From the NCBI GenBank assembly GCA_944383885.1, contig CALWRF010000020.1, forward strand, positions 124,001-188,000: 64,000 nt of DNA. The letters run 5' to 3'. This DNA comes from an uncultured Clostridia bacterium (lineage in GTDB: Bacteria > Bacillota > Clostridia > Lachnospirales > Anaerotignaceae). The notes beneath the pieces were generated by a model. The model had not been told where the DNA came from. It searched no databases and saw only the letters and a list, made by a program, of their open reading frames with translations. Within the stretch, counting starts at the first letter, position 1. Every line of letters begins with the position of its first letter. Positions 1 to 64,000 of the stretch are shown here, one piece after another. The translations under genes and the position numbers were made by a program.

Positions 1-926
1 TTAAATGTTATAACTTTTCGCGGAAGATACAAAAGAGCTATAACAATCATTGTAAAGAATGAACCTATAACAAGTGAAAATGAAGAATCACAGTTTGCAA
101 ATGAATTTACAATGCCGTTGCCTTCAAGTATTCCGCCGGTATAAAGCATGGCGCTTACACAAAATACTACAAGAGCCAAAATAGGAATTACAAGGTCGCA
201 TACTTTTCCTTTTTCGCCTGAAATAAGTTCATCTTCAATACCTGCTTTTTCACCCGTAATGCTGCTGCCGTATTTAAGCTCATATTCTTTCATTTTTGAA
301 AAATCAAAATTAAGTATAATAAGCATAAGGAGCATTACTATTGTTAAAATAGCATAGTAGTTAAACGGAATTGATTTTAAGAACATAACAAAACCGTCAA
401 GTGAAGTGCCTTCAGGAAGTGAAGAACTTACAGCAGCCGCCCAGCTGGAAACAGGCGAAATAATGCACACTGGCGCTGCGGTGGCGTCGATGATATAAGC
501 TAATTTTGCCCTTGATATTTTTTGCTTGTCTGTAATAGGACTCATTATTGTACCTACAGTAAGACAGTTAAAATAATCGTCTACAAATATAAGTACGCCT
601 AATGCTACGGTAGCCAAAAGAGTTCCGCGCTTTGTCTTAATGTTTTTAGACGCCCATTTTCCGTATGCTTTAGAGGCACCGGATTTTGACATAAGCGACA
701 CCATCATGCCAAGAAGAACAAGGAAAATTACAATGCAAATATTTCCGCCTACTTTGCTGCCCATAATATCAACTGTAGTTGATATTGCACCGCTTACAGA
801 AAAACTTGAGTAAAAAAGAGCACCGGCGCATATACCGGCAAAAAGCGAGAAGTAAACTTCTTTTGAAATAAGTGCCAGAGTAATTGCCAGAATAGGCGGC
901 ACTAATGTCCAAATAGTTCCTTCCAT
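1..926 (-). CDS. NhaC-family Na+/H+ antiporter, 3' part missing
   Basis: About 308 N-terminal residues are visible; the reading frame is open to the left window edge, so the C-terminal third is missing. The start is ATG at 926 on the minus strand, with a GGGGG Shine-Dalgarno stretch about 8 bases upstream. The protein is strongly hydrophobic with many membrane segments. Family hallmarks are an N-terminal segment rich in P, I and L, the VDDYFNCLTVGT stretch and the IDATAAPVCIISPVSSWAA stretch, both typical of NhaC-type exchangers. It should sit in the cytoplasmic membrane and exchange Na+ (or an organic ion pair, as in malate/lactate antiporters of this family) for protons. The true substrate cannot be told from the sequence. 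It is divergent from sbcD. Confidence 0.85.
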   Translation of the reverse strand, partial: MEGTIWTLVPPILAITLALISKEVYFSLFAGICAGALFYSSFSVSGAISTTVDIMGSKVGGNICIVIFLVLLGMMVSLMSKSGASKAYGKWASKNIKTKRGTLLATVALGVLIFVDDYFNCLTVGTIMSPITDKQKISRAKLAYIIDATAAPVCIISPVSSWAAAVSSSLPEGTSLDGFVMFLKSIPFNYYAILTIVMLLMLIILNFDFSKMKEYELKYGSSITGEKAGIEDELISGEKGKVCDLVIPILALVVFCVSAMLYTGGILEGNGIVNSFANCDSSFSLVIGSFFTMIVIALLYLPRKVITF

Positions 927-1041
927 TTTACAACCCCCTAATCCAATAAAATAAAAATATAGATTACAATAAACATTACTCTACCATATAATTATCGTAT
1001 AAACAACAAAAAAATTTTTTATAATATAATTTATGCCGTAT

Positions 1042-1069
1042 TTGAATATAACACATATTTTGATATAAT
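1042..1069 (+). promoter_or_regulatory. sigma-A promoter for sbcDC
   Basis: TTGAAT (1042-1047), a 16-base spacer and TATAAT (1064-1069) give a near-consensus promoter. It would start transcription about 25 bases before the TTG start codon of sbcD. Confidence 0.55.
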
Positions 1070-1101
1070 TATTTTACAATGTCTGACAGGAAGGTGAGGT
1101 T

Positions 1102-2235
1102 TTGAGATTTATACATATTTCTGATATACATTTAGGCAAAAAGGTAAACGAGTTTCCAATGCTTGATGACCAGATTTTTGTTTTAAACCAAGTTATAAAA
1201 ACCGCAGGAGAACAAAAAGCAGATGCGGTTATTATTTCAGGCGATATATACGATAAAAGCGTGCCGCCGGCAGAAGCCGTTGAAGTTTTTGACCGCTTCA
1301 TTACCGAGCTTTCGCAAAAAGACATAAAAATATACGCCATAAGCGGAAATCACGATTCACCGCAGAGAATAGCCTTTGGTTCAGACATTATGTCAAAAAG
1401 CGGCGTTTATTTTTCCGGTGTATATAACGGCAAAGTTGAAAAACATGTTTTTGAGGATAAATACGGTATAGTAAATATATATCTTTTGCCGTTTATTAAG
1501 CCGGCAAATGTAAAAAAATTTTATGAATATGCTGAAATATCGGACTATAATTCAGCGCTGAAAATTGTTTTGGAAAATATAAATGTAAATGAAAGTGAGA
1601 GAAATATTATTGTTGCCCATCAGTTTGTAACAGGCGCCGTTAGAAGCGATTCGGAAGAAATTTCTGTAGGCGGAATTGACAATGTAGACTCATCGCTTTT
1701 TGAAATGTTTGATTATACTGCATTGGGGCATATACACGGTCCTCAAAAAATGGGAAGAAATATTATTTACAGCGGCTCACCTTTAAAGTACTCTTTTTCG
1801 GAGATAAATCAAAAAAAAGCTATGTTTGTAGTTGACTTAATGGAAAAAGGAAATGTTGTAATAAATAAAGTTCCTTTTGTGCCGCTTCACGAAATGCGTG
1901 AGATTAAAGGACTATATGACGAAATAACGAATAGAAAGAACTATATTAACACAAATACTGATGATTATATTAAAATAGTGCTTAAAGATGAAGATGAAAT
2001 TATAGACGCAATAGGAAAGTTAAGAAGCATATATCCTAATATAATGAATATTGATTATGATAATTCCAGAGCTAAATCTAACATAGAAACTTTTGCAGGC
2101 GGTGTTGACACAGATAAAAGTCCGACAGAGCTGTTTTGCGAGCTTTTTGAAATTCAAAACAACATGCCAGTAAACAGCCAGCAGTTAAAAGAAATAAACA
2201 GAGTGTTTGAAAGTGTTGAGGAGGAATTGATGTGA
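1102..2235 (+). CDS. sbcD: Exonuclease SbcCD subunit D
   Basis: This is a 377-residue calcineurin-type metallophosphoesterase, the nuclease subunit of the SbcCD (Mre11-Rad50-like) complex that opens hairpins and trims DNA ends. Metal-binding motifs appear in order: DIH near residue 8, SGDIYD at 46-51, GNHDS at 82-86, then VAHQF and GHIHG. The start is TTG with a GGAAGGTGAGG ribosome site just upstream. The stop codon overlaps the start of sbcC, the usual translational coupling of the two subunits. Length is normal for the family. Confidence 0.95.
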   Translation: MRFIHISDIHLGKKVNEFPMLDDQIFVLNQVIKTAGEQKADAVIISGDIYDKSVPPAEAVEVFDRFITELSQKDIKIYAISGNHDSPQRIAFGSDIMSKSGVYFSGVYNGKVEKHVFEDKYGIVNIYLLPFIKPANVKKFYEYAEISDYNSALKIVLENINVNESERNIIVAHQFVTGAVRSDSEEISVGGIDNVDSSLFEMFDYTALGHIHGPQKMGRNIIYSGSPLKYSFSEINQKKAMFVVDLMEKGNVVINKVPFVPLHEMREIKGLYDEITNRKNYINTNTDDYIKIVLKDEDEIIDAIGKLRSIYPNIMNIDYDNSRAKSNIETFAGGVDTDKSPTELFCELFEIQNNMPVNSQQLKEINRVFESVEEELM

Positions 2236-4976
2236 GACCATTAAGATTAACCATATCTGCTTTTGGTCCTTATGATTCCAAAACAGAAATAAATATGTCG
2301 CAGCTTGGAAGCAAAGGTATTTTTCTTATAACAGGCGATACAGGTGCAGGAAAGACAAGTATTTTTGATGCTGTCGCATTTGCTCTTTTTGGCACTGCGA
2401 GCGGAAAAGTCAGAGAGCCTTCAATGCTAAGGTGCAAATATTCATCAGATGATACCCAAACTTATGTTGAAATGGAATTTCTGCATAGAGATTGTATTTA
2501 TCGTATAAGAAGAAATCCGGAATATACAAGAAAATCAAAAAGAGGGGATAAGTTAATTAAGCAAAAGGCGGAAGCTGAATTGACATTACCGGATAAAAGC
2601 GTTATAAGCGGATACAAATCTGTAAATGAGAAAATAGAAAATATATTAGGCGTTAACTTTTCTCAGTTTTCTCAAATTTCTATGATTGCTCAAGGCGATT
2701 TTATGCGCTTTATTACTGAGCAGACAAAAGAGAGAAACAAGATTTTTAGAGAAATATTCAATACAGAAAAATTTGAAATATGCCAAGAAAAACTTAAAAC
2801 TGAAACACTTGAATTAAAAAATAAATATGACTCAGTTAGAGCTGAAATTGAAAATACGCTGTTAAATGCTGAAATACCTGAAGAAGATTTAACTGCGGAT
2901 TATTCAAATGGATATGATGAGGCTTTAAATATAATTTTAAAAATTGCAGCTGAGGATACTGACGAACTTGCTTCTATCAATAATGCGCTTAGAGCTGAGG
3001 AAGAACGGCTTGAGGAATTAAATGTTATTATGGGAAAAGCCGAACATGCCGAAAATATAGAAAAAGCTCTTAATGCCGCCTTGTTTTTCGATAACGAAAA
3101 CAGGCAGCGCCTTGAAAAAAGCCGCGAAAATATTCAAAATGCTCTTAAACTTAAAGAAGATATAGCAGAAATTGAAAAGAAAATAAACAGCATAAATTCT
3201 CAGATGGAAAATTATGAAAGAGCAGATAATCTTAATATCAGAATTGCAGAGTATGACAAAAAAATATCCGATAATACAAAAAAGCTTGAAAAATCAAATA
3301 TTAAGTTAAACCAGCTTGAAAATAAACTTAATGAATACAGGAATGATGTTGATAGACTTAAAAATATAGACAGCGAAATTAAGGAACTTGAGTTTAAGAT
3401 TAAAGATTTGGAAAGAGCTGGAAAAGAAATAGAGAAATTTAAAGAGCTTTATAAAAATTACAACAAAGCTTTAAATGATTATAACAATGCCAAATATAAA
3501 TATATTGTCTCATATAATAAGAACAATGAAATAACTCAGATTTATCTGCAAAAAGAAAGGGCGTATTTTAATGAACAGGCAGGTCTTTTGGCAAAAGACC
3601 TTAAAGACGGACAAATGTGCCCTGTGTGCGGCTCAACTATACACCCTAAAAAAGCAGGGCTTTCCGACAATGCGCCTTCATACAGTGAGCTTGAAGACTT
3701 AAAAAAGCAGAGAGAAACTGCAAATAATGAAGCAGGCGCGTTAAGCTCTGAGGCTGGGAAAGCGAGAGGAATATTTCTGTCTTTAGAAAATGAAATAAAA
3801 AAAGGCTGCACATTTATACCGGAAAATACAGATATTAATGAAATACCGAAAATAATCGGTAATGAAGAAAATAATAATAAAACAATGGAGTGTGATTTAA
3901 AGCAGCTTCTGGAAGATAAGAAAAAAGATGCCAAAGTGAAGGAAAAAGCGGCTGAAAATTCAGAGGATATTGAAGAACGTATTAAAACAGGCAAAGAATA
4001 TATAATTAAACTTCAAAATGAAATAACTTATGATACTGCTCAGAATAAATCTAATGCTGAACAGTTGGAAAATATAAATAAAATACTTATATTCAAAAAT
4101 AAAACAGAAGCACTTAACAAAATTAAAAGTTTAACTGATTTAAAAAAAGAACATGAAATAAAAATCGAAAATGCTCAAAAGGATTTTGACTCTTTAAATA
4201 AACTCATAATAGAAAATGATTCAAAAATTAAAACCCTCAAAACGCAAAAAGAAGGGTTGGAAAGCTACAATATTTCAGCACTAAAAAATGAAAAAAATAA
4301 AATTATAGAAAATAAAAATTTATTAACTGAAAAAATAAATTTAATTCAAAATAGAATTTTCAGCAATAAAAAAGTGTATAGCAATATTAAGCTGAAATCA
4401 AAAGAATTAAAAGAATATGAAAACAGACTCAGAATTATAAAGCCTCTTTCTGATACAGCAAATGGAAACATACCGGGCAAAGACAGAATTACATTGGAAG
4501 CGTATATTCAGTCAGCATATTTTGATATGATACTTTGCAGAGCCAATACAAGATTTATGATTATGACAGATGGTCAGTACGAAATGAGAAGACGTACAGA
4601 AGCCGATAATTTAAAAAGCCGAACTGGTCTTGAAATTGATGTAATAGACCACTACACATCTTCAGTAAGAAGCATAAAAAGTCTTTCAGGAGGAGAATCG
4701 TTTAAAGCGGCGCTGTCTTTGGCTTTGGGATTTTCGGAACAAGTGCAGACAAGCTGCGGCGGAATAAAGATTGATACAATGTTTATTGATGAAGGATTTG
4801 GCTCTCTTGACTCCCAGTCACTTGAACAGGCTGTAAGGGCGCTTCTTAAAGTAACGGACAGCAATAAGCTTGTAGGGATTATTTCTCATGTATCAGAGCT
4901 GAAGGAGAGAATAGACAAACAGATTACAGTTACAAAAAGAAAAGCGGGCGGAAGCCTTGTTGAAATAAATGCATAA
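2232..4976 (+). CDS. sbcC: Exonuclease SbcCD subunit C (Rad50-like ATPase)
   Basis: This 914-residue SMC/Rad50-type ATPase partners SbcD. The N-terminal Walker A (GDTGAGKTS) lies near residues 34-42. Long coiled-coil arms rich in K, E, N and L follow, interrupted by the zinc-hook CPVC at 463-466. The C-terminal lobe carries the SLSGGES signature near 816 and the Walker B (FIDEGFGSLD) near 850. The GTG start lies inside the last codons of sbcD (4-base overlap). The protein is complete. Confidence 0.95.
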   Translation: MRPLRLTISAFGPYDSKTEINMSQLGSKGIFLITGDTGAGKTSIFDAVAFALFGTASGKVREPSMLRCKYSSDDTQTYVEMEFLHRDCIYRIRRNPEYTRKSKRGDKLIKQKAEAELTLPDKSVISGYKSVNEKIENILGVNFSQFSQISMIAQGDFMRFITEQTKERNKIFREIFNTEKFEICQEKLKTETLELKNKYDSVRAEIENTLLNAEIPEEDLTADYSNGYDEALNIILKIAAEDTDELASINNALRAEEERLEELNVIMGKAEHAENIEKALNAALFFDNENRQRLEKSRENIQNALKLKEDIAEIEKKINSINSQMENYERADNLNIRIAEYDKKISDNTKKLEKSNIKLNQLENKLNEYRNDVDRLKNIDSEIKELEFKIKDLERAGKEIEKFKELYKNYNKALNDYNNAKYKYIVSYNKNNEITQIYLQKERAYFNEQAGLLAKDLKDGQMCPVCGSTIHPKKAGLSDNAPSYSELEDLKKQRETANNEAGALSSEAGKARGIFLSLENEIKKGCTFIPENTDINEIPKIIGNEENNNKTMECDLKQLLEDKKKDAKVKEKAAENSEDIEERIKTGKEYIIKLQNEITYDTAQNKSNAEQLENINKILIFKNKTEALNKIKSLTDLKKEHEIKIENAQKDFDSLNKLIIENDSKIKTLKTQKEGLESYNISALKNEKNKIIENKNLLTEKINLIQNRIFSNKKVYSNIKLKSKELKEYENRLRIIKPLSDTANGNIPGKDRITLEAYIQSAYFDMILCRANTRFMIMTDGQYEMRRRTEADNLKSRTGLEIDVIDHYTSSVRSIKSLSGGESFKAALSLALGFSEQVQTSCGGIKIDTMFIDEGFGSLDSQSLEQAVRALLKVTDSNKLVGIISHVSELKERIDKQITVTKRKAGGSLVEINA

Positions 4977-4994
4977 TTATTATAATAATATAAG

Positions 4995-5022
4995 CCGCAG
5001 ACTGTAAAAGCCTGCGGTATTT
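4995..5022. terminator. Hairpin between convergent sbcC and degV
   Basis: CCGCAG (4995-5000) pairs with CTGCGG (5012-5017) around an 11-base loop. The T tail is weak. The hairpin lies between the 3' ends of sbcC and degV and could serve both. Confidence 0.45.
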
Positions 5023-5029
5023 GTTAATA

Positions 5030-5935
5030 TTAATTTTTATAAGCCTGCAAATAACATTCATATTTTTTAACAAAACATACGCCTACAGTATCGGGTCCTG
5101 TGTGTGAAGCTATTGTTGCGCCGATATAAAAAGGCGAAATAAAATTTTTAACTGAGAATTCTTTTTTTAGTTCGTCAAAAAATACAGGCACTTCTTTTGG
5201 CGTATTTGTTGTGCCTATTGTAAAGACATAGTTTTCGGGATTTTCGTTGTTTTTTATAAAATGTTCTTTTGTTATTTCAGCAAGTTTTTTAAGACCGTTT
5301 TTTCGGCTGCGAACTACACCGGCAACATTAATTTCGCTGTTTTTAAGCTCTATAAGCGGTTTAATTTTAAGTATGCCGCCGGAAAGAGAAATCAGTTTTC
5401 CAATTCTTCCGCCTTTTTCAAGGTGCGTAAGGGCGCCAACCATGAAAATTATTCTCAATTCTTTTTTCATTTTTTCACATATTCCAAAAACTTCTTTAGG
5501 GGTGATGTTTTTATCCCTCATCCGGCATGCCTCATAGACCATAAGCTGGGTAGCTCCTGTTGCAGCCCAGGAATTGATTATATATATTTCTCTTTCGGGA
5601 AACTCTTCTGAAAGTATTTCTTTTGCATTTAAGGCGGAATGATATGAGCCGCTTAATGTATCAGTGATTGTAAAGCAAACAATATCATTTCCCTTTTCTA
5701 ATGCCGTTAAAAATGAGTCTATATAATCTTGAACAGATGGCAGGGATGTTTTTGGAAAGAGTTTTTTATTTATAAGTTTGTCAAAAAATTCATCTCGTGA
5801 CATTTCAAAAAGCTCTTTGTAATAGTGTTTGGAATCAAATGAAATATAAAATGGTATAATGCTTATTTGTTTTTCATCAGCTACATCTAAGGGAATATCA
5901 GCCGAACCGTCTGTAAAAATTTGAAAATTAGACAT
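5030..5935 (-). CDS. DegV family fatty-acid-binding protein
   Basis: A 301-residue cytosolic DegV-fold protein. The family motifs TSLPS (63-67) and LSGSYHSA (94-101) mark the lipid-binding site. A glycine-containing segment (GGRIGK) and a C-terminal AHTGPDTVG-like segment complete the fold. Family members (FakB) present fatty acids to the kinase FakA; no fakA is present in this window, so a role in fatty-acid activation is inference. The ATG start has GGAGG about 7 bases upstream. Confidence 0.9.
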   Translation of the reverse strand: MSNFQIFTDGSADIPLDVADEKQISIIPFYISFDSKHYYKELFEMSRDEFFDKLINKKLFPKTSLPSVQDYIDSFLTALEKGNDIVCFTITDTLSGSYHSALNAKEILSEEFPEREIYIINSWAATGATQLMVYEACRMRDKNITPKEVFGICEKMKKELRIIFMVGALTHLEKGGRIGKLISLSGGILKIKPLIELKNSEINVAGVVRSRKNGLKKLAEITKEHFIKNNENPENYVFTIGTTNTPKEVPVFFDELKKEFSVKNFISPFYIGATIASHTGPDTVGVCFVKKYECYLQAYKN

Positions 5936-5986
5936 TTTTGGCCTCCATATTGTTTTAAATACTACTTGTTGTTGTATTATAATTTT

Positions 5987-6015
5987 AATTTAGCATTAAA
6001 GATATACAGTGTCAA
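5987..6015 (-). promoter_or_regulatory. sigma-A promoter for degV
   Basis: On the minus strand a perfect TTGACA (complement of 6010-6015), a 17-base spacer and TAAATT (complement of 5987-5992) lie about 50 bases upstream of the degV start. Confidence 0.6.
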
Positions 6016-6047
6016 TATGAAAATATAACATTATATTATGGCAAAAC

Positions 6048-6076
6048 AAAAACTCTTTCCGAAATATAGAGTTTTT
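6048..6076. other. AT-rich hairpin upstream of the carD promoters
   Basis: AAAAACTCT (6048-6056) pairs with AGAGTTTTT (6068-6076). It resembles a terminator but has no gene directly upstream on either strand; it could insulate the divergent degV and carD transcripts. Confidence 0.3.
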
Positions 6077-6079
6077 GTA

Positions 6080-6145
6080 TTGACATATAATTTGGTAATT
6101 GATAAAATAAAAATTTTTGATTTGAGTTAAAAACTGTGCTATAAT
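6080..6145 (+). promoter_or_regulatory. Tandem promoters for carD
   Basis: Upstream promoter: TTGACA (6080-6085), 17 bases, TAAAAT (6103-6108). Downstream promoter: TTGATT (6117-6122), 17 bases, TATAAT (6140-6145), with an extended TG-n element just before the -10. Either would leave a leader of about 210-250 bases before carD. Confidence 0.6.
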
Positions 6146-6149
6146 ATTT

Positions 6150-6363
6150 TTGAATATCTGTAAAATTATACTAAGACATTGTTATATTGAGGATTTTTAA
6201 TGGTATAAATACTTTTTCTATGACCTAAACAATCTTTCACGATGTTTAACTAATCCTTTAAGTTAAACACCATATACAAGTTCTGGTATGTTTACTGCTT
6301 AATATGTAAATATTAACAGTATGTTGTAGTTTTATTTGCTGGGATTAAAAAGGATGTGTCAGA
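6150..6363 (+). other. Long structured 5' leader of carD
   Basis: The 428-base gap between degV and carD holds no supportable gene. Beyond the promoters the leader contains a 9-bp hairpin, 6243-6251 with 6261-6269 (core GTTTAAC/GTTAAAC). A weaker pairing of TACTG with CAGTA follows near 6293-6322. No known riboswitch consensus was recognised. Confidence 0.35.
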
Positions 6364-6843
6364 ATGTTTAAAGAAGGAGCAAAAATTGTATACCCTATGT
6401 ATGGGGCTGGAGTTATTGAAAATGTTGAAACGGAAAATATAAACGGCTGTGAAGAAAAGCACTATATTATCCGCATACCTAACGGTAACCTTAAAATTAA
6501 GGTTGGTGTTTCAAAGGCTGAACTTATAGGATTAAGACCTGTTGCAAGTGAATCCGAAATATCAGAAGCTCTTAAAAAAGCCGTTTCCTCTCATGCTGTA
6601 ATACAGAGCAACTGGAATGTTCGGTATAAGGAAAATCTTGAAAAAATCCGTACCGGGAAAATAAGCGAAGTTGCAGAAGTTGCCAGAAGCTTATGCCTTA
6701 GGGAAAGGCAGAGAGGTCTTTCCGGAGCCGAGAAAAAAATGTTTAATAACGCCAAACAGATAGTTTTGAGCGAAGTCGTTTTTTCAAAAAAAATGGAGAA
6801 AGATAAAGCTGAAGAATATCTTGCGAAAGAATTATTTTACTGA
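6364..6843 (+). CDS. CarD/CdnL-family RNA polymerase-binding regulator
   Basis: A 159-residue protein with the CarD/TRCF-type RNA-polymerase-interacting domain at residues 1-60 (FKEGAKIVYPMYGAGVIE, then IPNGNLKIKV). A helical, DNA-contacting C-terminal domain contains LEKIRTGKISEVAEV. Family members bind the RNAP beta subunit and stabilise open promoter complexes. The ATG start fits the conserved N-terminus, although the SD (AAGGATG) is modest. It stands alone with two promoters and a long leader, which suggests its dose is controlled. Confidence 0.85.
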   Translation: MFKEGAKIVYPMYGAGVIENVETENINGCEEKHYIIRIPNGNLKIKVGVSKAELIGLRPVASESEISEALKKAVSSHAVIQSNWNVRYKENLEKIRTGKISEVAEVARSLCLRERQRGLSGAEKKMFNNAKQIVLSEVVFSKKMEKDKAEEYLAKELFY

Positions 6844-6947
6844 TATTATATAATCAGGTTTTTATCTTAATTTTACTGTATGAAAGGGGGTAGTGTGTTA
6901 TAAAAAGAGTTCTTGAGCTGGTTGAAAGTGTTATATTTACTTTCATT

Positions 6948-7961
6948 ATGTGTCTGTTTTTAAAGTTTATTTATAATGCGAATATAGAAAAAATCGGCGG
7001 TTTTTTACCATCATATTCTTATATAATAGCCGGTATAGTGCTTGGAGTAATTTTCTTTTTTATATTTGCGCATATTATAAGCAGCGCTATAATGAATATG
7101 ATGGATAAGACTGCCGCAAGGCTGAGCAAAATGAGCCTTAAAGAGCTTTTAACCAGTATTTTTGGAATAATAGTAGGTTTAGTAATAGCCAATCTTCTTG
7201 GAATACCAGTCAGCAAGTACGGATTTATAGGTTCATGTATTATTATTATTTTAAATATTATATTTGGTGTTCTGGGATATAGGGTTGCGCGCAGCAAAAA
7301 AGACGAGATAGGCGGATTTAGCTCTATTTTGGAAAATACTCGGAACATAAACAAAAACATTACTTACGGAAAGCCTAAAATACTTGACACAAGCGTTATT
7401 ATAGACGGACGTATACTTGATTTACTTAAGACAGGCTTTATTGAGGGAAAAATAATTATTCCTAATTTTGTACTTGAGGAGCTCAGGCATATTGCCGATT
7501 CATCGGACTCACTTAAAAGGAACAGAGGTCGAAGGGGTCTTGATATACTTAACGAGATACAAAAACAGCTTGCTGTAAGCGTTGAAATTGTTGACTTTAA
7601 TATTAAAGAACCAATGGAAGTTGACTCTAAACTGCTTAAAATGGCTGAAAAACTGGATGCTTTTGTTGTTACCAACGACTTTAACCTTAATAAGGTTGCT
7701 GAGTTTCAAGGTGTTAAAGTGCTTAACATAAATGAGCTTTCAAACGCAATTAAACCTGTTGTGCTTCCTGGAGAAGAAATGAAGGTAACAATTATAAAAA
7801 GCGGCAAAGAGTATGGTCAGGGCATCGCATATCTTAATGACGGCACAATGATTGTTATTGACGGAGGAAGCAAGTTTATTGGTGAAACTATAGATGTTGT
7901 TGTAACAAGCGTGCTTCAAACTGCTGCTGGAAGAATGATATTTGGAAAGAAAAAGGATTAA
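6948..7961 (+). CDS. PIN/TRAM domain membrane protein (YacL-like)
   Basis: An integral membrane protein with N-terminal hydrophobic helices, a cytoplasmic PIN nuclease domain (LDTSVIIDGRI, VLEELRHIADS, VTNDFNLNKVAE, all with conserved acidic residues) and a C-terminal TRAM segment. The first in-frame ATG (6948) has no SD. A strong AAAGGGGG lies at 6884-6890, about 9 bases before an in-frame ATA at 6900. Starting there adds 16 residues (beginning IKRVLELVES) that lead into the first membrane helix, as expected in this family. An in-frame TAG lies at 6891, and no ATG, GTG or TTG exists between it and 6948. Coordinates here use the conservative ATG. Homologues may act as RNases; the biological target is not known. 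Confidence 0.85.
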   Translation: MCLFLKFIYNANIEKIGGFLPSYSYIIAGIVLGVIFFFIFAHIISSAIMNMMDKTAARLSKMSLKELLTSIFGIIVGLVIANLLGIPVSKYGFIGSCIIIILNIIFGVLGYRVARSKKDEIGGFSSILENTRNINKNITYGKPKILDTSVIIDGRILDLLKTGFIEGKIIIPNFVLEELRHIADSSDSLKRNRGRRGLDILNEIQKQLAVSVEIVDFNIKEPMEVDSKLLKMAEKLDAFVVTNDFNLNKVAEFQGVKVLNINELSNAIKPVVLPGEEMKVTIIKSGKEYGQGIAYLNDGTMIVIDGGSKFIGETIDVVVTSVLQTAAGRMIFGKKKD

Positions 7962-7968
7962 AAACTAT

Positions 7969-8001
7969 ATGTCTGTGCCTTTTGGCACGGACATGTTTTT
8001 T
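7969..8001 (+). terminator. Intrinsic terminator just upstream of the ispD ribosome site
   Basis: ATGTCTGTGCC (7969-7979) pairs with GGCACGGACAT (7984-7994; one G-T pair) and is followed by a run of six T. The ispD Shine-Dalgarno begins a few bases later with no room for a promoter, so ispD-rnhA expression would depend on read-through. Confidence 0.75.
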
Positions 8002-8013
8002 GTGGAGGTAAAA

Positions 8014-8706
8014 ATGGTAAACTGTGCTTGTCTTATTATGGCAGCTGGTAAAGGCTCGCGTATGAACAGCGATGTAAAAAAACAGTTTTTAAAGCTTAAT
8101 GGAGTGCCTATACTGGCGCATACAATAATCAAATTTGATAACTGCAATAAAGTAGACATGATAGTTGTTGTTGCTCCTAAAGATAACATAAAATATTGTG
8201 TTCAATTGTGCGAAAAATACTGTAAAAAAACAAATTACAGTGTTGTGGAAGGCGGAAAAGAAAGATACAACTCAGTTTATAACGGCATTAAATTCCTTGA
8301 AAATAAATGCCGATACGTTATGATTCATGATGGAGTAAGACCGTTTGTTGCGGAAGAAATAATAACAAAGACCTTATCAGAAGCCGAAAAATACGGAGCC
8401 TGCATTCCGGCTGTTAGGGTTAAAGATACAATAAAAGAAACAGACCAAAACGATATGGTAGTTAAAACTCTTAAAAGGAGCACACTGCGTGCTGTTCAGA
8501 CGCCGCAGACATTTAAGTATGATTTAATTAAAAATGCCTATGAAAATCTTCCGTCAGAGAGTAATGTAACAGATGACGCATCGGTTATTGAAATAAACGG
8601 CGGAAAAGTTAAAATAATTGAAGGAAGCTACGACAACATTAAAATCACAACTGCGGAGGATTTACAGTCAGGACTGGCTATATTAAATAAAGGAGAAAAT
8701 AAATGA
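8014..8706 (+). CDS. ispD: 2-C-methyl-D-erythritol 4-phosphate cytidylyltransferase
   Basis: IspD transfers CMP onto MEP in the non-mevalonate isoprenoid pathway. The 230-residue protein has the nucleotide-binding MAAGKGSRM (9-17), the HDGVRPF motif, the AVQTPQTF segment and TDDASVIE near the C-terminus. I chose ATG 8014 because GTGGAGG precedes it by 5-6 bases and the conserved motif then falls at the usual distance; a longer frame reaching back into the preceding gene is unlikely to be used. The stop overlaps the rnhA start (ATGA). No ispF is adjacent. Confidence 0.93.
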   Translation: MVNCACLIMAAGKGSRMNSDVKKQFLKLNGVPILAHTIIKFDNCNKVDMIVVVAPKDNIKYCVQLCEKYCKKTNYSVVEGGKERYNSVYNGIKFLENKCRYVMIHDGVRPFVAEEIITKTLSEAEKYGACIPAVRVKDTIKETDQNDMVVKTLKRSTLRAVQTPQTFKYDLIKNAYENLPSESNVTDDASVIEINGGKVKIIEGSYDNIKITTAEDLQSGLAILNKGENK

Positions 8707-9167
8707 AATCAGTTGATGTATACACCGATGGAGCTTGCTCTGGAAATCCTGGCAAAGGCGGTTACGGAGCTGTTCTTATATATAAAGGCGTCAGAAAAGA
8801 GCTTTCGGCAGGATATGAAAAGACAACTAACAACCGCATGGAAGTATTGGCTGTTATAGAAGCTCTTTCGGCTTTAAAAGAGCCTTGCAATGTTACTCTT
8901 TACAGCGACTCAAAATATGTGGTAGACGCCATTAACAAAGGCTGGATGGAAAAATGGGAAAAAAATAACTGGATGCGAACTAAAACAGAAAAAGCCTCAA
9001 ACAGTGATTTATGGATAAGGCTTTCTGCTTTATTAAAAAAACACAGTGTTAAATTTGTATGGGTTAAGGGTCATAATGACAATTTGGAAAATGAAAGATG
9101 TGATGAATTAGCCAGAAATGCTATTGTATGTCAAAATTTGTTGAAAGACGAACAATATGGTTGTTGA
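8703..9167 (+). CDS. rnhA: Ribonuclease HI
   Basis: A 154-residue RNase H type 1 that cuts RNA in RNA-DNA hybrids. The acidic active site is intact: YTDGACSGNPG (Asp9), NRMEV (Glu), YSDSKYV (Asp) and the final Asp in ERCDELA. It is translationally coupled to ispD by a 4-base overlap and has a GGAG ribosome site inside the ispD end. Length is normal. Confidence 0.95.
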   Translation: MKSVDVYTDGACSGNPGKGGYGAVLIYKGVRKELSAGYEKTTNNRMEVLAVIEALSALKEPCNVTLYSDSKYVVDAINKGWMEKWEKNNWMRTKTEKASNSDLWIRLSALLKKHSVKFVWVKGHNDNLENERCDELARNAIVCQNLLKDEQYGC

Positions 9168-9204
9168 ATGTAACCAAAAAAAATCTTTAAAATGAAATAA
9201 ACAG

Positions 9205-9233
9205 TTGACACTCTTTGGAAATTGTGCTATTCT
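9205..9233 (+). promoter_or_regulatory. Extended -10 promoter for the cold-shock gene
   Basis: TTGACA (9205-9210), 17 bases, TATTCT (9228-9233), with a TGC extension directly before the -10. The transcript leader would be about 45 bases. Confidence 0.65.
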
Positions 9234-9282
9234 TTTAACTGTTCCAATTAATATTTTGCTTTAAAAGTAGGAGGATTTTTAA

Positions 9283-9483
9283 ATGAAAAAAGGTACAGTA
9301 AAGTGGTTTAACGCAGAAAAAGGTTTCGGATTCATTTCTGTTGAAGGCGAAGACGATGTGTTTGTACATTTCTCAGCTATTCAGGCTGACGGATACAAAA
9401 CACTTGAAGAAGGTCAGCAGGTAGAATTCGAAGTTGTTCAGGGCGCTAAAGGACCACAGGCTGCTAATGTAACACGCATATAA
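9283..9483 (+). CDS. Cold-shock protein (CspA family)
   Basis: A 66-residue single OB-fold nucleic-acid chaperone. Both RNA-binding motifs are intact: KGFGFI (RNP1) and VFVHF (RNP2). It starts with [10 protein letters not shown], has a GTAGGAGG ribosome site, its own promoter and its own terminator, so it is monocistronic. Paralogue identity (CspA/B/C/D) cannot be decided from one copy. Confidence 0.96.
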
Positions 9484-9550
9484 TCCATTTGAAATATAGT
9501 CAACTGTACAATTTTGGCATTTGATATATAGATAACAGGTTATACAAAAA

Positions 9551-9582
9551 GGCTTTCCCATAATTTGGGAAGGTCTTTTTTA
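9551..9582 (+). terminator. Intrinsic terminator of the cold-shock gene
   Basis: A stem built on CTTTCCCA and TGGGAAGG (9553-9572) is followed by TCTTTTTTAATTTTTT. The T tail is strong. Confidence 0.8.
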
Positions 9583-9708
9583 ATTTTTTATTAATAAAAT
9601 TAAATTTTATTGTAAAAAATAAACAAAAATATCATGTTTATTAAGTCTAAAAGCACAAATGACTTTTTTGTTTGTTTGGCGTTATTTTCAATTTTTTGAG
9701 AAAAAAAT

Positions 9709-9737
9709 TTGATAATATTTTTGCCGTATGGTAAAAT
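9709..9737 (+). promoter_or_regulatory. sigma-A promoter for typA
   Basis: TTGATA (9709-9714), 17 bases, TAAAAT (9732-9737), about 50 bases before the typA start. Confidence 0.55.
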
Positions 9738-9787
9738 ACTTTGGTTAGTTAATATAGATATAAAGTTTTATGTTGGGAGTAATTTTA

Positions 9788-11635
9788 ATGAGAACAAGAA
9801 GAGAAGATATACGTAATGTAGCCATTATTGCCCATGTAGATCACGGCAAGACTACTCTTGTAGACGTACTTTTAAAACAAAGCGGCACATTCCGCTCAAA
9901 CCAAGTTGTTCAGGACCGAGTTATGGACTCTGGCGATATAGAAAGAGAAAGAGGCATTACTATACTTTCAAAAAATACATCTGTACATTATAATGGATGT
10001 AAAATTAACATTGTAGATACACCGGGGCATGCTGATTTCGGCGGTGAGGTTGAGCGTGTGCTTAAAATGGTTAATGGTGTTGTTTTGGTTGTTGACGCGT
10101 TTGAAGGTCCAATGCCGCAGACAAGATTTGTATTAAGAAAAGCGCTTGAGCTTGACCTTCCGGTTGTTGTTTGCGTTAATAAAATGGACAGACCTGAAGC
10201 CAGATGCAAAGAAGTTGTTGATGAGGTTCTTGAGCTGTTTATGGAGCTTGACGCCAGCGACGAACAGCTTGATTCGCCTTTTGTCTTTGCTTCCGCAAGA
10301 AACGGTGTTGCAACACTTGACCCTGATGTACCGGGAACGGATATGAAATGCCTTTTTGAAACAATTATTAACCACATTCCTGCGCCTGAAGGCGATGCCG
10401 ACGCCCCACTTCAATCATTAATTACCACTATTGACTATAGTGAATATGTAGGCAGAATAGGCATAGGAAAAATTGAAAACGGCACAATTCATGTAAATGA
10501 TGAGTGCATCATTGTAAATATTCATAACCCGGAGAAAAATCAAAAGGTTAAAATCAGCAAACTTTATGTTTATGAAGGTCTTGAAAGAGTAGAAGTTAAA
10601 GAGGCATCTTTTGGCTCTATTGTAGCAATTTCTGGTATTTCTGATATACATATTGGGGATACAATATGTTCTGTAGACCATCCGGACCCGCTTCCTTTTG
10701 TTAAAATTTCAGAACCGACAATTTCTATGACTTTTTCGGTTAACGACAGCCCGTTTGCCGGAACAGAAGGCAAGTTTGTAACAAGCAGGCATTTAAGAGA
10801 GAGGCTTTACAAAGAGCTTAACACTGATGTAAGCTTAAGAGTGGAAGATACTCAAACAACAGAAGCTTTTAAAGTTTCAGGACGCGGAGAGCTTCATCTT
10901 TCAATACTTATAGAAACAATGCGCCGTGAGGGATTTGAGTTCCAAGTAGCTAAGCCGCAGGTGCTTTTTAAAGAAATTAACGGTGAAAAATGCGAGCCTA
11001 TGGAGAAAGTGTATATTGATGTGCCGGAAGAATTTGTAGGCTCTGTTATTGAAAAGCTTGGTGCGCGTAAAGGCGAAATGACTGATATGTATCCTTCAAA
11101 AGGCGGATATACAAGGCTTGTATTTTCTATACCTGCAAGGGGGCTTATTGGATATAAAAATGAGTTCCTTACAGATACAAAAGGAAACGGTATTTTAAAT
11201 TCTGTATTTTCGGATTATGAGCCATATAAAGGCGAAATAGCAAAGCGTTCACAAGGCTCTCTTATTGCTTTTGAAAGCGGTGAGGCTGTAGCTTACGGAC
11301 TTTTTAACGCTCAGGATAGAGGAAGCTTATTTATAGGACCTGGAGTTAAGGTTTATGCAGGCATGATAGTCGGCAAAAACTCAAGAGCAGACGATATGGA
11401 AGTAAACGTATGCAAAAAGAAACAGCTTACAAACATGCGTACATCGGCTTCAGACGAGGCGTTAAAGCTTGTTCCGCCTATTGAAATGAGCCTTGAGCAG
11501 TGTCTTGAGTTTATAGCCGATGATGAGCTTGTGGAAGTTACCCCTAAGAGCCTTAGAATGAGGAAAAAGATACTTGATTCCCAGCAGAGGAAAAAAGCAA
11601 GGAACCGTGCCCAGCAGGCTGAAAACAACGATTGA
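9788..11635 (+). CDS. typA: Ribosome-binding GTPase TypA/BipA
   Basis: A 615-residue translational GTPase of the TypA/BipA family, which acts in ribosome assembly and stress adaptation. The G motifs are intact: AHVDHGKTTL (P-loop), RERGITI (switch I), DTPGHADF and NKMDRP. EF-G-like domains III and V and the family-specific C-terminal domain follow. I prefer ATG 9788 over an in-frame ATG six codons upstream, because GGGAG precedes 9788 by about 9 bases and MRTRREDIRN is the usual N-terminus. Confidence 0.96.
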   Translation: MRTRREDIRNVAIIAHVDHGKTTLVDVLLKQSGTFRSNQVVQDRVMDSGDIERERGITILSKNTSVHYNGCKINIVDTPGHADFGGEVERVLKMVNGVVLVVDAFEGPMPQTRFVLRKALELDLPVVVCVNKMDRPEARCKEVVDEVLELFMELDASDEQLDSPFVFASARNGVATLDPDVPGTDMKCLFETIINHIPAPEGDADAPLQSLITTIDYSEYVGRIGIGKIENGTIHVNDECIIVNIHNPEKNQKVKISKLYVYEGLERVEVKEASFGSIVAISGISDIHIGDTICSVDHPDPLPFVKISEPTISMTFSVNDSPFAGTEGKFVTSRHLRERLYKELNTDVSLRVEDTQTTEAFKVSGRGELHLSILIETMRREGFEFQVAKPQVLFKEINGEKCEPMEKVYIDVPEEFVGSVIEKLGARKGEMTDMYPSKGGYTRLVFSIPARGLIGYKNEFLTDTKGNGILNSVFSDYEPYKGEIAKRSQGSLIAFESGEAVAYGLFNAQDRGSLFIGPGVKVYAGMIVGKNSRADDMEVNVCKKKQLTNMRTSASDEALKLVPPIEMSLEQCLEFIADDELVEVTPKSLRMRKKILDSQQRKKARNRAQQAENND

Positions 11636-11680
11636 TATTTTGAATTAGTTATTTTATGTTAGTACGGATGTAGGTGTGCC

Positions 11681-13291
11681 ATGGAAAAGAAAAAAGGCAG
11701 CTCTTTTATAAAACAGGCGGCTATACTTGCAGCAGCCAGTATGATAGTGCGGTTTATAGGCTTTCTTTACAGAGTGCCTATGACCGCTATTATAGGCGAC
11801 AGCGGAAACGCTATATATTCAGCCGGATACCAAGTGTATAATTTTCTGCTTATACTTTCATCAGCAGGACTGCCGGCTGCTATAGGCAAAATGGTTTCCG
11901 AAAGGCTGGCTTTAAAACAGTACAGAAACGCGCATAGAGTTTTTAAAGTTTCTCTTGCGTTTTCATCTGCTATGGGCTTGTTCTTTATGGTGCTTTTAAT
12001 ACTGTTTGCTCAGCCGATAGCTGATAATATTTGTAAAATACCCGGCGCCTATTATACGCTTTTAACACTGGCTCCGACTATATTTATAGTCGGCATAATG
12101 TCTGTTTTAAGAGGTTATTTTCAAGGCATGAATAACATGGTTCCAACAGCGTTCTCGCAGATAGTAGAGCAGATATTTAATGCTGTGTTCAGTGTTTTGC
12201 TGGCTTATATATTTATTAAACAGTCAGTTGCTTTAAGCGCGGCAGGCGGTACGGCAGGAACGGGAATAGGCGCGTTTGCCGGTTTAATAGTTATGCTTTT
12301 TGTATATTGGCTCAATTCAAAAAGCATAAACAGACGAAACAGAAGACCTGTAAAGGGCTATAAGATTGAGTCTACATCGTCTATTTTAAAAACACTGCTT
12401 TTAACAGCTGTGCCTATAATAATTGGAACAGCTATATACAGCATAACTAATCTTGTGGATATGTCTATGGTTATGTCGCGTCTTTTGGAATCAGGCGCGT
12501 TTACTAATGAGGAAGCTGAGGTTTTGTATGGTCAGCTCCAAGGGAAATATGTTGTTCTTACAACTCTTCCAGTCGCTGTCTCAACATCAATAGCAACTGC
12601 GGCTGTGCCTAACATAGCGGCTTCTATGGCACTTAAAGACAGGAATGCTGTGGAAAGAAAAATAAATACAGCAATAAAAATTTCAATGGTCATATCTGTT
12701 CCGGCATCTATAGGCATGGCTGTTTTAGCAGACCAGATACTGCTTATGCTTTTTCCTACCGTACCTGAGGGAGGAGAACTTTTAAGGATAGGCTCTATTT
12801 CTATTATTTTCTTAGCTTTATCACAAATAGTAACCGGAACTTTGCAGGGAATAGGCAAGGTCCGCATACCGGCAATAAACGCTTTTTGGGGCGCTGCAGC
12901 TAAAATATTCTTTAACTATATACTTATTGTTATACCCGCAATAAATGTTAAAGGCGCGGTTATATCAACAATAGCTTGCTACGCTGTTGCGTCATCTCTT
13001 AACCTTTTGTCGCTTAAAAGAATAACACACATGCGCCTTAGGCTTGCTGACCTTTTGTTTAAACCACTGTTTGCTTCTTTGATAATGGGCGTTATCTGTT
13101 ATTGGGCATACAAAGCTTTGTTTATGGTGCTTCCAAATAATACAATAATTACTTTAATATCAATATTAATAAGTGTTGTAGTGTACTTCTTTGTAATGCT
13201 TTTTATTAAAGGAATACTTAAAGAAGATATTTATATGCTGCCGGGCGGAAGAAAACTTGCGTCTGTGTGCGAAAAGCTTTCACTTTTATAA
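11681..13291 (+). CDS. SpoVB/MurJ-type polysaccharide or lipid flippase (MOP superfamily)
   Basis: A 536-residue polytopic protein with about 14 predicted membrane helices. The N-terminus (FIKQAAILAAASMIVRFIGF, then YSAGYQVYNFLLILSSAG) is characteristic of the SpoVB/YtgP/MurJ branch, which flips lipid-linked cell-wall or spore-cortex precursors. SpoVB, YtgP and a housekeeping MurJ-like role cannot be separated from sequence alone. The BofC-domain gene directly downstream fits a sporulation link. The ATG start has only a weak SD (TAGGTG). Confidence 0.85.
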   Translation: MEKKKGSSFIKQAAILAAASMIVRFIGFLYRVPMTAIIGDSGNAIYSAGYQVYNFLLILSSAGLPAAIGKMVSERLALKQYRNAHRVFKVSLAFSSAMGLFFMVLLILFAQPIADNICKIPGAYYTLLTLAPTIFIVGIMSVLRGYFQGMNNMVPTAFSQIVEQIFNAVFSVLLAYIFIKQSVALSAAGGTAGTGIGAFAGLIVMLFVYWLNSKSINRRNRRPVKGYKIESTSSILKTLLLTAVPIIIGTAIYSITNLVDMSMVMSRLLESGAFTNEEAEVLYGQLQGKYVVLTTLPVAVSTSIATAAVPNIAASMALKDRNAVERKINTAIKISMVISVPASIGMAVLADQILLMLFPTVPEGGELLRIGSISIIFLALSQIVTGTLQGIGKVRIPAINAFWGAAAKIFFNYILIVIPAINVKGAVISTIACYAVASSLNLLSLKRITHMRLRLADLLFKPLFASLIMGVICYWAYKALFMVLPNNTIITLISILISVVVYFFVMLFIKGILKEDIYMLPGGRKLASVCEKLSLL

Positions 13292-13298
13292 TAATAGG

Positions 13299-13341
13299 AA
13301 CACTTCTGAAACTGATAAGTCTAAGAAGTGTTTTTGTTTTT
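13299..13341 (+). terminator. Intrinsic terminator of the flippase gene
   Basis: AACACTTCT (13299-13307) pairs with AGAAGTGTT (13324-13332), followed by a T-rich tail. Confidence 0.75.
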
Positions 13342-13413
13342 TATTAGGCTGCTGCCATAAAATGAATAATCATAGCGCTGTTTGACCATAATATCCCTGA
13401 AAGGGGATATATT

Positions 13414-13995
13414 ATGAACCGAAATAAATTAATAATTTTCAGCGTAATGGCTGTTTTATGCGTTGCGTGCGGTATTGCAGGATATTGTGCGGCTTTAAGT
13501 TTTGTAAGGGATAACTATACGGTAATTTCAGATAACAGTAAAACGATAGAAGATAGTATTGACAATGGATATGCGGCAGTTTTGGCGTCTGACAACAAAA
13601 TTAATCCATCTACAAAAATGGTTTATCAATATTATTACGCAGATGAGGGCTCTACAAAAGTTACTGAGGACGAGCCGCCGTATTTTATGATTGGCTTAAC
13701 TTTTGATGACATGGTTAAATATTATACAAATTGGGACATAGTATCTTTTTCACCTCAGGAAGTTGTAATGCGAAAAACTGTATACGGCAAAGATTCGCAA
13801 AGATATATAGTTTGTGAAAAAGACGGGTATATTACTGTTTATTATGAAGAAAATGGCACAAAAGGTGCAATTAAAGAGATTACGAATATTGATACAAATG
13901 GTCTAACTGAAGCTGAAAAAGAACGCCTTAAAAAAGGATTTTCAGTTGTTGGAGACTATAGTCTCAATAGAGTTTTAGAAAATTACAGCAGCTAA
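13414..13995 (+). CDS. BofC C-terminal-domain protein
   Basis: A 193-residue protein with an N-terminal membrane anchor or uncleaved signal (residues 5-30). Its C-terminal half matches the BofC C-terminal fold: YIVCEKDGYITVYYEE, then ITNIDTNGLTEAEKERLKKG and a final LENYSS. In Bacillus, BofC sits in the intermembrane space and restrains the SpoIVB protease that triggers sigma-K activation. Whether this protein does the same is inference. The start ATG has GAAAGGGG about 8 bases upstream. Confidence 0.75.
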   Translation: MNRNKLIIFSVMAVLCVACGIAGYCAALSFVRDNYTVISDNSKTIEDSIDNGYAAVLASDNKINPSTKMVYQYYYADEGSTKVTEDEPPYFMIGLTFDDMVKYYTNWDIVSFSPQEVVMRKTVYGKDSQRYIVCEKDGYITVYYEENGTKGAIKEITNIDTNGLTEAEKERLKKGFSVVGDYSLNRVLENYSS

Positions 13996-14014
13996 AAATT
14001 TTTTTAAATAGTTA

Positions 14015-14043
14015 TAGACAAAAAATTAACATTGTGGTATTAT
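14015..14043 (+). promoter_or_regulatory. Promoter of the candidate small RNA
   Basis: TAGACA (14015-14020), 17 bases, TATTAT (14038-14043). An overlapping TATAAT lies at 14041-14046. Transcription would begin near 14050, where the structured element begins. Confidence 0.45.
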
Positions 14044-14049
14044 AATATA

Positions 14050-14161
14050 TGTGGAGATTCCCAAATAGTAAGCAGTTACACTGCAATCCCACTTTGAAAT
14101 ACCTTCTCTTTGTGAAAAAGGCAGTCCTATACGGACTGTCTTTTTCACATACGTTTTTTTT
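14050..14161 (+). ncRNA. Candidate structured small RNA of about 110 nt, class unknown
   Basis: This stretch has a promoter upstream, a strong terminator at its 3' end and no reading frame worth noting. The 5' domain folds as GTGG-A-GATT (14051-14059) with AATCCCAC (14085-14092), an 8-bp stem with one bulged A. It encloses a 12-base asymmetric loop and a GCAGT/ACTGC hairpin (14072-14084). The 3' domain is a 17-bp hairpin (14111-14127 with 14133-14149) and a T run at 14154-14161. The following amylase gene has its own promoter after the terminator, so this is more likely a free small RNA than a leader. I do not recognise the class. Confidence 0.55.
14111..14161 (+). terminator. Terminator of the candidate small RNA
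   Basis: A 17-bp stem with a single G-T pair and a 5-base loop (TATAC) is followed, after four bases, by eight T. It is among the strongest terminators in the window. Confidence 0.8.
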
Positions 14162-14199
14162 GAATAAGCATTGATATTGGCAGTAACTTGTGTGTTTTA

Positions 14200-14228
14200 T
14201 TGACAAAATTTATCTTTTAAAATAATAT
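14200..14228 (+). promoter_or_regulatory. Promoter of the amylase gene
   Basis: TTGACA (14200-14205), 17 bases, TAATAT (14223-14228), about 23 bases before the start codon. Confidence 0.6.
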
Positions 14229-14250
14229 ACTCTATGCGGGAGTGGTGAAT

Positions 14251-16296
14251 TTGCAAAATTATATAACAGAACTTAACAGGCTTGCAGTATTCAGCGATGA
14301 AACAGAATTTTACAGGTTTCCGTCTGCCCCTAAAAAAGGCGACAGAGTGACTGTTAAAATAAGGACAGCGGAAAATGATATAGACTCTGTTTGCGTAGTA
14401 AATGGCGGCAATAAAGTTGATATGGAAAAATTTGAAAGCATAAACGGATTTGACTTTTATTTCTGTGATTTGGAATACTATGAAGATATTTTAAAATATT
14501 ATTTTGAGATAAAAAGAGGAGATAAAACTTATTACTATTCTAAAGTCGGTGTCAGTGAAGAGATACTGCACTATGCCGATTTTATGATTATATACGGTTT
14601 TGATATACCTAAATGGATAAACGGCGCCGTAATGTATCAGATATATGTTGACAGGTTTTATGACGGCGATAAATCTAATAATGTCATTACTAATGAATAT
14701 ATGTATTTAGGAAAGCCGGTTGTATTTAAAAAAGACTGGAATGAGTTTCCGTCTTCTGACGATGTTAGAAATTTTTACGGAGGAGATTTGCAGGGGGTAA
14801 TTGATAAATTGCCGTATCTTAGCCAGCTTGGAATTGAGGCGGTTTATTTTAATCCGCTTTTTGTTTCTCCGAGCAATCATAAATATGATACTCAGGATTA
14901 CAGCCATATTGACCCACACATAGGAAAAATTGTTCAGGATAAAGGCAGAATACTTGAAAAAGGCGAGCACTCAAACGAGAATGCAGAAAGATATATAATA
15001 AGAACAACAAACAAAGCAAATCTTGAAGAATCTGATAAACTTTTCGCCTTGCTTGTGCAGAAAGCTCATGAATATGGTATAAAAATTATACTCGACGGTG
15101 TTTTTAACCACTGCGGCGCTTTTAATAAATGGCTTGACAGAGAACATATATATACAAAAAGCGGAACGGAGTCAACAGGAGCTTTCCACAGCAGGGAAAG
15201 CCGGTATAAAAATTATTTTATTTGGCATGATGAAAACGGCTGGCCGGAAAATGAAAGCTATGAGTGCTGGTGGGGGCTTAATAATCACCCTAAGCTTAAT
15301 TATGAGGACTCTCACGAATTAATGAAAAATATTATGGATACGGCGGCTAAATGGCTCAAAAAACCGTACTATGCCGATGGCTGGAGGATTGATGTAGGAG
15401 CTGATTTGGGAAAAACAGAAGGCTTTAACCACTATTTTTGGCGTAAGTTCAGAAAAAGAGTTAAGGATACAAACCATGAAGCCGTTATATTGGCTGAGCA
15501 TTATGGTGACGCTTCTTCGTGGCTTACAGGCAATCAGTGGGATACTGTTATGAACTATGATGCGTTCATGGAGCCGGTTTCATACTTTTTCACAGGCATG
15601 GAAAAACACAGCGACTATTTTAATCATGATTTATATAATAATGGAGTAGCTTTTGCAAATGCAATGGTTCAAGCTATGGCAAGACTGCCATATCAGTCGC
15701 TTGTAAGTGCCATGAATCAGCTATCTAACCATGACCATTCAAGATTTTTAACAAGAACTAATATGTCTGAAGGCCGTGTTGCTACAAATGGCAGTATAAG
15801 CGCGTCGGAGGGCATAAATAAAAACATATTCCGTGAAGCCGTACTTTTTCAGATGACTTGGCCGGGTGCGCCGACAGTTTATTATGGCGATGAAGCCGGG
15901 CTTACCGGCTGGACTGACCCGGATAACCGACGTACTTACCCATGGGGCAAAGAAGACAAAGACCTTATTGAATTTCACAAAGCTGTAATTAAGCTGAGAA
16001 AAGAAAACAGTGTGCTTAAAAACGGTTCGGTTATGTTTTTAAACGAGGGAACAGGTCTTATTTCTTACGGCAGATTTGATGGTGAGAATATTATGGTGGC
16101 TGCTTTTAACAATAATGAATATGATATGATGGTTTATATACCTGTATGGAGATGCGGCGCTGAAAACGGCAGAAAATTTAAAGTTATATTTAACAGCAGC
16201 GGTGAAGAGAGTGAAAACATATATTTAACTGATAACGGAAAAATAGAAGTTTTTATTAAAAGCCGCAATGGAGTGTTGCTAAAATATGGAAATTAG
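14251..16296 (+). CDS. GH13 alpha-amylase/neopullulanase-type glycosidase
   Basis: An N-terminal beta-sandwich of about 130 residues precedes a GH13 (beta/alpha)8 barrel. The conserved regions are visible: GVFNHCG (region I), DGWRIDVG (region II, nucleophile Asp), ILAEHYGD (region III, acid/base Glu) and LSNHDHSR (region IV). No signal peptide is present, so it should act on maltodextrin or glycogen-type oligosaccharides inside the cell. Starts at 14242 and 14245 (both GTG) or 14251 (TTG) are possible. I chose TTG 14251 because GGGAG lies 8 bases upstream of it. The last 11 bases overlap the next gene. Confidence 0.9.
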   Translation: MQNYITELNRLAVFSDETEFYRFPSAPKKGDRVTVKIRTAENDIDSVCVVNGGNKVDMEKFESINGFDFYFCDLEYYEDILKYYFEIKRGDKTYYYSKVGVSEEILHYADFMIIYGFDIPKWINGAVMYQIYVDRFYDGDKSNNVITNEYMYLGKPVVFKKDWNEFPSSDDVRNFYGGDLQGVIDKLPYLSQLGIEAVYFNPLFVSPSNHKYDTQDYSHIDPHIGKIVQDKGRILEKGEHSNENAERYIIRTTNKANLEESDKLFALLVQKAHEYGIKIILDGVFNHCGAFNKWLDREHIYTKSGTESTGAFHSRESRYKNYFIWHDENGWPENESYECWWGLNNHPKLNYEDSHELMKNIMDTAAKWLKKPYYADGWRIDVGADLGKTEGFNHYFWRKFRKRVKDTNHEAVILAEHYGDASSWLTGNQWDTVMNYDAFMEPVSYFFTGMEKHSDYFNHDLYNNGVAFANAMVQAMARLPYQSLVSAMNQLSNHDHSRFLTRTNMSEGRVATNGSISASEGINKNIFREAVLFQMTWPGAPTVYYGDEAGLTGWTDPDNRRTYPWGKEDKDLIEFHKAVIKLRKENSVLKNGSVMFLNEGTGLISYGRFDGENIMVAAFNNNEYDMMVYIPVWRCGAENGRKFKVIFNSSGEESENIYLTDNGKIEVFIKSRNGVLLKYGN

Positions 16297-16945
16297 TATA
16301 ATATTTGAAAACGAATATTTTATCGCTGTTGAAAAACAATGCGGTATTCCGTCGCAGCCTGATAAAACAGGTGATGATGACTTAAAAACAAATGTAGAAA
16401 AATACTGCAAAAATGATTGTTTTATTATTAACCGCATTGATAGACCAGTAGGCGGGTTAGTGCTTTTTGCAAAAGACAGTAAAACAGCTGCAATCCTTTC
16501 CGACAGTATTACATCGGGCAAAACAGAAAAATATTATTACGCTGTTGTTTGCGGAGACATTGCAGGAAGCGGATATTTTGAGGATTACATGGTTAAAGAC
16601 GGAAGAAACAATGTATCATTAATAGCTGATAAAGATAAAAAAGGCGCAAAGAAAGCAGTTCTTGAGTATAATAAAATTAAAACAATTGCCGATGATGATT
16701 TTGGATATTTGTCTTTAATTGAAATAAGGCTTTTAACAGGGAGACACCACCAAATCCGTGTCCAGTTTTCAAGCCGTGGCTATGGTTTATATGGTGATAC
16801 TAAATACAATAAGTATTTTTATAAAAAACATGGCTATTACTCAACTGCATTATGGTCTTACAGGCTTAAATTTCAATTTAATGGAAATAATTTTGATATT
16901 AAAAGCGTTCCAAAAGGAGAAATTTTTGAAAAATTCTGTAATTAA
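16286..16945 (+). CDS. RluA-family RNA pseudouridine synthase
   Basis: A 219-residue pseudouridine synthase. The catalytic motif is NRIDRPVGGLVLFAK with Asp52, in place of the commoner HRLDRPTSG. The LLTGRHHQIRVQ segment, which contacts RNA and the flipped base, is intact. There is no N-terminal S4 domain, so this is the short form. The start overlaps the amylase end by 11 bases, implying co-expression. The RNA target cannot be inferred. Confidence 0.88.
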   Translation: MEISIIFENEYFIAVEKQCGIPSQPDKTGDDDLKTNVEKYCKNDCFIINRIDRPVGGLVLFAKDSKTAAILSDSITSGKTEKYYYAVVCGDIAGSGYFEDYMVKDGRNNVSLIADKDKKGAKKAVLEYNKIKTIADDDFGYLSLIEIRLLTGRHHQIRVQFSSRGYGLYGDTKYNKYFYKKHGYYSTALWSYRLKFQFNGNNFDIKSVPKGEIFEKFCN

Positions 16946-17008
16946 GAATATAAAAGCTGTCAATAATAATTTTTTCACAAAAAATTTTTATTAATATTAA
17001 AATAAATA

Positions 17009-17036
17009 GTGACAAAAAAATATTTTGTGCTATAAT
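17009..17036 (+). promoter_or_regulatory. Extended -10 promoter for clpC
   Basis: GTGACA (17009-17014), 16 bases, TATAAT (17031-17036), with TGTGC directly before the -10. It leaves a leader of about 190 bases. Confidence 0.55.
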
Positions 17037-17043
17037 CAGAATA

Positions 17044-17235
17044 TTAAAAGACTCTATGTGAGTCTTTTAATTTAGATAAATTTTAGCAATCAAAAGTCGA
17101 AGTGGCTGATAAAAACTTTGATTTAATTATTAATTCTTAAAAAGGATAATTTTAACCTGATTTGCAAAATAATAATTGATATACCATTTCTTTGGTTTAC
17201 AGGTTTTTTGTCAGCTTAATTAAAGGAGGAATACC
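17044..17235 (+). other. Structured 5' leader of clpC
   Basis: The leader opens with an 11-bp hairpin (17044-17054 with 17060-17070), starting almost at the predicted transcript end. ATCAAAAGT (17089-17097) then pairs with ACTTTGAT (17115-17122), with one bulged A. AACCTG (17154-17159) pairs with CAGGTT (17200-17205) close to the ribosome site. No clear CtsR tandem heptamer or CIRCE element was found, which is unusual for a clpC gene in this phylum. Confidence 0.4.
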
Positions 17236-19683
17236 ATGAATATAGGATTTACACGCAAAGCTCAAGAAGTTATAGACATGGCGCAGCAGGCAGCTTCTGA
17301 GCTTGGTCATGATTATATAGGTACAGAACATATTTTAATAGGATTAGCAGAGGTAGGAGATTCTGTTTCAGCTAAAGCCATTGAAAGCCAAGGAATAACC
17401 AAAAAAGATATAACCGAGAAAATAGCAGCCACAATAGGTATAAATACAGGCAAAGGCGTGCCTCAGGGATATACACCAAGGGTAAAAAGGGTAATTGACA
17501 GAAGTGTCCAGATTGCTTTAAACATGGGCAGCGGCTATATAGGTACGGAGCATATTTTAATAGCGCTTTTAGGCGAAAGCGACTGTATAGCTGTTAGGAT
17601 ACTCATTGTTTTGGGAGTTAATATACAGCGGCTTTACGAGGAAATAATGGAGCTTTTGGGTGAAGGCGAAAAAAGTCAGAAAACACCGTCTGTTGGAATG
17701 GAGCAGGCACAGGATTCGTCTGAAGAATCAACAACACCTACACTTGACAAATACAGCAGGGATTTCAATAAATTGGCTGAAGAAAACAAATTTGACCCAG
17801 TTGTAGGCAGGGACAGGGAGATTGAAAGGGTTATCCAAATTTTAAGCAGGCGCTCTAAAAACAATCCTTGTCTTGTTGGCGACCCGGGTGTTGGCAAAAC
17901 AGCCATAGCAGAAGGTCTTGCGTCTAAAATAACTCATGGCGATGTGCCGGAAACTTTAAAAGATAAAAGAATAATCTGCCTTGACCTTTCTTCAATGGTA
18001 GCCGGCTCAAAATACAGGGGCGAATTTGAGGAAAGAATGAAAAATGTAATAGATGAAGTAAGAAAAGACAAAAATGTAATACTTTTTGTAGATGAAATTC
18101 ATACTATTATAGGCGCCGGAGCAGCCGAAGGCGCTATTGACGCTTCAAACATACTTAAACCTTCGCTCTCAAGAGGAGAAATACAGATTATTGGCGCTAC
18201 AACAATGGAGGAATACAGAAAATATATTGAAAAAGACGCTGCTCTTGAGCGCCGCTTCCAGCCGGTAAAAGTAGAGGAGCCAAGTGAGGAAGAAGCAATT
18301 AAAATGCTTCTTTGTTTAAGGGATAAGTATGAAGCTCATCATAATGTGAAAATAACAGATGAAGCTGTTACTGCCGCCGTTAAAATGAGTATCAGGTATA
18401 TAAACGACAGATTTTTGCCGGATAAAGCTATTGACCTTATAGATGAGGCTGCTTCTAAAATAAGGCTTAAATCATATACAACACCTTCTGAAATTAAAGA
18501 TTTGGAAGAAAATATAAACGCGCTTGAAAAAGAAAAGGAAGAAGCGGTAAAAACTGAAGATTTTGAAAAAGCAGCAGCTGTTAAAAAGGAACAGTGCTCT
18601 TTAAGAGAGAAGCTCGAAGAATATAAAAAGAAGCTTAATATGGAAAATGACCGTTCCAAAAAAGTTGTAACACCTGATGACATAGCAGATGTTATAGCCG
18701 GCTGGACAGGTATACCTGTAAAAAGCCTGCAGCTTGAAGAAACTCAAAGGCTGCTTAATCTTGAGAACATACTTCATGAAAGAGTTATAGGTCAGGATGA
18801 AGCTGTAAACGCAGTTGCAAAAGCTGTTAGACGCGGCAGGGTAGGTCTTAAAGACCCAAAAAGACCTATAGGCTCATTTTTATTCCTTGGTCCTACAGGC
18901 GTTGGAAAAACAGAGCTTTCAAAGGCTTTGGCACAGGCGCTCTTTGGCGATGAAAACGCAATGATTAGAATAGATATGTCTGAATATATGGAAAACTACA
19001 GCGTATCTAAAATGATAGGCTCAGCGCCGGGATATGTAGGATATGAAGAAGGCGGACAGTTAAGCGAGAAAGTCCGCAGAAAACCGTATTCAGTTGTATT
19101 GTTTGATGAAATAGAAAAAGCGTCGCCTGATGTATTTAATGTGCTTTTGCAGGTTCTCGACGACGGACATATTACAGATGCCCACGGAAGAAGCGTTGAT
19201 TTTAAAAATACTGTTATAATAATGACTTCAAATGTAGGCGCAAGAAACATTGTAGAGCCTAAAAAGCTGGGCTTTATCCAAAATGAGGACAGTCAAAAAC
19301 AGTATGAAGATATGAAAAAAGGTGTTATGGACGAGGTTAAAAAAATGTTCAGACCGGAATTTCTTAACAGAATTGATGACATTATAGTATTCCATACCCT
19401 TACTGAGGAAGATATTGAGAAGATAGTACGCCTTATGGCAGATGACATATCTAAGAGGGCAAAAGAGAGTATGTCTTTAAATCTTTCATTTGACGATTCA
19501 GCAGTTAAATATATCGCCCGTGAAGGATTTGACCAAGCTTACGGAGCAAGACCTTTAAGGAGAGCACTTCAAAGCAGGGTTGAGGATAAGCTGGCGGAAG
19601 AATTTCTTGAAGGTGATTTTAAGGCAGGAAGCAATGTTATTGCCAAAGAACAGGACAACAAAATAGTTTTTGAAAAAGCATAA
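17236..19683 (+). CDS. clpC: ATP-dependent Clp protease ATP-binding subunit ClpC
   Basis: An 815-residue class I AAA+ unfoldase that feeds substrates to ClpP. Two Clp_N repeats (about 1-145) are followed by AAA module 1 with GDPGVGKTA (near 214). A middle domain contains a UVR-like coiled coil ([18 protein letters not shown]). AAA module 2 carries GPTGVGKTE (near 552) and a C-terminal D2-small domain. The LGF tripeptide in the KKLGFIQ loop fits ClpP docking. The start has AAAGGAGGA. ctsR, mcsA and mcsB, often upstream in Firmicutes, are absent here. Confidence 0.95.
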
Positions 19684-19690
19684 TATTTTA

Positions 19691-19730
19691 AGCCGTCCGA
19701 ATTAAATGTTCGGGCGGTTTAATTATTTTT
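19691..19730 (+). terminator. Intrinsic terminator of clpC
   Basis: AGCCGTCCGAA (19691-19701) pairs with TTCGGGCGGTT (19709-19719), including two G-T pairs, followed by an AT-rich tail. Confidence 0.7.
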
Positions 19731-19790
19731 ATAATATTGTAAAGCTATGCTGGGTATGATAATATAGTCAAAAAACGTAAGGAGATAGAT

Positions 19791-20723
19791 ATGACTGCTT
19801 TTTTTACTGTTGCCGATAAGCTTATAACTTTATTTATTTATATAATAATTGGATATGTAATCAGAAGGGGCAATGTTGTTGATTCAAAGTTTGAGTCTGG
19901 CTTAATTAAGTTTCTTATGAGTGTTTCACTGCCGGCTCTTGTTATTAATACATTCCAGACAAGCTATACACCGGAACTTTTAAAAAGAGGCGCCATTATA
20001 TATTTAGTAAGCCTTATAATATATTTTTTTAGTATTATAATAGGTGTTTTATCAGGCAGGCTTTTAAAAATAGATAAAAAATCCCTTGGTGTTTGGATAT
20101 TTGCCGTTGTATTTCCCAACCATTGTTTTATGGGCTGGCCTGTTATGAGTGCTGTATTTGGTGAAGACGCTTTGTTTTACGCGGCTTTTGCCAATTTAGG
20201 TTTTTCTACATTTGCCTATACTTATGGAATATATGTTATATCAAAATACGGCGATAATAAAAATAATAAAATGTCATTGAAAAGTCTTATTATAACGCCT
20301 ATTAATGTTTCTATACTTATAGGCATTATAATGTTTGTAACAGGACTGTCGCTGCCATCATCAATAGGCAGTGCCGTAAGCGGACTTGGTTCTGTTACAA
20401 CACCTCTTGCTATGATTTACTGCGGAATGCTTTTAAACGGCAACAAGATATTATCTGTTTTTGGAGACTGGCGGGTTTATGCGGTATCATTTTTAAGGCT
20501 TATATTTATTCCTGTTCTTGTGTTTATATTTGCAAAAATATTTATTACAGACCCAATGGTTTTATCTGTGCTTGTTATAGGACATTCAATGCCTGTTGCC
20601 GGTTTTTGCGCTTTATTTGCCGGTCAGTACGGCGGAGATGCAGTTTTGGCGTCTAAATTTATATTTGTTTCAACTTTAATCTGCATTGTTACAATACCTT
20701 TTTTAGCTGTTTTTGTTTCATAA
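19791..20723 (+). CDS. AEC-family transporter (auxin efflux carrier fold)
   Basis: A 310-residue membrane protein with about 10 hydrophobic helices arranged as two repeats. Family features include the early SVSLPALVINTF segment, the FPNHCFMGWPV segment and the late HSMPVAG turn. AEC carriers in bacteria often export or import carboxylates such as malate; the substrate here is unknown. It has its own AAGGAG ribosome site and stands alone after the clpC terminator. Confidence 0.85.
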   Translation: MTAFFTVADKLITLFIYIIIGYVIRRGNVVDSKFESGLIKFLMSVSLPALVINTFQTSYTPELLKRGAIIYLVSLIIYFFSIIIGVLSGRLLKIDKKSLGVWIFAVVFPNHCFMGWPVMSAVFGEDALFYAAFANLGFSTFAYTYGIYVISKYGDNKNNKMSLKSLIITPINVSILIGIIMFVTGLSLPSSIGSAVSGLGSVTTPLAMIYCGMLLNGNKILSVFGDWRVYAVSFLRLIFIPVLVFIFAKIFITDPMVLSVLVIGHSMPVAGFCALFAGQYGGDAVLASKFIFVSTLICIVTIPFLAVFVS

Positions 20724-20791
20724 ACTTCGGTACCCAATAACGCTTTTTTGCATATTATACTTATTAATAAAGCGTTTAACGGGGGATTAAT

Positions 20792-21313
20792 ATGTATTAT
20801 CCTGAAGATAACAGCAACGGGCTTTTTCCGGTGTTTATGCCGGTTACAGGTGTAATAAGAAGCATAACTGATTTCAGCAACGGCGGCTGCGTTAAACTTT
20901 TCAGTGTAGTTAAAAAAGACGGCACAGTTAATGATTTTATTGTTGACTGGTCAACATATTTTACTGAGAATGTTCCTTTAAGGGAGGGAATGGTAGCTAC
21001 ATTTTATTACAATACAAACGAGCCGGCTGTTCTTATATATCCGCCGCAGTTTAAAGCTGTAGTTGCAGAACCTTTAAACAGCGATTACAGTCAGAAGATT
21101 AAAGTTGATTATTTTAACTCTGATTTTGTAAGCTCAGATAATACACTTAAAATTAATATGGACCCTGAAACTAAAGTTTACCTGCAAAACGGTCAGTATT
21201 TCAACGGAAGCATTGCCGACCACAATCTGGTAGTATTTTATGATTCGGCAACAAAAAGCATTCCGGCGGTTACAACGCCTAAAAAAATAGTTGTCCTTTG
21301 CAATAATAATTAG
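20792..21313 (+). CDS. Hypothetical protein, 173 residues, beta-rich
   Basis: I do not recognise this protein. It has no signal peptide or membrane helix. The composition is rich in V, F, Y, N and P with regular alternation suggesting beta strands. Two similar-looking halves (about 10-80 and 85-170) each contain a short P-rich turn, so it may hold two OB-like or barrel units. The start ATG follows GGGGGA. It is flanked by non-coding DNA on the 3' side and gives no operon clue. Confidence 0.7.
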   Translation: MYYPEDNSNGLFPVFMPVTGVIRSITDFSNGGCVKLFSVVKKDGTVNDFIVDWSTYFTENVPLREGMVATFYYNTNEPAVLIYPPQFKAVVAEPLNSDYSQKIKVDYFNSDFVSSDNTLKINMDPETKVYLQNGQYFNGSIADHNLVVFYDSATKSIPAVTTPKKIVVLCNNN

Positions 21314-21701
21314 TTCTGAGCGGTCTTTTTATGCCTCACAAGGGTGTTTAGAAAGTTGCTGAACTGTTATAAAAGACTTATTTCATTTTAGGCTGTTAAT
21401 GATTAAAGAGAAGTATAAAGCCAAAGTTTTATGGACCCAAAAGCCGTAAAACTTTGGCTTTTACTTGTTGGAATAACATTTCAATTGGAAAATAAAGCTT
21501 TTCCAAAAGTCTTCCGCGTTCTTTAAAAATATATAAAATACAGTTTTTCCGCAATATGGAACTGGCTTTTCAGGCTGTATTTTTGCATTTAATATTTATT
21601 ATATGATATTATAAAACATTAAATTATGATTGATGAATAATTATATCTTAGGTTATAATAAAATAAACGCTTCTAAAAAACATACATAAAGGAGATTTTG
21701 G
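21314..21701 (+). other. 388-base gap with three successive hairpins
   Basis: No gene is supported here. A perfect 15-bp stem (21417-21431 with 21447-21461, followed by TTAC) is followed by an 8-bp stem (21485-21492 with 21499-21506). A longer element closed by AAATACAG (21536-21543) and CTGTATTT (21575-21582) comes next. The first probably ends transcription of the upstream gene. The role of the others is unclear. Confidence 0.45.
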
Positions 21702-22394
21702 ATGAAAAAATTATTAGCTGTAATATCTGTATTTTTTGTTATATTTTCTTTTACCGCATGTTCAAAAAATGAGGTTCCGCCAGTTGATGAAAGAGCACAG
21801 GCTTTATTAACAGGAGAAATTACTGTTGATGAAATGGAAGAAAAAGGCTGGATTGATGAAGACCTGATTAATTACCTTGACAGCAGCATTGGAAATAAAC
21901 AAAACCTTAACGCTTCTGAAAATTCCGGTCCGTATTTAGGAGATTTTAGCGCAGAGGATTTACAAGGAAACGAAGTAAAAAGCGATATATTTTCACAATA
22001 CGATTTAACTCTTGTAAATCTTTGGACAACAAACTGCGGTTATTGTATAGAGGAAATGCCGTATTTAGAAGAAATTAAAAATGAGCTTGCTGAAAACGGC
22101 AAAAGTTTTAATGTTATAGGAATTTGTCTTGATGTTAATTCTTATGGAAAAGTAAACGGGGATAAGCTTGAAAAAGCTCAGCAGATAATTGATGCAACAG
22201 GGGTTACATATACAAATATATTGCCTGATGAAGTTATTTGGGAAAATAAAGCAGTGTATGTTTCAGCTGTTCCTGAGTCATTTTTTGTAGACAGTGAAGG
22301 CAAGCTTGTTGGAGAAACGATATTAGGTGCTAAAAACAAAGATAGCTGGCTTAGTGCAATAGAAGATAAATTTAATGAATTGGAAGGTAAATAA
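21702..22394 (+). CDS. TlpA-like thiol-disulfide oxidoreductase lipoprotein
   Basis: A 230-residue lipoprotein. The signal MKKLLAVIS... ends in a lipobox FTAC with the acylated Cys20. A linker of about 55 residues leads to a thioredoxin/redoxin domain with the active site CGYC (Cys112, Cys115) in VNLWTTNCGYC, and a later VPESFFVD segment containing the cis-Pro. It should act outside the membrane in thiol-disulfide exchange. It heads a three-gene cassette with a tiny CXXC protein and a membrane polyferredoxin. Confidence 0.9.
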   Translation: MKKLLAVISVFFVIFSFTACSKNEVPPVDERAQALLTGEITVDEMEEKGWIDEDLINYLDSSIGNKQNLNASENSGPYLGDFSAEDLQGNEVKSDIFSQYDLTLVNLWTTNCGYCIEEMPYLEEIKNELAENGKSFNVIGICLDVNSYGKVNGDKLEKAQQIIDATGVTYTNILPDEVIWENKAVYVSAVPESFFVDSEGKLVGETILGAKNKDSWLSAIEDKFNELEGK

Positions 22395-22395
22395 T

Positions 22396-22545
22396 ATGTG
22401 TTTTAAGAATAAAACATCATCTTTTACAATGTGTATGCTTTTAGCTGGACTTTTGTTTCTTCTTATAGGCGTATACCGTGGAGAAAGCGTTATTGTTTTT
22501 GAAAAAGCCGTTAATATTTGTTTGGAGTGTATAGGGATTGGTTAA
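22396..22545 (+). CDS. CD1871A-type small CXXC membrane protein
   Basis: A 49-residue reading frame begins with ATG one base after the TlpA-like stop and ends at TAA 22543-22545. It has one hydrophobic helix (about 11-26) and a C-terminal CLECIG motif (CXXC at 42-45). This matches the small family called CD1871A, typically found between a TlpA-like gene and a 4Fe-4S membrane protein in Clostridia. The function is not established; the CXXC suggests a redox or metal relay. The gene overlaps the polyferredoxin start by 8 bases. Confidence 0.85.
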   Translation: MCFKNKTSSFTMCMLLAGLLFLLIGVYRGESVIVFEKAVNICLECIGIG

Positions 22546-23407
22546 AAATAAAAATGGAAACGACAGTTTTAGGCATATTATTCAGGCTATCTGGACTTTA
22601 ATTACTAATGCCTATATTATAGGATTTATACGTGGAAAAATTTATCAGGGAAAAATAAAAAACGTATGTGTCCCGGGGCTTAACTGTTATTCCTGCCCCG
22701 GGGCTGTTGCGTCATGTCCCATAGGCGCTCTTCAGGCTGTAATAGGCAGCTATGAATATAGATTTTCTTTTTACATGGCAGGCTTTTTTATAATTATAGG
22801 CACGCTTATGGGGCGTTTTGTATGCGGATATTTATGCCCGTTTGGCTTGTTTCAGGATTTACTAAATAAAATACCTTTAAAACTTAAAATTAATACGTTC
22901 AGGCTTGATAAGATTTTAAGATATTTAAAGTATTTGGTATTGTTAATATTTGTAATTTTAATGCCTGTTTTTATAACGGATATAATAGGGCAGGGCTTTC
23001 CGTGGTTTTGCAAGCTTATATGTCCAGCAGGCACTCTGGAAGGCGGTCTGCCTTTGGTTGCATTTAATGAATCAATGAAAAGCGCTGTTGGTTTTTTGTA
23101 TGGCTGGAAGAGTTTTATACTTATTGCGGTTATAATACTTTCTGTTATAATTTACAGACCGTTTTGTAAATATATTTGCCCTCTTGGAACTGTATATTCT
23201 TTTTTTAACCATATTTCAGCTTTTAAATACAGAATAAATACCGATAAATGCATAAATTGCAGAAAGTGTGCCGATGTATGCAAAATGGGGTGCAGTCCTG
23301 TGGAAAACCCTAACAGCATGGAATGCATAAGGTGCGGAAAATGCAGGAGTATTTGTCCTAAGGAAGCAATTGAATATACGTTTTTTAATTCACATAAAAC
23401 AATATGA
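22538..23407 (+). CDS. NapH/YccM-like membrane 4Fe-4S polyferredoxin
   Basis: A 289-residue membrane protein with about four or five helices and repeated cysteine clusters. An N-terminal CYSCPGAVASCP is followed by two CGYLCPFG/CKYICPLG motifs at membrane-helix ends. Two C-terminal ferredoxin clusters (CINCRKCADVC and CIRCGKCRSIC) complete it. This is the NapH/NosR/MauN pattern for moving electrons across or to the membrane. The start is TTG with GGAG about 8 bases upstream, inside the previous gene. Together with the two upstream genes it may supply reducing power to an extracytoplasmic thiol; this is inference. Confidence 0.88.
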   Translation: MVKNKNGNDSFRHIIQAIWTLITNAYIIGFIRGKIYQGKIKNVCVPGLNCYSCPGAVASCPIGALQAVIGSYEYRFSFYMAGFFIIIGTLMGRFVCGYLCPFGLFQDLLNKIPLKLKINTFRLDKILRYLKYLVLLIFVILMPVFITDIIGQGFPWFCKLICPAGTLEGGLPLVAFNESMKSAVGFLYGWKSFILIAVIILSVIIYRPFCKYICPLGTVYSFFNHISAFKYRINTDKCINCRKCADVCKMGCSPVENPNSMECIRCGKCRSICPKEAIEYTFFNSHKTI

Positions 23408-23474
23408 GCTAAATGTGGAATTTTTATGAATATAATTAATGTTAATTGAAAGTATAAACAACAGGAGGTGTAAT

Positions 23475-24746
23475 ATGATACAGCTTAAAACCCTTTCAAA
23501 CGGAGTAAGGGCGGTTCTTGAAGAACTGCCTTATGTAAGAAGTGTGGCTTTTGGCATTTATGTAAAAAACGGCTCAGCCCACGAAGACAAGGAGCATGAG
23601 GGAATTTCCCATTATATAGAGCACATGATGTTTAAAGGCACAAAAAACAGGACTTCAAAACAGATTGCAGAGGATATGGACGAGCTTGGAGGTCAGATAA
23701 ACGCCTATACAACTAAAGAATATACATGTTATCACTTTAGGACACTTGACAGCCATTTTGATAAGGCTTTAGATATATTAAGCGATATGTTCTTAAATTC
23801 AAATTTTGATGAAGCCGACATTGCTAAAGAAAGAAATGTTATAACAGAAGAAATAAATATGTATGATGATGACCCTGAGGAAAGAGTTCAGGACATAATG
23901 CAGTATAACATTTGGAAAGGCTCGTCTTTGGCTCATCCTATACTTGGTACGGAGGAAACAATATCAGGTTTTGATTCAAATAAAATATATAATTATTTTA
24001 AAAACCATTACCGAAATGACAATACAGTTATTTCGGTTGTAGGCAGTTTTAAAACAGATGAAATGATTTATAAACTGGAAAAAGTTTTTGGTGAATGGAA
24101 AACTCAAAAACCAGATAGAATTTTAACAATAAACGCGCAGTATCATCCCTCAATAGCTTCAGAAGAAAAGGATACAGAACAGCTTCATTTATGCTTCTCT
24201 TTTCCTGCATACAAAAGAGAGCATAAAATGAAATACCCTTATGCCATTTTGAACGCTGTTTTCGGCGGAGGAATGAGCTCAATGCTTTTCCAGAAAGTTC
24301 GTGAGGAAAACGGACTTTCATATACAATTTACAGTTTTCCGTCATCTTATGAAAATACAGGGTCTTTTACCATATATACAGCATTAAACCCTGTCCAGAC
24401 AAAAAGCGTGTGCGGTATTATTAAATACTGCATATCTGACCTTAAATCAAATGGTATTTCAAAAGAACTGCTTAACAAAACAAAAACACAGCTTATAAGC
24501 GGCTTTATAATAGGAAATGAAAGCACTGTAAGCCGAATGACATCAAACGGTGTTTCGGTTTTAATGCTGGGTTATGCCAATGAACAGGAAGAAACAATAA
24601 GAGAGGCAGAAATGGCAACAAAAGAAGATGTAGCGCTTGTGGCTAATGAAATTTTTGATTTTGAAAAAATTTCAATTACTGCCTGCGGCAATGTAGCTAA
24701 TTCAGATTTGAATAATCTGGCGGATATATTCCACACGAATAATTGA
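23475..24746 (+). CDS. M16 family zinc peptidase (processing-peptidase-like)
   Basis: A 423-residue single-chain M16 peptidase. The inverted zinc motif HYIEH (HXXEH, residues 46-50) is intact, and a distal acidic ligand lies in the VITEEINMYDDDPEE stretch. The protein has the two-domain M16B architecture. ATG 23475 is chosen because AGGAGGTG lies 5 bases upstream; the longer frame to 23439 has no ribosome site. Relatives (YmxG) are often encoded near dut or pnp, but not here. Confidence 0.92.
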   Translation: MIQLKTLSNGVRAVLEELPYVRSVAFGIYVKNGSAHEDKEHEGISHYIEHMMFKGTKNRTSKQIAEDMDELGGQINAYTTKEYTCYHFRTLDSHFDKALDILSDMFLNSNFDEADIAKERNVITEEINMYDDDPEERVQDIMQYNIWKGSSLAHPILGTEETISGFDSNKIYNYFKNHYRNDNTVISVVGSFKTDEMIYKLEKVFGEWKTQKPDRILTINAQYHPSIASEEKDTEQLHLCFSFPAYKREHKMKYPYAILNAVFGGGMSSMLFQKVREENGLSYTIYSFPSSYENTGSFTIYTALNPVQTKSVCGIIKYCISDLKSNGISKELLNKTKTQLISGFIIGNESTVSRMTSNGVSVLMLGYANEQEETIREAEMATKEDVALVANEIFDFEKISITACGNVANSDLNNLADIFHTNN

Positions 24747-24797
24747 ACCATATAAAGGGAACATTATTAACAGATTAATATATAAAGGAGTGATATT

Positions 24798-25028
24798 ATG
24801 AAAATTCTTGACTGGATTTCCCTTACACTTGTAATTATAGGCGCATTAAACTGGGGGCTTATTGGTTTTTTTGATTTTAATCTTGTAACTTCAATATTTA
24901 ACGGCAGCTTAAGTTTTATTGCAAGAATTATATTTGCCTTAGTGGGTTTAGCCGGACTTTACAGTTTAAGTATATATGGCAGGCTTGACGCGGCATATAG
25001 TTTAAAGGAAGCGAAACATACACATTAA
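24798..25028 (+). CDS. DUF378 small membrane protein
   Basis: A 76-residue protein with two hydrophobic helices and the DUF378 signatures ALNWGLIG and the glycine-rich VGLAGLYSL. It has an AAAGGAGTG ribosome site. Function is unknown. It ends in a strong terminator. Confidence 0.88.
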   Translation: MKILDWISLTLVIIGALNWGLIGFFDFNLVTSIFNGSLSFIARIIFALVGLAGLYSLSIYGRLDAAYSLKEAKHTH

Positions 25029-25034
25029 GATTAT

Positions 25035-25072
25035 CGGCACGATAGGTTTTATTATTTATCGTGCCGTTTTAT
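25035..25072 (+). terminator. Intrinsic terminator of the DUF378 gene
   Basis: CGGCACGATA (25035-25044) pairs perfectly with TATCGTGCCG (25057-25066), followed by TTTTATTTT. The rest of the 294-base gap holds a promoter and nothing else that I can see. Confidence 0.8.
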
Positions 25073-25184
25073 TTTATAAATATTTTTGTAAAATTTAGTT
25101 TTAATTCGGCTTTTTATTTGCTTTTATATTTTAATTTGCAGAAAAATATACTTAAAATTAGAGCAAAACAAAACATTTTATGCT

Positions 25185-25212
25185 TTGAAATATATTTATA
25201 ATATGTTATAAT
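25185..25212 (+). promoter_or_regulatory. Promoter of the DapL-like gene
   Basis: TTGAAA (25185-25190), 16 bases, TATAAT (25207-25212). The leader would be about 105 bases. Confidence 0.55.
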
Positions 25213-25322
25213 TTATAAGCATTTTAAGACAATAAAATATATGGTATATCATTAGTTTATGCTGAAATTTAATTTGCTTAATTGAATGTTATATATTTAG
25301 AATTTTAAAGGGAGGATTTAAA

Positions 25323-26564
25323 ATGGCTGACAGTTACATACAGAAAATTATTTCTGAAAGATTGGGTGGCAGAAGATTTGGAAAGGATATGGATTTATCA
25401 GTTAATGATAAAATAAGCGTATCTAAGAGCTCAGCCGTTGCTCGACATCCTGAATTAACTTTAATAGATTTCAGCTCAAATGAACCGGATGCTATGGCAG
25501 ACTGCGGTGTTATAAATGAATTTGCAAAACAGGCTAATATATGGGAAAACAGAGTTTATTCCAACAGTACAGATAATGAGTTTGCTCTTGCGGCAGCTAA
25601 ATATATGGAAAATACATTTGGTGTTGAAAACTTAAATCCCGATACAGATATTGCTTATAATTCCGGTGTTTATTCAGCAGTATTTTCAGTAATGCAGGCT
25701 TTTATTAATCCAGGCGATGTGGCTGTTGTAACATCGCCTGCAAGTGAATATGTATTGAAAGCTGTAGAATTATCCGGCGGAGAAATTTATTTATTGCCTC
25801 TTACGGAAAGCAATGTGTATTTGCCTGACTTGGATTCTATACCGGAAGATATAGCCGAAAGGGCAAAAGTTTTATATATTAATTATCCGAATAACCCAAC
25901 AGGTGTTATGGGAACAGAGAAGGTATTTAGAAAAATTGTAAGATTTGCAAAAAAGAATAAAATGATTGTTGTAAATGATGCCACATACGCGTCTGTAGTA
26001 TACGACGGGGCTAAACCAGTTAGTTTTCTTGGTGTTAATGGAGCAAAAGACGTAGGTATAGAAATACATTCTTTAAGCGGCTCGTTTAACATGTCCGGCT
26101 GGGCAATAGGTTTTACGGCAGGCAATACTCTTATTGTAAAAGCAGTTTCATCTTTTGCTGCTTTAAGCGGATTAAGCAAGTTTAAAGCTGAGCAGTTAGC
26201 TGCTAAATATGCCCTTGAACATACTGAAATAACTGCCCAGACAGTTGAAAAATATTCAAGAAGGATGGATATGCTTACTGCTGTCCTTAAAAAGTGCGGT
26301 TTTAAAGTAAAAAAACCAAAAGCTTCTATGTTCTTATTTGCTAAAGCCCCTAAAGGCATTAAGGACGGTATTAAATTTAAGACATCTGAAGATTTCTGCC
26401 AATGGCTTTTAAATGAAAAACTTATTGCTGCTGTTCCGTATAAAGACTGCGGTAACGGTGTGCGTTTTTCAGTTACATTTGCAGCGTTGGGCGAAAACGA
26501 AGAGAAGTCTGTAATTGAGAGTTTTGCTGAAAGACTTTCTGGCATAAAATTCGAGTTTGAGTAA
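25323..26564 (+). CDS. DapL-type aminotransferase homologue lacking the PLP lysine (probable pseudoenzyme)
   Basis: A 413-residue class I/II aminotransferase fold, colinear with clostridial LL-diaminopimelate aminotransferases from the N-terminal SYIQKIISERLGG to the C-terminal RFSVTF segment. NYPNNPTG and the PLP-pyridine Asp region (VNDATYA) are kept. The Schiff-base motif, normally SLSKxxNMTGWRIGF, reads SLSGSFNMSGWAIGF: the catalytic Lys is Gly253 and the phosphate-binding Arg is Ala261. The usual PGYPV segment reads PASEY. The frame is intact and has a GGGAGG ribosome site, so it looks expressed rather than decayed. It is unlikely to catalyse transamination; a structural or regulatory role is inference. 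Confidence 0.9.
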   Translation: MADSYIQKIISERLGGRRFGKDMDLSVNDKISVSKSSAVARHPELTLIDFSSNEPDAMADCGVINEFAKQANIWENRVYSNSTDNEFALAAAKYMENTFGVENLNPDTDIAYNSGVYSAVFSVMQAFINPGDVAVVTSPASEYVLKAVELSGGEIYLLPLTESNVYLPDLDSIPEDIAERAKVLYINYPNNPTGVMGTEKVFRKIVRFAKKNKMIVVNDATYASVVYDGAKPVSFLGVNGAKDVGIEIHSLSGSFNMSGWAIGFTAGNTLIVKAVSSFAALSGLSKFKAEQLAAKYALEHTEITAQTVEKYSRRMDMLTAVLKKCGFKVKKPKASMFLFAKAPKGIKDGIKFKTSEDFCQWLLNEKLIAAVPYKDCGNGVRFSVTFAALGENEEKSVIESFAERLSGIKFEFE

Positions 26565-26603
26565 TTTAACTGGTAATTTTGACATGATATTGGAGTGGTT
26601 CAA

Positions 26604-27881
26604 ATGGCGGAAAAAACACAGCTTCATTCCACAGATGAAATACAGGAAAAAGTTGTTTTAGTCGGCATAGACTTAAATAATGACAATATAGATGTTAACG
26701 CGTGCCTTGACGAACTGAGCAGGCTTGTAGAAACAGCAGGCGCCGTGGAAGCAGGCAGGCTTATACAGAAAAGGGAACGCATTAATCCCGGACTTTATTT
26801 AGGCACGGGAAAAGTTGAGGAATTAAAGAATGCAGTTGCTGAATTAGGCGCTACAGGCGTAGTTTGTGATGATGAGCTTTCCCCGGCGCAGCTTAAAAAC
26901 CTTGAGGCAGCTCTTGATACAAAAGTTATGGACAGGACAATGGTTATACTTGATATATTTGCCAAAAGAGCTATTTCAAGCGAAGGCAAAATTCAGGTAG
27001 AACTGGCGCAGCTTAAATACAGGCTTTCGAGGTTATCTGGAATAGGTGCGTCGCTATCACGTTTAGGAGGCGGAATTGGTACAAGAGGACCGGGCGAGAA
27101 GAAGCTGGAAACAGACCGGCGCTATATAAAAGAACGTATAGGCGAGTTAAAAGAAAGCCTTGAGGAAATAAGGACTCACAGAGAACTTTTAAGAACACAG
27201 CGCAAAAAGAAGGGCTCAGTTGTAGTTTCACTTGTTGGATATACCAACGCCGGAAAATCAACTATATTAAATGCTATTACTAACGCAGGTGTTTTAGAAG
27301 AGGACAAGCTTTTTGCAACCCTTGATACTACAACGCGTTTGACTCAGCTTCCGGGCGGGACTAATATAATGCTTACAGATACAGTAGGCTTTATACAAAA
27401 GCTTTCCCACCATCTTATAGAAGCTTTTAAAGCTACACTTGAAGAGCTGCAATATGCTGATATACTGCTGCATGTAGTAGATGCTTCAGACCCTTCGGCA
27501 GATGAGCACATGAAGGTTGTATATGATACACTTAAAGATTTGGGATGTGAAGGCAAGCCGATTATAACTGTATTTAATAAAATTGACTTAGCCTGCAATT
27601 TCCATATTCCAGAAGATAAAAAAAGTATTTCGCAGATAGCGATATCGGCAAAAAACAATAAAGACTTAGAAAAACTTTTGGCTGAAATTGAAAGAGTTTT
27701 GAAGTCTTTCAGAAAATGCACTAAAGTTCTTATACCTTATTCTGAAGGCGGACTTTTGAACATCATATATGGCAAATGCGAGATTATAAACGAAGAGCAT
27801 ACTTTTGAAGGAACTCTTATTGAAGCGTATATGGATGAAGAAACAATCTCGCGCTTAAAAGACTATGTTGTTTTGCAATAA
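26604..27881 (+). CDS. hflX: Ribosome-associated GTPase HflX
   Basis: A 425-residue HflX GTPase. It has the N-terminal HflX domain (ERINPGLYLGTGKVEEL), a glycine-rich linker (RLGGGIGTRGPGEKKLE) and the G domain with GYTNAGKST, DTVGF and NKIDL. HflX binds 70S/50S ribosomes and splits stalled ribosomes in stress. ATG 26604 has GGAG 8 bases upstream and is preferred over GTG 26595. Confidence 0.95.
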   Translation: MAEKTQLHSTDEIQEKVVLVGIDLNNDNIDVNACLDELSRLVETAGAVEAGRLIQKRERINPGLYLGTGKVEELKNAVAELGATGVVCDDELSPAQLKNLEAALDTKVMDRTMVILDIFAKRAISSEGKIQVELAQLKYRLSRLSGIGASLSRLGGGIGTRGPGEKKLETDRRYIKERIGELKESLEEIRTHRELLRTQRKKKGSVVVSLVGYTNAGKSTILNAITNAGVLEEDKLFATLDTTTRLTQLPGGTNIMLTDTVGFIQKLSHHLIEAFKATLEELQYADILLHVVDASDPSADEHMKVVYDTLKDLGCEGKPIITVFNKIDLACNFHIPEDKKSISQIAISAKNNKDLEKLLAEIERVLKSFRKCTKVLIPYSEGGLLNIIYGKCEIINEEHTFEGTLIEAYMDEETISRLKDYVVLQ

Positions 27882-27970
27882 GTCTAAATTGTTTTAAAAT
27901 ACTGAATAGAGAAATAGTTTTATACTGAAATTTACAGTATATTCAAAAATTAAATTAAAACAGATTTTAT

Positions 27971-28008
27971 ATGCCGAATAAGAATTTTAATTTGTTCGGC
28001 ATTTTTTA
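27971..28008 (+). terminator. Intrinsic terminator of hflX
   Basis: ATGCCGAA (27971-27978) pairs with TTCGGCAT (27995-28002), extended by further A-T and G-T pairs, and followed by TTTTTATT. Confidence 0.75.
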
Positions 28009-28014
28009 TTATAT

Positions 28015-28053
28015 ATAAAAAAGCCTTAAACTTATAAATAGTTTAAAGCTTTT
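28015..28053 (-). terminator. Intrinsic terminator of the PurF-like gene
   Basis: On the minus strand a stem formed by 28041-28051 and 28021-28031 (one mismatch) is followed by TTTTTTATATA. It lies 30 bases beyond the stop of the PurF-like gene. Confidence 0.65.
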
Positions 28054-28083
28054 TAATTAAAAATATGTTAATTTATTAATTTA

Positions 28084-29505
28084 TCATTCTTTTCCATTCC
28101 AGCAGTATGTGCATACTTTGCTGCGGTCAATGCCTATAGCTTCCAAAAGACCGTCTAATGACTGATAACCAAGAGAGTTGAAACCAAGCTTTTCGCATAT
28201 TGTTTTAAGCATGCATTTGCCTCTTTCTGTTGTTGAGTCAGCGTATTCATCTAAATGCTTCTGACCTTCATCGCCTTCAAGCTCCTGAATAGTTCTGCGC
28301 GCTATAAGCTCCATCTCAGAATTGCTTCTGGAGAAATTAAGGTATTTACAGCCATACATTATAGGAGGACAAGCGGAACGCATGTGTATTTCTGCCGCAT
28401 TAGCGCTGAAAAGAAAATCAACTGTTTCCCTAAGCTGTGTGCCGCGGACAATAGAGTCGTCTACAAAAAGAAGCTTTTTGCCGTTTATTAGCTCAGGAAC
28501 AGGTATCTGTTTCATTTTAGCCACCTGATTGCGTACCGACTGGTTTTCAGGCATAAATGAACGAGGCCATGTAGGCGTATACTTAACAAAAGGACGTGCA
28601 AAAGCATAGCCGCTTTCTTTTGAATAGCCTATAGCGTGTGGAAGACCGGAATCAGGAACGCCTGCTACATAATCGACATCAGGCAGAGTCCCATTTTTCT
28701 TCTCATTTCGTGCCATAATTTCACCGTTGCGGTAGCGCATTACCTCAACATTTTTTCCTTCGTAATTTGAATTAGGATATCCGTAATATGTCCAAAGAAA
28801 AGCACATATTTTCATTTCTTCTCCGGCAGGTGACGCTGTTTCAAACCCGTCAGGTGTGATTTTTACTATTTCATGCGGTCCAAGTTCATAAGTATTTTCA
28901 TAACCTAATTTCTGGTACGCGAATGATTCAAACGATACGCAGTATCCGTTTTCATTTTTGCCTACAAGCACAGGAAGGCGACCTAATTTATCGCGAGCCG
29001 CTATTATTCCTTCTGGTGTAAGTATTAATATTGTAGCGGAACCGTCTATCAAGTCCTGAGCATGAAGTATACCGGATACTATATCATCTTTTTGATTTAT
29101 AAGAGCCGCAATAAGCTCTGTTGAATTAACCTTTCCAGAACTCATAGCCATAAACTGATGTCCATGGTCAGAAAAGTACTGTTTAATAAGGTCTTCGGCA
29201 TTATTTATAGCTCCAACTGTAGTAATAGCGTAAAGACCTAAATGTGAGCGCACTAAAAGCGGCTGAGGGTCACTGTCGCTAATACAGCCGATACCCGAGC
29301 AGCCGTGAAAGTCCATTAAATCCTTATCAAATTTAGTACGAAAAGGGGTGTTTTCAATATTGTGTATTTGGCGCTGAAATCCGCGCTCAGGTTCATAAAT
29401 AGTCATACCGCCTCTGCGTGTTCCTAAATGTGAATGATAATCAACGCCAAAAAAAACATCAAGCACACAATCTGTCTTGGAAGTAACTCCAAAAAAACCG
29501 CCCAT
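28084..29505 (-). CDS. PurF-like amidophosphoribosyltransferase paralogue without the nucleophilic cysteine
   Basis: A 473-residue protein with an Ntn-glutaminase fold followed by a PRTase domain. The PRPP loop (LLFVDDSIVRGTQ) is intact. Cysteines expected for the Fe-S cluster of Bacillus-type PurF appear at KICAFLW, in ACPPIMYGC and in the final CTYCW. In true PurF the residue after Met (or after a propeptide) is the catalytic Cys of MCGxxG; here the start reads MGGFFGV. A GGGAGG site 9 bases upstream fixes this ATG; the frame continues upstream with no second site. It should not hydrolyse glutamine. No other pur gene is nearby. Confidence 0.88.
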   Translation of the reverse strand: MGGFFGVTSKTDCVLDVFFGVDYHSHLGTRRGGMTIYEPERGFQRQIHNIENTPFRTKFDKDLMDFHGCSGIGCISDSDPQPLLVRSHLGLYAITTVGAINNAEDLIKQYFSDHGHQFMAMSSGKVNSTELIAALINQKDDIVSGILHAQDLIDGSATILILTPEGIIAARDKLGRLPVLVGKNENGYCVSFESFAYQKLGYENTYELGPHEIVKITPDGFETASPAGEEMKICAFLWTYYGYPNSNYEGKNVEVMRYRNGEIMARNEKKNGTLPDVDYVAGVPDSGLPHAIGYSKESGYAFARPFVKYTPTWPRSFMPENQSVRNQVAKMKQIPVPELINGKKLLFVDDSIVRGTQLRETVDFLFSANAAEIHMRSACPPIMYGCKYLNFSRSNSEMELIARRTIQELEGDEGQKHLDEYADSTTERGKCMLKTICEKLGFNSLGYQSLDGLLEAIGIDRSKVCTYCWNGKE

Positions 29506-29861
29506 TGTAAAATACCTCCCAGTTAATAAATATATAATAAAAGCAGTTATTGTGTCAGAATTGAGACAATAATAGAAAAACTGACTCATACCTGACGTAT
29601 ACATTACATGTTTAAAATTATTTTATCAAATATAACATGTTCATTCAATCGTTTGGCAGAGGATTTTTTGTAAAAAACATAATTTTTTATTATTTTCAGC
29701 AAATTTTATATTATGTTTGCATTAGATATTTTATAAATACAGTTAATTTGCATTTTTTAACATATAATTTTCATTTTATAACTAAATATTTAATTTATTG
29801 TAATACAATAAAAACATATAATTAAAATTTTGGGACAAAATAGAACCTGAAGAGGTGCTGT
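29506..29861. other. 356-base AT-rich divergent intergenic region
   Basis: This region separates the divergent PurF-like and PrsW genes. A TGTGTC...GAGACA-like inverted repeat lies near 29550-29566, upstream of the PurF-like gene, and could be an operator. A 62-codon frame inside (29637-29825) has the composition of random AT-rich DNA and no ribosome site, so I do not call it. Confidence 0.3.
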
Positions 29862-30521
29862 ATGTTATTCCAATTAGCGGCGTCGCCGGCAGCCATGCTG
29901 GCGCTATTTATATTTTTTAAAGACAAATATGAAAAAGAGCCTTATTTTATGCTTGTTACATGCGGACTTTTCGGTTTTATATCATGCGGATATGTGCTGG
30001 CATTGGATTTGGCTATTGAACATATTCCAATAAAGCAGGGAAGTCTGTTTTCTGTTTTTGTTCTTTCAGCAGGAACAGAAGAACTGATAAAGCTTATTTT
30101 TGTATTTTTTTTAAATTTTAAAAACAAACAGTTAAATGAGCCTTTTGACGCTGTTATTTACAGTTCTTATGTTTGCTTGGGGTTTGCATGGGCGGAAAAC
30201 ATAATATATGTTTTTTCTCCAGAGCTTGGAGGTTTGGAAACAGCTTTTATGAGGGCGGTATTTTCTGTTCCGGGACATTTTCTTTTTTCTGTTTTAATGG
30301 GTTACAATTTAGCGTCTTTTACGTATTATAAAAAGGGAATTAAATATTTAGCATTTACATTTTTGGTTCCCTATGCCGCCCATGCTGTTTATAATTTGAT
30401 TTTAATTTGGGAAAATGAGTTTTATATTATATTTTTCATACCTTATATTTTGTTTTTATGGATTTTCTGTTTAAAAAAGATACACATACTAAGCGTCAAA
30501 TCGCCTTTTAAAAAGGCATGA
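29862..30521 (+). CDS. PrsW-type intramembrane metalloprotease
   Basis: A 219-residue membrane protein with about seven helices and the PrsW/CAAX-like protease motifs: AGTEELIKL (paired Glu), GFAWAENIIY and the His-bearing SVPGHFLFSVLMGY. In Bacillus PrsW cuts the anti-sigma factor RsiW at site 1. No sigma/anti-sigma pair is nearby, so the substrate is unknown. GAAGAGG precedes the ATG. Confidence 0.9.
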   Translation: MLFQLAASPAAMLALFIFFKDKYEKEPYFMLVTCGLFGFISCGYVLALDLAIEHIPIKQGSLFSVFVLSAGTEELIKLIFVFFLNFKNKQLNEPFDAVIYSSYVCLGFAWAENIIYVFSPELGGLETAFMRAVFSVPGHFLFSVLMGYNLASFTYYKKGIKYLAFTFLVPYAAHAVYNLILIWENEFYIIFFIPYILFLWIFCLKKIHILSVKSPFKKA

Positions 30522-30611
30522 CAAAATAGTATTTGTTATTAATATACGGTAATAATAAATTAGGAGTCTATTTAAGTTTTAATTAATATTGGGTTATAAG
30601 GAGGAAAATGT

Positions 30612-30851
30612 ATGAAAAATTTCGGTGTTGACGAGGTTAGAGCCATAATAAAAGATATAAAAAATACAGATGAAAAGAAATCTGTTTATATGATTATAGG
30701 TGCTTTGGCAGTTGCTGCTGTAGGAGCTTTGGGCATTGCGGCTTATGTTGTGAAAAAACACTGCTGTACCTGTGAGGATTATGACTATTTTGACCAATGG
30801 GATAATGAGGAAGAATATGATAAAACTGAAGATAAAAATCAAGAAGAGTAA
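30612..30851 (+). CDS. Small acidic-tailed membrane protein, copy 1
   Basis: A 79-residue protein with an amphipathic N-terminus (MKNFGVDEVRAIIKDIKN), one membrane helix (about 27-47), a KKHCCTC cysteine cluster and a strongly acidic tail rich in D, E and Y. It is clearly paralogous to the protein at 62871: both share MKNF, IIKDI, EKKS and the DxWDNE tail motif. Function is unknown. The ribosome site is AAGGAGG. Confidence 0.85.
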   Translation: MKNFGVDEVRAIIKDIKNTDEKKSVYMIIGALAVAAVGALGIAAYVVKKHCCTCEDYDYFDQWDNEEEYDKTEDKNQEE

Positions 30852-31173
30852 TAATTAGCCTAATTATTTAAAAGCGGTATCAGTTAAAAACAGATACTGC
30901 TTTTATTTTTATAAAACTATCAGTATTTAAAAACACGTAATAAAACAACATCTGACCCAAAAAGTGTATTAACTTCAAAAAATAATATTTTGTTTAAATT
31001 AGACAATAAAATTTATTAAATTATATTTTATTAGTCATAAACTTACATTATTTTTTGGTAAGTTTACATATTATATAATTATATTGCCTAAAATAAATTG
31101 ACTGTGTTAAATTAGTGTGATAAAATATTTTTGGCTTTTATTATAACCATATATTTTTTAAGGAGGTTTTGGT
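30852..31173 (+). other. 322-base gap with terminator and LysM-gene promoter
   Basis: AAAGCGGTATC (30871-30881) pairs with GATACTGCTTT (30893-30903) and ends in TATTTTT, a terminator for the small membrane protein. A promoter, TTGACT (31098-31103), 17 bases, TAAAAT (31121-31126), serves the next gene. Nothing else is visible between them. Confidence 0.6.
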
Positions 31174-32610
31174 ATGAAAAGGAAATTCTTAAAGGCATCA
31201 TCAGTTTTGATTGCCGCAGCTCTTTTAACACAGACATCGGCTGTTGTATTTGCTGGAGAGTATACAGTGCAGAAGGGTGACTGTTTATGGAAAATTGCAC
31301 CTAAATATAATACTGTTTGGCAGCAGCTGGCTGAGATGAATGAGCTTAATAATCCTGACCTTATTTTCCCTGGACAAGTTCTTAAAGTTCCTGATTTGAC
31401 AACAGAGGAAGTTAAAGAAGAACCTGCCCAAGAAACTCCTACTGCTGAAACTGCAGTACCTGAACAACAGGCTCCTGCGACAGAAACACCTGTAACAGAT
31501 ACGCCTGCGGCAGAAGAAACTGTTCCTGAAGCAACGGCGGAGCTTACATCTCTTACTGTTGCCGATATTTCAATGACAGGTACAAAACTTGAGCCTGACT
31601 TTTCGGCAGATGTTACAGAATATACAGTTAATGTGCAGGATGATATATATGGCGTAAAAGTTACACCAACAGCTGAAGACGGAGCTGTTATTACAGTTGA
31701 TGGAAACGCCCTTAATGAAGACGGCAGCTATATCGTTCCTCTTTCTGAAGCTTATGAGGACTACGGCGTTGATTATTCTTTAGATTCAGTTATTAAAGTT
31801 GTTAACGGAGATGCTGAGAAAGAATATACAATACATATTGTAAGGGATAACGCAGCAGATGTTTACGCACTTTTTGAGGAGCATACTTATGAAGATGCTG
31901 AAACGGGACTTACAGTTCCTTATGAATTATATGTTCCTTCAAACTATGACCCGGAAAAAGAATACCCTGTAGTTTATGTACTTCACGGCGCAGGTCAGAG
32001 GGCACAGTCTGTTGATATGCTCTTAAAGAGATATCAGTCGGCTACTATATGGGCTAAGGATTCAGAAGCTGGAATTAACGAGTGCATAGTTGTTTCACCT
32101 CAGGTAGTAGGTGAAGGAGGCAACGGCTGGACACAGTTTATGATTGAATACGATAATTTGGGAGAAGTTGAGAACCCTTATGAATTCCAAGACTGGAGTA
32201 TTGCTGGACACAACCTTTTACAGGAAATAAAGAAAGAATACAGTGTAGATGAAAACAGAATTTATGCAACCGGTCTGTCAATGGGCGGATTTGGAGCATT
32301 CGCTGTTGCAGCTGCTTATCCAGATGAGTTTGCAGCTGTAGTTCCTGTCTGCGGTGGTCTTGACCCTGAAAAAGCGTCAGTGCTTAAAGATAAAGTCGCA
32401 ATTTGGTTATTCCACGCAAAAGATGACCCGGCTGTATCTTATGATTTATACGGAGCTACAACAATAGCTGCTCTTAATGAAGCCGGAGTTGAGTACAATG
32501 CGACAATTTATGAGCCGGGCGAAGTATTCTATCCAAGCGCCCATTTTGCATGGACTCCTGCTTATGCTGATACTGAAATGAGAACATGGCTTTTTGAACA
32601 GTCAAAATAA
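31174..32610 (+). CDS. Secreted LysM - cadherin-like - esterase protein
   Basis: A 478-residue exported protein. A Sec signal peptide (1-27, ending VVFA) is followed by a LysM peptidoglycan-binding domain (about 29-72, YTVQKGDCLWKIA). A P/T/E-rich linker (about 74-120) leads to a cadherin-like beta-sandwich domain (about 121-215, LEPDFSADVTEYTVNV). An alpha/beta-hydrolase of the esterase-D/PHB-depolymerase type completes it. The hydrolase has LHGAGQ, the nucleophile elbow GLSMGG (Ser369), a later FHAKDDPAV (Asp) and a C-terminal SAHFAW (His), so the triad looks complete. It is probably wall-attached and acts on polysaccharide esters or other esters; the substrate is unknown. Confidence 0.88.
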   Translation: MKRKFLKASSVLIAAALLTQTSAVVFAGEYTVQKGDCLWKIAPKYNTVWQQLAEMNELNNPDLIFPGQVLKVPDLTTEEVKEEPAQETPTAETAVPEQQAPATETPVTDTPAAEETVPEATAELTSLTVADISMTGTKLEPDFSADVTEYTVNVQDDIYGVKVTPTAEDGAVITVDGNALNEDGSYIVPLSEAYEDYGVDYSLDSVIKVVNGDAEKEYTIHIVRDNAADVYALFEEHTYEDAETGLTVPYELYVPSNYDPEKEYPVVYVLHGAGQRAQSVDMLLKRYQSATIWAKDSEAGINECIVVSPQVVGEGGNGWTQFMIEYDNLGEVENPYEFQDWSIAGHNLLQEIKKEYSVDENRIYATGLSMGGFGAFAVAAAYPDEFAAVVPVCGGLDPEKASVLKDKVAIWLFHAKDDPAVSYDLYGATTIAALNEAGVEYNATIYEPGEVFYPSAHFAWTPAYADTEMRTWLFEQSK

Positions 32611-32647
32611 TTATATCTGAAAATTAAAATATTTTGCATTTAACAGT

Positions 32648-32682
32648 AAAGCGCTGCCAATTAATTAGGCAGTGCTTTTTAT
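32648..32682 (+). terminator. Intrinsic terminator of the LysM-esterase gene
   Basis: An 11-bp stem (32648-32658 with 32668-32678, one G-T pair) with core GCTGCC/GGCAGT is followed by TTTTT. Confidence 0.8.
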
Positions 32683-32831
32683 GTTAACATATTGTTTTAA
32701 AAATATTAAATATTTATATGTTGAATTTAGTCGTATTTATGGTACTATAATATTGCTGTTGCTATGTTTTTAATTTTTTATGTGATTTATTATATGATTT
32801 ATTATGTATTAGGGAATGAGGTTAATTAATT

Positions 32832-34142
32832 ATGAATTACGCTGAAACTTTGGAATATTTACAGGAATTATACGGAATGTTAGGTTATGACTTGGGTCTT
32901 GAAAGGATATATGCTTTAATGGAGAGCATGTCAAACCCTCAGGACAGCCTTAAAGTTATACATGTAGCCGGTACAAACGGCAAAGGTTCCATTTGTTCAA
33001 TGGTTTCAAGCGTGCTTGTGACAGCTGGCTATACAGTTGGTGTTTATACATCGCCTCATTTGGAAAAATACAACGAGAGAATTACAATTAATGGAATACA
33101 GATATCAGATGATGACTTTGCTGAATATTTAACTGATGTTAAAAAACACTGCGAAGCCATAGTTAAAAACGGTATAGGTCAGCCTACAATTTTTGAAGTT
33201 GTAACTGCCGCTGCTTTTAAATATTTTTATGACAATAAAGTTGATTATGTAGTCCTTGAGGTTGGAATGGGCGGCAGGTGTGACGCTACAAATGTTGTTA
33301 AAAAGCCTGAATGCTCAATTATTGCTTCAATTAGTCTTGACCATACAGAATATTTAGGCGGTACTTTAGGCAAAATAGCTTATGAAAAGGGCGGAATAAT
33401 AAAAAGCGGATGCCCAACAGTGCTTTTAACTGATAATGAGGAGATTTACAGTGTTATAAATGAAATTTGTATTCAAAGAAGTTCAAAACTTTATTACGCA
33501 GAAACTACAGGCGCAAAAATCATAAAACAGGATATTAATGGAACTGTTTTTGATGTTGAAAACGGAGTTGTTTCATTTAAAAATATTAAAATAGGTCTTT
33601 TAGGTGAATATCAGATAGTTAATGCCACAGAAGTTCTTATGGCTTTTAAAGCAATGAAAGACAACGGAATGGATATAAGCGATGAAATTATAAAAGAAGG
33701 TCTTGCAAAAGCAAAGTGGAACGGCAGAATGGAAATAGTGGAGAATAATCCAATGGTTATTCTTGATGGAGCTCATAATTTAGACGGAATATCAATGCTT
33801 TTTAAATCACTTAAAAAGTATTTTTCAGATAAAAAAATTACAATGCTTATAGGTATTTTAGGCGATAAAGAATACGAAAAAATGCTTGAGCTTATTATGC
33901 CCATAGCAGCTAAAGCTGTTTTTACGGAACCTCACAGCAACAGAAAATGGAATATAAATGAGGTTTCTCATTTGGTTGAAAAGTATAATACAGAAATTCA
34001 CATAGAAAAAGATATTGATGAAGCTTACAGCCTTGCAAAATCAATAACCGGCAAAGAAGATGTTGTTGTATGCGCCGGCTCGCTTTATCTTATAGGTGAG
34101 CTTTATAAGCTTGCCAGAAAATCTGAAGGGAGTACAATATGA
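32832..34142 (+). CDS. folC: Folylpolyglutamate synthase / dihydrofolate synthase
   Basis: A 436-residue Mur-ligase-like enzyme that adds glutamate to folates. The P-loop (VAGTNGKGSICSM, near 45-57), the GMGGRCDATN segment, the SLDHTEYLG motif and the DGAHNLDG motif are intact. The SD is atypical (GAATGAGG, spaced about 11 bases). Its stop overlaps the start of a 57-residue gene (ATGA). Confidence 0.94.
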   Translation: MNYAETLEYLQELYGMLGYDLGLERIYALMESMSNPQDSLKVIHVAGTNGKGSICSMVSSVLVTAGYTVGVYTSPHLEKYNERITINGIQISDDDFAEYLTDVKKHCEAIVKNGIGQPTIFEVVTAAAFKYFYDNKVDYVVLEVGMGGRCDATNVVKKPECSIIASISLDHTEYLGGTLGKIAYEKGGIIKSGCPTVLLTDNEEIYSVINEICIQRSSKLYYAETTGAKIIKQDINGTVFDVENGVVSFKNIKIGLLGEYQIVNATEVLMAFKAMKDNGMDISDEIIKEGLAKAKWNGRMEIVENNPMVILDGAHNLDGISMLFKSLKKYFSDKKITMLIGILGDKEYEKMLELIMPIAAKAVFTEPHSNRKWNINEVSHLVEKYNTEIHIEKDIDEAYSLAKSITGKEDVVVCAGSLYLIGELYKLARKSEGSTI

Positions 34143-34312
34143 TTAATTTCAAGGATGAGATAAAAAAATACGGACAGATTCTTGAGCTTAGTGATATAGA
34201 AGACTCTATTCATTCTACCGATATGAAAGACATAATGGATATGCTTGATTATATAGTAAGCCAAAGCAATGGTTCCTTTAAAAGAAGAAGGAGCGGTTCT
34301 GATGATTTGTAG
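34139..34312 (+). CDS. Hypothetical 57-residue protein between folC and the TPR gene
   Basis: The frame starts with the ATGA overlap at the folC stop and ends at TAG 34310-34312, 11 bases into the next gene. The start is preceded by GAAGGGAG. The product is acidic and helical (ELSDIEDSIHSTDMKDIMDM), with a basic C-terminus (KRRRSG). The overlaps at both ends and the ribosome site argue that it is real and co-translated. I do not recognise a family. Confidence 0.65.
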   Translation: MINFKDEIKKYGQILELSDIEDSIHSTDMKDIMDMLDYIVSQSNGSFKRRRSGSDDL

Positions 34313-35705
34313 CAGATGTTCTAAAGAAATACCTACAGGACACATTTGTTTTAACTGTGGAGCTGATAATGTACTTCTTCAAAAGGCAAGGACAGCATCT
34401 TTAAGGCAGTATAACAAAGGCGTGATTTTTGCCAAAGAGGGTGATTACAGTGCTGCTGTTGAGGCTCTTAAAGAGTGTTTGCTTTTTGATAAGCGCAATT
34501 TTGTAGCGAGAAATCTTCTTGGCATATCATATTTTCAAATAGGTCTTGTTACTTATGCTCTTAAAGAGTGGATAATAAGCGCCTCGATTAAAAAAGAAAA
34601 AAATCCAGCTCAAAGATATATTGATTCTTTGCAGAAAAACGCCAGGCTTCTGGAAAAGCTGAGCGATGGAATTAAAATGTATAATAACGCCCTTGAGCAG
34701 TTTAAACAGGAAAATAATGATTTGGCAGTTATTCAGTTAAAGAAAGCTGTTGATGTAAATCCGTCGCTTGTTGAAGCTAACAATCTTTTAACCGCATATT
34801 ATTTAAGTGTTAATCAAAAGCTTAAAGCAAAAAAGACAATTTATAAGACTCTTAAAATCGATAAGAGAAATCCTAAGGCGCTGGAATATCTGGCAGAGCT
34901 CACTTCTTCCGAAAAAGCGCTTTCAGTCAAAAGCGGTCCAGAAGACAGCGCAGGTGAAGCAGAAGGTTATGCTGAAAACGGTTACAACGAGAAACCAAAC
35001 GGCATTTTAAAAAAATTAACATCAGTTGTGAGAACCGACTTTGCTCTTTTTGGCGCTGGAATTATATTGACTTCAGCTGTTTTTATTACTCTTGTAATGC
35101 CGGGGATTATTAGCAGTGAACAATCCACGATTAATGACATGCAGAAACGCATAAGCGAGCTTGAGGAAGAAAATTTAAACGGCACATCAGCTTTTGCCGT
35201 TAAATATAATAACCTTGAAGAAGAATTTAAAAAGCTTCAGGAAGAAAATGAAAAATACCAAGGTGAATACAATGTAAAACAGCAGGAGCTTGACATACAG
35301 ACGGCTGAGGCTTACATTGCGTCAGGCGAATTTGACAGCGCCGCGGATATTTTGTATAATTTAAAACCAGATATCCTTACCGAAGAGGATAAAATTAATG
35401 TGGAAAATTTAAAATCGCGGTGTTATCCCCAGGCTGGTGAAACGCTTTATGATTCAGGCAGGGAGCTTTTTAACAGCGGTAATTTAACTGACGCAAAGGC
35501 AGATTTGAATAAGGCTATTGAAATGGCGCCTAAAGAGAATTTTTCTGACAATATACTGTATTATTTGGCACAGATAAGCGAGCAGGAAGGGGATAATGAT
35601 AAAGCAAAAGAGTATTATGGCAGAATTGTAAATGAGTTTTCATCATCAGACGTTTTCAGCCGCTCAGAACAGAAGCTTACTGAGCTTTCATCACAAACGC
35701 AGTAA
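34302..35705 (+). CDS. Zinc-ribbon TPR membrane protein with coiled coil
   Basis: A 467-residue protein. An N-terminal zinc ribbon (Cys3, Cys6, Cys16, Cys19) is followed by TPR repeats (about 25-205), one membrane helix near 246-268, a coiled coil (about 275-335) and more TPR-like repeats to the end. The SD AAGGAG fits ATG 34302. The topology implies one TPR unit on each side of the membrane. Function is unknown; a scaffold or cell-envelope assembly role is inference. Confidence 0.8.
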   Translation: MICSRCSKEIPTGHICFNCGADNVLLQKARTASLRQYNKGVIFAKEGDYSAAVEALKECLLFDKRNFVARNLLGISYFQIGLVTYALKEWIISASIKKEKNPAQRYIDSLQKNARLLEKLSDGIKMYNNALEQFKQENNDLAVIQLKKAVDVNPSLVEANNLLTAYYLSVNQKLKAKKTIYKTLKIDKRNPKALEYLAELTSSEKALSVKSGPEDSAGEAEGYAENGYNEKPNGILKKLTSVVRTDFALFGAGIILTSAVFITLVMPGIISSEQSTINDMQKRISELEEENLNGTSAFAVKYNNLEEEFKKLQEENEKYQGEYNVKQQELDIQTAEAYIASGEFDSAADILYNLKPDILTEEDKINVENLKSRCYPQAGETLYDSGRELFNSGNLTDAKADLNKAIEMAPKENFSDNILYYLAQISEQEGDNDKAKEYYGRIVNEFSSSDVFSRSEQKLTELSSQTQ

Positions 35706-35714
35706 TATTAATTA

Positions 35715-35760
35715 AAAACGGAGTTTTACGTTGTTAAATTACGTAAAATGCCGTTTTTTG
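35715..35760 (+). terminator. Intrinsic terminator of the TPR gene
   Basis: AAAACGG (35715-35721) pairs with CCGTTTT (35751-35757). An inner 8-bp stem TTTTACGT/ACGTAAAA (35724-35731 with 35741-35748) stacks on it, and TTT follows. Confidence 0.75.
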
Positions 35761-35867
35761 CTTTATTATAAATTATAAAAATTAAATTCCGCATTGTAGT
35801 GTGCTGTTATTTATAGTATTATAAATAGTGTTTTTGTTAAAGTGCAAACAGCAATGAGGTGACATTT

Positions 35868-36638
35868 ATGGCTGCTTACGAAGAATTTGCGTCTGTTTAT
35901 GACATATTTATGGATAATATGGATTATGATATGTGGGTTGAATATCTGCATGATATTTGGGAAAAATATAATATTAACCCTAAACTTATAGCGGAACTTG
36001 GCTGTGGCACCGGAAACATTACCGGAAGGCTTGCTAAAGAAGGCTATGACATGATAGGCATAGATATTTCAGAAGAAATGCTTTCAGTGGCACGTCAGAA
36101 AGCTGTTGATGAAGGTTATAAAAATATACTGTACCTACTTCAGGACATGACTGAATTTGAGCTTTATGGAACAGTTGACGTAATACTCTGCCTTTGTGAC
36201 GGTATTAATTATGTTACCAAATACGATGAAATAGTAAAAGTATTTAAGCTTGTTAATAATTATTTGGAACCGGGCGGGATTTTTATATTTGATATCAATA
36301 CTGAATACAAATTTAAAAACATGCTTGGAGAAAATACTTTTGCCGACAGCGAGGAAAACGCGGCTTATATATGGCAGAATTATTATGACAAAAATGAAAG
36401 AATAAACGAATATTATGTTAATTTCTTTATCAGGCAGGAAAATGGTTTATATGAAAGAACTGAGGAATGCCACTATGAAAAGGCATATACAATAGAAGAA
36501 ATCAAAGAAGCGCTTAAAGAAGCTGGATTGGTTTTTCAATCTTGTTATGACGCTTTCACATTTAATACGCCAGATGAAAAAAGCGAGCGTATTTATTTTA
36601 TAGCTCGCGAAAATGGTAAAATAAATGGAGGAATATAA
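35868..36638 (+). CDS. Class I SAM-dependent methyltransferase
   Basis: A 256-residue Rossmann methyltransferase with motif I ELGCGTGNITG, an acidic beta-2 end (GIDISEEML) and the later GGIFIFDINT strand. The C-terminal half is a beta-rich insert typical of small-molecule methyltransferases. ATG 35868 follows GAGGTG. It abuts hslO with no gap, so the two are likely co-transcribed. The substrate is unknown. Confidence 0.88.
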   Translation: MAAYEEFASVYDIFMDNMDYDMWVEYLHDIWEKYNINPKLIAELGCGTGNITGRLAKEGYDMIGIDISEEMLSVARQKAVDEGYKNILYLLQDMTEFELYGTVDVILCLCDGINYVTKYDEIVKVFKLVNNYLEPGGIFIFDINTEYKFKNMLGENTFADSEENAAYIWQNYYDKNERINEYYVNFFIRQENGLYERTEECHYEKAYTIEEIKEALKEAGLVFQSCYDAFTFNTPDEKSERIYFIARENGKINGGI

Positions 36639-37523
36639 ATGGAAGATTATATAGTTAGAGCTACTGCTGGAAACGGCAGTATCCGCGCGTTTGCCGCTAT
36701 AAGCACAAATACTGTTGAAAAAGCAAGACGAATACATCAGACTACTCCTGTTGCTTCAGCTGCCCTTGGAAGAATGCTTACTGCCGCAGCTATGATGGGA
36801 GCAATGCTTAAATCGGAAAAAGATTTAATTACTTTGCAGATAACAGGTGACGGTCCGTTAAAAGGCGTTCTTGTTACATCAGACAGCAAATCGAATGTAA
36901 AAGGATATGTTGTAAATCCTGATGTGGACATACCCCTCAAGCCTGATGGAAAACTTAATGTAGGCGGTGCTATAGGAAACGGTTCTTTAAGAGTAATAAA
37001 GGATATAGGTTTAAAAGAACCATATTCCGGCTCTATAGAGCTTGTTTCCGGTGAAATTGCCGATGATATTACGTATTATTTTGCAAAAAGCGAGCAGGTG
37101 CCGTCTTCTGTAGGTTTAGGAGTATTGGTGGACACTGATTTAACAATTAAACATTCCGGCGGTTTTATTATACAGCTTATGCCTGACGCGCCGGAAGATA
37201 TAATTGATAAGCTGGAAAAGAAGCTCCTTACCATACCATATATAACTGATATGCTTAATTCCGGCTTAAATGCTGAAAAAATACTTGAAACAATATTAGG
37301 TGATTTTAATCTTGAGATACTTGAAAAAACCGGCATGGATTATAAATGCAGCTGCAACAGGCAGAGAGTTGAACAGGCATTAATAAGCCTTGGCAAAAAA
37401 GAGCTTGCTAAAATTATAGAAGAGGACAGGAAGGCTTCTATTACATGCCAGTTCTGTAACAAAGTTTATGATTTTGATGAGGAAGAATTAAAAAAACTCC
37501 TTGCTGAAGCATGCTCTAAGTAA
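36639..37523 (+). CDS. hslO: Redox-regulated chaperone Hsp33
   Basis: A 294-residue Hsp33. The N-terminal substrate-binding domain is complete. The C-terminal zinc redox switch is intact, with CSC near 237-239 and CQFC near 269-272. Oxidation releases zinc and activates holdase activity, a defence against oxidants for an anaerobe. The start has GGAGG in the end of the preceding gene. Confidence 0.95.
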   Translation: MEDYIVRATAGNGSIRAFAAISTNTVEKARRIHQTTPVASAALGRMLTAAAMMGAMLKSEKDLITLQITGDGPLKGVLVTSDSKSNVKGYVVNPDVDIPLKPDGKLNVGGAIGNGSLRVIKDIGLKEPYSGSIELVSGEIADDITYYFAKSEQVPSSVGLGVLVDTDLTIKHSGGFIIQLMPDAPEDIIDKLEKKLLTIPYITDMLNSGLNAEKILETILGDFNLEILEKTGMDYKCSCNRQRVEQALISLGKKELAKIIEEDRKASITCQFCNKVYDFDEEELKKLLAEACSK

Positions 37524-37537
37524 AAGAGGTGCTTAAA

Positions 37538-37966
37538 ATGAGAGGGGAATTTGCTTTTGCTGTTAAAGCTATTATAATAAAAGACGGTAAATTCCTTGTC
37601 CTAAAAAGATCCAAAAGTGAAATGGATTCAAGTTACATTAATAAATACCAGTGCTGGGATTTACCTGGAGGCAGCGTTAAATACTGTGAAACAGCAATAC
37701 ACGCTTTGCTCCGTGAGATTGAAGAAGAAACGGGATTAAATATTTCCGTTAAGAAAATTATAAGCGTATATGACGCAATACGCACTAATGTTCATTTGGT
37801 TATAATAACTTATGTATGCACATATTTAAGCGGTAGTGTGAGATTAAGCAGTGAGCATGAGGCTTTTTATTGGCTTGGAATAGAAGAAATGCAAATAAAA
37901 AAACTGCCTGACTGGATGATAAATAATTTTAAAAAGGCATACAATGAAATTTACAGTCAGGATTAA
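37538..37966 (+). CDS. NUDIX hydrolase
   Basis: A 142-residue NUDIX protein with a perfect box: GGSVKYCE, seven residues, REIEEETGL. It has the usual beta strands before and after. ATG 37538 follows AGAGGTG; a GTG nine bases earlier is less likely. The substrate is not predictable. It lies 14 bases after hslO and is probably in the same operon. Confidence 0.88.
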   Translation: MRGEFAFAVKAIIIKDGKFLVLKRSKSEMDSSYINKYQCWDLPGGSVKYCETAIHALLREIEEETGLNISVKKIISVYDAIRTNVHLVIITYVCTYLSGSVRLSSEHEAFYWLGIEEMQIKKLPDWMINNFKKAYNEIYSQD

Positions 37967-38034
37967 AAATATTGTTTATTGAACATTTTTATGATATTCT
38001 TTTAATACATAATAATATGAAAGGATGATTAATT

Positions 38035-38556
38035 TTGGCACAGAACCCTTTGGTAACAATGACTATTAACGGAGAAGATACAATTAAAATTGAACTGTAT
38101 CCTGAAATAGCGCCTAATACAGTAAATAATTTTATTTCTCTTATCAACAAAGGCTTTTATAACGGAGTCGGTTTTCACAGGATAATAAAAGGATTTATGA
38201 TTCAAGGCGGAGACCCGGAAGGCACAGGAATGGGCGGACCGGGATACTGTATTAAAGGTGAGTTCAACCAGAATGGATTTAAAAATGACCTTAAGCACAC
38301 AGCAGGCGTTATTTCTATGGCAAGAACTATGATGCCTAATACAGCCGGCAGCCAGTTCTTTATTATGCATAAAGACGCTCCGCACCTTGACGGGGCATAC
38401 GCCGCTTTTGGCAAAGTAATAGAAGGAATGGATGTTGTGGACAAGCTTGCCTGCGTTAAAACAGACAGAATGGACATGCCTGATGAGCCTCAGATAATGA
38501 CTGAAGTTACAGTTGAAACTTTCGGTCAGGATTATCCTGAACCTGAAAAAGCATAA
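38035..38556 (+). CDS. Cyclophilin-type peptidyl-prolyl isomerase
   Basis: A 173-residue single-domain cyclophilin without signal peptide, so cytosolic. Active-site segments are present: FHRIIKGFMIQGGDPEG (Arg), SMARTMMPNTAGSQFFI and the FGKVIEGMDVV strand. The start is TTG with AAGGATG about 10 bases upstream. Confidence 0.94.
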   Translation: MAQNPLVTMTINGEDTIKIELYPEIAPNTVNNFISLINKGFYNGVGFHRIIKGFMIQGGDPEGTGMGGPGYCIKGEFNQNGFKNDLKHTAGVISMARTMMPNTAGSQFFIMHKDAPHLDGAYAAFGKVIEGMDVVDKLACVKTDRMDMPDEPQIMTEVTVETFGQDYPEPEKA

Positions 38557-38571
38557 TTTTGATATATGTAG

Positions 38572-38600
38572 AGGCTGCCTGAATAAATCAGACAGCCTTA
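38572..38600 (+). terminator. Hairpin after the cyclophilin gene
   Basis: AGGCTGCCTGA (38572-38582) pairs with TCAGACAGCCT (38588-38598), with one mismatch and a 5-base loop. The T tail is poor. Confidence 0.5.
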
Positions 38601-38631
38601 CGCATAGTTGTAATTAACAGGCAATCATCTG

Positions 38632-38679
38632 CGTATTTTTAACAGGCTTAAAACGATTATATCGTTTTATAAAAATACG
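38632..38679. other. Nested inverted repeat between convergent genes
   Basis: CGTATTTTT (38632-38640) pairs with AAAAATACG (38671-38679), and inside it AAAACGA (38650-38656) pairs with TCGTTTT (38662-38668). It could form a long stem on either strand. It lies between the cyclophilin and DUF1540 genes. Confidence 0.4.
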
Positions 38680-38764
38680 TTATGATAGGACTATCGTGTT
38701 TCTTATTACATTTTTAAAATTAATAAAAAATTACGTCTGAGAAAAATTTACAGTTAAAGATTAA

Positions 38765-38932
38765 TTAGCAGCCGCTGTCGAGTTTGAAGGATTTGCAGTC
38801 TGTGCATTCGTCTTTTGTAGGGTTTGGTTCGTGTGAACTTACTGTAATTGTATCAAGAGAACAGTAGTTTTCGCCTTTACAATGGTATTTGCACTGATTT
38901 ACAGTACATTTAATGCTTGTATTGCGTGCCAT
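38765..38932 (-). CDS. DUF1540 cysteine-rich small protein
   Basis: A 55-residue protein with eight cysteines spaced like a DUF1540 unit (Cys9, Cys14, Cys18, Cys24, then CTDC and a C-terminal Cys), probably a metal-binding fold. ATG 38932 has GAGGAGG about 6 bases upstream; an in-frame ATG six codons upstream lacks a site. Function is unknown. Such proteins are common in Clostridia and often expressed in sporulation. Confidence 0.88.
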   Translation of the reverse strand: MARNTSIKCTVNQCKYHCKGENYCSLDTITVSSHEPNPTKDECTDCKSFKLDSGC

Positions 38933-39021
38933 TTCAATTCCTCCTCTCAAATTTGATATTATTATTATGCTCGTTAAATGCTGTTTTATTCACTGCGTAA
39001 TTAAAAAAGGAGAGTAAATAT

Positions 39022-40131
39022 ATGGAAAAATCAAAAGTTTATTTTACTGACATGAGAGCAAAAATGGGCAACAATCTTTTACAGAAACTGGAAAAATTAA
39101 TGAAAGAAGCCGGAATTGGGAATATAGATTTTAATAAAAAATTTGCAGCTATTAAACTTAATTTTGGTGAGCCGGGAAATATGTCATATATAAGACCTAA
39201 TTATGCCAAAACAGTTGCCGATGTAGTCCGTTCTTTAGGCGGAGAGCCTTTTCTTACAGATTGTAATACACTTTATGTAGGAAGAAGAAAACAGGCTCTT
39301 GAGCATATAAGCGCCGCTTATGAAAATGGTTTTACACCTATGACAACAGGATGCCATGTTATAATAGCTGACGGACTTAAAGGTACAGATGAAACAATAG
39401 TGCCTATAGATGGTGAACTTGTTAAAGAGGCAAAAATAGGCGCAGCAATTATGGATGCAGATGTTTTTATATCTCTTAATCATTTTAAAGGTCATGAACA
39501 GGCTGGATTTGGCGGCGCAATTAAAAATATAGGCATGGGCAGCGGAAGCAGGGCTGGTAAAATGGAAATGCACAGCGACGGAAAACCTTCAGTTTCAAAA
39601 AGAAAATGTGTTGACTGCAAAGTTTGTTCAAAAATATGCGCGCACAATGCCATAAGCTACGACAGCGGAAAGGCTGAAATTGACCTTAATAAATGCGTTG
39701 GCTGCGGAAGATGTATAGGCGTATGTGCTTTTAATGCTATTAATCCTACTTATGATGCGTCTGTAGAGTCATTTAACAAAAAAATGGCTGAATATGCTTG
39801 GGCTGTTGTTAAAGACAAACCGGCATTCCATATTAACCTTGTTATGGACGTTTCGCCTTACTGCGACTGTCATGCTGAAAATGATGTGCCAATAATTCCT
39901 AATGTAGGTATGTTTGCTTCATTTGACCCAGTAGCTCTTGATAAGGCTTGTGCAGATATGGCAAACAAACAGCCTGTTATGCACGGAAGCGCCATTGACC
40001 ACGGCAGCTGTGACTGCGGAAATGACCATTTTGCGGCTATGCACCCTACAACAGATTGGTTAGGCTGTCTTGAACATGCCCAGAAAATAGGCATGGGTTC
40101 ACTTGATTATGAACTTATTGAAGTAAAATAA
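39022..40131 (+). CDS. DUF362 protein with 4Fe-4S ferredoxin domain
   Basis: A 369-residue cytosolic protein. DUF362 occupies the first half (KLNFGEPGN, then VFISLNHFKGHEQAGFGGA). Two 4Fe-4S clusters follow near 194-238 (CVDCKVCSKIC and CVGCGRCIGVC). The C-terminal part contains further Cys and His (CDCHAEND, then SCDCGNDH). An electron-transfer role is likely; the partner is unknown. It has an AAAGGAG ribosome site. Confidence 0.9.
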   Translation: MEKSKVYFTDMRAKMGNNLLQKLEKLMKEAGIGNIDFNKKFAAIKLNFGEPGNMSYIRPNYAKTVADVVRSLGGEPFLTDCNTLYVGRRKQALEHISAAYENGFTPMTTGCHVIIADGLKGTDETIVPIDGELVKEAKIGAAIMDADVFISLNHFKGHEQAGFGGAIKNIGMGSGSRAGKMEMHSDGKPSVSKRKCVDCKVCSKICAHNAISYDSGKAEIDLNKCVGCGRCIGVCAFNAINPTYDASVESFNKKMAEYAWAVVKDKPAFHINLVMDVSPYCDCHAENDVPIIPNVGMFASFDPVALDKACADMANKQPVMHGSAIDHGSCDCGNDHFAAMHPTTDWLGCLEHAQKIGMGSLDYELIEVK

Positions 40132-40182
40132 AAATAATACTTGTTTAATGAATAAAAGGGAATAATTTGACATATTAAAATT

Positions 40183-40213
40183 AATGCCGGATACATAATT
40201 CGGCATTTTTTTA
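40183..40213 (+). terminator. Intrinsic terminator of the DUF362 gene
   Basis: AATGCCG (40183-40189) pairs with CGGCATT (40201-40207), followed by a run of T to 40212. Confidence 0.8.
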
Positions 40214-40251
40214 ATGCCTGTCAATGTATAATCTCATTAGGTGAGTTAAAC

Positions 40252-41118
40252 ATGACAGTATATTTAGATGTTTGTTTTTTGATTAATTTTGTTATGGATT
40301 TTGTTGTGTTTTTCATAACAGGAATAATATCAAAAAGCAGGGCTTCTTTAAAAAGAATAAGTATTGTATGTCTTGCCGAATCCGTGTTTTACTGTTTATT
40401 GGCATTAAGCGGGATTATTTTTGGCTTAACCGGATTTTTTATTGCTGTTTTATCAAACTTAGCGGCACTATATGCTGTGTTTAAACCTGTTTCAATACGC
40501 AGATTTTTAGAGCAGGCTCTAATTATGGTTATAACAGCATTTACACTTTGCGGTCTTTCAATTTGGCTGATGTGTTTTTCAAACATACCGCAGGCTCTTA
40601 AAGCCTACTTTGGAATGGGCTATGGGAAATACACGGTTTTTGTGCTTATAGTTACAGCCGCTGTTTCCTTTGGTTTTATTAAATTTTCCGGCAGATGGAT
40701 AGATGTTTTTTATGCCCAAAGAGATAAATTCTGCCGGATTAAAATTTATTACAATGATTCTGTATGCGAGTTAACTGCGCTTATTGACAGCGGAAATTTT
40801 TTAAAGGCGAAAGACAGCCGTGCGCTTGTTGTGGCAGAAACGGGTGCTGTATGCTCCATGTTTAAAGAAAATTTTGAAGAATTTATAAGAGGCGATGCTA
40901 AAGGTTTATACGAAATTAATTACGCTTCTCTTGGAAACAGAAAAGGCATGCTTAAAGTTATAAGACCAAATAAAACAGAGTACATATTTGACGGAAAAAC
41001 AAGTGTATTTTATAACAGCGATTTAGCTTTATATAACGGTATTTTATCCCCAAAAGGAGGATATAAAGCCATTATATCAGCAGATGACTACAATAGCATA
41101 AGGAGGCTTGGAAAATGA
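40252..41118 (+). CDS. spoIIGA: Sigma-E processing peptidase SpoIIGA
   Basis: A 288-residue membrane aspartic protease. Five N-terminal helices ([17 protein letters not shown] and following) anchor a cytosolic domain with the active-site LIDSGN, where Asp is the catalytic residue of each subunit in the dimer. It cleaves the pro-sequence of sigma-E in the mother cell after septation. It overlaps sigE by four bases. A TATAAT at 40227-40232 with a TGTCAAT sequence beside it may be the promoter with a poor Spo0A box; this is uncertain. Confidence 0.93.
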
Positions 41119-41846
41119 ACCTGCTGTATTTTTATTTTTTATTTAAGTATAATTTGGAAACATTAAAGCTTAAATTAGCTCGAAGGACACAGGAAATTTA
41201 TTACATAGGCGGAAGCGATATTTTTCCTCCGCCGCTGGAGGCTGAGGAAGAAGAAGCTATACTTAAAATGTTAGGAACCGATGAGGAGGAAAGGGCAAAA
41301 TCAATTTTAATCGAAAGAAACCTTAGGCTTGTAGTTTATATTGCTAGAAAATTTGAAAATACAGGCATTAATGTGGAAGATTTAATTTCAATAGGAACAA
41401 TAGGACTTATTAAAGCCATAAATACATTTAAAACAGAAAAAAAGATTAAACTTGCCACTTACGCTTCAAGATGTATTGAAAATGAAATTTTAATGTATTT
41501 GCGGCGTAATTCCAAAACTAAAACTGAAGTTTCGATTGATGAACCGTTAAATGTTGACTGGGAAGGAAATGAGCTTTTGCTTAGCGATATCTTAGGCACA
41601 GACTCAGATATAATCTGCCGTGGAATTGAAGATGAGGTTGATAAAAGCCTGCTTAAAAAAGCTATATCACATCTCAGCAGCAGAGAAAAAAAGATTGTAA
41701 GCTTGAGGTTTGGCATAAGCTCAGACGGGGAAGAAAAAACGCAAAAAGAAGTAGCCGACCTTTTAGGTATTTCGCAGTCTTATATTTCAAGGCTTGAAAA
41801 ACGGATAATAAACAGGCTTAAAAAGGAAATGATGAAATTCACATAA
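41115..41846 (+). CDS. sigE: RNA polymerase sporulation sigma factor SigE
   Basis: A 243-residue sigma-70 family factor with the amphipathic pro-sequence expected for pro-sigma-E ([19 protein letters not shown]). Region 2 ([17 protein letters not shown], then [12 protein letters not shown]) and region 4 ([20 protein letters not shown]) are intact. It is coupled to spoIIGA. Downstream there is no sigG, which often follows in Clostridia; the next genes are azlD and azlC on the other strand. Confidence 0.93.
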
Positions 41847-41903
41847 TATTTTAAACCGCGGATTAACAGCCTGAAGCTGATGCCGCGGTTTTTTAAGTAC
41901 CGC

Positions 41904-42230
41904 TTAAAAGATAAGTTGGACAAGTGTCATGTATAATATTGTGCCGCCTGCAATGCTTAAAAGAGTGCTTTTCTTCCATAAATGCAAAATAGTTATAAAT
42001 AAAAGAGATATAATTTCTGGAAAGCCGTGGCTGCCTGAAATAAAAGAAACATTCTTAAAGCAGTATACAACAAGGAACCCTATTATGGCGCTTGGCAGCA
42101 CAACAGATAAATACTGCAAAAACTCAGGAGTCTTTTTATTTGGCGGAAATACTATAAACGGCAGAAAACGGGTCGCCATAGTGCCTAAAACAACGCATAT
42201 TATAGTTATTATTTTTTCCTGAACAGGCAT
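41904..42230 (-). CDS. azlD: Branched-chain amino acid exporter subunit AzlD
   Basis: A 108-residue membrane protein of the AzlD family with four helices (for example [11 protein letters not shown] and [16 protein letters not shown]). It forms the small subunit of AzlCD exporters. Its start lies within the end of azlC (22-base overlap), confirming the pair. Confidence 0.9.
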
Positions 42231-42919
42231 ATACCATTTTCACCTCTTTTTCTGATTACATAAAAAACAGCAATAATTAAAACCATAGACGGTATTATAA
42301 ATAAGTCAGCACCAAAAAGCAAAAGACATACAGCTGTTGAAACAATGCCTATTACGGCAGGAGAGTGGTCTTTGTTTTCAAGCCATTGGTTCAGAAATAT
42401 TACATAAAACAGACATGTTAAAACAAAGTCCATGCCTTCAGTGCTGAATGTAATGAAATTGCCGAATACAGCTCCTAATGTTGCTCCGCCTACCCAGTAA
42501 ATTTGGTTTAATAGTGTTACAAACAGCATAAAATCGCCATTGTCAATTCCTTCTGGAATTTTAACGGTACTGTTTATAGAGAAAGACTCATCGCACATGC
42601 CGAATATTAAATACAGTTTTTTTACGCCTGTTCCCTTGAATTTATCCAGCATTGAAATGCCGTAAAACAGATGTCTTGCGTTTACAACAAGTGTAAGAAA
42701 AAAGGCATATAAAGGATTAAATGAAGATAAAAGCAAGTTTACAGTTACAAATTCCATTGAGCCGGCAAATATAAACATACTCATTAATATTGGATAAGCA
42801 GGGCAGAACCCTTTGCTTGTCATTAAAAGACCATAAGAAGCGCCTAAAAACAAAAATCCGGCGCAAATTGGCAGTGTATAGGGAAATGCAGCTTTAAAAG
42901 CCGCCTTTTTATTATTCAT
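42209..42919 (-). CDS. azlC: Branched-chain amino acid exporter subunit AzlC
   Basis: A 236-residue membrane protein of the AzlC family (early [23 protein letters not shown], then NARHLFYG). With AzlD it exports branched-chain amino acids or toxic analogues. A GGAGG site precedes the ATG at 42919. Confidence 0.92.
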
Positions 42920-42989
42920 ACAGTTTTATTCCTCCGTGTTTAGTATTAAATAAATCCGACATCTGTTAATAGAAGTCGGATAAAATGAT

Positions 42990-44387
42990 TTATATTGATT
43001 GTTGAAATTTTGGCTTCCATTTTCCGCTTTTAAGCCGGATAATGCATATAAGCCCTCTTATTGAAACATCTATGCCTATCGCCGTTTCTACTCCTATAAC
43101 GCCGAAGCCCAATATATTTGCAAATATGTATGCCGGGAGAAGCCTTATTATCCACATGCCGCCTAATGAGAGAAAAAGCGGAAATTTAACATCTCCAGAG
43201 CCTCTGCATATTCCGCCCATAACTACTGTAAGGGAGAATAAAACCTCAGTAGCCGCAGTAATTTTAAGGGCTATATCGCCGAGAGCTATTGTTTCGGCAC
43301 TTGGTGTAAAAAGTGTCATTATTTGCCGGGCAAATATAAATATAGGTATGCACAGGCAAAGTATAAACACTGTATTTACTATAAAAAGTATTTTGGCAAA
43401 CTCATCTGCCTTTTTCATATCATTAGCTCCTATTGACTGACCGATAAGAGTTGTGCCGGAAGCCGCAAAGCCGTATGCCGGCAGATACATCATGCTTTCG
43501 CATTGGTTTACCAGCTGATGAACCGCAAGGGCTATTGTGCCTACGCTTGATATTATTCTTGTGAGCACTATCTGACCTAAACAAATGGTTATTCTCTCCA
43601 TAGCTACAGGTATGCTTATTGAAATTACTTTTGATATAAGCTTTTTAGAAAGCCGGTAATCGCCTTTTATTTTAAGTTTAATTGGAGTATTAACCCTGTA
43701 AAGAGCTGCAAGAAGCAGTATGCCTGATACAAACTGAGAAAATGATGTAGACATCGCCGCTCCAGCTACGCCTAACCCTGCGCCCCAAACATTAAATACG
43801 TGCTGCCCGATAAATACCTGACGCGCGCTGTATATAAGCATAAAATTACCAATAATATTAATTAAGTTAGCTGCTATATTTATTCTAAGCGGCGTTTTTG
43901 TATTGCCGGCAGCCCTCAATACAGATGAGAGCACTATTGTTAAGGACTTGAAAACAGCACCAAAGCCTATTATTGTTAAATAACTTCTGGCATTTGAGTA
44001 TATGGCTGCTTCACCGCCGAGCCATATACATAAAAAGGGCGCAATTGCCTCTACAAAAAGCATTATTATTATGCCAAGTATTAATGCTGATGTTATTGAC
44101 TGCCTTACAGCCATTTTTGCATAATGGATATTTCCCTCTCCCAAAGAATGAGCCACTACATACATAAATCCGGCGCTTAAAGCTGTTGAAAGACCTTCCA
44201 GAAGCCAGATTGTAGAAATATTTATTGCTACAGCAGCTGTAGCGTTAGGACCTAAAGAGCCAACCATGGCAGTATCTATAATGCTTGCCATTGAAATTAA
44301 AAACTGCTCAACTATAGCCGGCCATGAAAGTTTTAAAACTGTTCTGGTCGGTGTTTTGCCTAATTCTAAAACTGTAACATCCGCCAT
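42990..44387 (-). CDS. MATE-family efflux transporter
   Basis: A 465-residue protein with 12 predicted helices arranged in two six-helix halves. It carries the MATE start (LSWPAIVEQFLISMASIIDTAMVG) and the repeated pattern at the start of the second half. It should use Na+ or H+ to expel cationic compounds; the substrate is unknown. The ATG start follows CAGGGG. Confidence 0.92.
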   Translation of the reverse strand: MADVTVLELGKTPTRTVLKLSWPAIVEQFLISMASIIDTAMVGSLGPNATAAVAINISTIWLLEGLSTALSAGFMYVVAHSLGEGNIHYAKMAVRQSITSALILGIIIMLFVEAIAPFLCIWLGGEAAIYSNARSYLTIIGFGAVFKSLTIVLSSVLRAAGNTKTPLRINIAANLINIIGNFMLIYSARQVFIGQHVFNVWGAGLGVAGAAMSTSFSQFVSGILLLAALYRVNTPIKLKIKGDYRLSKKLISKVISISIPVAMERITICLGQIVLTRIISSVGTIALAVHQLVNQCESMMYLPAYGFAASGTTLIGQSIGANDMKKADEFAKILFIVNTVFILCLCIPIFIFARQIMTLFTPSAETIALGDIALKITAATEVLFSLTVVMGGICRGSGDVKFPLFLSLGGMWIIRLLPAYIFANILGFGVIGVETAIGIDVSIRGLICIIRLKSGKWKPKFQQSI

Positions 44388-44550
44388 AATTATTACCCCT
44401 GTTAAATAAAATTAATTATTATAAAAAATTTTAATGTTTTAATAATAATTATAATAAATAAAATGGCGATTAGCAATAAAAGCAAAAAATATATTTTGTT
44501 TTCTATTGTAAAGGCTTTTTCGCTGTGTTAAAATTTCCGTGGTGGTTAAA

Positions 44551-45327
44551 ATGGCGCATTATGGAACAAATAAAATTTCAAAGCAGATAAAATCTTTAAA
44601 AGAAAGAAAACACAGAGATGAAACAGGTCTTTTTGTATCTGAAGGTTTAAGGTTTGTAAATGAAATTCCAAAAGATTTTGAAGTTGAATACTATGCTTTT
44701 TCAGAAAGCTTCTCCAAAGACAATAGTTTGGATATATATGAAAAGAGGGCGGAATGCTATATTTTTGATGATAAAACATTTAAAGATATTTCCGATACAA
44801 ATAATCCGCAGGGAATTATTGCGGTATGCCGGAAAAAACTGTTTGATATTAAAAAGCTTATTGAAGAAAATGATAAAGGACTTTATATTATCACTGAGGA
44901 GCTTAACGACCCGGGAAATCTTGGCACTATTATAAGAACGGCTGACGCATGTGGAGCTGACGGAGTATTTTTGTCAAAGGGCAGTGTGGATTTATATAAC
45001 AGTAAGGTTTTACGCTCAACTATGGGCTCTGTTTTTCATGTGCCAATTATTACAGATATTGATATTAAGCAATGCGTAGAGATGTTTAAACAAAACAGAA
45101 TAACACTTTATGCCGCCCATTTAAAAGGTGTAAAAACGCCATACGAGTGCGATTTAAAGCAGACGGCTGCTTTTGTAATAGGAAATGAAGCCAGGGGGTT
45201 AAGTGAGGAAACTGCAAAAATGTGCGACACGCTTATAAAAATACCTATGCCGGGAAAAGCCGAAAGTCTGAATGCCTCAGTTGCGGCAGCGGTTTTAATG
45301 TATGAGGCAGTACGGCAGAGATTATAA
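44551..45327 (+). CDS. SpoU/TrmH-family RNA 2'-O-methyltransferase
   Basis: A 258-residue SPOUT methyltransferase. An N-terminal RNA-binding domain is followed by the three SpoU motifs: NDPGNLGTIIRTADA (motif 1), VIGNEARGLSEE (motif 2) and IPMPGKAESLNASVAAAV (motif 3, the knot). It modifies rRNA or tRNA ribose; the target is not predictable. Two GTG codons upstream (44539, 44542) are possible starts; ATG 44551 has a GTGGTGG upstream. Confidence 0.92.
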   Translation: MAHYGTNKISKQIKSLKERKHRDETGLFVSEGLRFVNEIPKDFEVEYYAFSESFSKDNSLDIYEKRAECYIFDDKTFKDISDTNNPQGIIAVCRKKLFDIKKLIEENDKGLYIITEELNDPGNLGTIIRTADACGADGVFLSKGSVDLYNSKVLRSTMGSVFHVPIITDIDIKQCVEMFKQNRITLYAAHLKGVKTPYECDLKQTAAFVIGNEARGLSEETAKMCDTLIKIPMPGKAESLNASVAAAVLMYEAVRQRL

Positions 45328-45334
45328 AAATATT

Positions 45335-45372
45335 AAAAGACGGTTCAGTATTTAGAGGAACCGTCTTTTTCG
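45335..45372. terminator. Bidirectional terminator
   Basis: AAAAGACGGTTC (45335-45346) pairs perfectly with GAACCGTCTTTT (45358-45369). The A and T runs allow it to end transcripts from both the methyltransferase (plus) and acetyltransferase (minus) genes. Confidence 0.8.
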
Positions 45373-45414
45373 CTATAATAAATAAATGATTAAATATTTA
45401 TTCTTATTCAGTTT

Positions 45415-45954
45415 TTATTCCATTTCTATTTCTTTTATTATTTTAGCCGGATTTCCTCCGACTACTACATTGTCTGGCACATCTTTTGTAACAACAGAAC
45501 CGCCTGCAACAACAGAGTTATTGCCTATATTTACCCCGGGAAGAATAACAGAGCTTCCGCCTATCCATACGTTGTTGCCTATTGTAACAGGCATGCCGTA
45601 GCCTGTTTTATTTCTTTGTTTTGAAGTCAGGTAATGACCTGATGTATAAATAGATACGTTTGGCGCAATCAAACAGTCGTTTCCTATCCTTACTTCTGCC
45701 ATGTCCAAAATAGTGCAGTTGTATCCAGAATAAAAGTTATCGCCAACATGAATATTGTATCCTAAATCGCAATAAAAGTTTTGCTGGACACTAATGTTAA
45801 CTCCTGCGCTTCCAAACAATTCCCTTATTATTTTTTCCTGTTTTTCCAAATCATCATAATCAGCTCTGTTAAAATCCTGAATAAGTTTAAGAGCTTTGAA
45901 TGTTTTTTCTCTCAGTTCAGCAGTTCCTCTGATATAATTTATCATTTTATCCAT
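45415..45954 (-). CDS. Maltose/galactoside-type O-acetyltransferase
   Basis: A 179-residue left-handed beta-helix acetyltransferase. An N-terminal Mac domain ([19 protein letters not shown]) precedes the hexapeptide coil. The catalytic His lies in [10 protein letters not shown], and the [16 protein letters not shown] segment binds acetyl-CoA. A NAT/LacA-type role in acetylating sugars is the family expectation; the acceptor is unknown. Confidence 0.92.
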
Positions 45955-45972
45955 AACAAACCTCCAAAATTT

Positions 45973-47118
45973 TCAGTTATTCCAATCCTTAGGCGGACGA
46001 GGACCATAAAATTGGTAATAATCTGTTTTAATACGCCCGTTAAAGAGTTTTCTTTTTGCATCAGCTCTTTTACCAAAAAGCTTTTCAAAATACTCCATTG
46101 AGGTAATTACATAAGACGACCATGTTGGATTAGTTGCCATAAGCTTTCCAAGAGTCTTGTAAAGCTCCTCAACTGTTTTAAGCTCTCCTAATCTTTCGCC
46201 ATAAGGCGGATTTGTTATCATACAGCCGTAATCTCCCATTAAAGAAGCCTCTTTAAGAGGTTTAACACTAAATTCAATGCAGTCGTCAACACCGGCTTTT
46301 TCTGCATTTTCATTTGCCAGCTCAATAGCATCAGGGTCAATATCACTGCCGTATATTTTAAGTGGAAAATCATAGTCTATAGCTTTATAGGCTTCGACTT
46401 TAGCCTGTTTCCAAAGGGATTTATCTATCCTTTCCCACTGGTCGCAGGCAAAAGAACGGTTAAGACCCGGAGCGATATTTCTTGCTATTAAAGCAGCCTC
46501 AATAGGTATTGTGCCTGAACCGCACATAGGGTCAAAGAGTATTCTGTTTTTGCGCCAGTAACTTAAATCTATCATAGCTGCCGCAAGGTTTTCTTTTAAC
46601 GGCGCGTCCATTGCGTTTTGTCTGTAGCCGCGTTTATGAAGGCTGTCGCCTGAAGTATCTATTGTAAGAGTTGCCACATCATTAAGAAGTGCCACCTGTA
46701 TTTTATAATCTGCGCCTGTTTCATCGAACCAGTCTACATGATACTTCAGCTTAAGTTTTTCCACAACAGCTTTTTTAACTATTGCCTGACAGTCCGGAAC
46801 GGAGTGAAGTGCTGACTTAACTGACTTGCCTATAACCGTGAATTTGCCGTCAACTGGTATCCAGCTTCCCCAGTCAAGGGCTTTGACCGACTCAAAAAGA
46901 CTGTCAAAAGTAAGAACCTTAAATTCGCCCATTTTAATAAGTATTTTGCTTGGAAACCTCATCCATATATTGGCTTTGACTATATCGCTTTCATCGCCGT
47001 CAAACTCAACACGACCGTCGAAAGCCTTAATGTTTTCAAATCCAAGGTGCTGAGCCTCGCGTTTTATGCATGATTCAAGACCAAATGTAGATGTTGCTAT
47101 TAATCTTATATTTTTCAT
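45973..47118 (-). CDS. THUMP-domain class I RNA methyltransferase (RlmL N-domain type)
   Basis: A 381-residue protein. The THUMP RNA-binding domain (about 45-155) is followed by a methyltransferase with the DPMCGSGTIPIEAAL motif and the catalytic TNPPYGERL, which suits N2-guanine methylation. It matches the first half of E. coli RlmL, typical for Firmicutes (YpsC). The target is probably 23S rRNA G2445; this is family knowledge. Its start is divergent from tgt. Confidence 0.92.
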   Translation of the reverse strand: MKNIRLIATSTFGLESCIKREAQHLGFENIKAFDGRVEFDGDESDIVKANIWMRFPSKILIKMGEFKVLTFDSLFESVKALDWGSWIPVDGKFTVIGKSVKSALHSVPDCQAIVKKAVVEKLKLKYHVDWFDETGADYKIQVALLNDVATLTIDTSGDSLHKRGYRQNAMDAPLKENLAAAMIDLSYWRKNRILFDPMCGSGTIPIEAALIARNIAPGLNRSFACDQWERIDKSLWKQAKVEAYKAIDYDFPLKIYGSDIDPDAIELANENAEKAGVDDCIEFSVKPLKEASLMGDYGCMITNPPYGERLGELKTVEELYKTLGKLMATNPTWSSYVITSMEYFEKLFGKRADAKRKLFNGRIKTDYYQFYGPRPPKDWNN

Positions 47119-47256
47119 TTAATCACCGTTTCTTTTTATTTTGCGGACTGTAATATTTAGATTTTACCATAAATAAAAGGCTTTGTGAATTTATATTGAA
47201 AAAATAACAAAAAGAAGGTATATTTTTATTATTAATAAATATTGAGGAGCAGTTAA

Positions 47257-48423
47257 ATGTATAAACTATTAAAAACTATAGGAAGAGCAAAAAGAGGAGA
47301 GTTCCATACACCGCATGGAGTTATACAAACCCCTGTTTTTATGAATGTAGGAACATGCGCCGCCATAAAAGGCGCTTTATCAAGTGAGGACCTTGAGAGG
47401 ATTAAGTGTCAGGTTGAGCTTTCAAACACTTACCACCTTCATGTGCGCCCTGGTGATGAAATAGTTAAAAAACTTGGCGGGCTTCATAAATTTATGGCAT
47501 GGGACAAGCCAATACTGACTGATTCCGGCGGATTTCAGGTTTTTTCACTTGCGCAGCTCAGAAAGATTAAAGAAGAAGGCGTTTATTTTTCTTCGCACAT
47601 AGACGGCAGAAAAATATTTATGGGACCGGAAGAAAGCATGCGTATTCAGTCTAATTTAGCCAGCACAATAGCCATGGCTTTTGATGAGTGTGCTCCGGCT
47701 AAAGCTGACAGAAGCTATGTAGAAAATTCAGTTGCAAGAACAACCAGATGGCTTAAAAGATGTAAAACCGAAATGGACAGGTTAAACAGCCTTGATGATA
47801 CAATAAACAAAAAACAAATGCTTTTTGGAATTAACCAGGGTGCTGTATTTGACGATATCAGAATAGAGCATGCTAAAATTATATCGGATATGGATTTAGA
47901 CGGTTATGCCATAGGCGGTCTTGCCGTGGGGGAAAGCCACGAGGAAATGTACCATGTTATAGAACAGACGGTGCCGTATCTTCCGCAGAATAAGCCTACT
48001 TATTTAATGGGTGTAGGCACTCCTGAAAATATACTTGAAGCTGTTGAAAGAGGAATAGACTTTTTTGATTGTGTCCTTCCGGCAAGAAATGGACGCCATG
48101 CTCATGTTTATACCAACAAGGGCAAGCTTAATCTTTTAAATGCGAGATATGAGTTGGACGATACTCCTATTGATGATGAGTGCCAGTGCCCTACATGCAG
48201 AAGATATTCAAAAGCTTATATAAGGCATTTGTTTAAGGCTAAGGAAATGCTTGCAATGAGGCTTTGCGTTATGCATAATTTGTACTTTTTCAACAATCTT
48301 ATGGAAGAAATACGCAGTTCAATTGATAATGATACATTCTTTGAGTATAAAAAAATGAGGCTTGAAGGATTTAAAACTGCCGAAAATGACAAAGTTATAT
48401 ATAAAAGAAACAAGACATTATGA
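47257..48423 (+). CDS. tgt: tRNA-guanine(34) transglycosylase
   Basis: A 388-residue Tgt that exchanges guanine 34 for preQ1 in tRNAs with GUN anticodons. The catalytic DSGGFQVFSL and the second aspartate in FDCVLPARNGRHA are present. The C-terminal zinc site (CQCPTC...H) is complete. The start has GAGGAG. A yajC gene follows, as often with tgt; secDF and queA are not here. Confidence 0.96.
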   Translation: MYKLLKTIGRAKRGEFHTPHGVIQTPVFMNVGTCAAIKGALSSEDLERIKCQVELSNTYHLHVRPGDEIVKKLGGLHKFMAWDKPILTDSGGFQVFSLAQLRKIKEEGVYFSSHIDGRKIFMGPEESMRIQSNLASTIAMAFDECAPAKADRSYVENSVARTTRWLKRCKTEMDRLNSLDDTINKKQMLFGINQGAVFDDIRIEHAKIISDMDLDGYAIGGLAVGESHEEMYHVIEQTVPYLPQNKPTYLMGVGTPENILEAVERGIDFFDCVLPARNGRHAHVYTNKGKLNLLNARYELDDTPIDDECQCPTCRRYSKAYIRHLFKAKEMLAMRLCVMHNLYFFNNLMEEIRSSIDNDTFFEYKKMRLEGFKTAENDKVIYKRNKTL

Positions 48424-48442
48424 CAATTAAATTAAATTTTAG

Positions 48443-48471
48443 TTGACGGAGTTTATTAAATTTTATATAAT
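48443..48471 (+). promoter_or_regulatory. Promoter of yajC
   Basis: TTGACG (48443-48448), 17 bases, TATAAT (48466-48471). Confidence 0.6.
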
Positions 48472-48530
48472 TAGCTTATGTCTTAAAACAAACGGCATTA
48501 TATTTCATTTAATTAATGTTAAAGGAGCGT

Positions 48531-48995
48531 ATGCAAAAGATGTATTTATCAAGTTTACTTTTAGATGCCAGTACAGTAGTTAACGGCGCAAATGCCTCAA
48601 GCGGTTCAACTTCAGGCGGCGGAATGAATCCTATAATGATGATACTTTTCTACTGTATTGTTATTTTCGCTGTATTTTATTTCTTCTCAATTAAACCGCA
48701 GAGAAAGAAAGATAAAGAGCAGCAGGATATGAGAAATGCCATAAAAGTTGGTGATTCAGTACTTTTAAGCACTGGATTTTACGGAAAAGTTGTAGATATA
48801 ACAGCTGAGTGCTATATAATTGAGTTTGGTACAAATAAAGGTATCAGAATACCTGTTGTTAAACAGTCTGTTTATGCTGTTAAAGAACCTAACCTTACAA
48901 ATAAAGTTGAAGAAGAGCCTGAACCTGAAAAGAAATCTCTTTTAGGCGGCTTGTTTAAAAAAGATAAATCTTCAAGCGAAACAGAAACTAAATAA
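48531..48995 (+). CDS. yajC: Preprotein translocase subunit YajC
   Basis: About 154 residues, longer than the usual 85-110. A periplasm-facing N-terminal tail rich in S, G and N precedes a membrane helix (MNPIMMILFYCIVIFAVFYF). The YajC core follows (PQRKKDKEQQDM, then VGDSVLLSTGFYGKVVD). A long acidic/basic tail (EEEPEPEKKSLLGGLFKKDK) ends it. It joins SecDF at the Sec translocon. ATGs at 48516, 48531 and 48540 are all in frame; AAAGGAG at 48521-48527 rules out 48516 and leaves 48531 or 48540. Confidence 0.88.
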   Translation: MQKMYLSSLLLDASTVVNGANASSGSTSGGGMNPIMMILFYCIVIFAVFYFFSIKPQRKKDKEQQDMRNAIKVGDSVLLSTGFYGKVVDITAECYIIEFGTNKGIRIPVVKQSVYAVKEPNLTNKVEEEPEPEKKSLLGGLFKKDKSSSETETK

Positions 48996-49007
48996 TAATT
49001 GGCAGTT

Positions 49008-49043
49008 AATTAAGGCATCTTTTTTAAGATGCCTTAATTATTT
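49008..49043 (+). terminator. Intrinsic terminator of yajC
   Basis: AATTAAGGCATCTT (49008-49021) pairs perfectly with 49026-49039 around a TTTT loop and is followed by ATTTT. Confidence 0.8.
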
Positions 49044-49084
49044 TAGTAATTAAAAATCCTAAACTTATATTTTATGTATATTTT

Positions 49085-49112
49085 AGACGCCTTAAAAGGT
49101 GTCTCTTTTTAT
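49085..49112 (+). terminator. Second hairpin before the SpoIID-like gene
   Basis: AGACGCCT (49085-49092) pairs with AGGTGTCT (49097-49104; one G-T pair), followed by CTTTTT. It could back up the yajC terminator. Confidence 0.5.
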
Positions 49113-49191
49113 CCTTTTTTGTTGCGGCTGAAATTAAATAATGCTAAAATAATTTATATGCATTCAAACTAAATGAAAAGAGAGATTTATA

Positions 49192-50856
49192 TTGAAAAGA
49201 ATTATAAGAATATTAGTATCAGCCGCAGCTTTATGCGCATGTTTAGTTATTCCAATGCCGGCTATGGGCTATACCGTACCTGATACTGTAAGGGTTGGTC
49301 TTGAATATAAATATAAAAATGCTGCTTCTGTGCCTGTTTCAAACAAAAATATTATAATTGGTTCTGAGCAAAACGGCAGTTTTGAGGAGGAAACGGAATT
49401 ATCAGGAACGTCATTTACTTTTAATGTTCCTCAAAGTACAATTATAGATGCTAATGAGTATTATCCAAGCTATGATAAGGCATTATACGCCTGTAAGGAT
49501 TTGAATGACATGTGGGGGTATATATCAGTCCCGGCATTTGTAGATGAAGGGCTGTGGGGAGTATATATATATGATACAGGAAGTGACAGCATTTCGTATG
49601 CCGCAGATACAGTGTCAGGCAAAGTTGCAGACGGAACAGAAATTATTGTGCTTAAAGATTTATCTGAGCCGGTTATGTTCTTTGACGGAATCAATCCCCA
49701 AATAGAATCAGGGGACAGTAATGTGGTAACTCTTTCAGACAGAAGCTATAGAGGCAGGATTGAGTTTGGAAGGTATACAGGAGGAAATATTACCGCCGTT
49801 AATGTTGTAGGGCTTGAAGAATACCTTTACGGTGCTGTTCCAAGCGAAATGCCGTCATCTTGGGATATTGAAGCTATAAAAGCCCAAGTTGTAGCCGCCA
49901 GAAGCTATGCGCTTACAAGACGTGATATGAAAGTGCATGAATCCGATGGGTATGAGCTTTGTGATGGCACAAACTGTCAGGCTTATATTGGGTATACAAA
50001 TGAAAGTGAGTCTGTAAAAAACGCTGTTGACTCAACTGAAGGAATATTAGCGTATTATAACGGTCAGCCTATTAATGCGGTGTTTTTTTCATCAAGCGGC
50101 GGTTCAACGGATAACTCTGAAAATGTTTGGACAGATGCAGTTCCTTATTTAAGAGCTGTTCCGGAAATTAATGAATCTGCTCCTTCGTGGACAAGAACAT
50201 TTACTCAGGAGGAATTGGGTTCTTTATTATCGGCTAAAGGCAAAAATGTAGGGACAGTTGAAAGCATAACTGTTTATACAGGTCAATACGGAAGGGTCCA
50301 AAAATTAGAGGTAAATGGTTCTTCAGGAAGCGCTGTGCTTGAAAAAGAAGAAACGAGGACATTCTGCTCAGCGTCTTCACAAGGTTCGCTTGTAAGCAGG
50401 ATGTATGCTGTTAATTCAGATGAAATATATGCTCCTAATGAGAGCAGTACAGATTTTCAGGAAGAATATACAAATGAGGACTTTAATAGCACAGGGTCTA
50501 TTTTTGTGGCAGATACAAACAGTACAATACAAGTTGACACGGAAAATTTATATGCCGTTAATTATTCAGGAGAAGGAGAGGCTGTTTCTGGCACAATACA
50601 TGCTGTTACATCTGATGGGGAAGAAACAATAAGCACTCAAAATTCTGTTGAAAAGAATACAAATGTTTATTCTGTCAGCAACAAAATATATGAAGGCGGC
50701 ACGGTCTATCCTGTTGACGGCAAATTTGTTTTTTACGGCAGAGGAAACGGACATGGTGTTGGTATGAGCCAGTATGGCGCTAAAGGCATGGCTGAAGCCG
50801 GATACAGCTATAAAGAGATACTTGAATATTACTATACAGGAATTACAGTTGAATAA
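49192..50856 (+). CDS. SpoIID/LytB-domain secreted protein
   Basis: A 554-residue exported protein with a signal peptide (about 1-26, ending PAMG). The SpoIID domain (about 185-400) contains LEEYLYGAVPSEMP with the catalytic Glu, the AQVVAARSYAL strand and the SSSGG turn. The C-terminal half includes the RGNGHGVGMSQYGAKGMA segment, which completes the SpoIID active-site region. Between them is a less conserved insert. It should be a lytic transglycosylase that removes peptide-free glycan in engulfment or in cell-wall turnover. It is larger than Bacillus SpoIID. The start is TTG with AAAAGAGAG upstream. Confidence 0.9.
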   Translation: MKRIIRILVSAAALCACLVIPMPAMGYTVPDTVRVGLEYKYKNAASVPVSNKNIIIGSEQNGSFEEETELSGTSFTFNVPQSTIIDANEYYPSYDKALYACKDLNDMWGYISVPAFVDEGLWGVYIYDTGSDSISYAADTVSGKVADGTEIIVLKDLSEPVMFFDGINPQIESGDSNVVTLSDRSYRGRIEFGRYTGGNITAVNVVGLEEYLYGAVPSEMPSSWDIEAIKAQVVAARSYALTRRDMKVHESDGYELCDGTNCQAYIGYTNESESVKNAVDSTEGILAYYNGQPINAVFFSSSGGSTDNSENVWTDAVPYLRAVPEINESAPSWTRTFTQEELGSLLSAKGKNVGTVESITVYTGQYGRVQKLEVNGSSGSAVLEKEETRTFCSASSQGSLVSRMYAVNSDEIYAPNESSTDFQEEYTNEDFNSTGSIFVADTNSTIQVDTENLYAVNYSGEGEAVSGTIHAVTSDGEETISTQNSVEKNTNVYSVSNKIYEGGTVYPVDGKFVFYGRGNGHGVGMSQYGAKGMAEAGYSYKEILEYYYTGITVE

Positions 50857-50880
50857 CTGATTTAATTACATAAACATCAA

Positions 50881-50915
50881 AAAAGCGCAGATTAAAAATA
50901 TTCTGCGCTTTTATG
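50881..50915. terminator. Bidirectional terminator
   Basis: AAAAGCGCAGA (50881-50891) pairs with TCTGCGCTTTT (50902-50912). It lies between the convergent SpoIID-like and ylbJ genes. Confidence 0.8.
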
Positions 50916-50980
50916 CTGTTTTTAATCTTAATTATACATGTTAAAAGCATTTTAAATCTGTATACATACAGCACTTCGTA

Positions 50981-51958
50981 TCACAAAAAAGCAGTTATGC
51001 ATAAATATGTAAAAACTGACGTTAACATACCGTTTATAAACTTACAAAGAACAAAAAAAGGTATATTTATTTTTGTTTCTTTAAGAAAATCCGCACATTG
51101 AGCTATAACTGAAACTCCTCCAAAACTAACCATAAACGCGCCTAAAGCGCTTTTTAGAGCTAATGGAGAAGGGCTGTTTAAAAGTGAACTTACACCGCAG
51201 GTCATTTCAAGAATGCCGGAGAGCATTGACTTTATATCATAGCTGCTGATTGGAAGAAAGCTTGATATAAGGGATGAAAAAACATCAGTAACATCAAGGA
51301 TTTCCAGCATACCGCCTATTACGGAAAATAAAACAACATATCCGCCTACGCGTATAACGGCTTCGCATGAGTTTTGCACAGCAGATGCACTTTTTTTGTT
51401 TTCATCACAGCAGGCAAATACGGTTTTTTCGGCTGATGATGTAAATTTTAAAATACTGTTGTTAATTACTGCACCGGTTAGTATATTTGACAATATAGAA
51501 CAAAAAAGTATTATATACCCGGCTTTCACACTGTTTAAAACAGCACAAGATAGTGTACCTACAATAAACATGGGACCGGCATTGGTGCAAAAAACCATAA
51601 GTTTTTGGACATCAAGTATTTTAATCTGATTTTTGCAGTATAAGTCAGCAGCTATTTTTGCGCCCAAAGGATAGCCTGATAAAAGCCCGAACAAAAAAAC
51701 AATAAAGCCGTTTTCGCTTACATTGAATAATTTTCCAAATGGTCTTGTTAAAAAACGCGGAAAACCGGCATTTCCAGAACGTGATGTTATAATATTTACT
51801 GCTACCATAAAAGGAAACAGCGACGGTATGACATTATTAAACCATGCTAAAAGACCGCTTTTGGCGAAATATATTGTCTGTTTTGGATAAATAAGAAGAA
51901 AAACCATAGCTAAAAGAGCTGAAGAAGTTACTAAATTTATTTTCAAAATATTTTTCAT
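50981..51958 (-). CDS. ylbJ: Sporulation integral membrane protein YlbJ
   Basis: A 325-residue membrane protein of the nucleoside-recognition (Gate) fold with about eight helices. The N-terminal GLLAWFNNVIPSLFPFMV and the GLLSGYPLGAKIAADL stretch are typical of YlbJ. In Bacillus it is needed for spore heat resistance under sigma-E. It is next to tmcAL, matching the ylb gene order of Bacillus. The promoter was not identified. Confidence 0.88.
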   Translation of the reverse strand: MKNILKINLVTSSALLAMVFLLIYPKQTIYFAKSGLLAWFNNVIPSLFPFMVAVNIITSRSGNAGFPRFLTRPFGKLFNVSENGFIVFLFGLLSGYPLGAKIAADLYCKNQIKILDVQKLMVFCTNAGPMFIVGTLSCAVLNSVKAGYIILFCSILSNILTGAVINNSILKFTSSAEKTVFACCDENKKSASAVQNSCEAVIRVGGYVVLFSVIGGMLEILDVTDVFSSLISSFLPISSYDIKSMLSGILEMTCGVSSLLNSPSPLALKSALGAFMVSFGGVSVIAQCADFLKETKINIPFFVLCKFINGMLTSVFTYLCITAFL

Positions 51959-52005
51959 ATAATATTTATCCTGATGCTGTTTATTTTTATATATTTCATA
52001 TTGTG

Positions 52006-53220
52006 TTAAATTATTACAGGAGGGACTGTATAATTTTTATTCGGCTTTCTGTAAGATGGGTTATTTTGGCACATATAGTAAATATCATCGGCTTTTTTTT
52101 CAAAATCAAAAAGGAATTTTCCTTTTTTATCTAATTTTGATTCATCTTTTTTAATGTTTAGAATAACCGGTACAGAAGAATTTTCCATAATGTTTTTTAA
52201 AAGTGGCAGCGCGCTTTTTTTAAAGCCTAAAATACGTATATACTGACAAAAGCCGTTTTCTTTAAAATATGACATATCTTTTGATTTTAAGTTAAGTATT
52301 ATATGAATAAGCATGCGCTGTATGCCTGTAAATGAGTATCTTTTGGACTTAACATCAAAGGCGATATCTTTGAAATTATAATTGTTTTTAATCGATTTTA
52401 AAATTTTATTTTCAATGCCTTCCCTTATATCCAGTATGGCTTTTAATTCATCTGAAGAAGAAACCCTCAGTATGTAATTAAGTATATGAGAAAGGCTGTC
52501 GGCAGTAACTGTATTGCCGTTTACATAGCTTGTTTTTAATAAATCAAAAATGTTTTCTGGAACAAAATTCTTAACCGATTCCAAATCTTCGTTAAACAAA
52601 GAGCGTATTTTGGTTGCTGAGGCAAAGTTTTTTGTAATTTCCATGCTGTTATAGCCCTTATCCGTTCTTTTTACGGCAACAGGCGCAATATTTGAGTTTA
52701 ATTTATTAAGGGCTTTTAAATATTCGGAAGATAAAATATTATTCGATGAAAAAACTGGCGTATTTATACCGGATTTTTTTAGTGCTTTTTCCCTTGCGGC
52801 TGGATAGCTGAGACCCTGTGAAAGGTATATTGAAAGTTTTTCTTTAAACATATCATTTTCTTTTAAGACGGCTTTGGAAAATGTTTTTATTTCATTTAAG
52901 TCATCAGTTTCTGTTCCAAAAGAAATATAATTTACAATATTTGTTTTTTCCATTATGTCAACTGCGGCAGAGGCGAAGTATTCTGCGCTGCAACAGGAAA
53001 AAAAAGCCGGAAGCTCAACTACAATATCAACTCCGTTTAAAAGAGCGCACTTGGTTCTTGTCCATTTATCAAAAAGGGCAGGCTCGCCGCGCTGAACAAA
53101 GTTTCCGCTCATTACGGCAAGTATATAATCTGCTTTTGTAATAAAATGGCTTTTGGCAATGTGGTATTTATGACCATTATGGAAAGGATTGTACTCAGCT
53201 GTTATGGCAGTGTTTATCAT
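52006..53220 (-). CDS. tmcAL: tRNA(Met) cytidine acetate ligase TmcAL
   Basis: A 404-residue nucleotidyltransferase-fold enzyme that acetylates C34 of elongator tRNA-Met using acetate and ATP. The N-terminal motif TAEYNPFHNGHKYHI, then MSGNFVQRGEPA and KWTRT are intact. ATG 53220 has GGAGG upstream. Its acetate substrate is the end product of the pta-ackA pair encoded divergently next door. Confidence 0.94.
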   Translation of the reverse strand: MINTAITAEYNPFHNGHKYHIAKSHFITKADYILAVMSGNFVQRGEPALFDKWTRTKCALLNGVDIVVELPAFFSCCSAEYFASAAVDIMEKTNIVNYISFGTETDDLNEIKTFSKAVLKENDMFKEKLSIYLSQGLSYPAAREKALKKSGINTPVFSSNNILSSEYLKALNKLNSNIAPVAVKRTDKGYNSMEITKNFASATKIRSLFNEDLESVKNFVPENIFDLLKTSYVNGNTVTADSLSHILNYILRVSSSDELKAILDIREGIENKILKSIKNNYNFKDIAFDVKSKRYSFTGIQRMLIHIILNLKSKDMSYFKENGFCQYIRILGFKKSALPLLKNIMENSSVPVILNIKKDESKLDKKGKFLFDFEKKADDIYYMCQNNPSYRKPNKNYTVPPVII

Positions 53221-53306
53221 ATATTTCCTCCGTAAAGTGTTTTAACTTGATTATATCAGAGAATTTAAAAAATAAGTAATTTTTGGAGAAAAATTTTATA
53301 AAACTA

Positions 53307-53335
53307 TTGTAACCGTTTTGTCATTTGTATATAAT
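53307..53335 (+). promoter_or_regulatory. Promoter of pta-ackA
   Basis: TTGTAA (53307-53312), 17 bases, TATAAT (53330-53335). A cre-like sequence (TGTAACCGTTTTGT, 53308-53321) overlaps the -35 and matches the CcpA consensus at 12 of 14 positions. Confidence 0.5.
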
Positions 53336-53352
53336 ATTGTTTGATAATTAAT

Positions 53353-53415
53353 ACATGTATAGCGGAACTAAGCGCTTTATTAATTTGGCTAAAGCGCTTT
53401 ATCTGGTGTACATGT
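53353..53415 (+). promoter_or_regulatory. Palindromic leader of pta-ackA
   Basis: ACATGTA (53353-53359) pairs with TACATGT (53409-53415) and encloses a perfect 9-bp hairpin AGCGCTTTA/TAAAGCGCT (53371-53379 with 53390-53398). The decamer AGCGCTTTAT is also directly repeated. It could be an mRNA stem or a dyad operator. Confidence 0.45.
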
Positions 53416-53477
53416 GTTAAAAATACTAAATGGTAAAAGTTTTTATTAGTCTTTAAGACTTATAAGGAGGATTTAAA

Positions 53478-54479
53478 ATGGATTTTTTAACAAGCATTAA
53501 AGCTAAAGCGAGAGCCGCAAAGAAAACTATTGTTCTTCCGGAATCTCTTGAAAAGAGAAATCTTGAAGCTGCTGCAACTACACTTAAAGAAGGGTTTGCT
53601 GATATAATCCTTATCGGCAACAAAGACGAAATAACAAAGGCTGCACAGGAAGCAGGCGGCTTTGATGTATCAAAAGCAACAATTATTGATCCTGAAAATT
53701 ATGACAGATATGACGAAATGGTTAATCTTTTATGTGAAATAAGAAAGAGCAAGGGCTTAACACCTGAACAGGCAAAAAAGACTCTTGAAGACCCTCTTTA
53801 CTTTGGAGTTATGCTTGTTAAAATGGGCGTTGCAGACGGTATGGTTTCAGGCGCTATACATGCAACAGCGGATGTTATGCGTCCTGCCCTTCAGATTATC
53901 AAAACAAAACCTGGCATTAAAACAGCTTCTACATTCTTTGTAATGTGCTGTGACAAGAAAGAATTTGGTGATGACGGCATTCTTATGTTTGCGGACTGCA
54001 CGCTTAACCAGCAGCCTGATCCACAGCAGCTTGCTGAAATCGCTGTTACAACTGCTGACAGCTACAAAGCATTCTGTGACGGAGAGGCAAGAGTTGCTAT
54101 GTTAAGCCATTCAACAAAAGGTTCAGCTTCCCATCCTGATGTAGACAAAGTTGTTGAAGCTACAAAGATAGCTCACGAGCTTCGCCCAGATGTTAACCTT
54201 GACGGCGAACTTCAGCTCGACAGCGCTATTGTTCCTTCAGTAGGCGCTCAGAAAGCTCCTGGCAGCAAAGTTGCCGGAAAAGCAAATGTGCTTATATTCC
54301 CTGATATAGATGCAGGCAATATTGGTTACAAGCTTGTACAGAGATTTGCTGGAGCGGAAGCCTTTGGACCGATTATACAGGGTCTTGCTAAACCTGTTAA
54401 CGACCTTTCAAGGGGCTGCTATGCAAACGACATAGTTGCTGTTATTGCCATGACAGCTTTTGAAGCACAGATTATATGA
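53478..54479 (+). CDS. pta: Phosphate acetyltransferase
   Basis: A 333-residue Pta that converts acetyl-CoA and phosphate to acetyl-phosphate. It is the short single-domain form. Conserved stretches include VLPESLEKRNLEAA, MVSGAIHATADVMRPAL, STKGSA near the active site and VAGKANVLIFPDIDAGNIGYK. It is followed after 39 bases by ackA, giving the ATP-yielding acetate branch. The start has AAGGAGG. Confidence 0.97.
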   Translation: MDFLTSIKAKARAAKKTIVLPESLEKRNLEAAATTLKEGFADIILIGNKDEITKAAQEAGGFDVSKATIIDPENYDRYDEMVNLLCEIRKSKGLTPEQAKKTLEDPLYFGVMLVKMGVADGMVSGAIHATADVMRPALQIIKTKPGIKTASTFFVMCCDKKEFGDDGILMFADCTLNQQPDPQQLAEIAVTTADSYKAFCDGEARVAMLSHSTKGSASHPDVDKVVEATKIAHELRPDVNLDGELQLDSAIVPSVGAQKAPGSKVAGKANVLIFPDIDAGNIGYKLVQRFAGAEAFGPIIQGLAKPVNDLSRGCYANDIVAVIAMTAFEAQII

Positions 54480-54518
54480 TAAATTTTAATAAAAAGAATT
54501 AAGATAGGAGAAAATAAA

Positions 54519-55718
54519 ATGAAGGTTCTTGTTATTAACTGCGGAAGCTCATCATTAAAATATCAGCTTATTGATATGGATACGGAAACTTTACTTGCTA
54601 AAGGTCTCTGCGAGAGGATTGGTATCGACGGAAAGCTTAAACATGAGGCTGCCGGCAAAGACAAATATATTTCAGAAGCTCCGTTAAAAGACCATAATGA
54701 CGCTATAAAGGCTGTTCTTGAAGCTCTTGTTGATTCAGAGCATGGCGTAATTAAAGATATGAAGGAAATAGACGCTGTTGGTCACCGTGTTGCTCATGGC
54801 GGCGATCACTTCTCTAAGTCAGTTCTTATTACACCTGAAGTAAAAGAATATATTACAAAATATATTGAGTTAGCTCCTCTTCATAACCCGGCTAACCTTA
54901 CAGGCATTGAAGTTTGTGAAAAGCTTATGCCTGGTGTGCCTCAGGTAGCTGTATTTGATACAGCTTTCCACCAGACAATGCCTGAAAAAGCTTATCTTTA
55001 CGCTATACCTTACAAATATTATGAAAAATATAAAGTTAGAAAATACGGCTTCCACGGAACAAGCCACAAATATGTTTCTCAGGAATGTGCTAAAATGATG
55101 GATGTTCCTATTGAGAATACAAAAATTATTACATGCCATCTTGGAAACGGCGGCAGTGTGACAGCTGTTCAGGGCGGTATTTCAATTGATACTTCAATGG
55201 GCTTTACACCGCTTGACGGTATTGCTATGGGAACAAGAAGCGGCAGCATTGACGCAGCGGCAGTTCTTTTCATTATGAAAAAAGAAAATCTTTCTATTGA
55301 TGAAATGGACAGAATACTTAATAAAGAGTCAGGCGTTTACGGCATCTCCGGTGTATCAAGCGATTTCAGAGATATTGAAGAGGCAGAAAATGAAGGCAAC
55401 AAGAGGGCAGCTCTTGCGCTTGAAACATTTGCTTACAGAGTTGCTAAAACAATCGGCGAGTATGTTGCAACAATGAACGGTGTTGACGCTATTGTATTTA
55501 CAGCAGGTCTTGGTGAAAACAGCGGTCCTACAAGGCAGCTTATCTGCAATTACCTTGGATATTTAGGCATTGAACTTGACAGCTATAAGAACTCACTTAG
55601 AGGACAGGCAGTTGAAATTACAACAAAACAATCAAGAGTGCAGGTATATGTAATACCTACAAATGAAGAGCTTGTTATAGCAAGAGATACTAAAGAAATA
55701 GTTGAGGCTCAGGCTTAA
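54519..55718 (+). CDS. ackA: Acetate kinase
   Basis: A 399-residue ASKHA-fold kinase that makes ATP and acetate from acetyl-phosphate. Signatures are intact: [42 protein letters not shown]-like CHLGNGGS and FTAGLGENS. It is in one operon with pta. The start has GATAGGAG. Confidence 0.97.
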
Positions 55719-55726
55719 TTTTTAAT

Positions 55727-55760
55727 CAGCCGGATGATATTTTTCTCCGGCTGTATAATT
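55727..55760 (+). terminator. Terminator of pta-ackA
   Basis: CAGCCGGA (55727-55734) pairs with TCCGGCTG (55747-55754), followed by an AT-rich tail with a TTTTT run. Confidence 0.65.
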
Positions 55761-55794
55761 TTTATATTTTTTGATATAAAATCTAAAAAATATT

Positions 55795-55823
55795 TGACAA
55801 AATTATTGCTGTTGTATATAATG
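55795..55823 (+). promoter_or_regulatory. Consensus promoter of yceD-rpmF
   Basis: TTGACA (55795-55800), 17 bases, TATAAT (55818-55823): a perfect consensus, as expected for a ribosomal-protein operon. Confidence 0.75.
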
Positions 55824-55851
55824 ATAAAAGTGTGACTTTCGGGGTGATATT

Positions 55852-56355
55852 ATGTTTGTTGATATTTCTGAAATTATAATGAAAAAGGGCGGAAGCGTCG
55901 TTTTTGATATTTCAAAAGATTTATCATCAGATGATTATAAGCCCGATATAAATAAGTTTCTCTCGCCTGTAAAGGTTGAAGGAACAGTTACTAATGTTGA
56001 CGGAAAGTTTGAGCTTAAAGCTAAAGGTTCTGTTAGTGTGGTTTTGAGCTGTAGCAGGTGCCTTAAAGATGTTGAGCAGGAGCTTTTATTTGACATTGAT
56101 GAATTTTATACTAATACAGGCAATGAAGAAGAGGCAGAAACTTTTAATGGAAGTACAATTGAGCTTTCCTCTGTTGTTAAAAAAAGCATTCTATTCAGCC
56201 TTCCTATGAAGGTTGTTTGCAGTGAAGACTGTAAAGGTCTTTGTCCTGTATGCGGAAAGGATTTAAACGAAGGTGAGTGTAACTGTGATACTTCTTATAT
56301 AAATCCTAAGTTTGAAAGTCTGCGTTCTCTATTCAAGTGTGATGAGGAGGTGTAG
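55852..56355 (+). CDS. YceD/DUF177 family protein
   Basis: A 167-residue protein with the DUF177 core: the SCSRCLKDVE zinc-type pair and a C-terminal CPVCGKDLNEGECNC cluster. It precedes rpmF, as in most bacteria. Homologues affect 23S rRNA accumulation in plants and bacteria; the exact role is unsettled. The start ATG follows GGGGTG. Confidence 0.92.
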   Translation: MFVDISEIIMKKGGSVVFDISKDLSSDDYKPDINKFLSPVKVEGTVTNVDGKFELKAKGSVSVVLSCSRCLKDVEQELLFDIDEFYTNTGNEEEAETFNGSTIELSSVVKKSILFSLPMKVVCSEDCKGLCPVCGKDLNEGECNCDTSYINPKFESLRSLFKCDEEV

Positions 56356-56357
56356 AA

Positions 56358-56537
56358 ATGGCTGTACCAAAGGGTAAAGTATCAAAAGCAAGAAGAGACA
56401 GAAGAAAGGCACAGAGCTGGAAAATAGCTACTCCTACATTAGTAGCTTGCAGCAAGTGCGGAGAATTAATGGTACCTCATAAGGTTTGCAAGAACTGCGG
56501 TTCTTACAACAAACAGGTAGTTTTAGACGTTGAATAA
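56358..56537 (+). CDS. rpmF: 50S ribosomal protein L32
   Basis: A 59-residue reading frame, MAVPKGKVSKARRDRRKA..., ending TAA 56535-56537. It is the standard L32 with the zinc ribbon CSKCG and CKNCG. AGGAGG lies 7 bases before the ATG, overlapping the yceD stop. Confidence 0.98.
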   Translation: MAVPKGKVSKARRDRRKAQSWKIATPTLVACSKCGELMVPHKVCKNCGSYNKQVVLDVE

Positions 56538-56548
56538 TCTAAACATCA

Positions 56549-56594
56549 GGAAGACAGCTTTGAGATTTTGTTAATCTTGATGCTGTCTTTTTTG
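56549..56594 (+). terminator. Intrinsic terminator after rpmF
   Basis: AAGACAGC (56551-56558) pairs with GCTGTCTT (56582-56589), with inner AGATT/AATCT pairing, and TTTTTT follows. plsX begins 33 bases on, so some read-through is likely. Confidence 0.7.
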
Positions 56595-56622
56595 TAATTT
56601 TTATTTCGGGAGTATATAATTT

Positions 56623-57609
56623 ATGGATAATGTTAAAATAGCTGTAGACGCTATGGGCGGCGACAATGCTCCTTTTGAAATAGTTAAAGGCGCCGTTGAG
56701 GCGGTTAATGAGTTCGGCTCCAATATTATACTTGTAGGACCGCAGGAAACAATTGAAAATGAGCTTGCAAAATATTCGTTTGATAAGTCAAAAATTTCAG
56801 TTAAAAACGCTACAGAAGTTATTTCAACAGAAGAATCACCAACAAACGCTATAAGGCGCAAAAAAGATTCATCTATTGTTGTAGGTCTTAATCTTGTTAA
56901 AAACGGAGAGGCTTCTGCCTTTGTTTCGGCAGGCAGCACAGGAGCTGTTTTAACAGGAGGCACTTTTATTATAGGCAGAATTAAGGGAATAGAAAGACCG
57001 GCTCTTGGTACATGCCTGCCTACTGTCAGCGGTTTTACTTTTCTTTTAGACAGCGGTGCTAATGTAGACTGCAAAAGCAATTATCTATTACAGTTCGCAA
57101 AAATGGCATCAGTTTATGTTGAGCATGTTATGGGTGTTAATAACCCTACGGTTGGTCTTATTAATATTGGTGTTGAAAAAGAAAAAGGCAACGCACTTAC
57201 AAAAGAAACTTATGAGCTTTTAGAGGAATCAGGTCTTAATTTTATAGGCAATGTAGAACCAAGAGACATACCTTTCCAGAAGGCTGATGTTTTGGTATGT
57301 GATGGATTTGCGGGAAATACAGTGCTTAAATTTGCTGAAGGCTTAAGCTCAGCGATTATAAGCATTATAAAAGACGAGATTACAGCAGGATTATATAAAA
57401 TACCGGCTGCATTTTTAATAAAGCCTTTTAAAAATATCAAAAAAAGATTTGATTCAGAAGAAGTTGGAGGAGCGCCGTTTTTAGGCTTAAAATCCCTTGT
57501 TGTCAAGGCTCATGGAAGTTCTAAGGCAAAAGGCATAAAAAATGCCATAAAACAGTGCGAAATTTTTGTTGAAAAAGATATTGTATTAAAAATAGAAGAA
57601 CAGCTATAA
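56623..57609 (+). CDS. plsX: Phosphate acyltransferase PlsX
   Basis: A 328-residue PlsX that makes acyl-phosphate from acyl-ACP for phospholipid synthesis. AVDAMGGDNAP near the start, SAGSTGAVLTGG and CDGFAGNTVLKFAEG are all conserved. Gene order plsX-acpP-rnc is the common one; fabD and fabG are missing from between them. The SD is weak (CGGGAG, spaced about 9 bases). Confidence 0.96.
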   Translation: MDNVKIAVDAMGGDNAPFEIVKGAVEAVNEFGSNIILVGPQETIENELAKYSFDKSKISVKNATEVISTEESPTNAIRRKKDSSIVVGLNLVKNGEASAFVSAGSTGAVLTGGTFIIGRIKGIERPALGTCLPTVSGFTFLLDSGANVDCKSNYLLQFAKMASVYVEHVMGVNNPTVGLINIGVEKEKGNALTKETYELLEESGLNFIGNVEPRDIPFQKADVLVCDGFAGNTVLKFAEGLSSAIISIIKDEITAGLYKIPAAFLIKPFKNIKKRFDSEEVGGAPFLGLKSLVVKAHGSSKAKGIKNAIKQCEIFVEKDIVLKIEEQL

Positions 57610-57656
57610 TGTATTAGTAATTTATATCAATTTTATTTTTTGGAGGGTGTATTGTT

Positions 57657-57884
57657 ATGGATAAAGCGCAGGTTATTTCAATAATCGCTGAGCAGTTAGG
57701 AATTTCTGAGTCTGAGATTACAGAGGAAACAGCATTTGCTGATCTTGGCGCAGATTCTCTTGATTTATTCCAGATAATTTCTGCTCTTGAAGAAGAATTC
57801 AATATCGAGTTTGATAATGAGCAGGTTGAAAAAATCAAAACCGTAGGCGACGCTATGGAATATATTAAAGCGGCGGTGGAATAA
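57657..57884 (+). CDS. acpP: Acyl carrier protein
   Basis: A 75-residue acidic four-helix carrier. The phosphopantetheine serine is Ser34 in [15 protein letters not shown] precedes the ATG. It is next to plsX and rnc. Confidence 0.97.
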
Positions 57885-57887
57885 TTT

Positions 57888-58580
57888 ATGAACAATCAAC
57901 TGGCAGAATTTGAAAGAATTATTGGCTATAGTTTTAAAGACAAAAGTATACTTTCTCTTGCGTTAACTCACAGCTCGTATGCTAACGAGCATAAACTTGG
58001 CAAATTTGAGTATAACGAGCGTCTTGAGTTTTTGGGAGATGCCGTATTGGAATTTTTTGTCAGCTCTTATATATATGATAAATACCCTGAGCTGCCGGAA
58101 GGCGAACTTACAAAGCTTCGCGCCAGCGTAGTGTGTGAAGGCTCTCTTGCTAAAAAAGCGCAGGACATACATTTAGGTGATTATCTCTTCTTAGGCAAAG
58201 GTGAAGAGCTTACAGGCGGCAGAACAAGAGAAAGTATACTTGCAGACGCTTTTGAAGCTGTTATAGGCGCTGTTTTAATTGATGGTGGCATTAACTGCGC
58301 TCAAAAGTACGTTATGGGACTTATGCAAAATGTAATTGATTCTGTCAGGGGCAGCTTTATGCTTATGGATTACAAAACAAGGCTTCAGGAAGAAATCCAA
58401 AAAAGCAGTAAAGAGCCTGTTTGCTACACTATTGTTAATGAAACAGGTCCTGACCACGGAAAACTCTTTGAAGCTGAGGTTTCACATAATAAGCATAAGC
58501 TTGGTTCGGGTTTTGGCAAAAGCAAAAAAGAAGCTGAGCAGAACGCCGCTAAAAACGCCTTAAATAACATGAAGAAGTAA
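57888..58580 (+). CDS. rnc: Ribonuclease III
   Basis: A 230-residue RNase III. The signature ERLEFLGDAVLEF and the second catalytic acidic region (LADAFEAVIGAV) are intact. A C-terminal dsRNA-binding domain ends GSGFGKSKKEAEQNAAKNAL. It starts 4 bases after acpP; smc, often next, is not here. Confidence 0.97.
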   Translation: MNNQLAEFERIIGYSFKDKSILSLALTHSSYANEHKLGKFEYNERLEFLGDAVLEFFVSSYIYDKYPELPEGELTKLRASVVCEGSLAKKAQDIHLGDYLFLGKGEELTGGRTRESILADAFEAVIGAVLIDGGINCAQKYVMGLMQNVIDSVRGSFMLMDYKTRLQEEIQKSSKEPVCYTIVNETGPDHGKLFEAEVSHNKHKLGSGFGKSKKEAEQNAAKNALNNMKK

Positions 58581-58605
58581 TATAAATAGTTATAACGGTT
58601 ATAAA

Positions 58606-58640
58606 ACAGGAAATACCAGCAAGGTATTTCCTGTATTTTT
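58606..58640 (+). terminator. Intrinsic terminator of rnc
   Basis: ACAGGAAATACC (58606-58617) pairs perfectly with GGTATTTCCTGT (58623-58634), followed by ATTTTT. Confidence 0.85.
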
Positions 58641-58672
58641 CTATCTCTGTTTAAAACAAGGAGGTATAAATT

Positions 58673-59566
58673 ATGAAGGCACAGTATATAACGCCGGCTG
58701 TTACTGTTTTTGATAACACCGGAAAAGTCGATGAAAAAGGCTGCTGCAAACTTTATGACCATTTAATTTCCGGCGGTATAGACGGAATAGTGGTTATGGG
58801 AAGCACAGGCGAGTTTTTTGAAATGACAATGCCTGAAATTAAAAGGCTTATAGATATTTCAACTTCTCACTGCAAAGGCAGGACAAGGCTTTTAATTGGA
58901 ACAAGCCGTATGATAGCTGATGAAACAATAGAGCTTGGAAACTACGCCATTGAAAAAGGCGCTGACGGAGTTATGATTATATCTCCTTATTACTTGCAGC
59001 TTTCAGATGAAAGCATAGAGTATTATTATGACTTGGTTTGTAAAGGCATAAAAGGCGACGTTTACCTTTATAACTATCCAGACATAACAGGGCACCAAAT
59101 TAATTACGATTTAATTTTAAGGCTTTTAAAGAAACATAATAACATTAAAGGCATTAAAGATACAACAGCTCTTGTTTCACATACACGTGATTTAATTAAT
59201 AATATTCTGCCTGAATACCCGGATTTTGAAATTTACAATGGTTTTGATGAAAATTTTGCTTTTGTGGCGCTTTCAGGAGGAGCAGGCGTAATAGGCGGTT
59301 TGTCAAACCTTATACCTGAAATATTTTCAAAATGGGTTAAAGCTGTAAATAACGGTGACACAGAGGGTATAGCCCAATATCAAAAAATTATAGATAAAGC
59401 TATGGAGATTTATGCTGTAAACAAACCTTTTATACCAACAATGAAAAGAGCTCTTAATATACGCGGTTTAGGAATAAGCGAATATGTTAAACCGCCGTTT
59501 CTGCCTATTAATGATAAACAGGAAGAAAAATTAAGGAGCATAATGAAAAATATAGGAATACTTTAA
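58673..59566 (+). CDS. DapA/NanA-family aldolase (dihydrodipicolinate-synthase-like)
   Basis: A 297-residue class I aldolase barrel. The family GSTGEFF motif, the Tyr in YLYNYP and the Schiff-base Lys in IKGIKDTT are all present, so it should be active. Similarity is to the broad DHDPS/NAL/KDG-aldolase group; the 2-oxo-acid substrate cannot be fixed. Residues after the lysine (TTALVSHTRDL) differ from those usual in true DapA. The SD is AAGGAGG. It is a single gene after a terminator. Confidence 0.88.
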   Translation: MKAQYITPAVTVFDNTGKVDEKGCCKLYDHLISGGIDGIVVMGSTGEFFEMTMPEIKRLIDISTSHCKGRTRLLIGTSRMIADETIELGNYAIEKGADGVMIISPYYLQLSDESIEYYYDLVCKGIKGDVYLYNYPDITGHQINYDLILRLLKKHNNIKGIKDTTALVSHTRDLINNILPEYPDFEIYNGFDENFAFVALSGGAGVIGGLSNLIPEIFSKWVKAVNNGDTEGIAQYQKIIDKAMEIYAVNKPFIPTMKRALNIRGLGISEYVKPPFLPINDKQEEKLRSIMKNIGIL

Positions 59567-59576
59567 TACATATTAT

Positions 59577-59617
59577 AGCCTTGTTTCTAATGAATTTTTG
59601 GAAACAGGGCTATTTTT
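59577..59617 (+). terminator. Terminator of the DapA-family gene
   Basis: AGCCTTGTTTC (59577-59587) pairs with GAAACAGGGCT (59601-59611; one G-T pair), followed by ATTTTTA. Confidence 0.75.
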
Positions 59618-59793
59618 ATAAATATGTGAAAGTTTTATGAAAATAATCACTTAAAATAAGAAATTTTATTTGTAATATGTGCATATTGAATTTATTTTGC
59701 CAAAACCATATAATTATAACATCAATTTTGCGGTTTAATTTCAAATAAATTTATGTATATTGTGGAATTTTTACACTATAACGAGGTGGGATT

Positions 59794-60465
59794 TTGAAAA
59801 GACATATCACAGTTTTAATTTTATCCATAGTTTTAGTTTTTTCCGCAGCCGGGTGCAGAGTTAATTCTGTTTCTGATGGGGATTATTACATAAGAGGTCT
59901 TAGTATAGTTGAAAGTATGGATGATATGGCTGAATGTGATGAATATATTTCACTTTTTTCATCTTCTCCGGATATAAACGGCATTATTAAAGAGATTGGT
60001 GAAAATGACTATTCTGAGCCAAAAGCCGTTTATAAAGCAGCATTTACTCCAGAAGAAATAGACAGTATTTTTTTAGGGGCAGCAGGCGGAGATGCTGATT
60101 TTCCCGATGATATCTTATATGAAACAAGAAACCGCATAGTTTCATCTTTTCCGTCAAGCATAAATGCCATGGAAGGTACAGAAGCTTTAGCAGCAACAAG
60201 TATTTTGACAAAAAATGAAAGTTTTATAAGTGACACTACTGGCGTATACAGCCTGTATTTTTATGTATATGACGGCGGATACTCAGCTTGTGTAACATTT
60301 ATTCCGGGAGAAAACAGCATAGTTTCGGCTACAGGATATTTTATTATAAATGATGATTTATCAAATACGGCTTCACAAAGCGAGTTTACTCAATGGCTTT
60401 TTGATATTACAAGCCTTATGAATATTGAAGTATCGGATATTTCTGAAATTATCGAAACAGAATAA
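59794..60465 (+). CDS. Hypothetical lipoprotein (DUF4358-like layout)
   Basis: A 223-residue lipoprotein. Signal residues 1-20 end in the lipobox SAAGC. The mature part is acidic with S/D-rich loops and no motif I recognise with confidence. The start is TTG with ACGAGGTGG. It precedes the GH26-like gene but has its own spacing of 72 bases. Function is unknown. Confidence 0.7.
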   Translation: MKRHITVLILSIVLVFSAAGCRVNSVSDGDYYIRGLSIVESMDDMAECDEYISLFSSSPDINGIIKEIGENDYSEPKAVYKAAFTPEEIDSIFLGAAGGDADFPDDILYETRNRIVSSFPSSINAMEGTEALAATSILTKNESFISDTTGVYSLYFYVYDGGYSACVTFIPGENSIVSATGYFIINDDLSNTASQSEFTQWLFDITSLMNIEVSDISEIIETE

Positions 60466-60537
60466 ATTAATTATGAATTTGCCGAATTTTATTATTTAAA
60501 GAATGTATTAAATAAAAATGTTTAAGGGGGATTTAAT

Positions 60538-62157
60538 ATGAAGTTATTCGCTAAAAGGACAGCCGCTTTGGCTGTAGGGTTTTCACTTTTAAGCGCAGTG
60601 GCATCTTATGGGGCTCATCCGGCAGGATACTGGTCGTATCTTCAGGCATTCCAGCAGGCGCAGCAGTCAGGCGATAAAAATGCCATGGTTTCAACAGGGG
60701 AGGCTTTGCTTAATTACTACTCAGGACTTCCTATGGATACTGACACAGCTGGAGTTAGGTACAATGTTTATTACAACAATTACTCAATCTATGAAGGCAT
60801 GGGAAAAATGCAGCAGGCTAAAGAGGCTCTTCAGGGTGTAATTGATACAGGTACATATCTTAATTTTACAGACGCGGTAATTATGGCAAAAGAAAGAATT
60901 AGAAAAATAGACCCTAAGGCGGAGGTTTATACTGTTTCATCAAATCCAGCGCCATATTATGGAGCTAAAAATGAGCCTAAAAGCGGCACATTGTATGGCA
61001 GATGCTATACAGAAGAGGCTGAAAGCAGTCTGTTTGACTATTCTATAATCTCATTTTATGTAGAGCTTGGAAGCGGACATAATTCAGCGCAGGATTACGC
61101 ATGGAAGATTGATGAATTTGATAACGGCAGCAGAGCCATATTAATAAATCTGAATTTCCCAAGTGAAGGAGGAACTGTTTCGCAGGTAAACAGCGGAAGT
61201 CTTGACGGAGAAATAAACGAAACGCTTTCATATTTAGCAACGCTTAAAGGTCCTGTATTTTTACGTATAGGCGGAGAAATGAATGTTTGGACTAATAAAA
61301 CAACTCCGGCTGATTTTAAAACGGCTTATGCTCGTATAGCTAATATGGCAAGAAGCAAAGCACCTAATACTGCTTTAGTATTTTCACCAAGCTATGCTTC
61401 ACCTTGGGGCGAAGATATAGAAAGCTTTTTCCCTGATGCGTCCCTTGTAGACTGGGTAGGAGCTTCATTATATATGAATAAGTACCAGTCTGCCAATAAC
61501 CTTGCTTCTGCCGGTGACGCAAATGACATGTATTTTGGTCTTGGACAGTACGCTGATGCAGTTAAAAATCTTGAGCATGTATCAGATATTGCAGTTAAAT
61601 ACAATAAACCTATAATTGTAACTGAATCCGGCAGCGGATATGCTTCTTCAAGCGGCGGAGAGGATTTATCAGCATTTGCCGCAAATCGTTTGACAGAGTT
61701 TTACGGAACAATCAATATGGTTTATCCTCAGGTTAAGGCTATACTCCATTTTGATAATAATATGGGCGGATTTATGTACTCATTAAATGGCAACACTACA
61801 GTAAAATCTGCTTATGACAAAGCTACAGCTGATAATCCTGCACTTGTTAAATCTTTTGGCGAAATCGCTCCTTCTTTTGTAAAACTTAACGGTGCCAGCG
61901 GTTTAACAGGCAATATTACATTAAAAGCATACTGCGATGTTCCAAACCAGAGTGTAACTGTTACTTATTCAGTAGACGGAGCAGAAAAAGGTTCGTCTTC
62001 AGCTATGCCGTTTGGTGTAAATATTGATACAACTTCTCTTTCAGCAGGGGAACACACACTTCAGGTTTTATTTAAAGCTTCAAATGGCTATAGTGTAACT
62101 AAGACATACAGTATGGTAAAAGACGCTTCTGGAGCTGTTTCATTTACTCAGAAATAA
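60538..62157 (+). CDS. Secreted GH26-like protein with TPR-like and Ig-like domains
   Basis: A 539-residue exported protein. Signal peptide 1-26 is followed by a helical TPR-like region (about 30-125). A barrel (about 130-430) follows, with the glycoside-hydrolase GEMN segment (Glu247, proposed acid/base) and VTESGSGY (Glu363, proposed nucleophile). A C-terminal Ig-like domain (about 440-527, YSVDGAEKGSS, then SLSAGEHTL) ends it. Two glutamates in clan-A position support an active beta-mannanase or related enzyme. The overall fit to GH26 is partial. The SD is GGGGGA. Confidence 0.8.
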   Translation: MKLFAKRTAALAVGFSLLSAVASYGAHPAGYWSYLQAFQQAQQSGDKNAMVSTGEALLNYYSGLPMDTDTAGVRYNVYYNNYSIYEGMGKMQQAKEALQGVIDTGTYLNFTDAVIMAKERIRKIDPKAEVYTVSSNPAPYYGAKNEPKSGTLYGRCYTEEAESSLFDYSIISFYVELGSGHNSAQDYAWKIDEFDNGSRAILINLNFPSEGGTVSQVNSGSLDGEINETLSYLATLKGPVFLRIGGEMNVWTNKTTPADFKTAYARIANMARSKAPNTALVFSPSYASPWGEDIESFFPDASLVDWVGASLYMNKYQSANNLASAGDANDMYFGLGQYADAVKNLEHVSDIAVKYNKPIIVTESGSGYASSSGGEDLSAFAANRLTEFYGTINMVYPQVKAILHFDNNMGGFMYSLNGNTTVKSAYDKATADNPALVKSFGEIAPSFVKLNGASGLTGNITLKAYCDVPNQSVTVTYSVDGAEKGSSSAMPFGVNIDTTSLSAGEHTLQVLFKASNGYSVTKTYSMVKDASGAVSFTQK

Positions 62158-62384
62158 AAAATATAAAAAGGCTTTCGGTTATCAGCCTGTCTTAAATTAA
62201 TGGGCGCTGTTTAAATCTTTAACTTCAGCGCATTCCTGTTTTTATTCGGGCTGAAACGAAGGTCTTTTGTTTTTTAGAATTATTGCTGTATAAATCATCT
62301 TATTAGTAAGTAAGTTATTGAAAAAAAGTCACAAATAAGATATACTAAAAACAGTCGTAGTAGAAATTAACGGAGGTATTAAAT

Positions 62385-62849
62385 GTGACAGAGGCAGTCA
62401 GCTGCGGCGGCATTGTAATCCACAAGTGGAAAATACTGCTTTTATACAAAAATCAAAATGGCAAATATATGGGCTGGGTCCTTCCAAAAGGAACAGTTGA
62501 AGAAGGAGAGTGCCATGCTCAAACGGCACTTAGAGAAGTCCGCGAGGAAACAGGCTCAAGCGCCAATATTATACAATATGTAGGTAAAACGCAGTATAGT
62601 TTTCATGGAGATGAAGACATAATAAATAAAACTGTTCACTGGTATCTTATGGAGACTAATTCATTTTTCAGCAGGCCGCAGAGTGAGGAATTTTTTGCAG
62701 ATTCCGGCTTCTATAAATTTCATGAAGCCTATCATCTGCTTAAATTTAATGATGAAAGACAAATACTAAAAAAAGCTTATCAAATTTTTAGTGAAATTAA
62801 CAAGGACAGTTTTTTTGAAGATAAAAACTTTTTCAAAAACTACTGTTAA
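62385..62849 (+). CDS. NUDIX hydrolase
   Basis: A 154-residue NUDIX protein with a full box: GTVEEGE, seven residues, REVREETG. The N-terminal SCGGIVI and WVLPKG segments resemble the Ap4A/RppH-type group. The start is GTG (62385), because the overlapping ATG two bases earlier is followed at once by TGA; CGGAGG is upstream. Confidence 0.88.
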   Translation: MTEAVSCGGIVIHKWKILLLYKNQNGKYMGWVLPKGTVEEGECHAQTALREVREETGSSANIIQYVGKTQYSFHGDEDIINKTVHWYLMETNSFFSRPQSEEFFADSGFYKFHEAYHLLKFNDERQILKKAYQIFSEINKDSFFEDKNFFKNYC

Positions 62850-62870
62850 AAATTTAAGGAGGGGTGCTCA

Positions 62871-63119
62871 ATGAAAAATTTCAGCGTAGAAGATGTAAGC
62901 ACAATTATTAAGGACATTAGGAACTCAGAGGAGAAAAAATCTCTTTATATTCTCCTTGGAGTATTTGTAGCAGTTGCAGCTGTTGCTATAGGTATTGCGG
63001 CTATATTTATTAAAAAGCGCTGCAACGAATGCAATGATGATGATTTTTATGATGATTGGGATAATGAAGATGAATGCTCAGATGACTGCTGCGGTTGCGA
63101 ATCTGATGAAAACGAATAA
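62871..63119 (+). CDS. Small acidic-tailed membrane protein, copy 2
   Basis: An 82-residue paralogue of the protein at 30612. Shared features are the MKNF start, IIKDI, the EKKS turn, one membrane helix (about 25-47), a basic KKRC and a DDWDNED acidic tail. This copy has more cysteines at the end (DDCCGCESD). GGAGGGG precedes the ATG. Function is unknown. Confidence 0.85.
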   Translation: MKNFSVEDVSTIIKDIRNSEEKKSLYILLGVFVAVAAVAIGIAAIFIKKRCNECNDDDFYDDWDNEDECSDDCCGCESDENE

Positions 63120-63130
63120 TTGAAAGTTTT

Positions 63131-63163
63131 AATAGACCGTATTTATATACGGTCTATTTTTAT
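63131..63163 (+). terminator. Intrinsic terminator of small membrane protein copy 2
   Basis: AATAGACCGTAT (63131-63142) pairs perfectly with ATACGGTCTATT (63147-63158) around TTAT, then TTTTAT. Confidence 0.85.
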
Positions 63164-63252
63164 GCCCTAATATGGGAAATATAAAACTGTTGGAGTCTTG
63201 AATTTTTTTCGGCAGTTTAAAAATATTTCTGTTTTAGATGTAAATTATATGT

Positions 63253-63540
63253 ACTTTTCTGGAAAATTACCAAAAGCAGCGCATCCACGAGCAAGGGGTC
63301 TATGACCCCTGAACTACCGGAAAACTGAAGTTTTTCAATTAAAATTTCTTTATGTTTAATTTTTATTTAAAACATACTCTCAAGCCGTGCGTATTGGGTC
63401 TTTTAGCGTGGTCAAATATTACTAACTGGAGTTCGAGGAGGCTTGCGACCTTTGCAACAAGGAACCCCAAAGATATTTGGGCGGTTGCAGACCATTTTGC
63501 AGCAGGCAAAATTCCTGACCATAAGCTCAGCCCACTCGAA
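63253..63540 (+). ncRNA. Candidate structured non-coding RNA of about 290 nt
   Basis: The stretch is visibly richer in G and C than the surrounding DNA and holds a dense set of helices. An 8-bp stem (63255-63262 with 63317-63324) encloses a perfect GGGGTC/GACCCC hairpin (63295-63300 with 63304-63309). CAAGCC (63381-63386) pairs with GGCTTG (63440-63445). TTCGAG (63432-63437) pairs with CTCGAA (63535-63540) and encloses CCCAAA/TTTGGG (63466-63481) and ATTTTGC/GCAAAAT (63494-63512). It may be a raiA-motif-like RNA, common in Clostridia, but I cannot confirm the class. A 70-codon frame crossing it is not convincing. Confidence 0.55.
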
Positions 63541-63827
63541 AAAAATTTATTTAACTTTACTTGATTTATATTTTTAAACTAAACATAAGTTATATTTTTT
63601 GATAAAATACTATTTTTGATTTATACGTAAAATAATTCAGATTTAACAACCGCATTACTAAATTTAGGATTTATCAATTCATGTAATTTTAAGTTTAAAT
63701 ATATTTATATTTCACGTTAGACAAATATTATATAATAGATTATAATTAAATTATAACAATTAAAAACAAAAAATTATAATATTTTGAGTTTTTACTATTA
63801 ATTATTATATTAAAGGAGCGGATTTTT
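63541..63827 (+). promoter_or_regulatory. AT-rich region with promoter for the MalY-like gene
   Basis: This stretch holds a promoter, TAGACA (63718-63723), 17 bases, TATAAT (63741-63746), and no gene. No strong terminator for the RNA to its left is visible. Confidence 0.45.
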
Positions 63828-64000
63828 ATGGACAAGTCTTATTTTGATGTATTGGTAAACCGGGAAAATACTATGTGTTATAAGTATGATTTTAAAGAGA
63901 AAAACAAAAAGCCTAAGGACTGCATACCTATGTGGGTTGCCGACATGGATTTTAGAACAGCGCCGGAAATAATAAAAGCTTTAAAAGAAAAGTCTGAATA
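63828..64000 (+). CDS. MalY/PatB-type aminotransferase (C-S lyase family), 3' truncated by window edge
   Basis: Fifty-seven N-terminal residues are visible. The family start is plain: FDVLVNRENTMCYKYDF, then IPMWVADMDFRTAPEI. These belong to the MalY/PatB cystathionine beta-lyase-type aminotransferases. AAAGGAG lies about 10 bases before the ATG. The catalytic lysine lies beyond the edge. Confidence 0.88.
   Translation, partial: MDKSYFDVLVNRENTMCYKYDFKEKNKKPKDCIPMWVADMDFRTAPEIIKALKEKSE

Follow-up and report, generated by a model that had tools for sequence, protein, structure and literature searches.

The open reading frame at positions 25323-26564 (forward strand) of the window, the 64,000-nucleotide stretch of DNA that was analysed, very probably encodes a retained, catalytically dead homologue of LL-diaminopimelate aminotransferase (a pseudo-DapL) that followed replacement of the biosynthetic route. 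The frame does not result from an assembly error, and it is not a pseudogene in decay. The fuller explanation, a former dapL whose catalysis became dispensable and whose protein was kept for a non-catalytic role, is on balance probable. No description of a DapL pseudoenzyme was found in the open-licence literature.

The reading frame has an intact ATG start and an intact stop codon, and its best NCBIfam match is NF004937/PRK06290, 'LL-diaminopimelate aminotransferase' (EC 2.6.1.83), which it matches end to end, in agreement with the first-pass annotation of a full-length, colinear, DapL-like protein. However, the score of 475 bits lies under the curated family cut-off of 585 bits; an intact DapL from the same genus (genome G004) scores 681 bits. 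The protein also matches Pfam PF00155 and is thus assigned to the fold-type-I aminotransferases. Residue columns were assigned by alignment with about 100 homologues. The gene and its principal active-site replacements are as follows.

25323..26564, forward strand: pseudo-dapL, 413 aa, full-length homologue of PRK06290-type LL-diaminopimelate aminotransferase without the catalytic lysine (alignment, profiles, AlphaFold2 model)
26079..26081, forward strand: Gly253 (codon GGC), aligned with the PLP Schiff-base lysine (alignment)
26103..26105, forward strand: Ala261 (codon GCA), aligned with the PLP phosphate-binding arginine (alignment)
25740..25745, forward strand: Ala140-Ser141, replacing the invariant Gly-Tyr of PGY, which includes the ring-stacking tyrosine, so that PGY becomes PAS (alignment)

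The Schiff-base lysine of the SLSKxxNMTGWR motif is therefore absent, and the three replacements first read from the sequence (Gly253, Ala261 and PASEY for PGYPV) hold in the alignment. The damage extends further. Among 106 near-invariant columns, each at least 97% identical across 101 intact homologues, 30 are altered in all three pseudo-DapLs of the window genus, about 27 more positions than the features already recorded. They include most of the pocket: Y26, G51, G53, D81, N82, G83, G140, Y141, K253, R261, D280, N281, D283, Q286 and W373. The phosphate cup S116-K117 is likewise lost, together with R261 and the stacking tyrosine. Residues R381, N190, S250 and W260 are kept in the pseudo-DapLs of the genus, as are many Gly/Pro scaffold positions, and the window protein also keeps D219 and Y222. 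All three pseudo-DapLs of the genus share a new lysine, Lys286 (Q286K), inside segment 280-286, which is close to the partner subunit's active site in the aspartate-aminotransferase fold. Judged from these residues, the window protein would neither bind PLP nor transaminate.

An intact aminotransferase fold is nevertheless plausible from structure prediction. The AlphaFold2 model, built with 43 aligned sequences, has a pLDDT of 90.2 and a pTM of 0.88, and the top Foldseek matches are all aminotransferases. The closest solved structures are those of BacF and other class I aminotransferases. The best PDB match is the BacF aminotransferase (PDB 6l1o/6l1n/6l1l; TM 0.84-0.88), which has the same fold as the predicted model at about 28% identity but, unlike the window protein, is an active PLP enzyme with lysine, Arg and PGY motif intact. 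PDB entry 9a7o is also among the Foldseek fold matches; it prompted a search of the open-licence literature for a GpsB–aminotransferase interaction, in which no paper was found.

The window genus comprises six genomes, three with a degenerate dapL (G000, which is the window genome, G003 and G001) and three with an intact one (G002, G004 and G005). The pseudo-DapLs of G003 and G001 are 83% and 66% identical to the window protein, respectively. The intact DapLs of the congeners are 57-58% identical to it and 86-88% identical among themselves. For comparison, the neighbouring hflX product is 92% identical between the window genome and G003 and 82% between the window genome and G004, and the neighbouring M16 peptidase 91% and 75%, respectively. 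Therefore, the intact DapL evolves more slowly than its neighbours and the pseudo-DapL much faster. Across the three pseudo-DapLs, the lysine column reads Gly, Ser and Tyr and the Arg column Ala, Ser and Ser. Since the same positions are mutated to different residues in two sister species, chance or sequencing error is excluded. A clade sharing Gly and Ala at these sites, with purifying selection elsewhere, had been named as a sign of a pseudoenzyme family; the losses are indeed common to the clade and the remainder is under purifying selection, although the replacing residues differ.

Selection was analysed with a GY94-type codon model of our own (F3x4, fixed FastTree tree), with hflX and the M16 peptidase gene as controls. 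All omega values are approximate because dS is above 1 and the model is home-made, and the samples are small (three species in the window genus and three in a second lineage described below). For the whole dapL gene, omega is 0.042 on background branches, 0.53 on the stem of the pseudo-DapLs and 0.096 in their crown. The stem value is indistinguishable from 1 (2dlnL 0.84), whereas omega = 1 is rejected for the crown (2dlnL 397). The terminal branches are each individually below 1 (2dlnL 10-16), and the pairwise omega between the window genome and G003 is 0.066 at a dS of about 1.4 (omega = 1 test, 2dlnL 255). The omega shift is absent from both controls.

Regional omegas, computed with branch lengths fixed, locate the change. 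The pocket set of 33 columns goes from 0.005 on the background to 1.74 on the stem and 0.19 in the crown, where it is the loosest part of the protein. Two other segments behave differently and are the most conserved among the three pseudo-DapLs.

25323..25394, forward strand: N-terminal 24 residues, with the motif SYIQK..SER.GG..FGK; never relaxed, motif kept in both pseudo-DapL lineages (omega 0.035 background, 0.06 stem, 0.05 crown)
26193..26450, forward strand: residues 291-376, where the C-terminal (small) domain begins (omega 0.05-0.06 in the crown)

A single relaxation event centred on the pocket was thus followed by renewed constraint over the remaining protein. Two marks of a conserved pseudoenzyme, loss of catalytic residues and purifying selection after that loss, are found here. 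The proposal that the protein is a retained pseudoenzyme and not a product of decay is accordingly well supported by the selection analysis, by the sister species and by a second, independent lineage.

The surroundings of the gene are conserved, with one exception.

23439..24746, forward strand: M16-type peptidase gene, upstream syntenic neighbour and selection control
24795..25028, forward strand: DUF378 membrane-protein ORF, 77 aa; in intact relatives, dapF sits between this ORF and dapL
25035..25066, forward strand: intrinsic-terminator-like hairpin, ending the upstream unit
25067..25322, forward strand: slot of dapF in intact relatives; dapF remnant not found
25185..25212, forward strand: sigma-A-like promoter TTGAAA-N16-TATAAT with extended -10 (11/12), conserved in G003 and G001
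25310..25315, forward strand: ribosome-binding site GGGAGG, identical across the three pseudo-dapL species
26595..27881, forward strand: hflX, beginning 30 nt after dapL and keeping synteny with it in the whole family; selection control

Eight intact genomes (G002, G004, G005, G009, G017, G013, G019 and G008) have dapF immediately upstream of dapL; all eight have hflX downstream, and all except G019 have the M16 peptidase gene upstream. The three degenerate genomes of the window genus keep this gene order, but dapF is gone from its slot, and a tblastn search of the upstream gap found no dapF remnant (best E 0.76). The promoter instead leads directly into dapL. The frame, promoter and ribosome site had been described as intact, and both signals recur in the two sister species; with this putative promoter and ribosome-binding site conserved, the pseudo-dapL may be expressed. 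The DUF378 ORF, previously unlisted, is conserved between the M16 peptidase gene and dapL across the family. It accounts for a conserved upstream stretch of about 210 nt that had been considered as a structured RNA, a reading that was rejected. Additionally, a CRISPR-repeat match upstream of dapL (E 4.1) was attributed to chance, and no gathering-level Rfam match indicative of riboswitch or other RNA control was found in the window or in ten homologous loci.

Among the known meso-DAP pathways, that of meso-DAP dehydrogenase (Ddh) converts tetrahydrodipicolinate to meso-DAP directly (PMC4176475), and this one-step synthesis makes DapL and DapF unnecessary. A Ddh above the cut-off is present in G000, G001 and G003 and in the intact G004, with the domain intact in G000; in all four genomes its gene ends a V-type ATPase operon. 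DapF (TIGR00652) has no match in G000 (completeness 100) but is present in all seven related genomes searched in the same way, and DapL of the TIGR03542 type was not found in G000 either. The window genome thus has no recognisable LL-DAP route. For the acetylase route (DapH/DapD_Ac), only sub-cut-off background from hexapeptide repeats was detected in all genomes. Among the routes searched for in G000 (Ddh, DapL with DapF, and the acetylase route), Ddh is therefore the sole source of meso-DAP found. The degeneration is likely to have been caused by loss of the neighbouring dapF in combination with the presence of the alternative enzyme Ddh, a cause that the first-pass annotation had overlooked. 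Many intact genomes have both Ddh and DapL1, so Ddh permits the loss and does not force it.

Other related genes were noted along the way. G003 and G001 carry an additional dapF-dapL pair of plant type (TIGR03542; L125 5886-7855 and L126 6240-8395), located by a type III glutamine synthetase gene and a purF-like gene; G000 does not. The best remaining paralogue in G000 (G000:C33:7165-8175) bears the lysine, is 31% identical, falls below every DapL cut-off and lies by a pdxA-like gene. A lysine-bearing, sub-cut-off DapL-like aminotransferase of the PRK07681 type, adjoining a pdxA-like gene, was recorded in the window genome at L002 1405-2577. The window itself has a DapA-like aldolase gene at 58673-59566, after an RNase III-like ORF; at 157 bits against the DapA cut-off of 206, it may encode a different aldolase of that family.

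A survey of 392 genomes of the order yielded three outliers (G055, G112 and G198), all from one genus (g38) of a different family (f22).

L158 5615-6919, L159 5927-7174 and L160 5811-7037, reverse strand (as listed): second-lineage degenerate dapL genes, lysine column Lys/Glu/Glu

These proteins lack PGY, the G51/G53 glycines, D280, N281 and W373, and residues Y26, G51, G53, D81, D280, N281 and W373 are lost in both lineages. The degeneration is not identical, as G055 retains the lysine and Arg261, Gln286 is still present in the second lineage, and Cys replaces R381 in G198. No DapF was found anywhere in the three genomes, although all eleven intact genomes searched alongside have it, and all three have Ddh. 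Thus dapF is absent from the dapL unit in all six degenerate cases. The crown omega of the second lineage is 0.052, at saturated dS, and omega = 1 is rejected. In a joint tree, the window group is nested inside its own genus with a support of 100, and an AU test rejects monophyly of the two pseudo-DapL lineages (p 0.032); the gene tree places the second lineage with poor resolution. Its neighbours are genes for phosphomannose isomerase and a DUF218 protein, and hflX is not adjacent. Because the neighbours differ between the lineages, a common neighbour cannot explain retention. The feature common to both lineages is the protein, above all its N-terminal motif (residues 1-24) and C-terminal domain. 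Elsewhere in the data, G047 has an intact DapL gene (L168 4686-5924) without an adjacent dapF; its DapF is located elsewhere, with a match that reads through one TGA.

Several alternatives can be weighed against these observations. Neutral drift since the takeover by Ddh, with a stop codon yet to arise, would fit a stem omega indistinguishable from 1, a pocket free on that stem and three different residues at the lysine column. However, three full-length frames persist despite a dS of about 1.4 or more, the crown and each terminal branch reject neutrality, promoter and ribosome-binding site are conserved, and a second genus repeats the pattern; such decay is strongly disfavoured and very improbable. 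It is similarly hard to believe that the frame survives merely as a leader for hflX, coupled to it by transcription or translation. The start of hflX 30 nt downstream and the sole strong promoter upstream of dapL would suit a leader, but this role would preserve reading and not amino acids, so that an omega of 0.06-0.10 counts against it, as does a second-lineage neighbour other than hflX. Continued catalysis, with a new lysine (e.g. Lys286) or lysine-independent chemistry substituting for the Schiff-base lysine, could draw on the fixation of Q286K in the window genus and on the precedent of ColD-type dehydratases, aminotransferase-fold enzymes with His at the Lys position. Yet the phosphate cup (R261, S116-K117) and the stacking Tyr are lost, the old lysine position is variable (Gly, Ser, Tyr), and the second lineage has Gln286, two of its members having Glu in the lysine column; there is accordingly very little chance that the protein is still an enzyme.

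Two non-catalytic roles deserve somewhat more weight but are unlikely. One is a sensor, in which a partial pocket (carboxylate-binding Arg381, Asn190 and Trp260) would bind a dicarboxylate or DAP-pathway metabolite and signal without chemistry. Retention of R381, N190, S250 and W260 in all three pseudo-DapLs of the window genus is consistent with this, but the other substrate-facing residues listed above are gone in both lineages, G198 carries Cys in place of R381, and the model is weakened because the pocket is so loosely constrained. The other is a partner subunit, forming a heterodimer with an active aminotransferase and supporting or regulating that enzyme. LCB1/SPTLC1, the non-catalytic subunit of serine palmitoyltransferase, is such a case: a homologue of fold-type-I PLP enzymes that was retained after losing the PLP lysine, as the window protein was, and that works as the partner of its active paralogue LCB2. 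The conserved fold and many conserved interface-type residues would suit this role, as would the further, intact DapL of the TIGR03542 type that G001 and G003 encode together with a separate dapF, and the lysine-bearing paralogue in G000. However, G000 keeps the gene though it lacks TIGR03542 DapL (DapL2) and DapF, which weakens the model; the paralogue adjoins a pdxA-like gene instead of dap genes; and one would not by default expect fold-type-I proteins at 31% identity to form heterodimers. The relation to LCB1 is in any case only distant. A role in 'partnering a true DapL', as initially proposed, is thus unlikely in the window genome, and a partner subunit in general is improbable. PDX1.2 likewise acts together with an active paralogue, PDX1, whereas no such partner is evident for pseudo-DapL, and the folds are unrelated. 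PDX1.2 is a plant pseudoenzyme of vitamin B6 synthesis (PMC6522883, PMC6829848) and, like pseudo-DapL, is derived from a metabolic enzyme, non-catalytic, clade-restricted and conserved.

We therefore return to a dispensable catalytic activity in a protein kept for another role. The ancestor would have had a dapF-dapL unit producing meso-DAP. With Ddh in the genome, dapF would have been dropped from the unit, and the PLP and substrate pocket, released from selection, would have degenerated, after which the protein would have regained strong purifying selection. That the protein is kept, and strongly constrained outside its pocket, points to a function independent of catalysis, which upholds the suggestion of a non-transaminase role as far as a retained, non-catalytic protein is concerned; binding or regulation is what the conservation pattern would suggest. 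Most economically, the kept role would be a pre-existing one, namely binding by the DapL dimer. We tentatively propose that the usual aminotransferase dimer may act as a regulator or as a scaffold for binding, by way mainly of its N-terminal (1-24) and C-terminal (291-413) surfaces, the least or never relaxed parts, which would already be present in intact DapL. The same fate of DapL in a second, unrelated genus suggests a second job without catalysis. More speculatively, DapL of the PRK06290 type might have had this job before the pseudoenzymes arose, and it would be visible now because two unrelated Ddh genera lost dapF and the pocket yet kept the protein with its N-terminus.

If so, a core enzyme of lysine and peptidoglycan synthesis would be bifunctional in many bacteria, and the two genera would provide natural separation-of-function versions. 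They amount to a repeated natural experiment, in which an enzyme was bypassed, its partner gene lost and its pocket decayed while the protein persisted under strong selection, and they make it possible to test whether an enzyme of peptidoglycan-precursor synthesis hides a second function. Annotation pipelines that call such proteins DapL would falsely predict an LL-DAP route in genomes reliant on Ddh.

Finally, in other families of the order (L161, L162, L163, L166 and L167), genes for a glnA-like product and an ANTAR-type regulator come after dapF-dapL, and several of these loci have a type III glutamine synthetase too. DapL is thus repeatedly linked with nitrogen-assimilation genes in these families, with gene names taken from reading the sequences and not from an HMM search.
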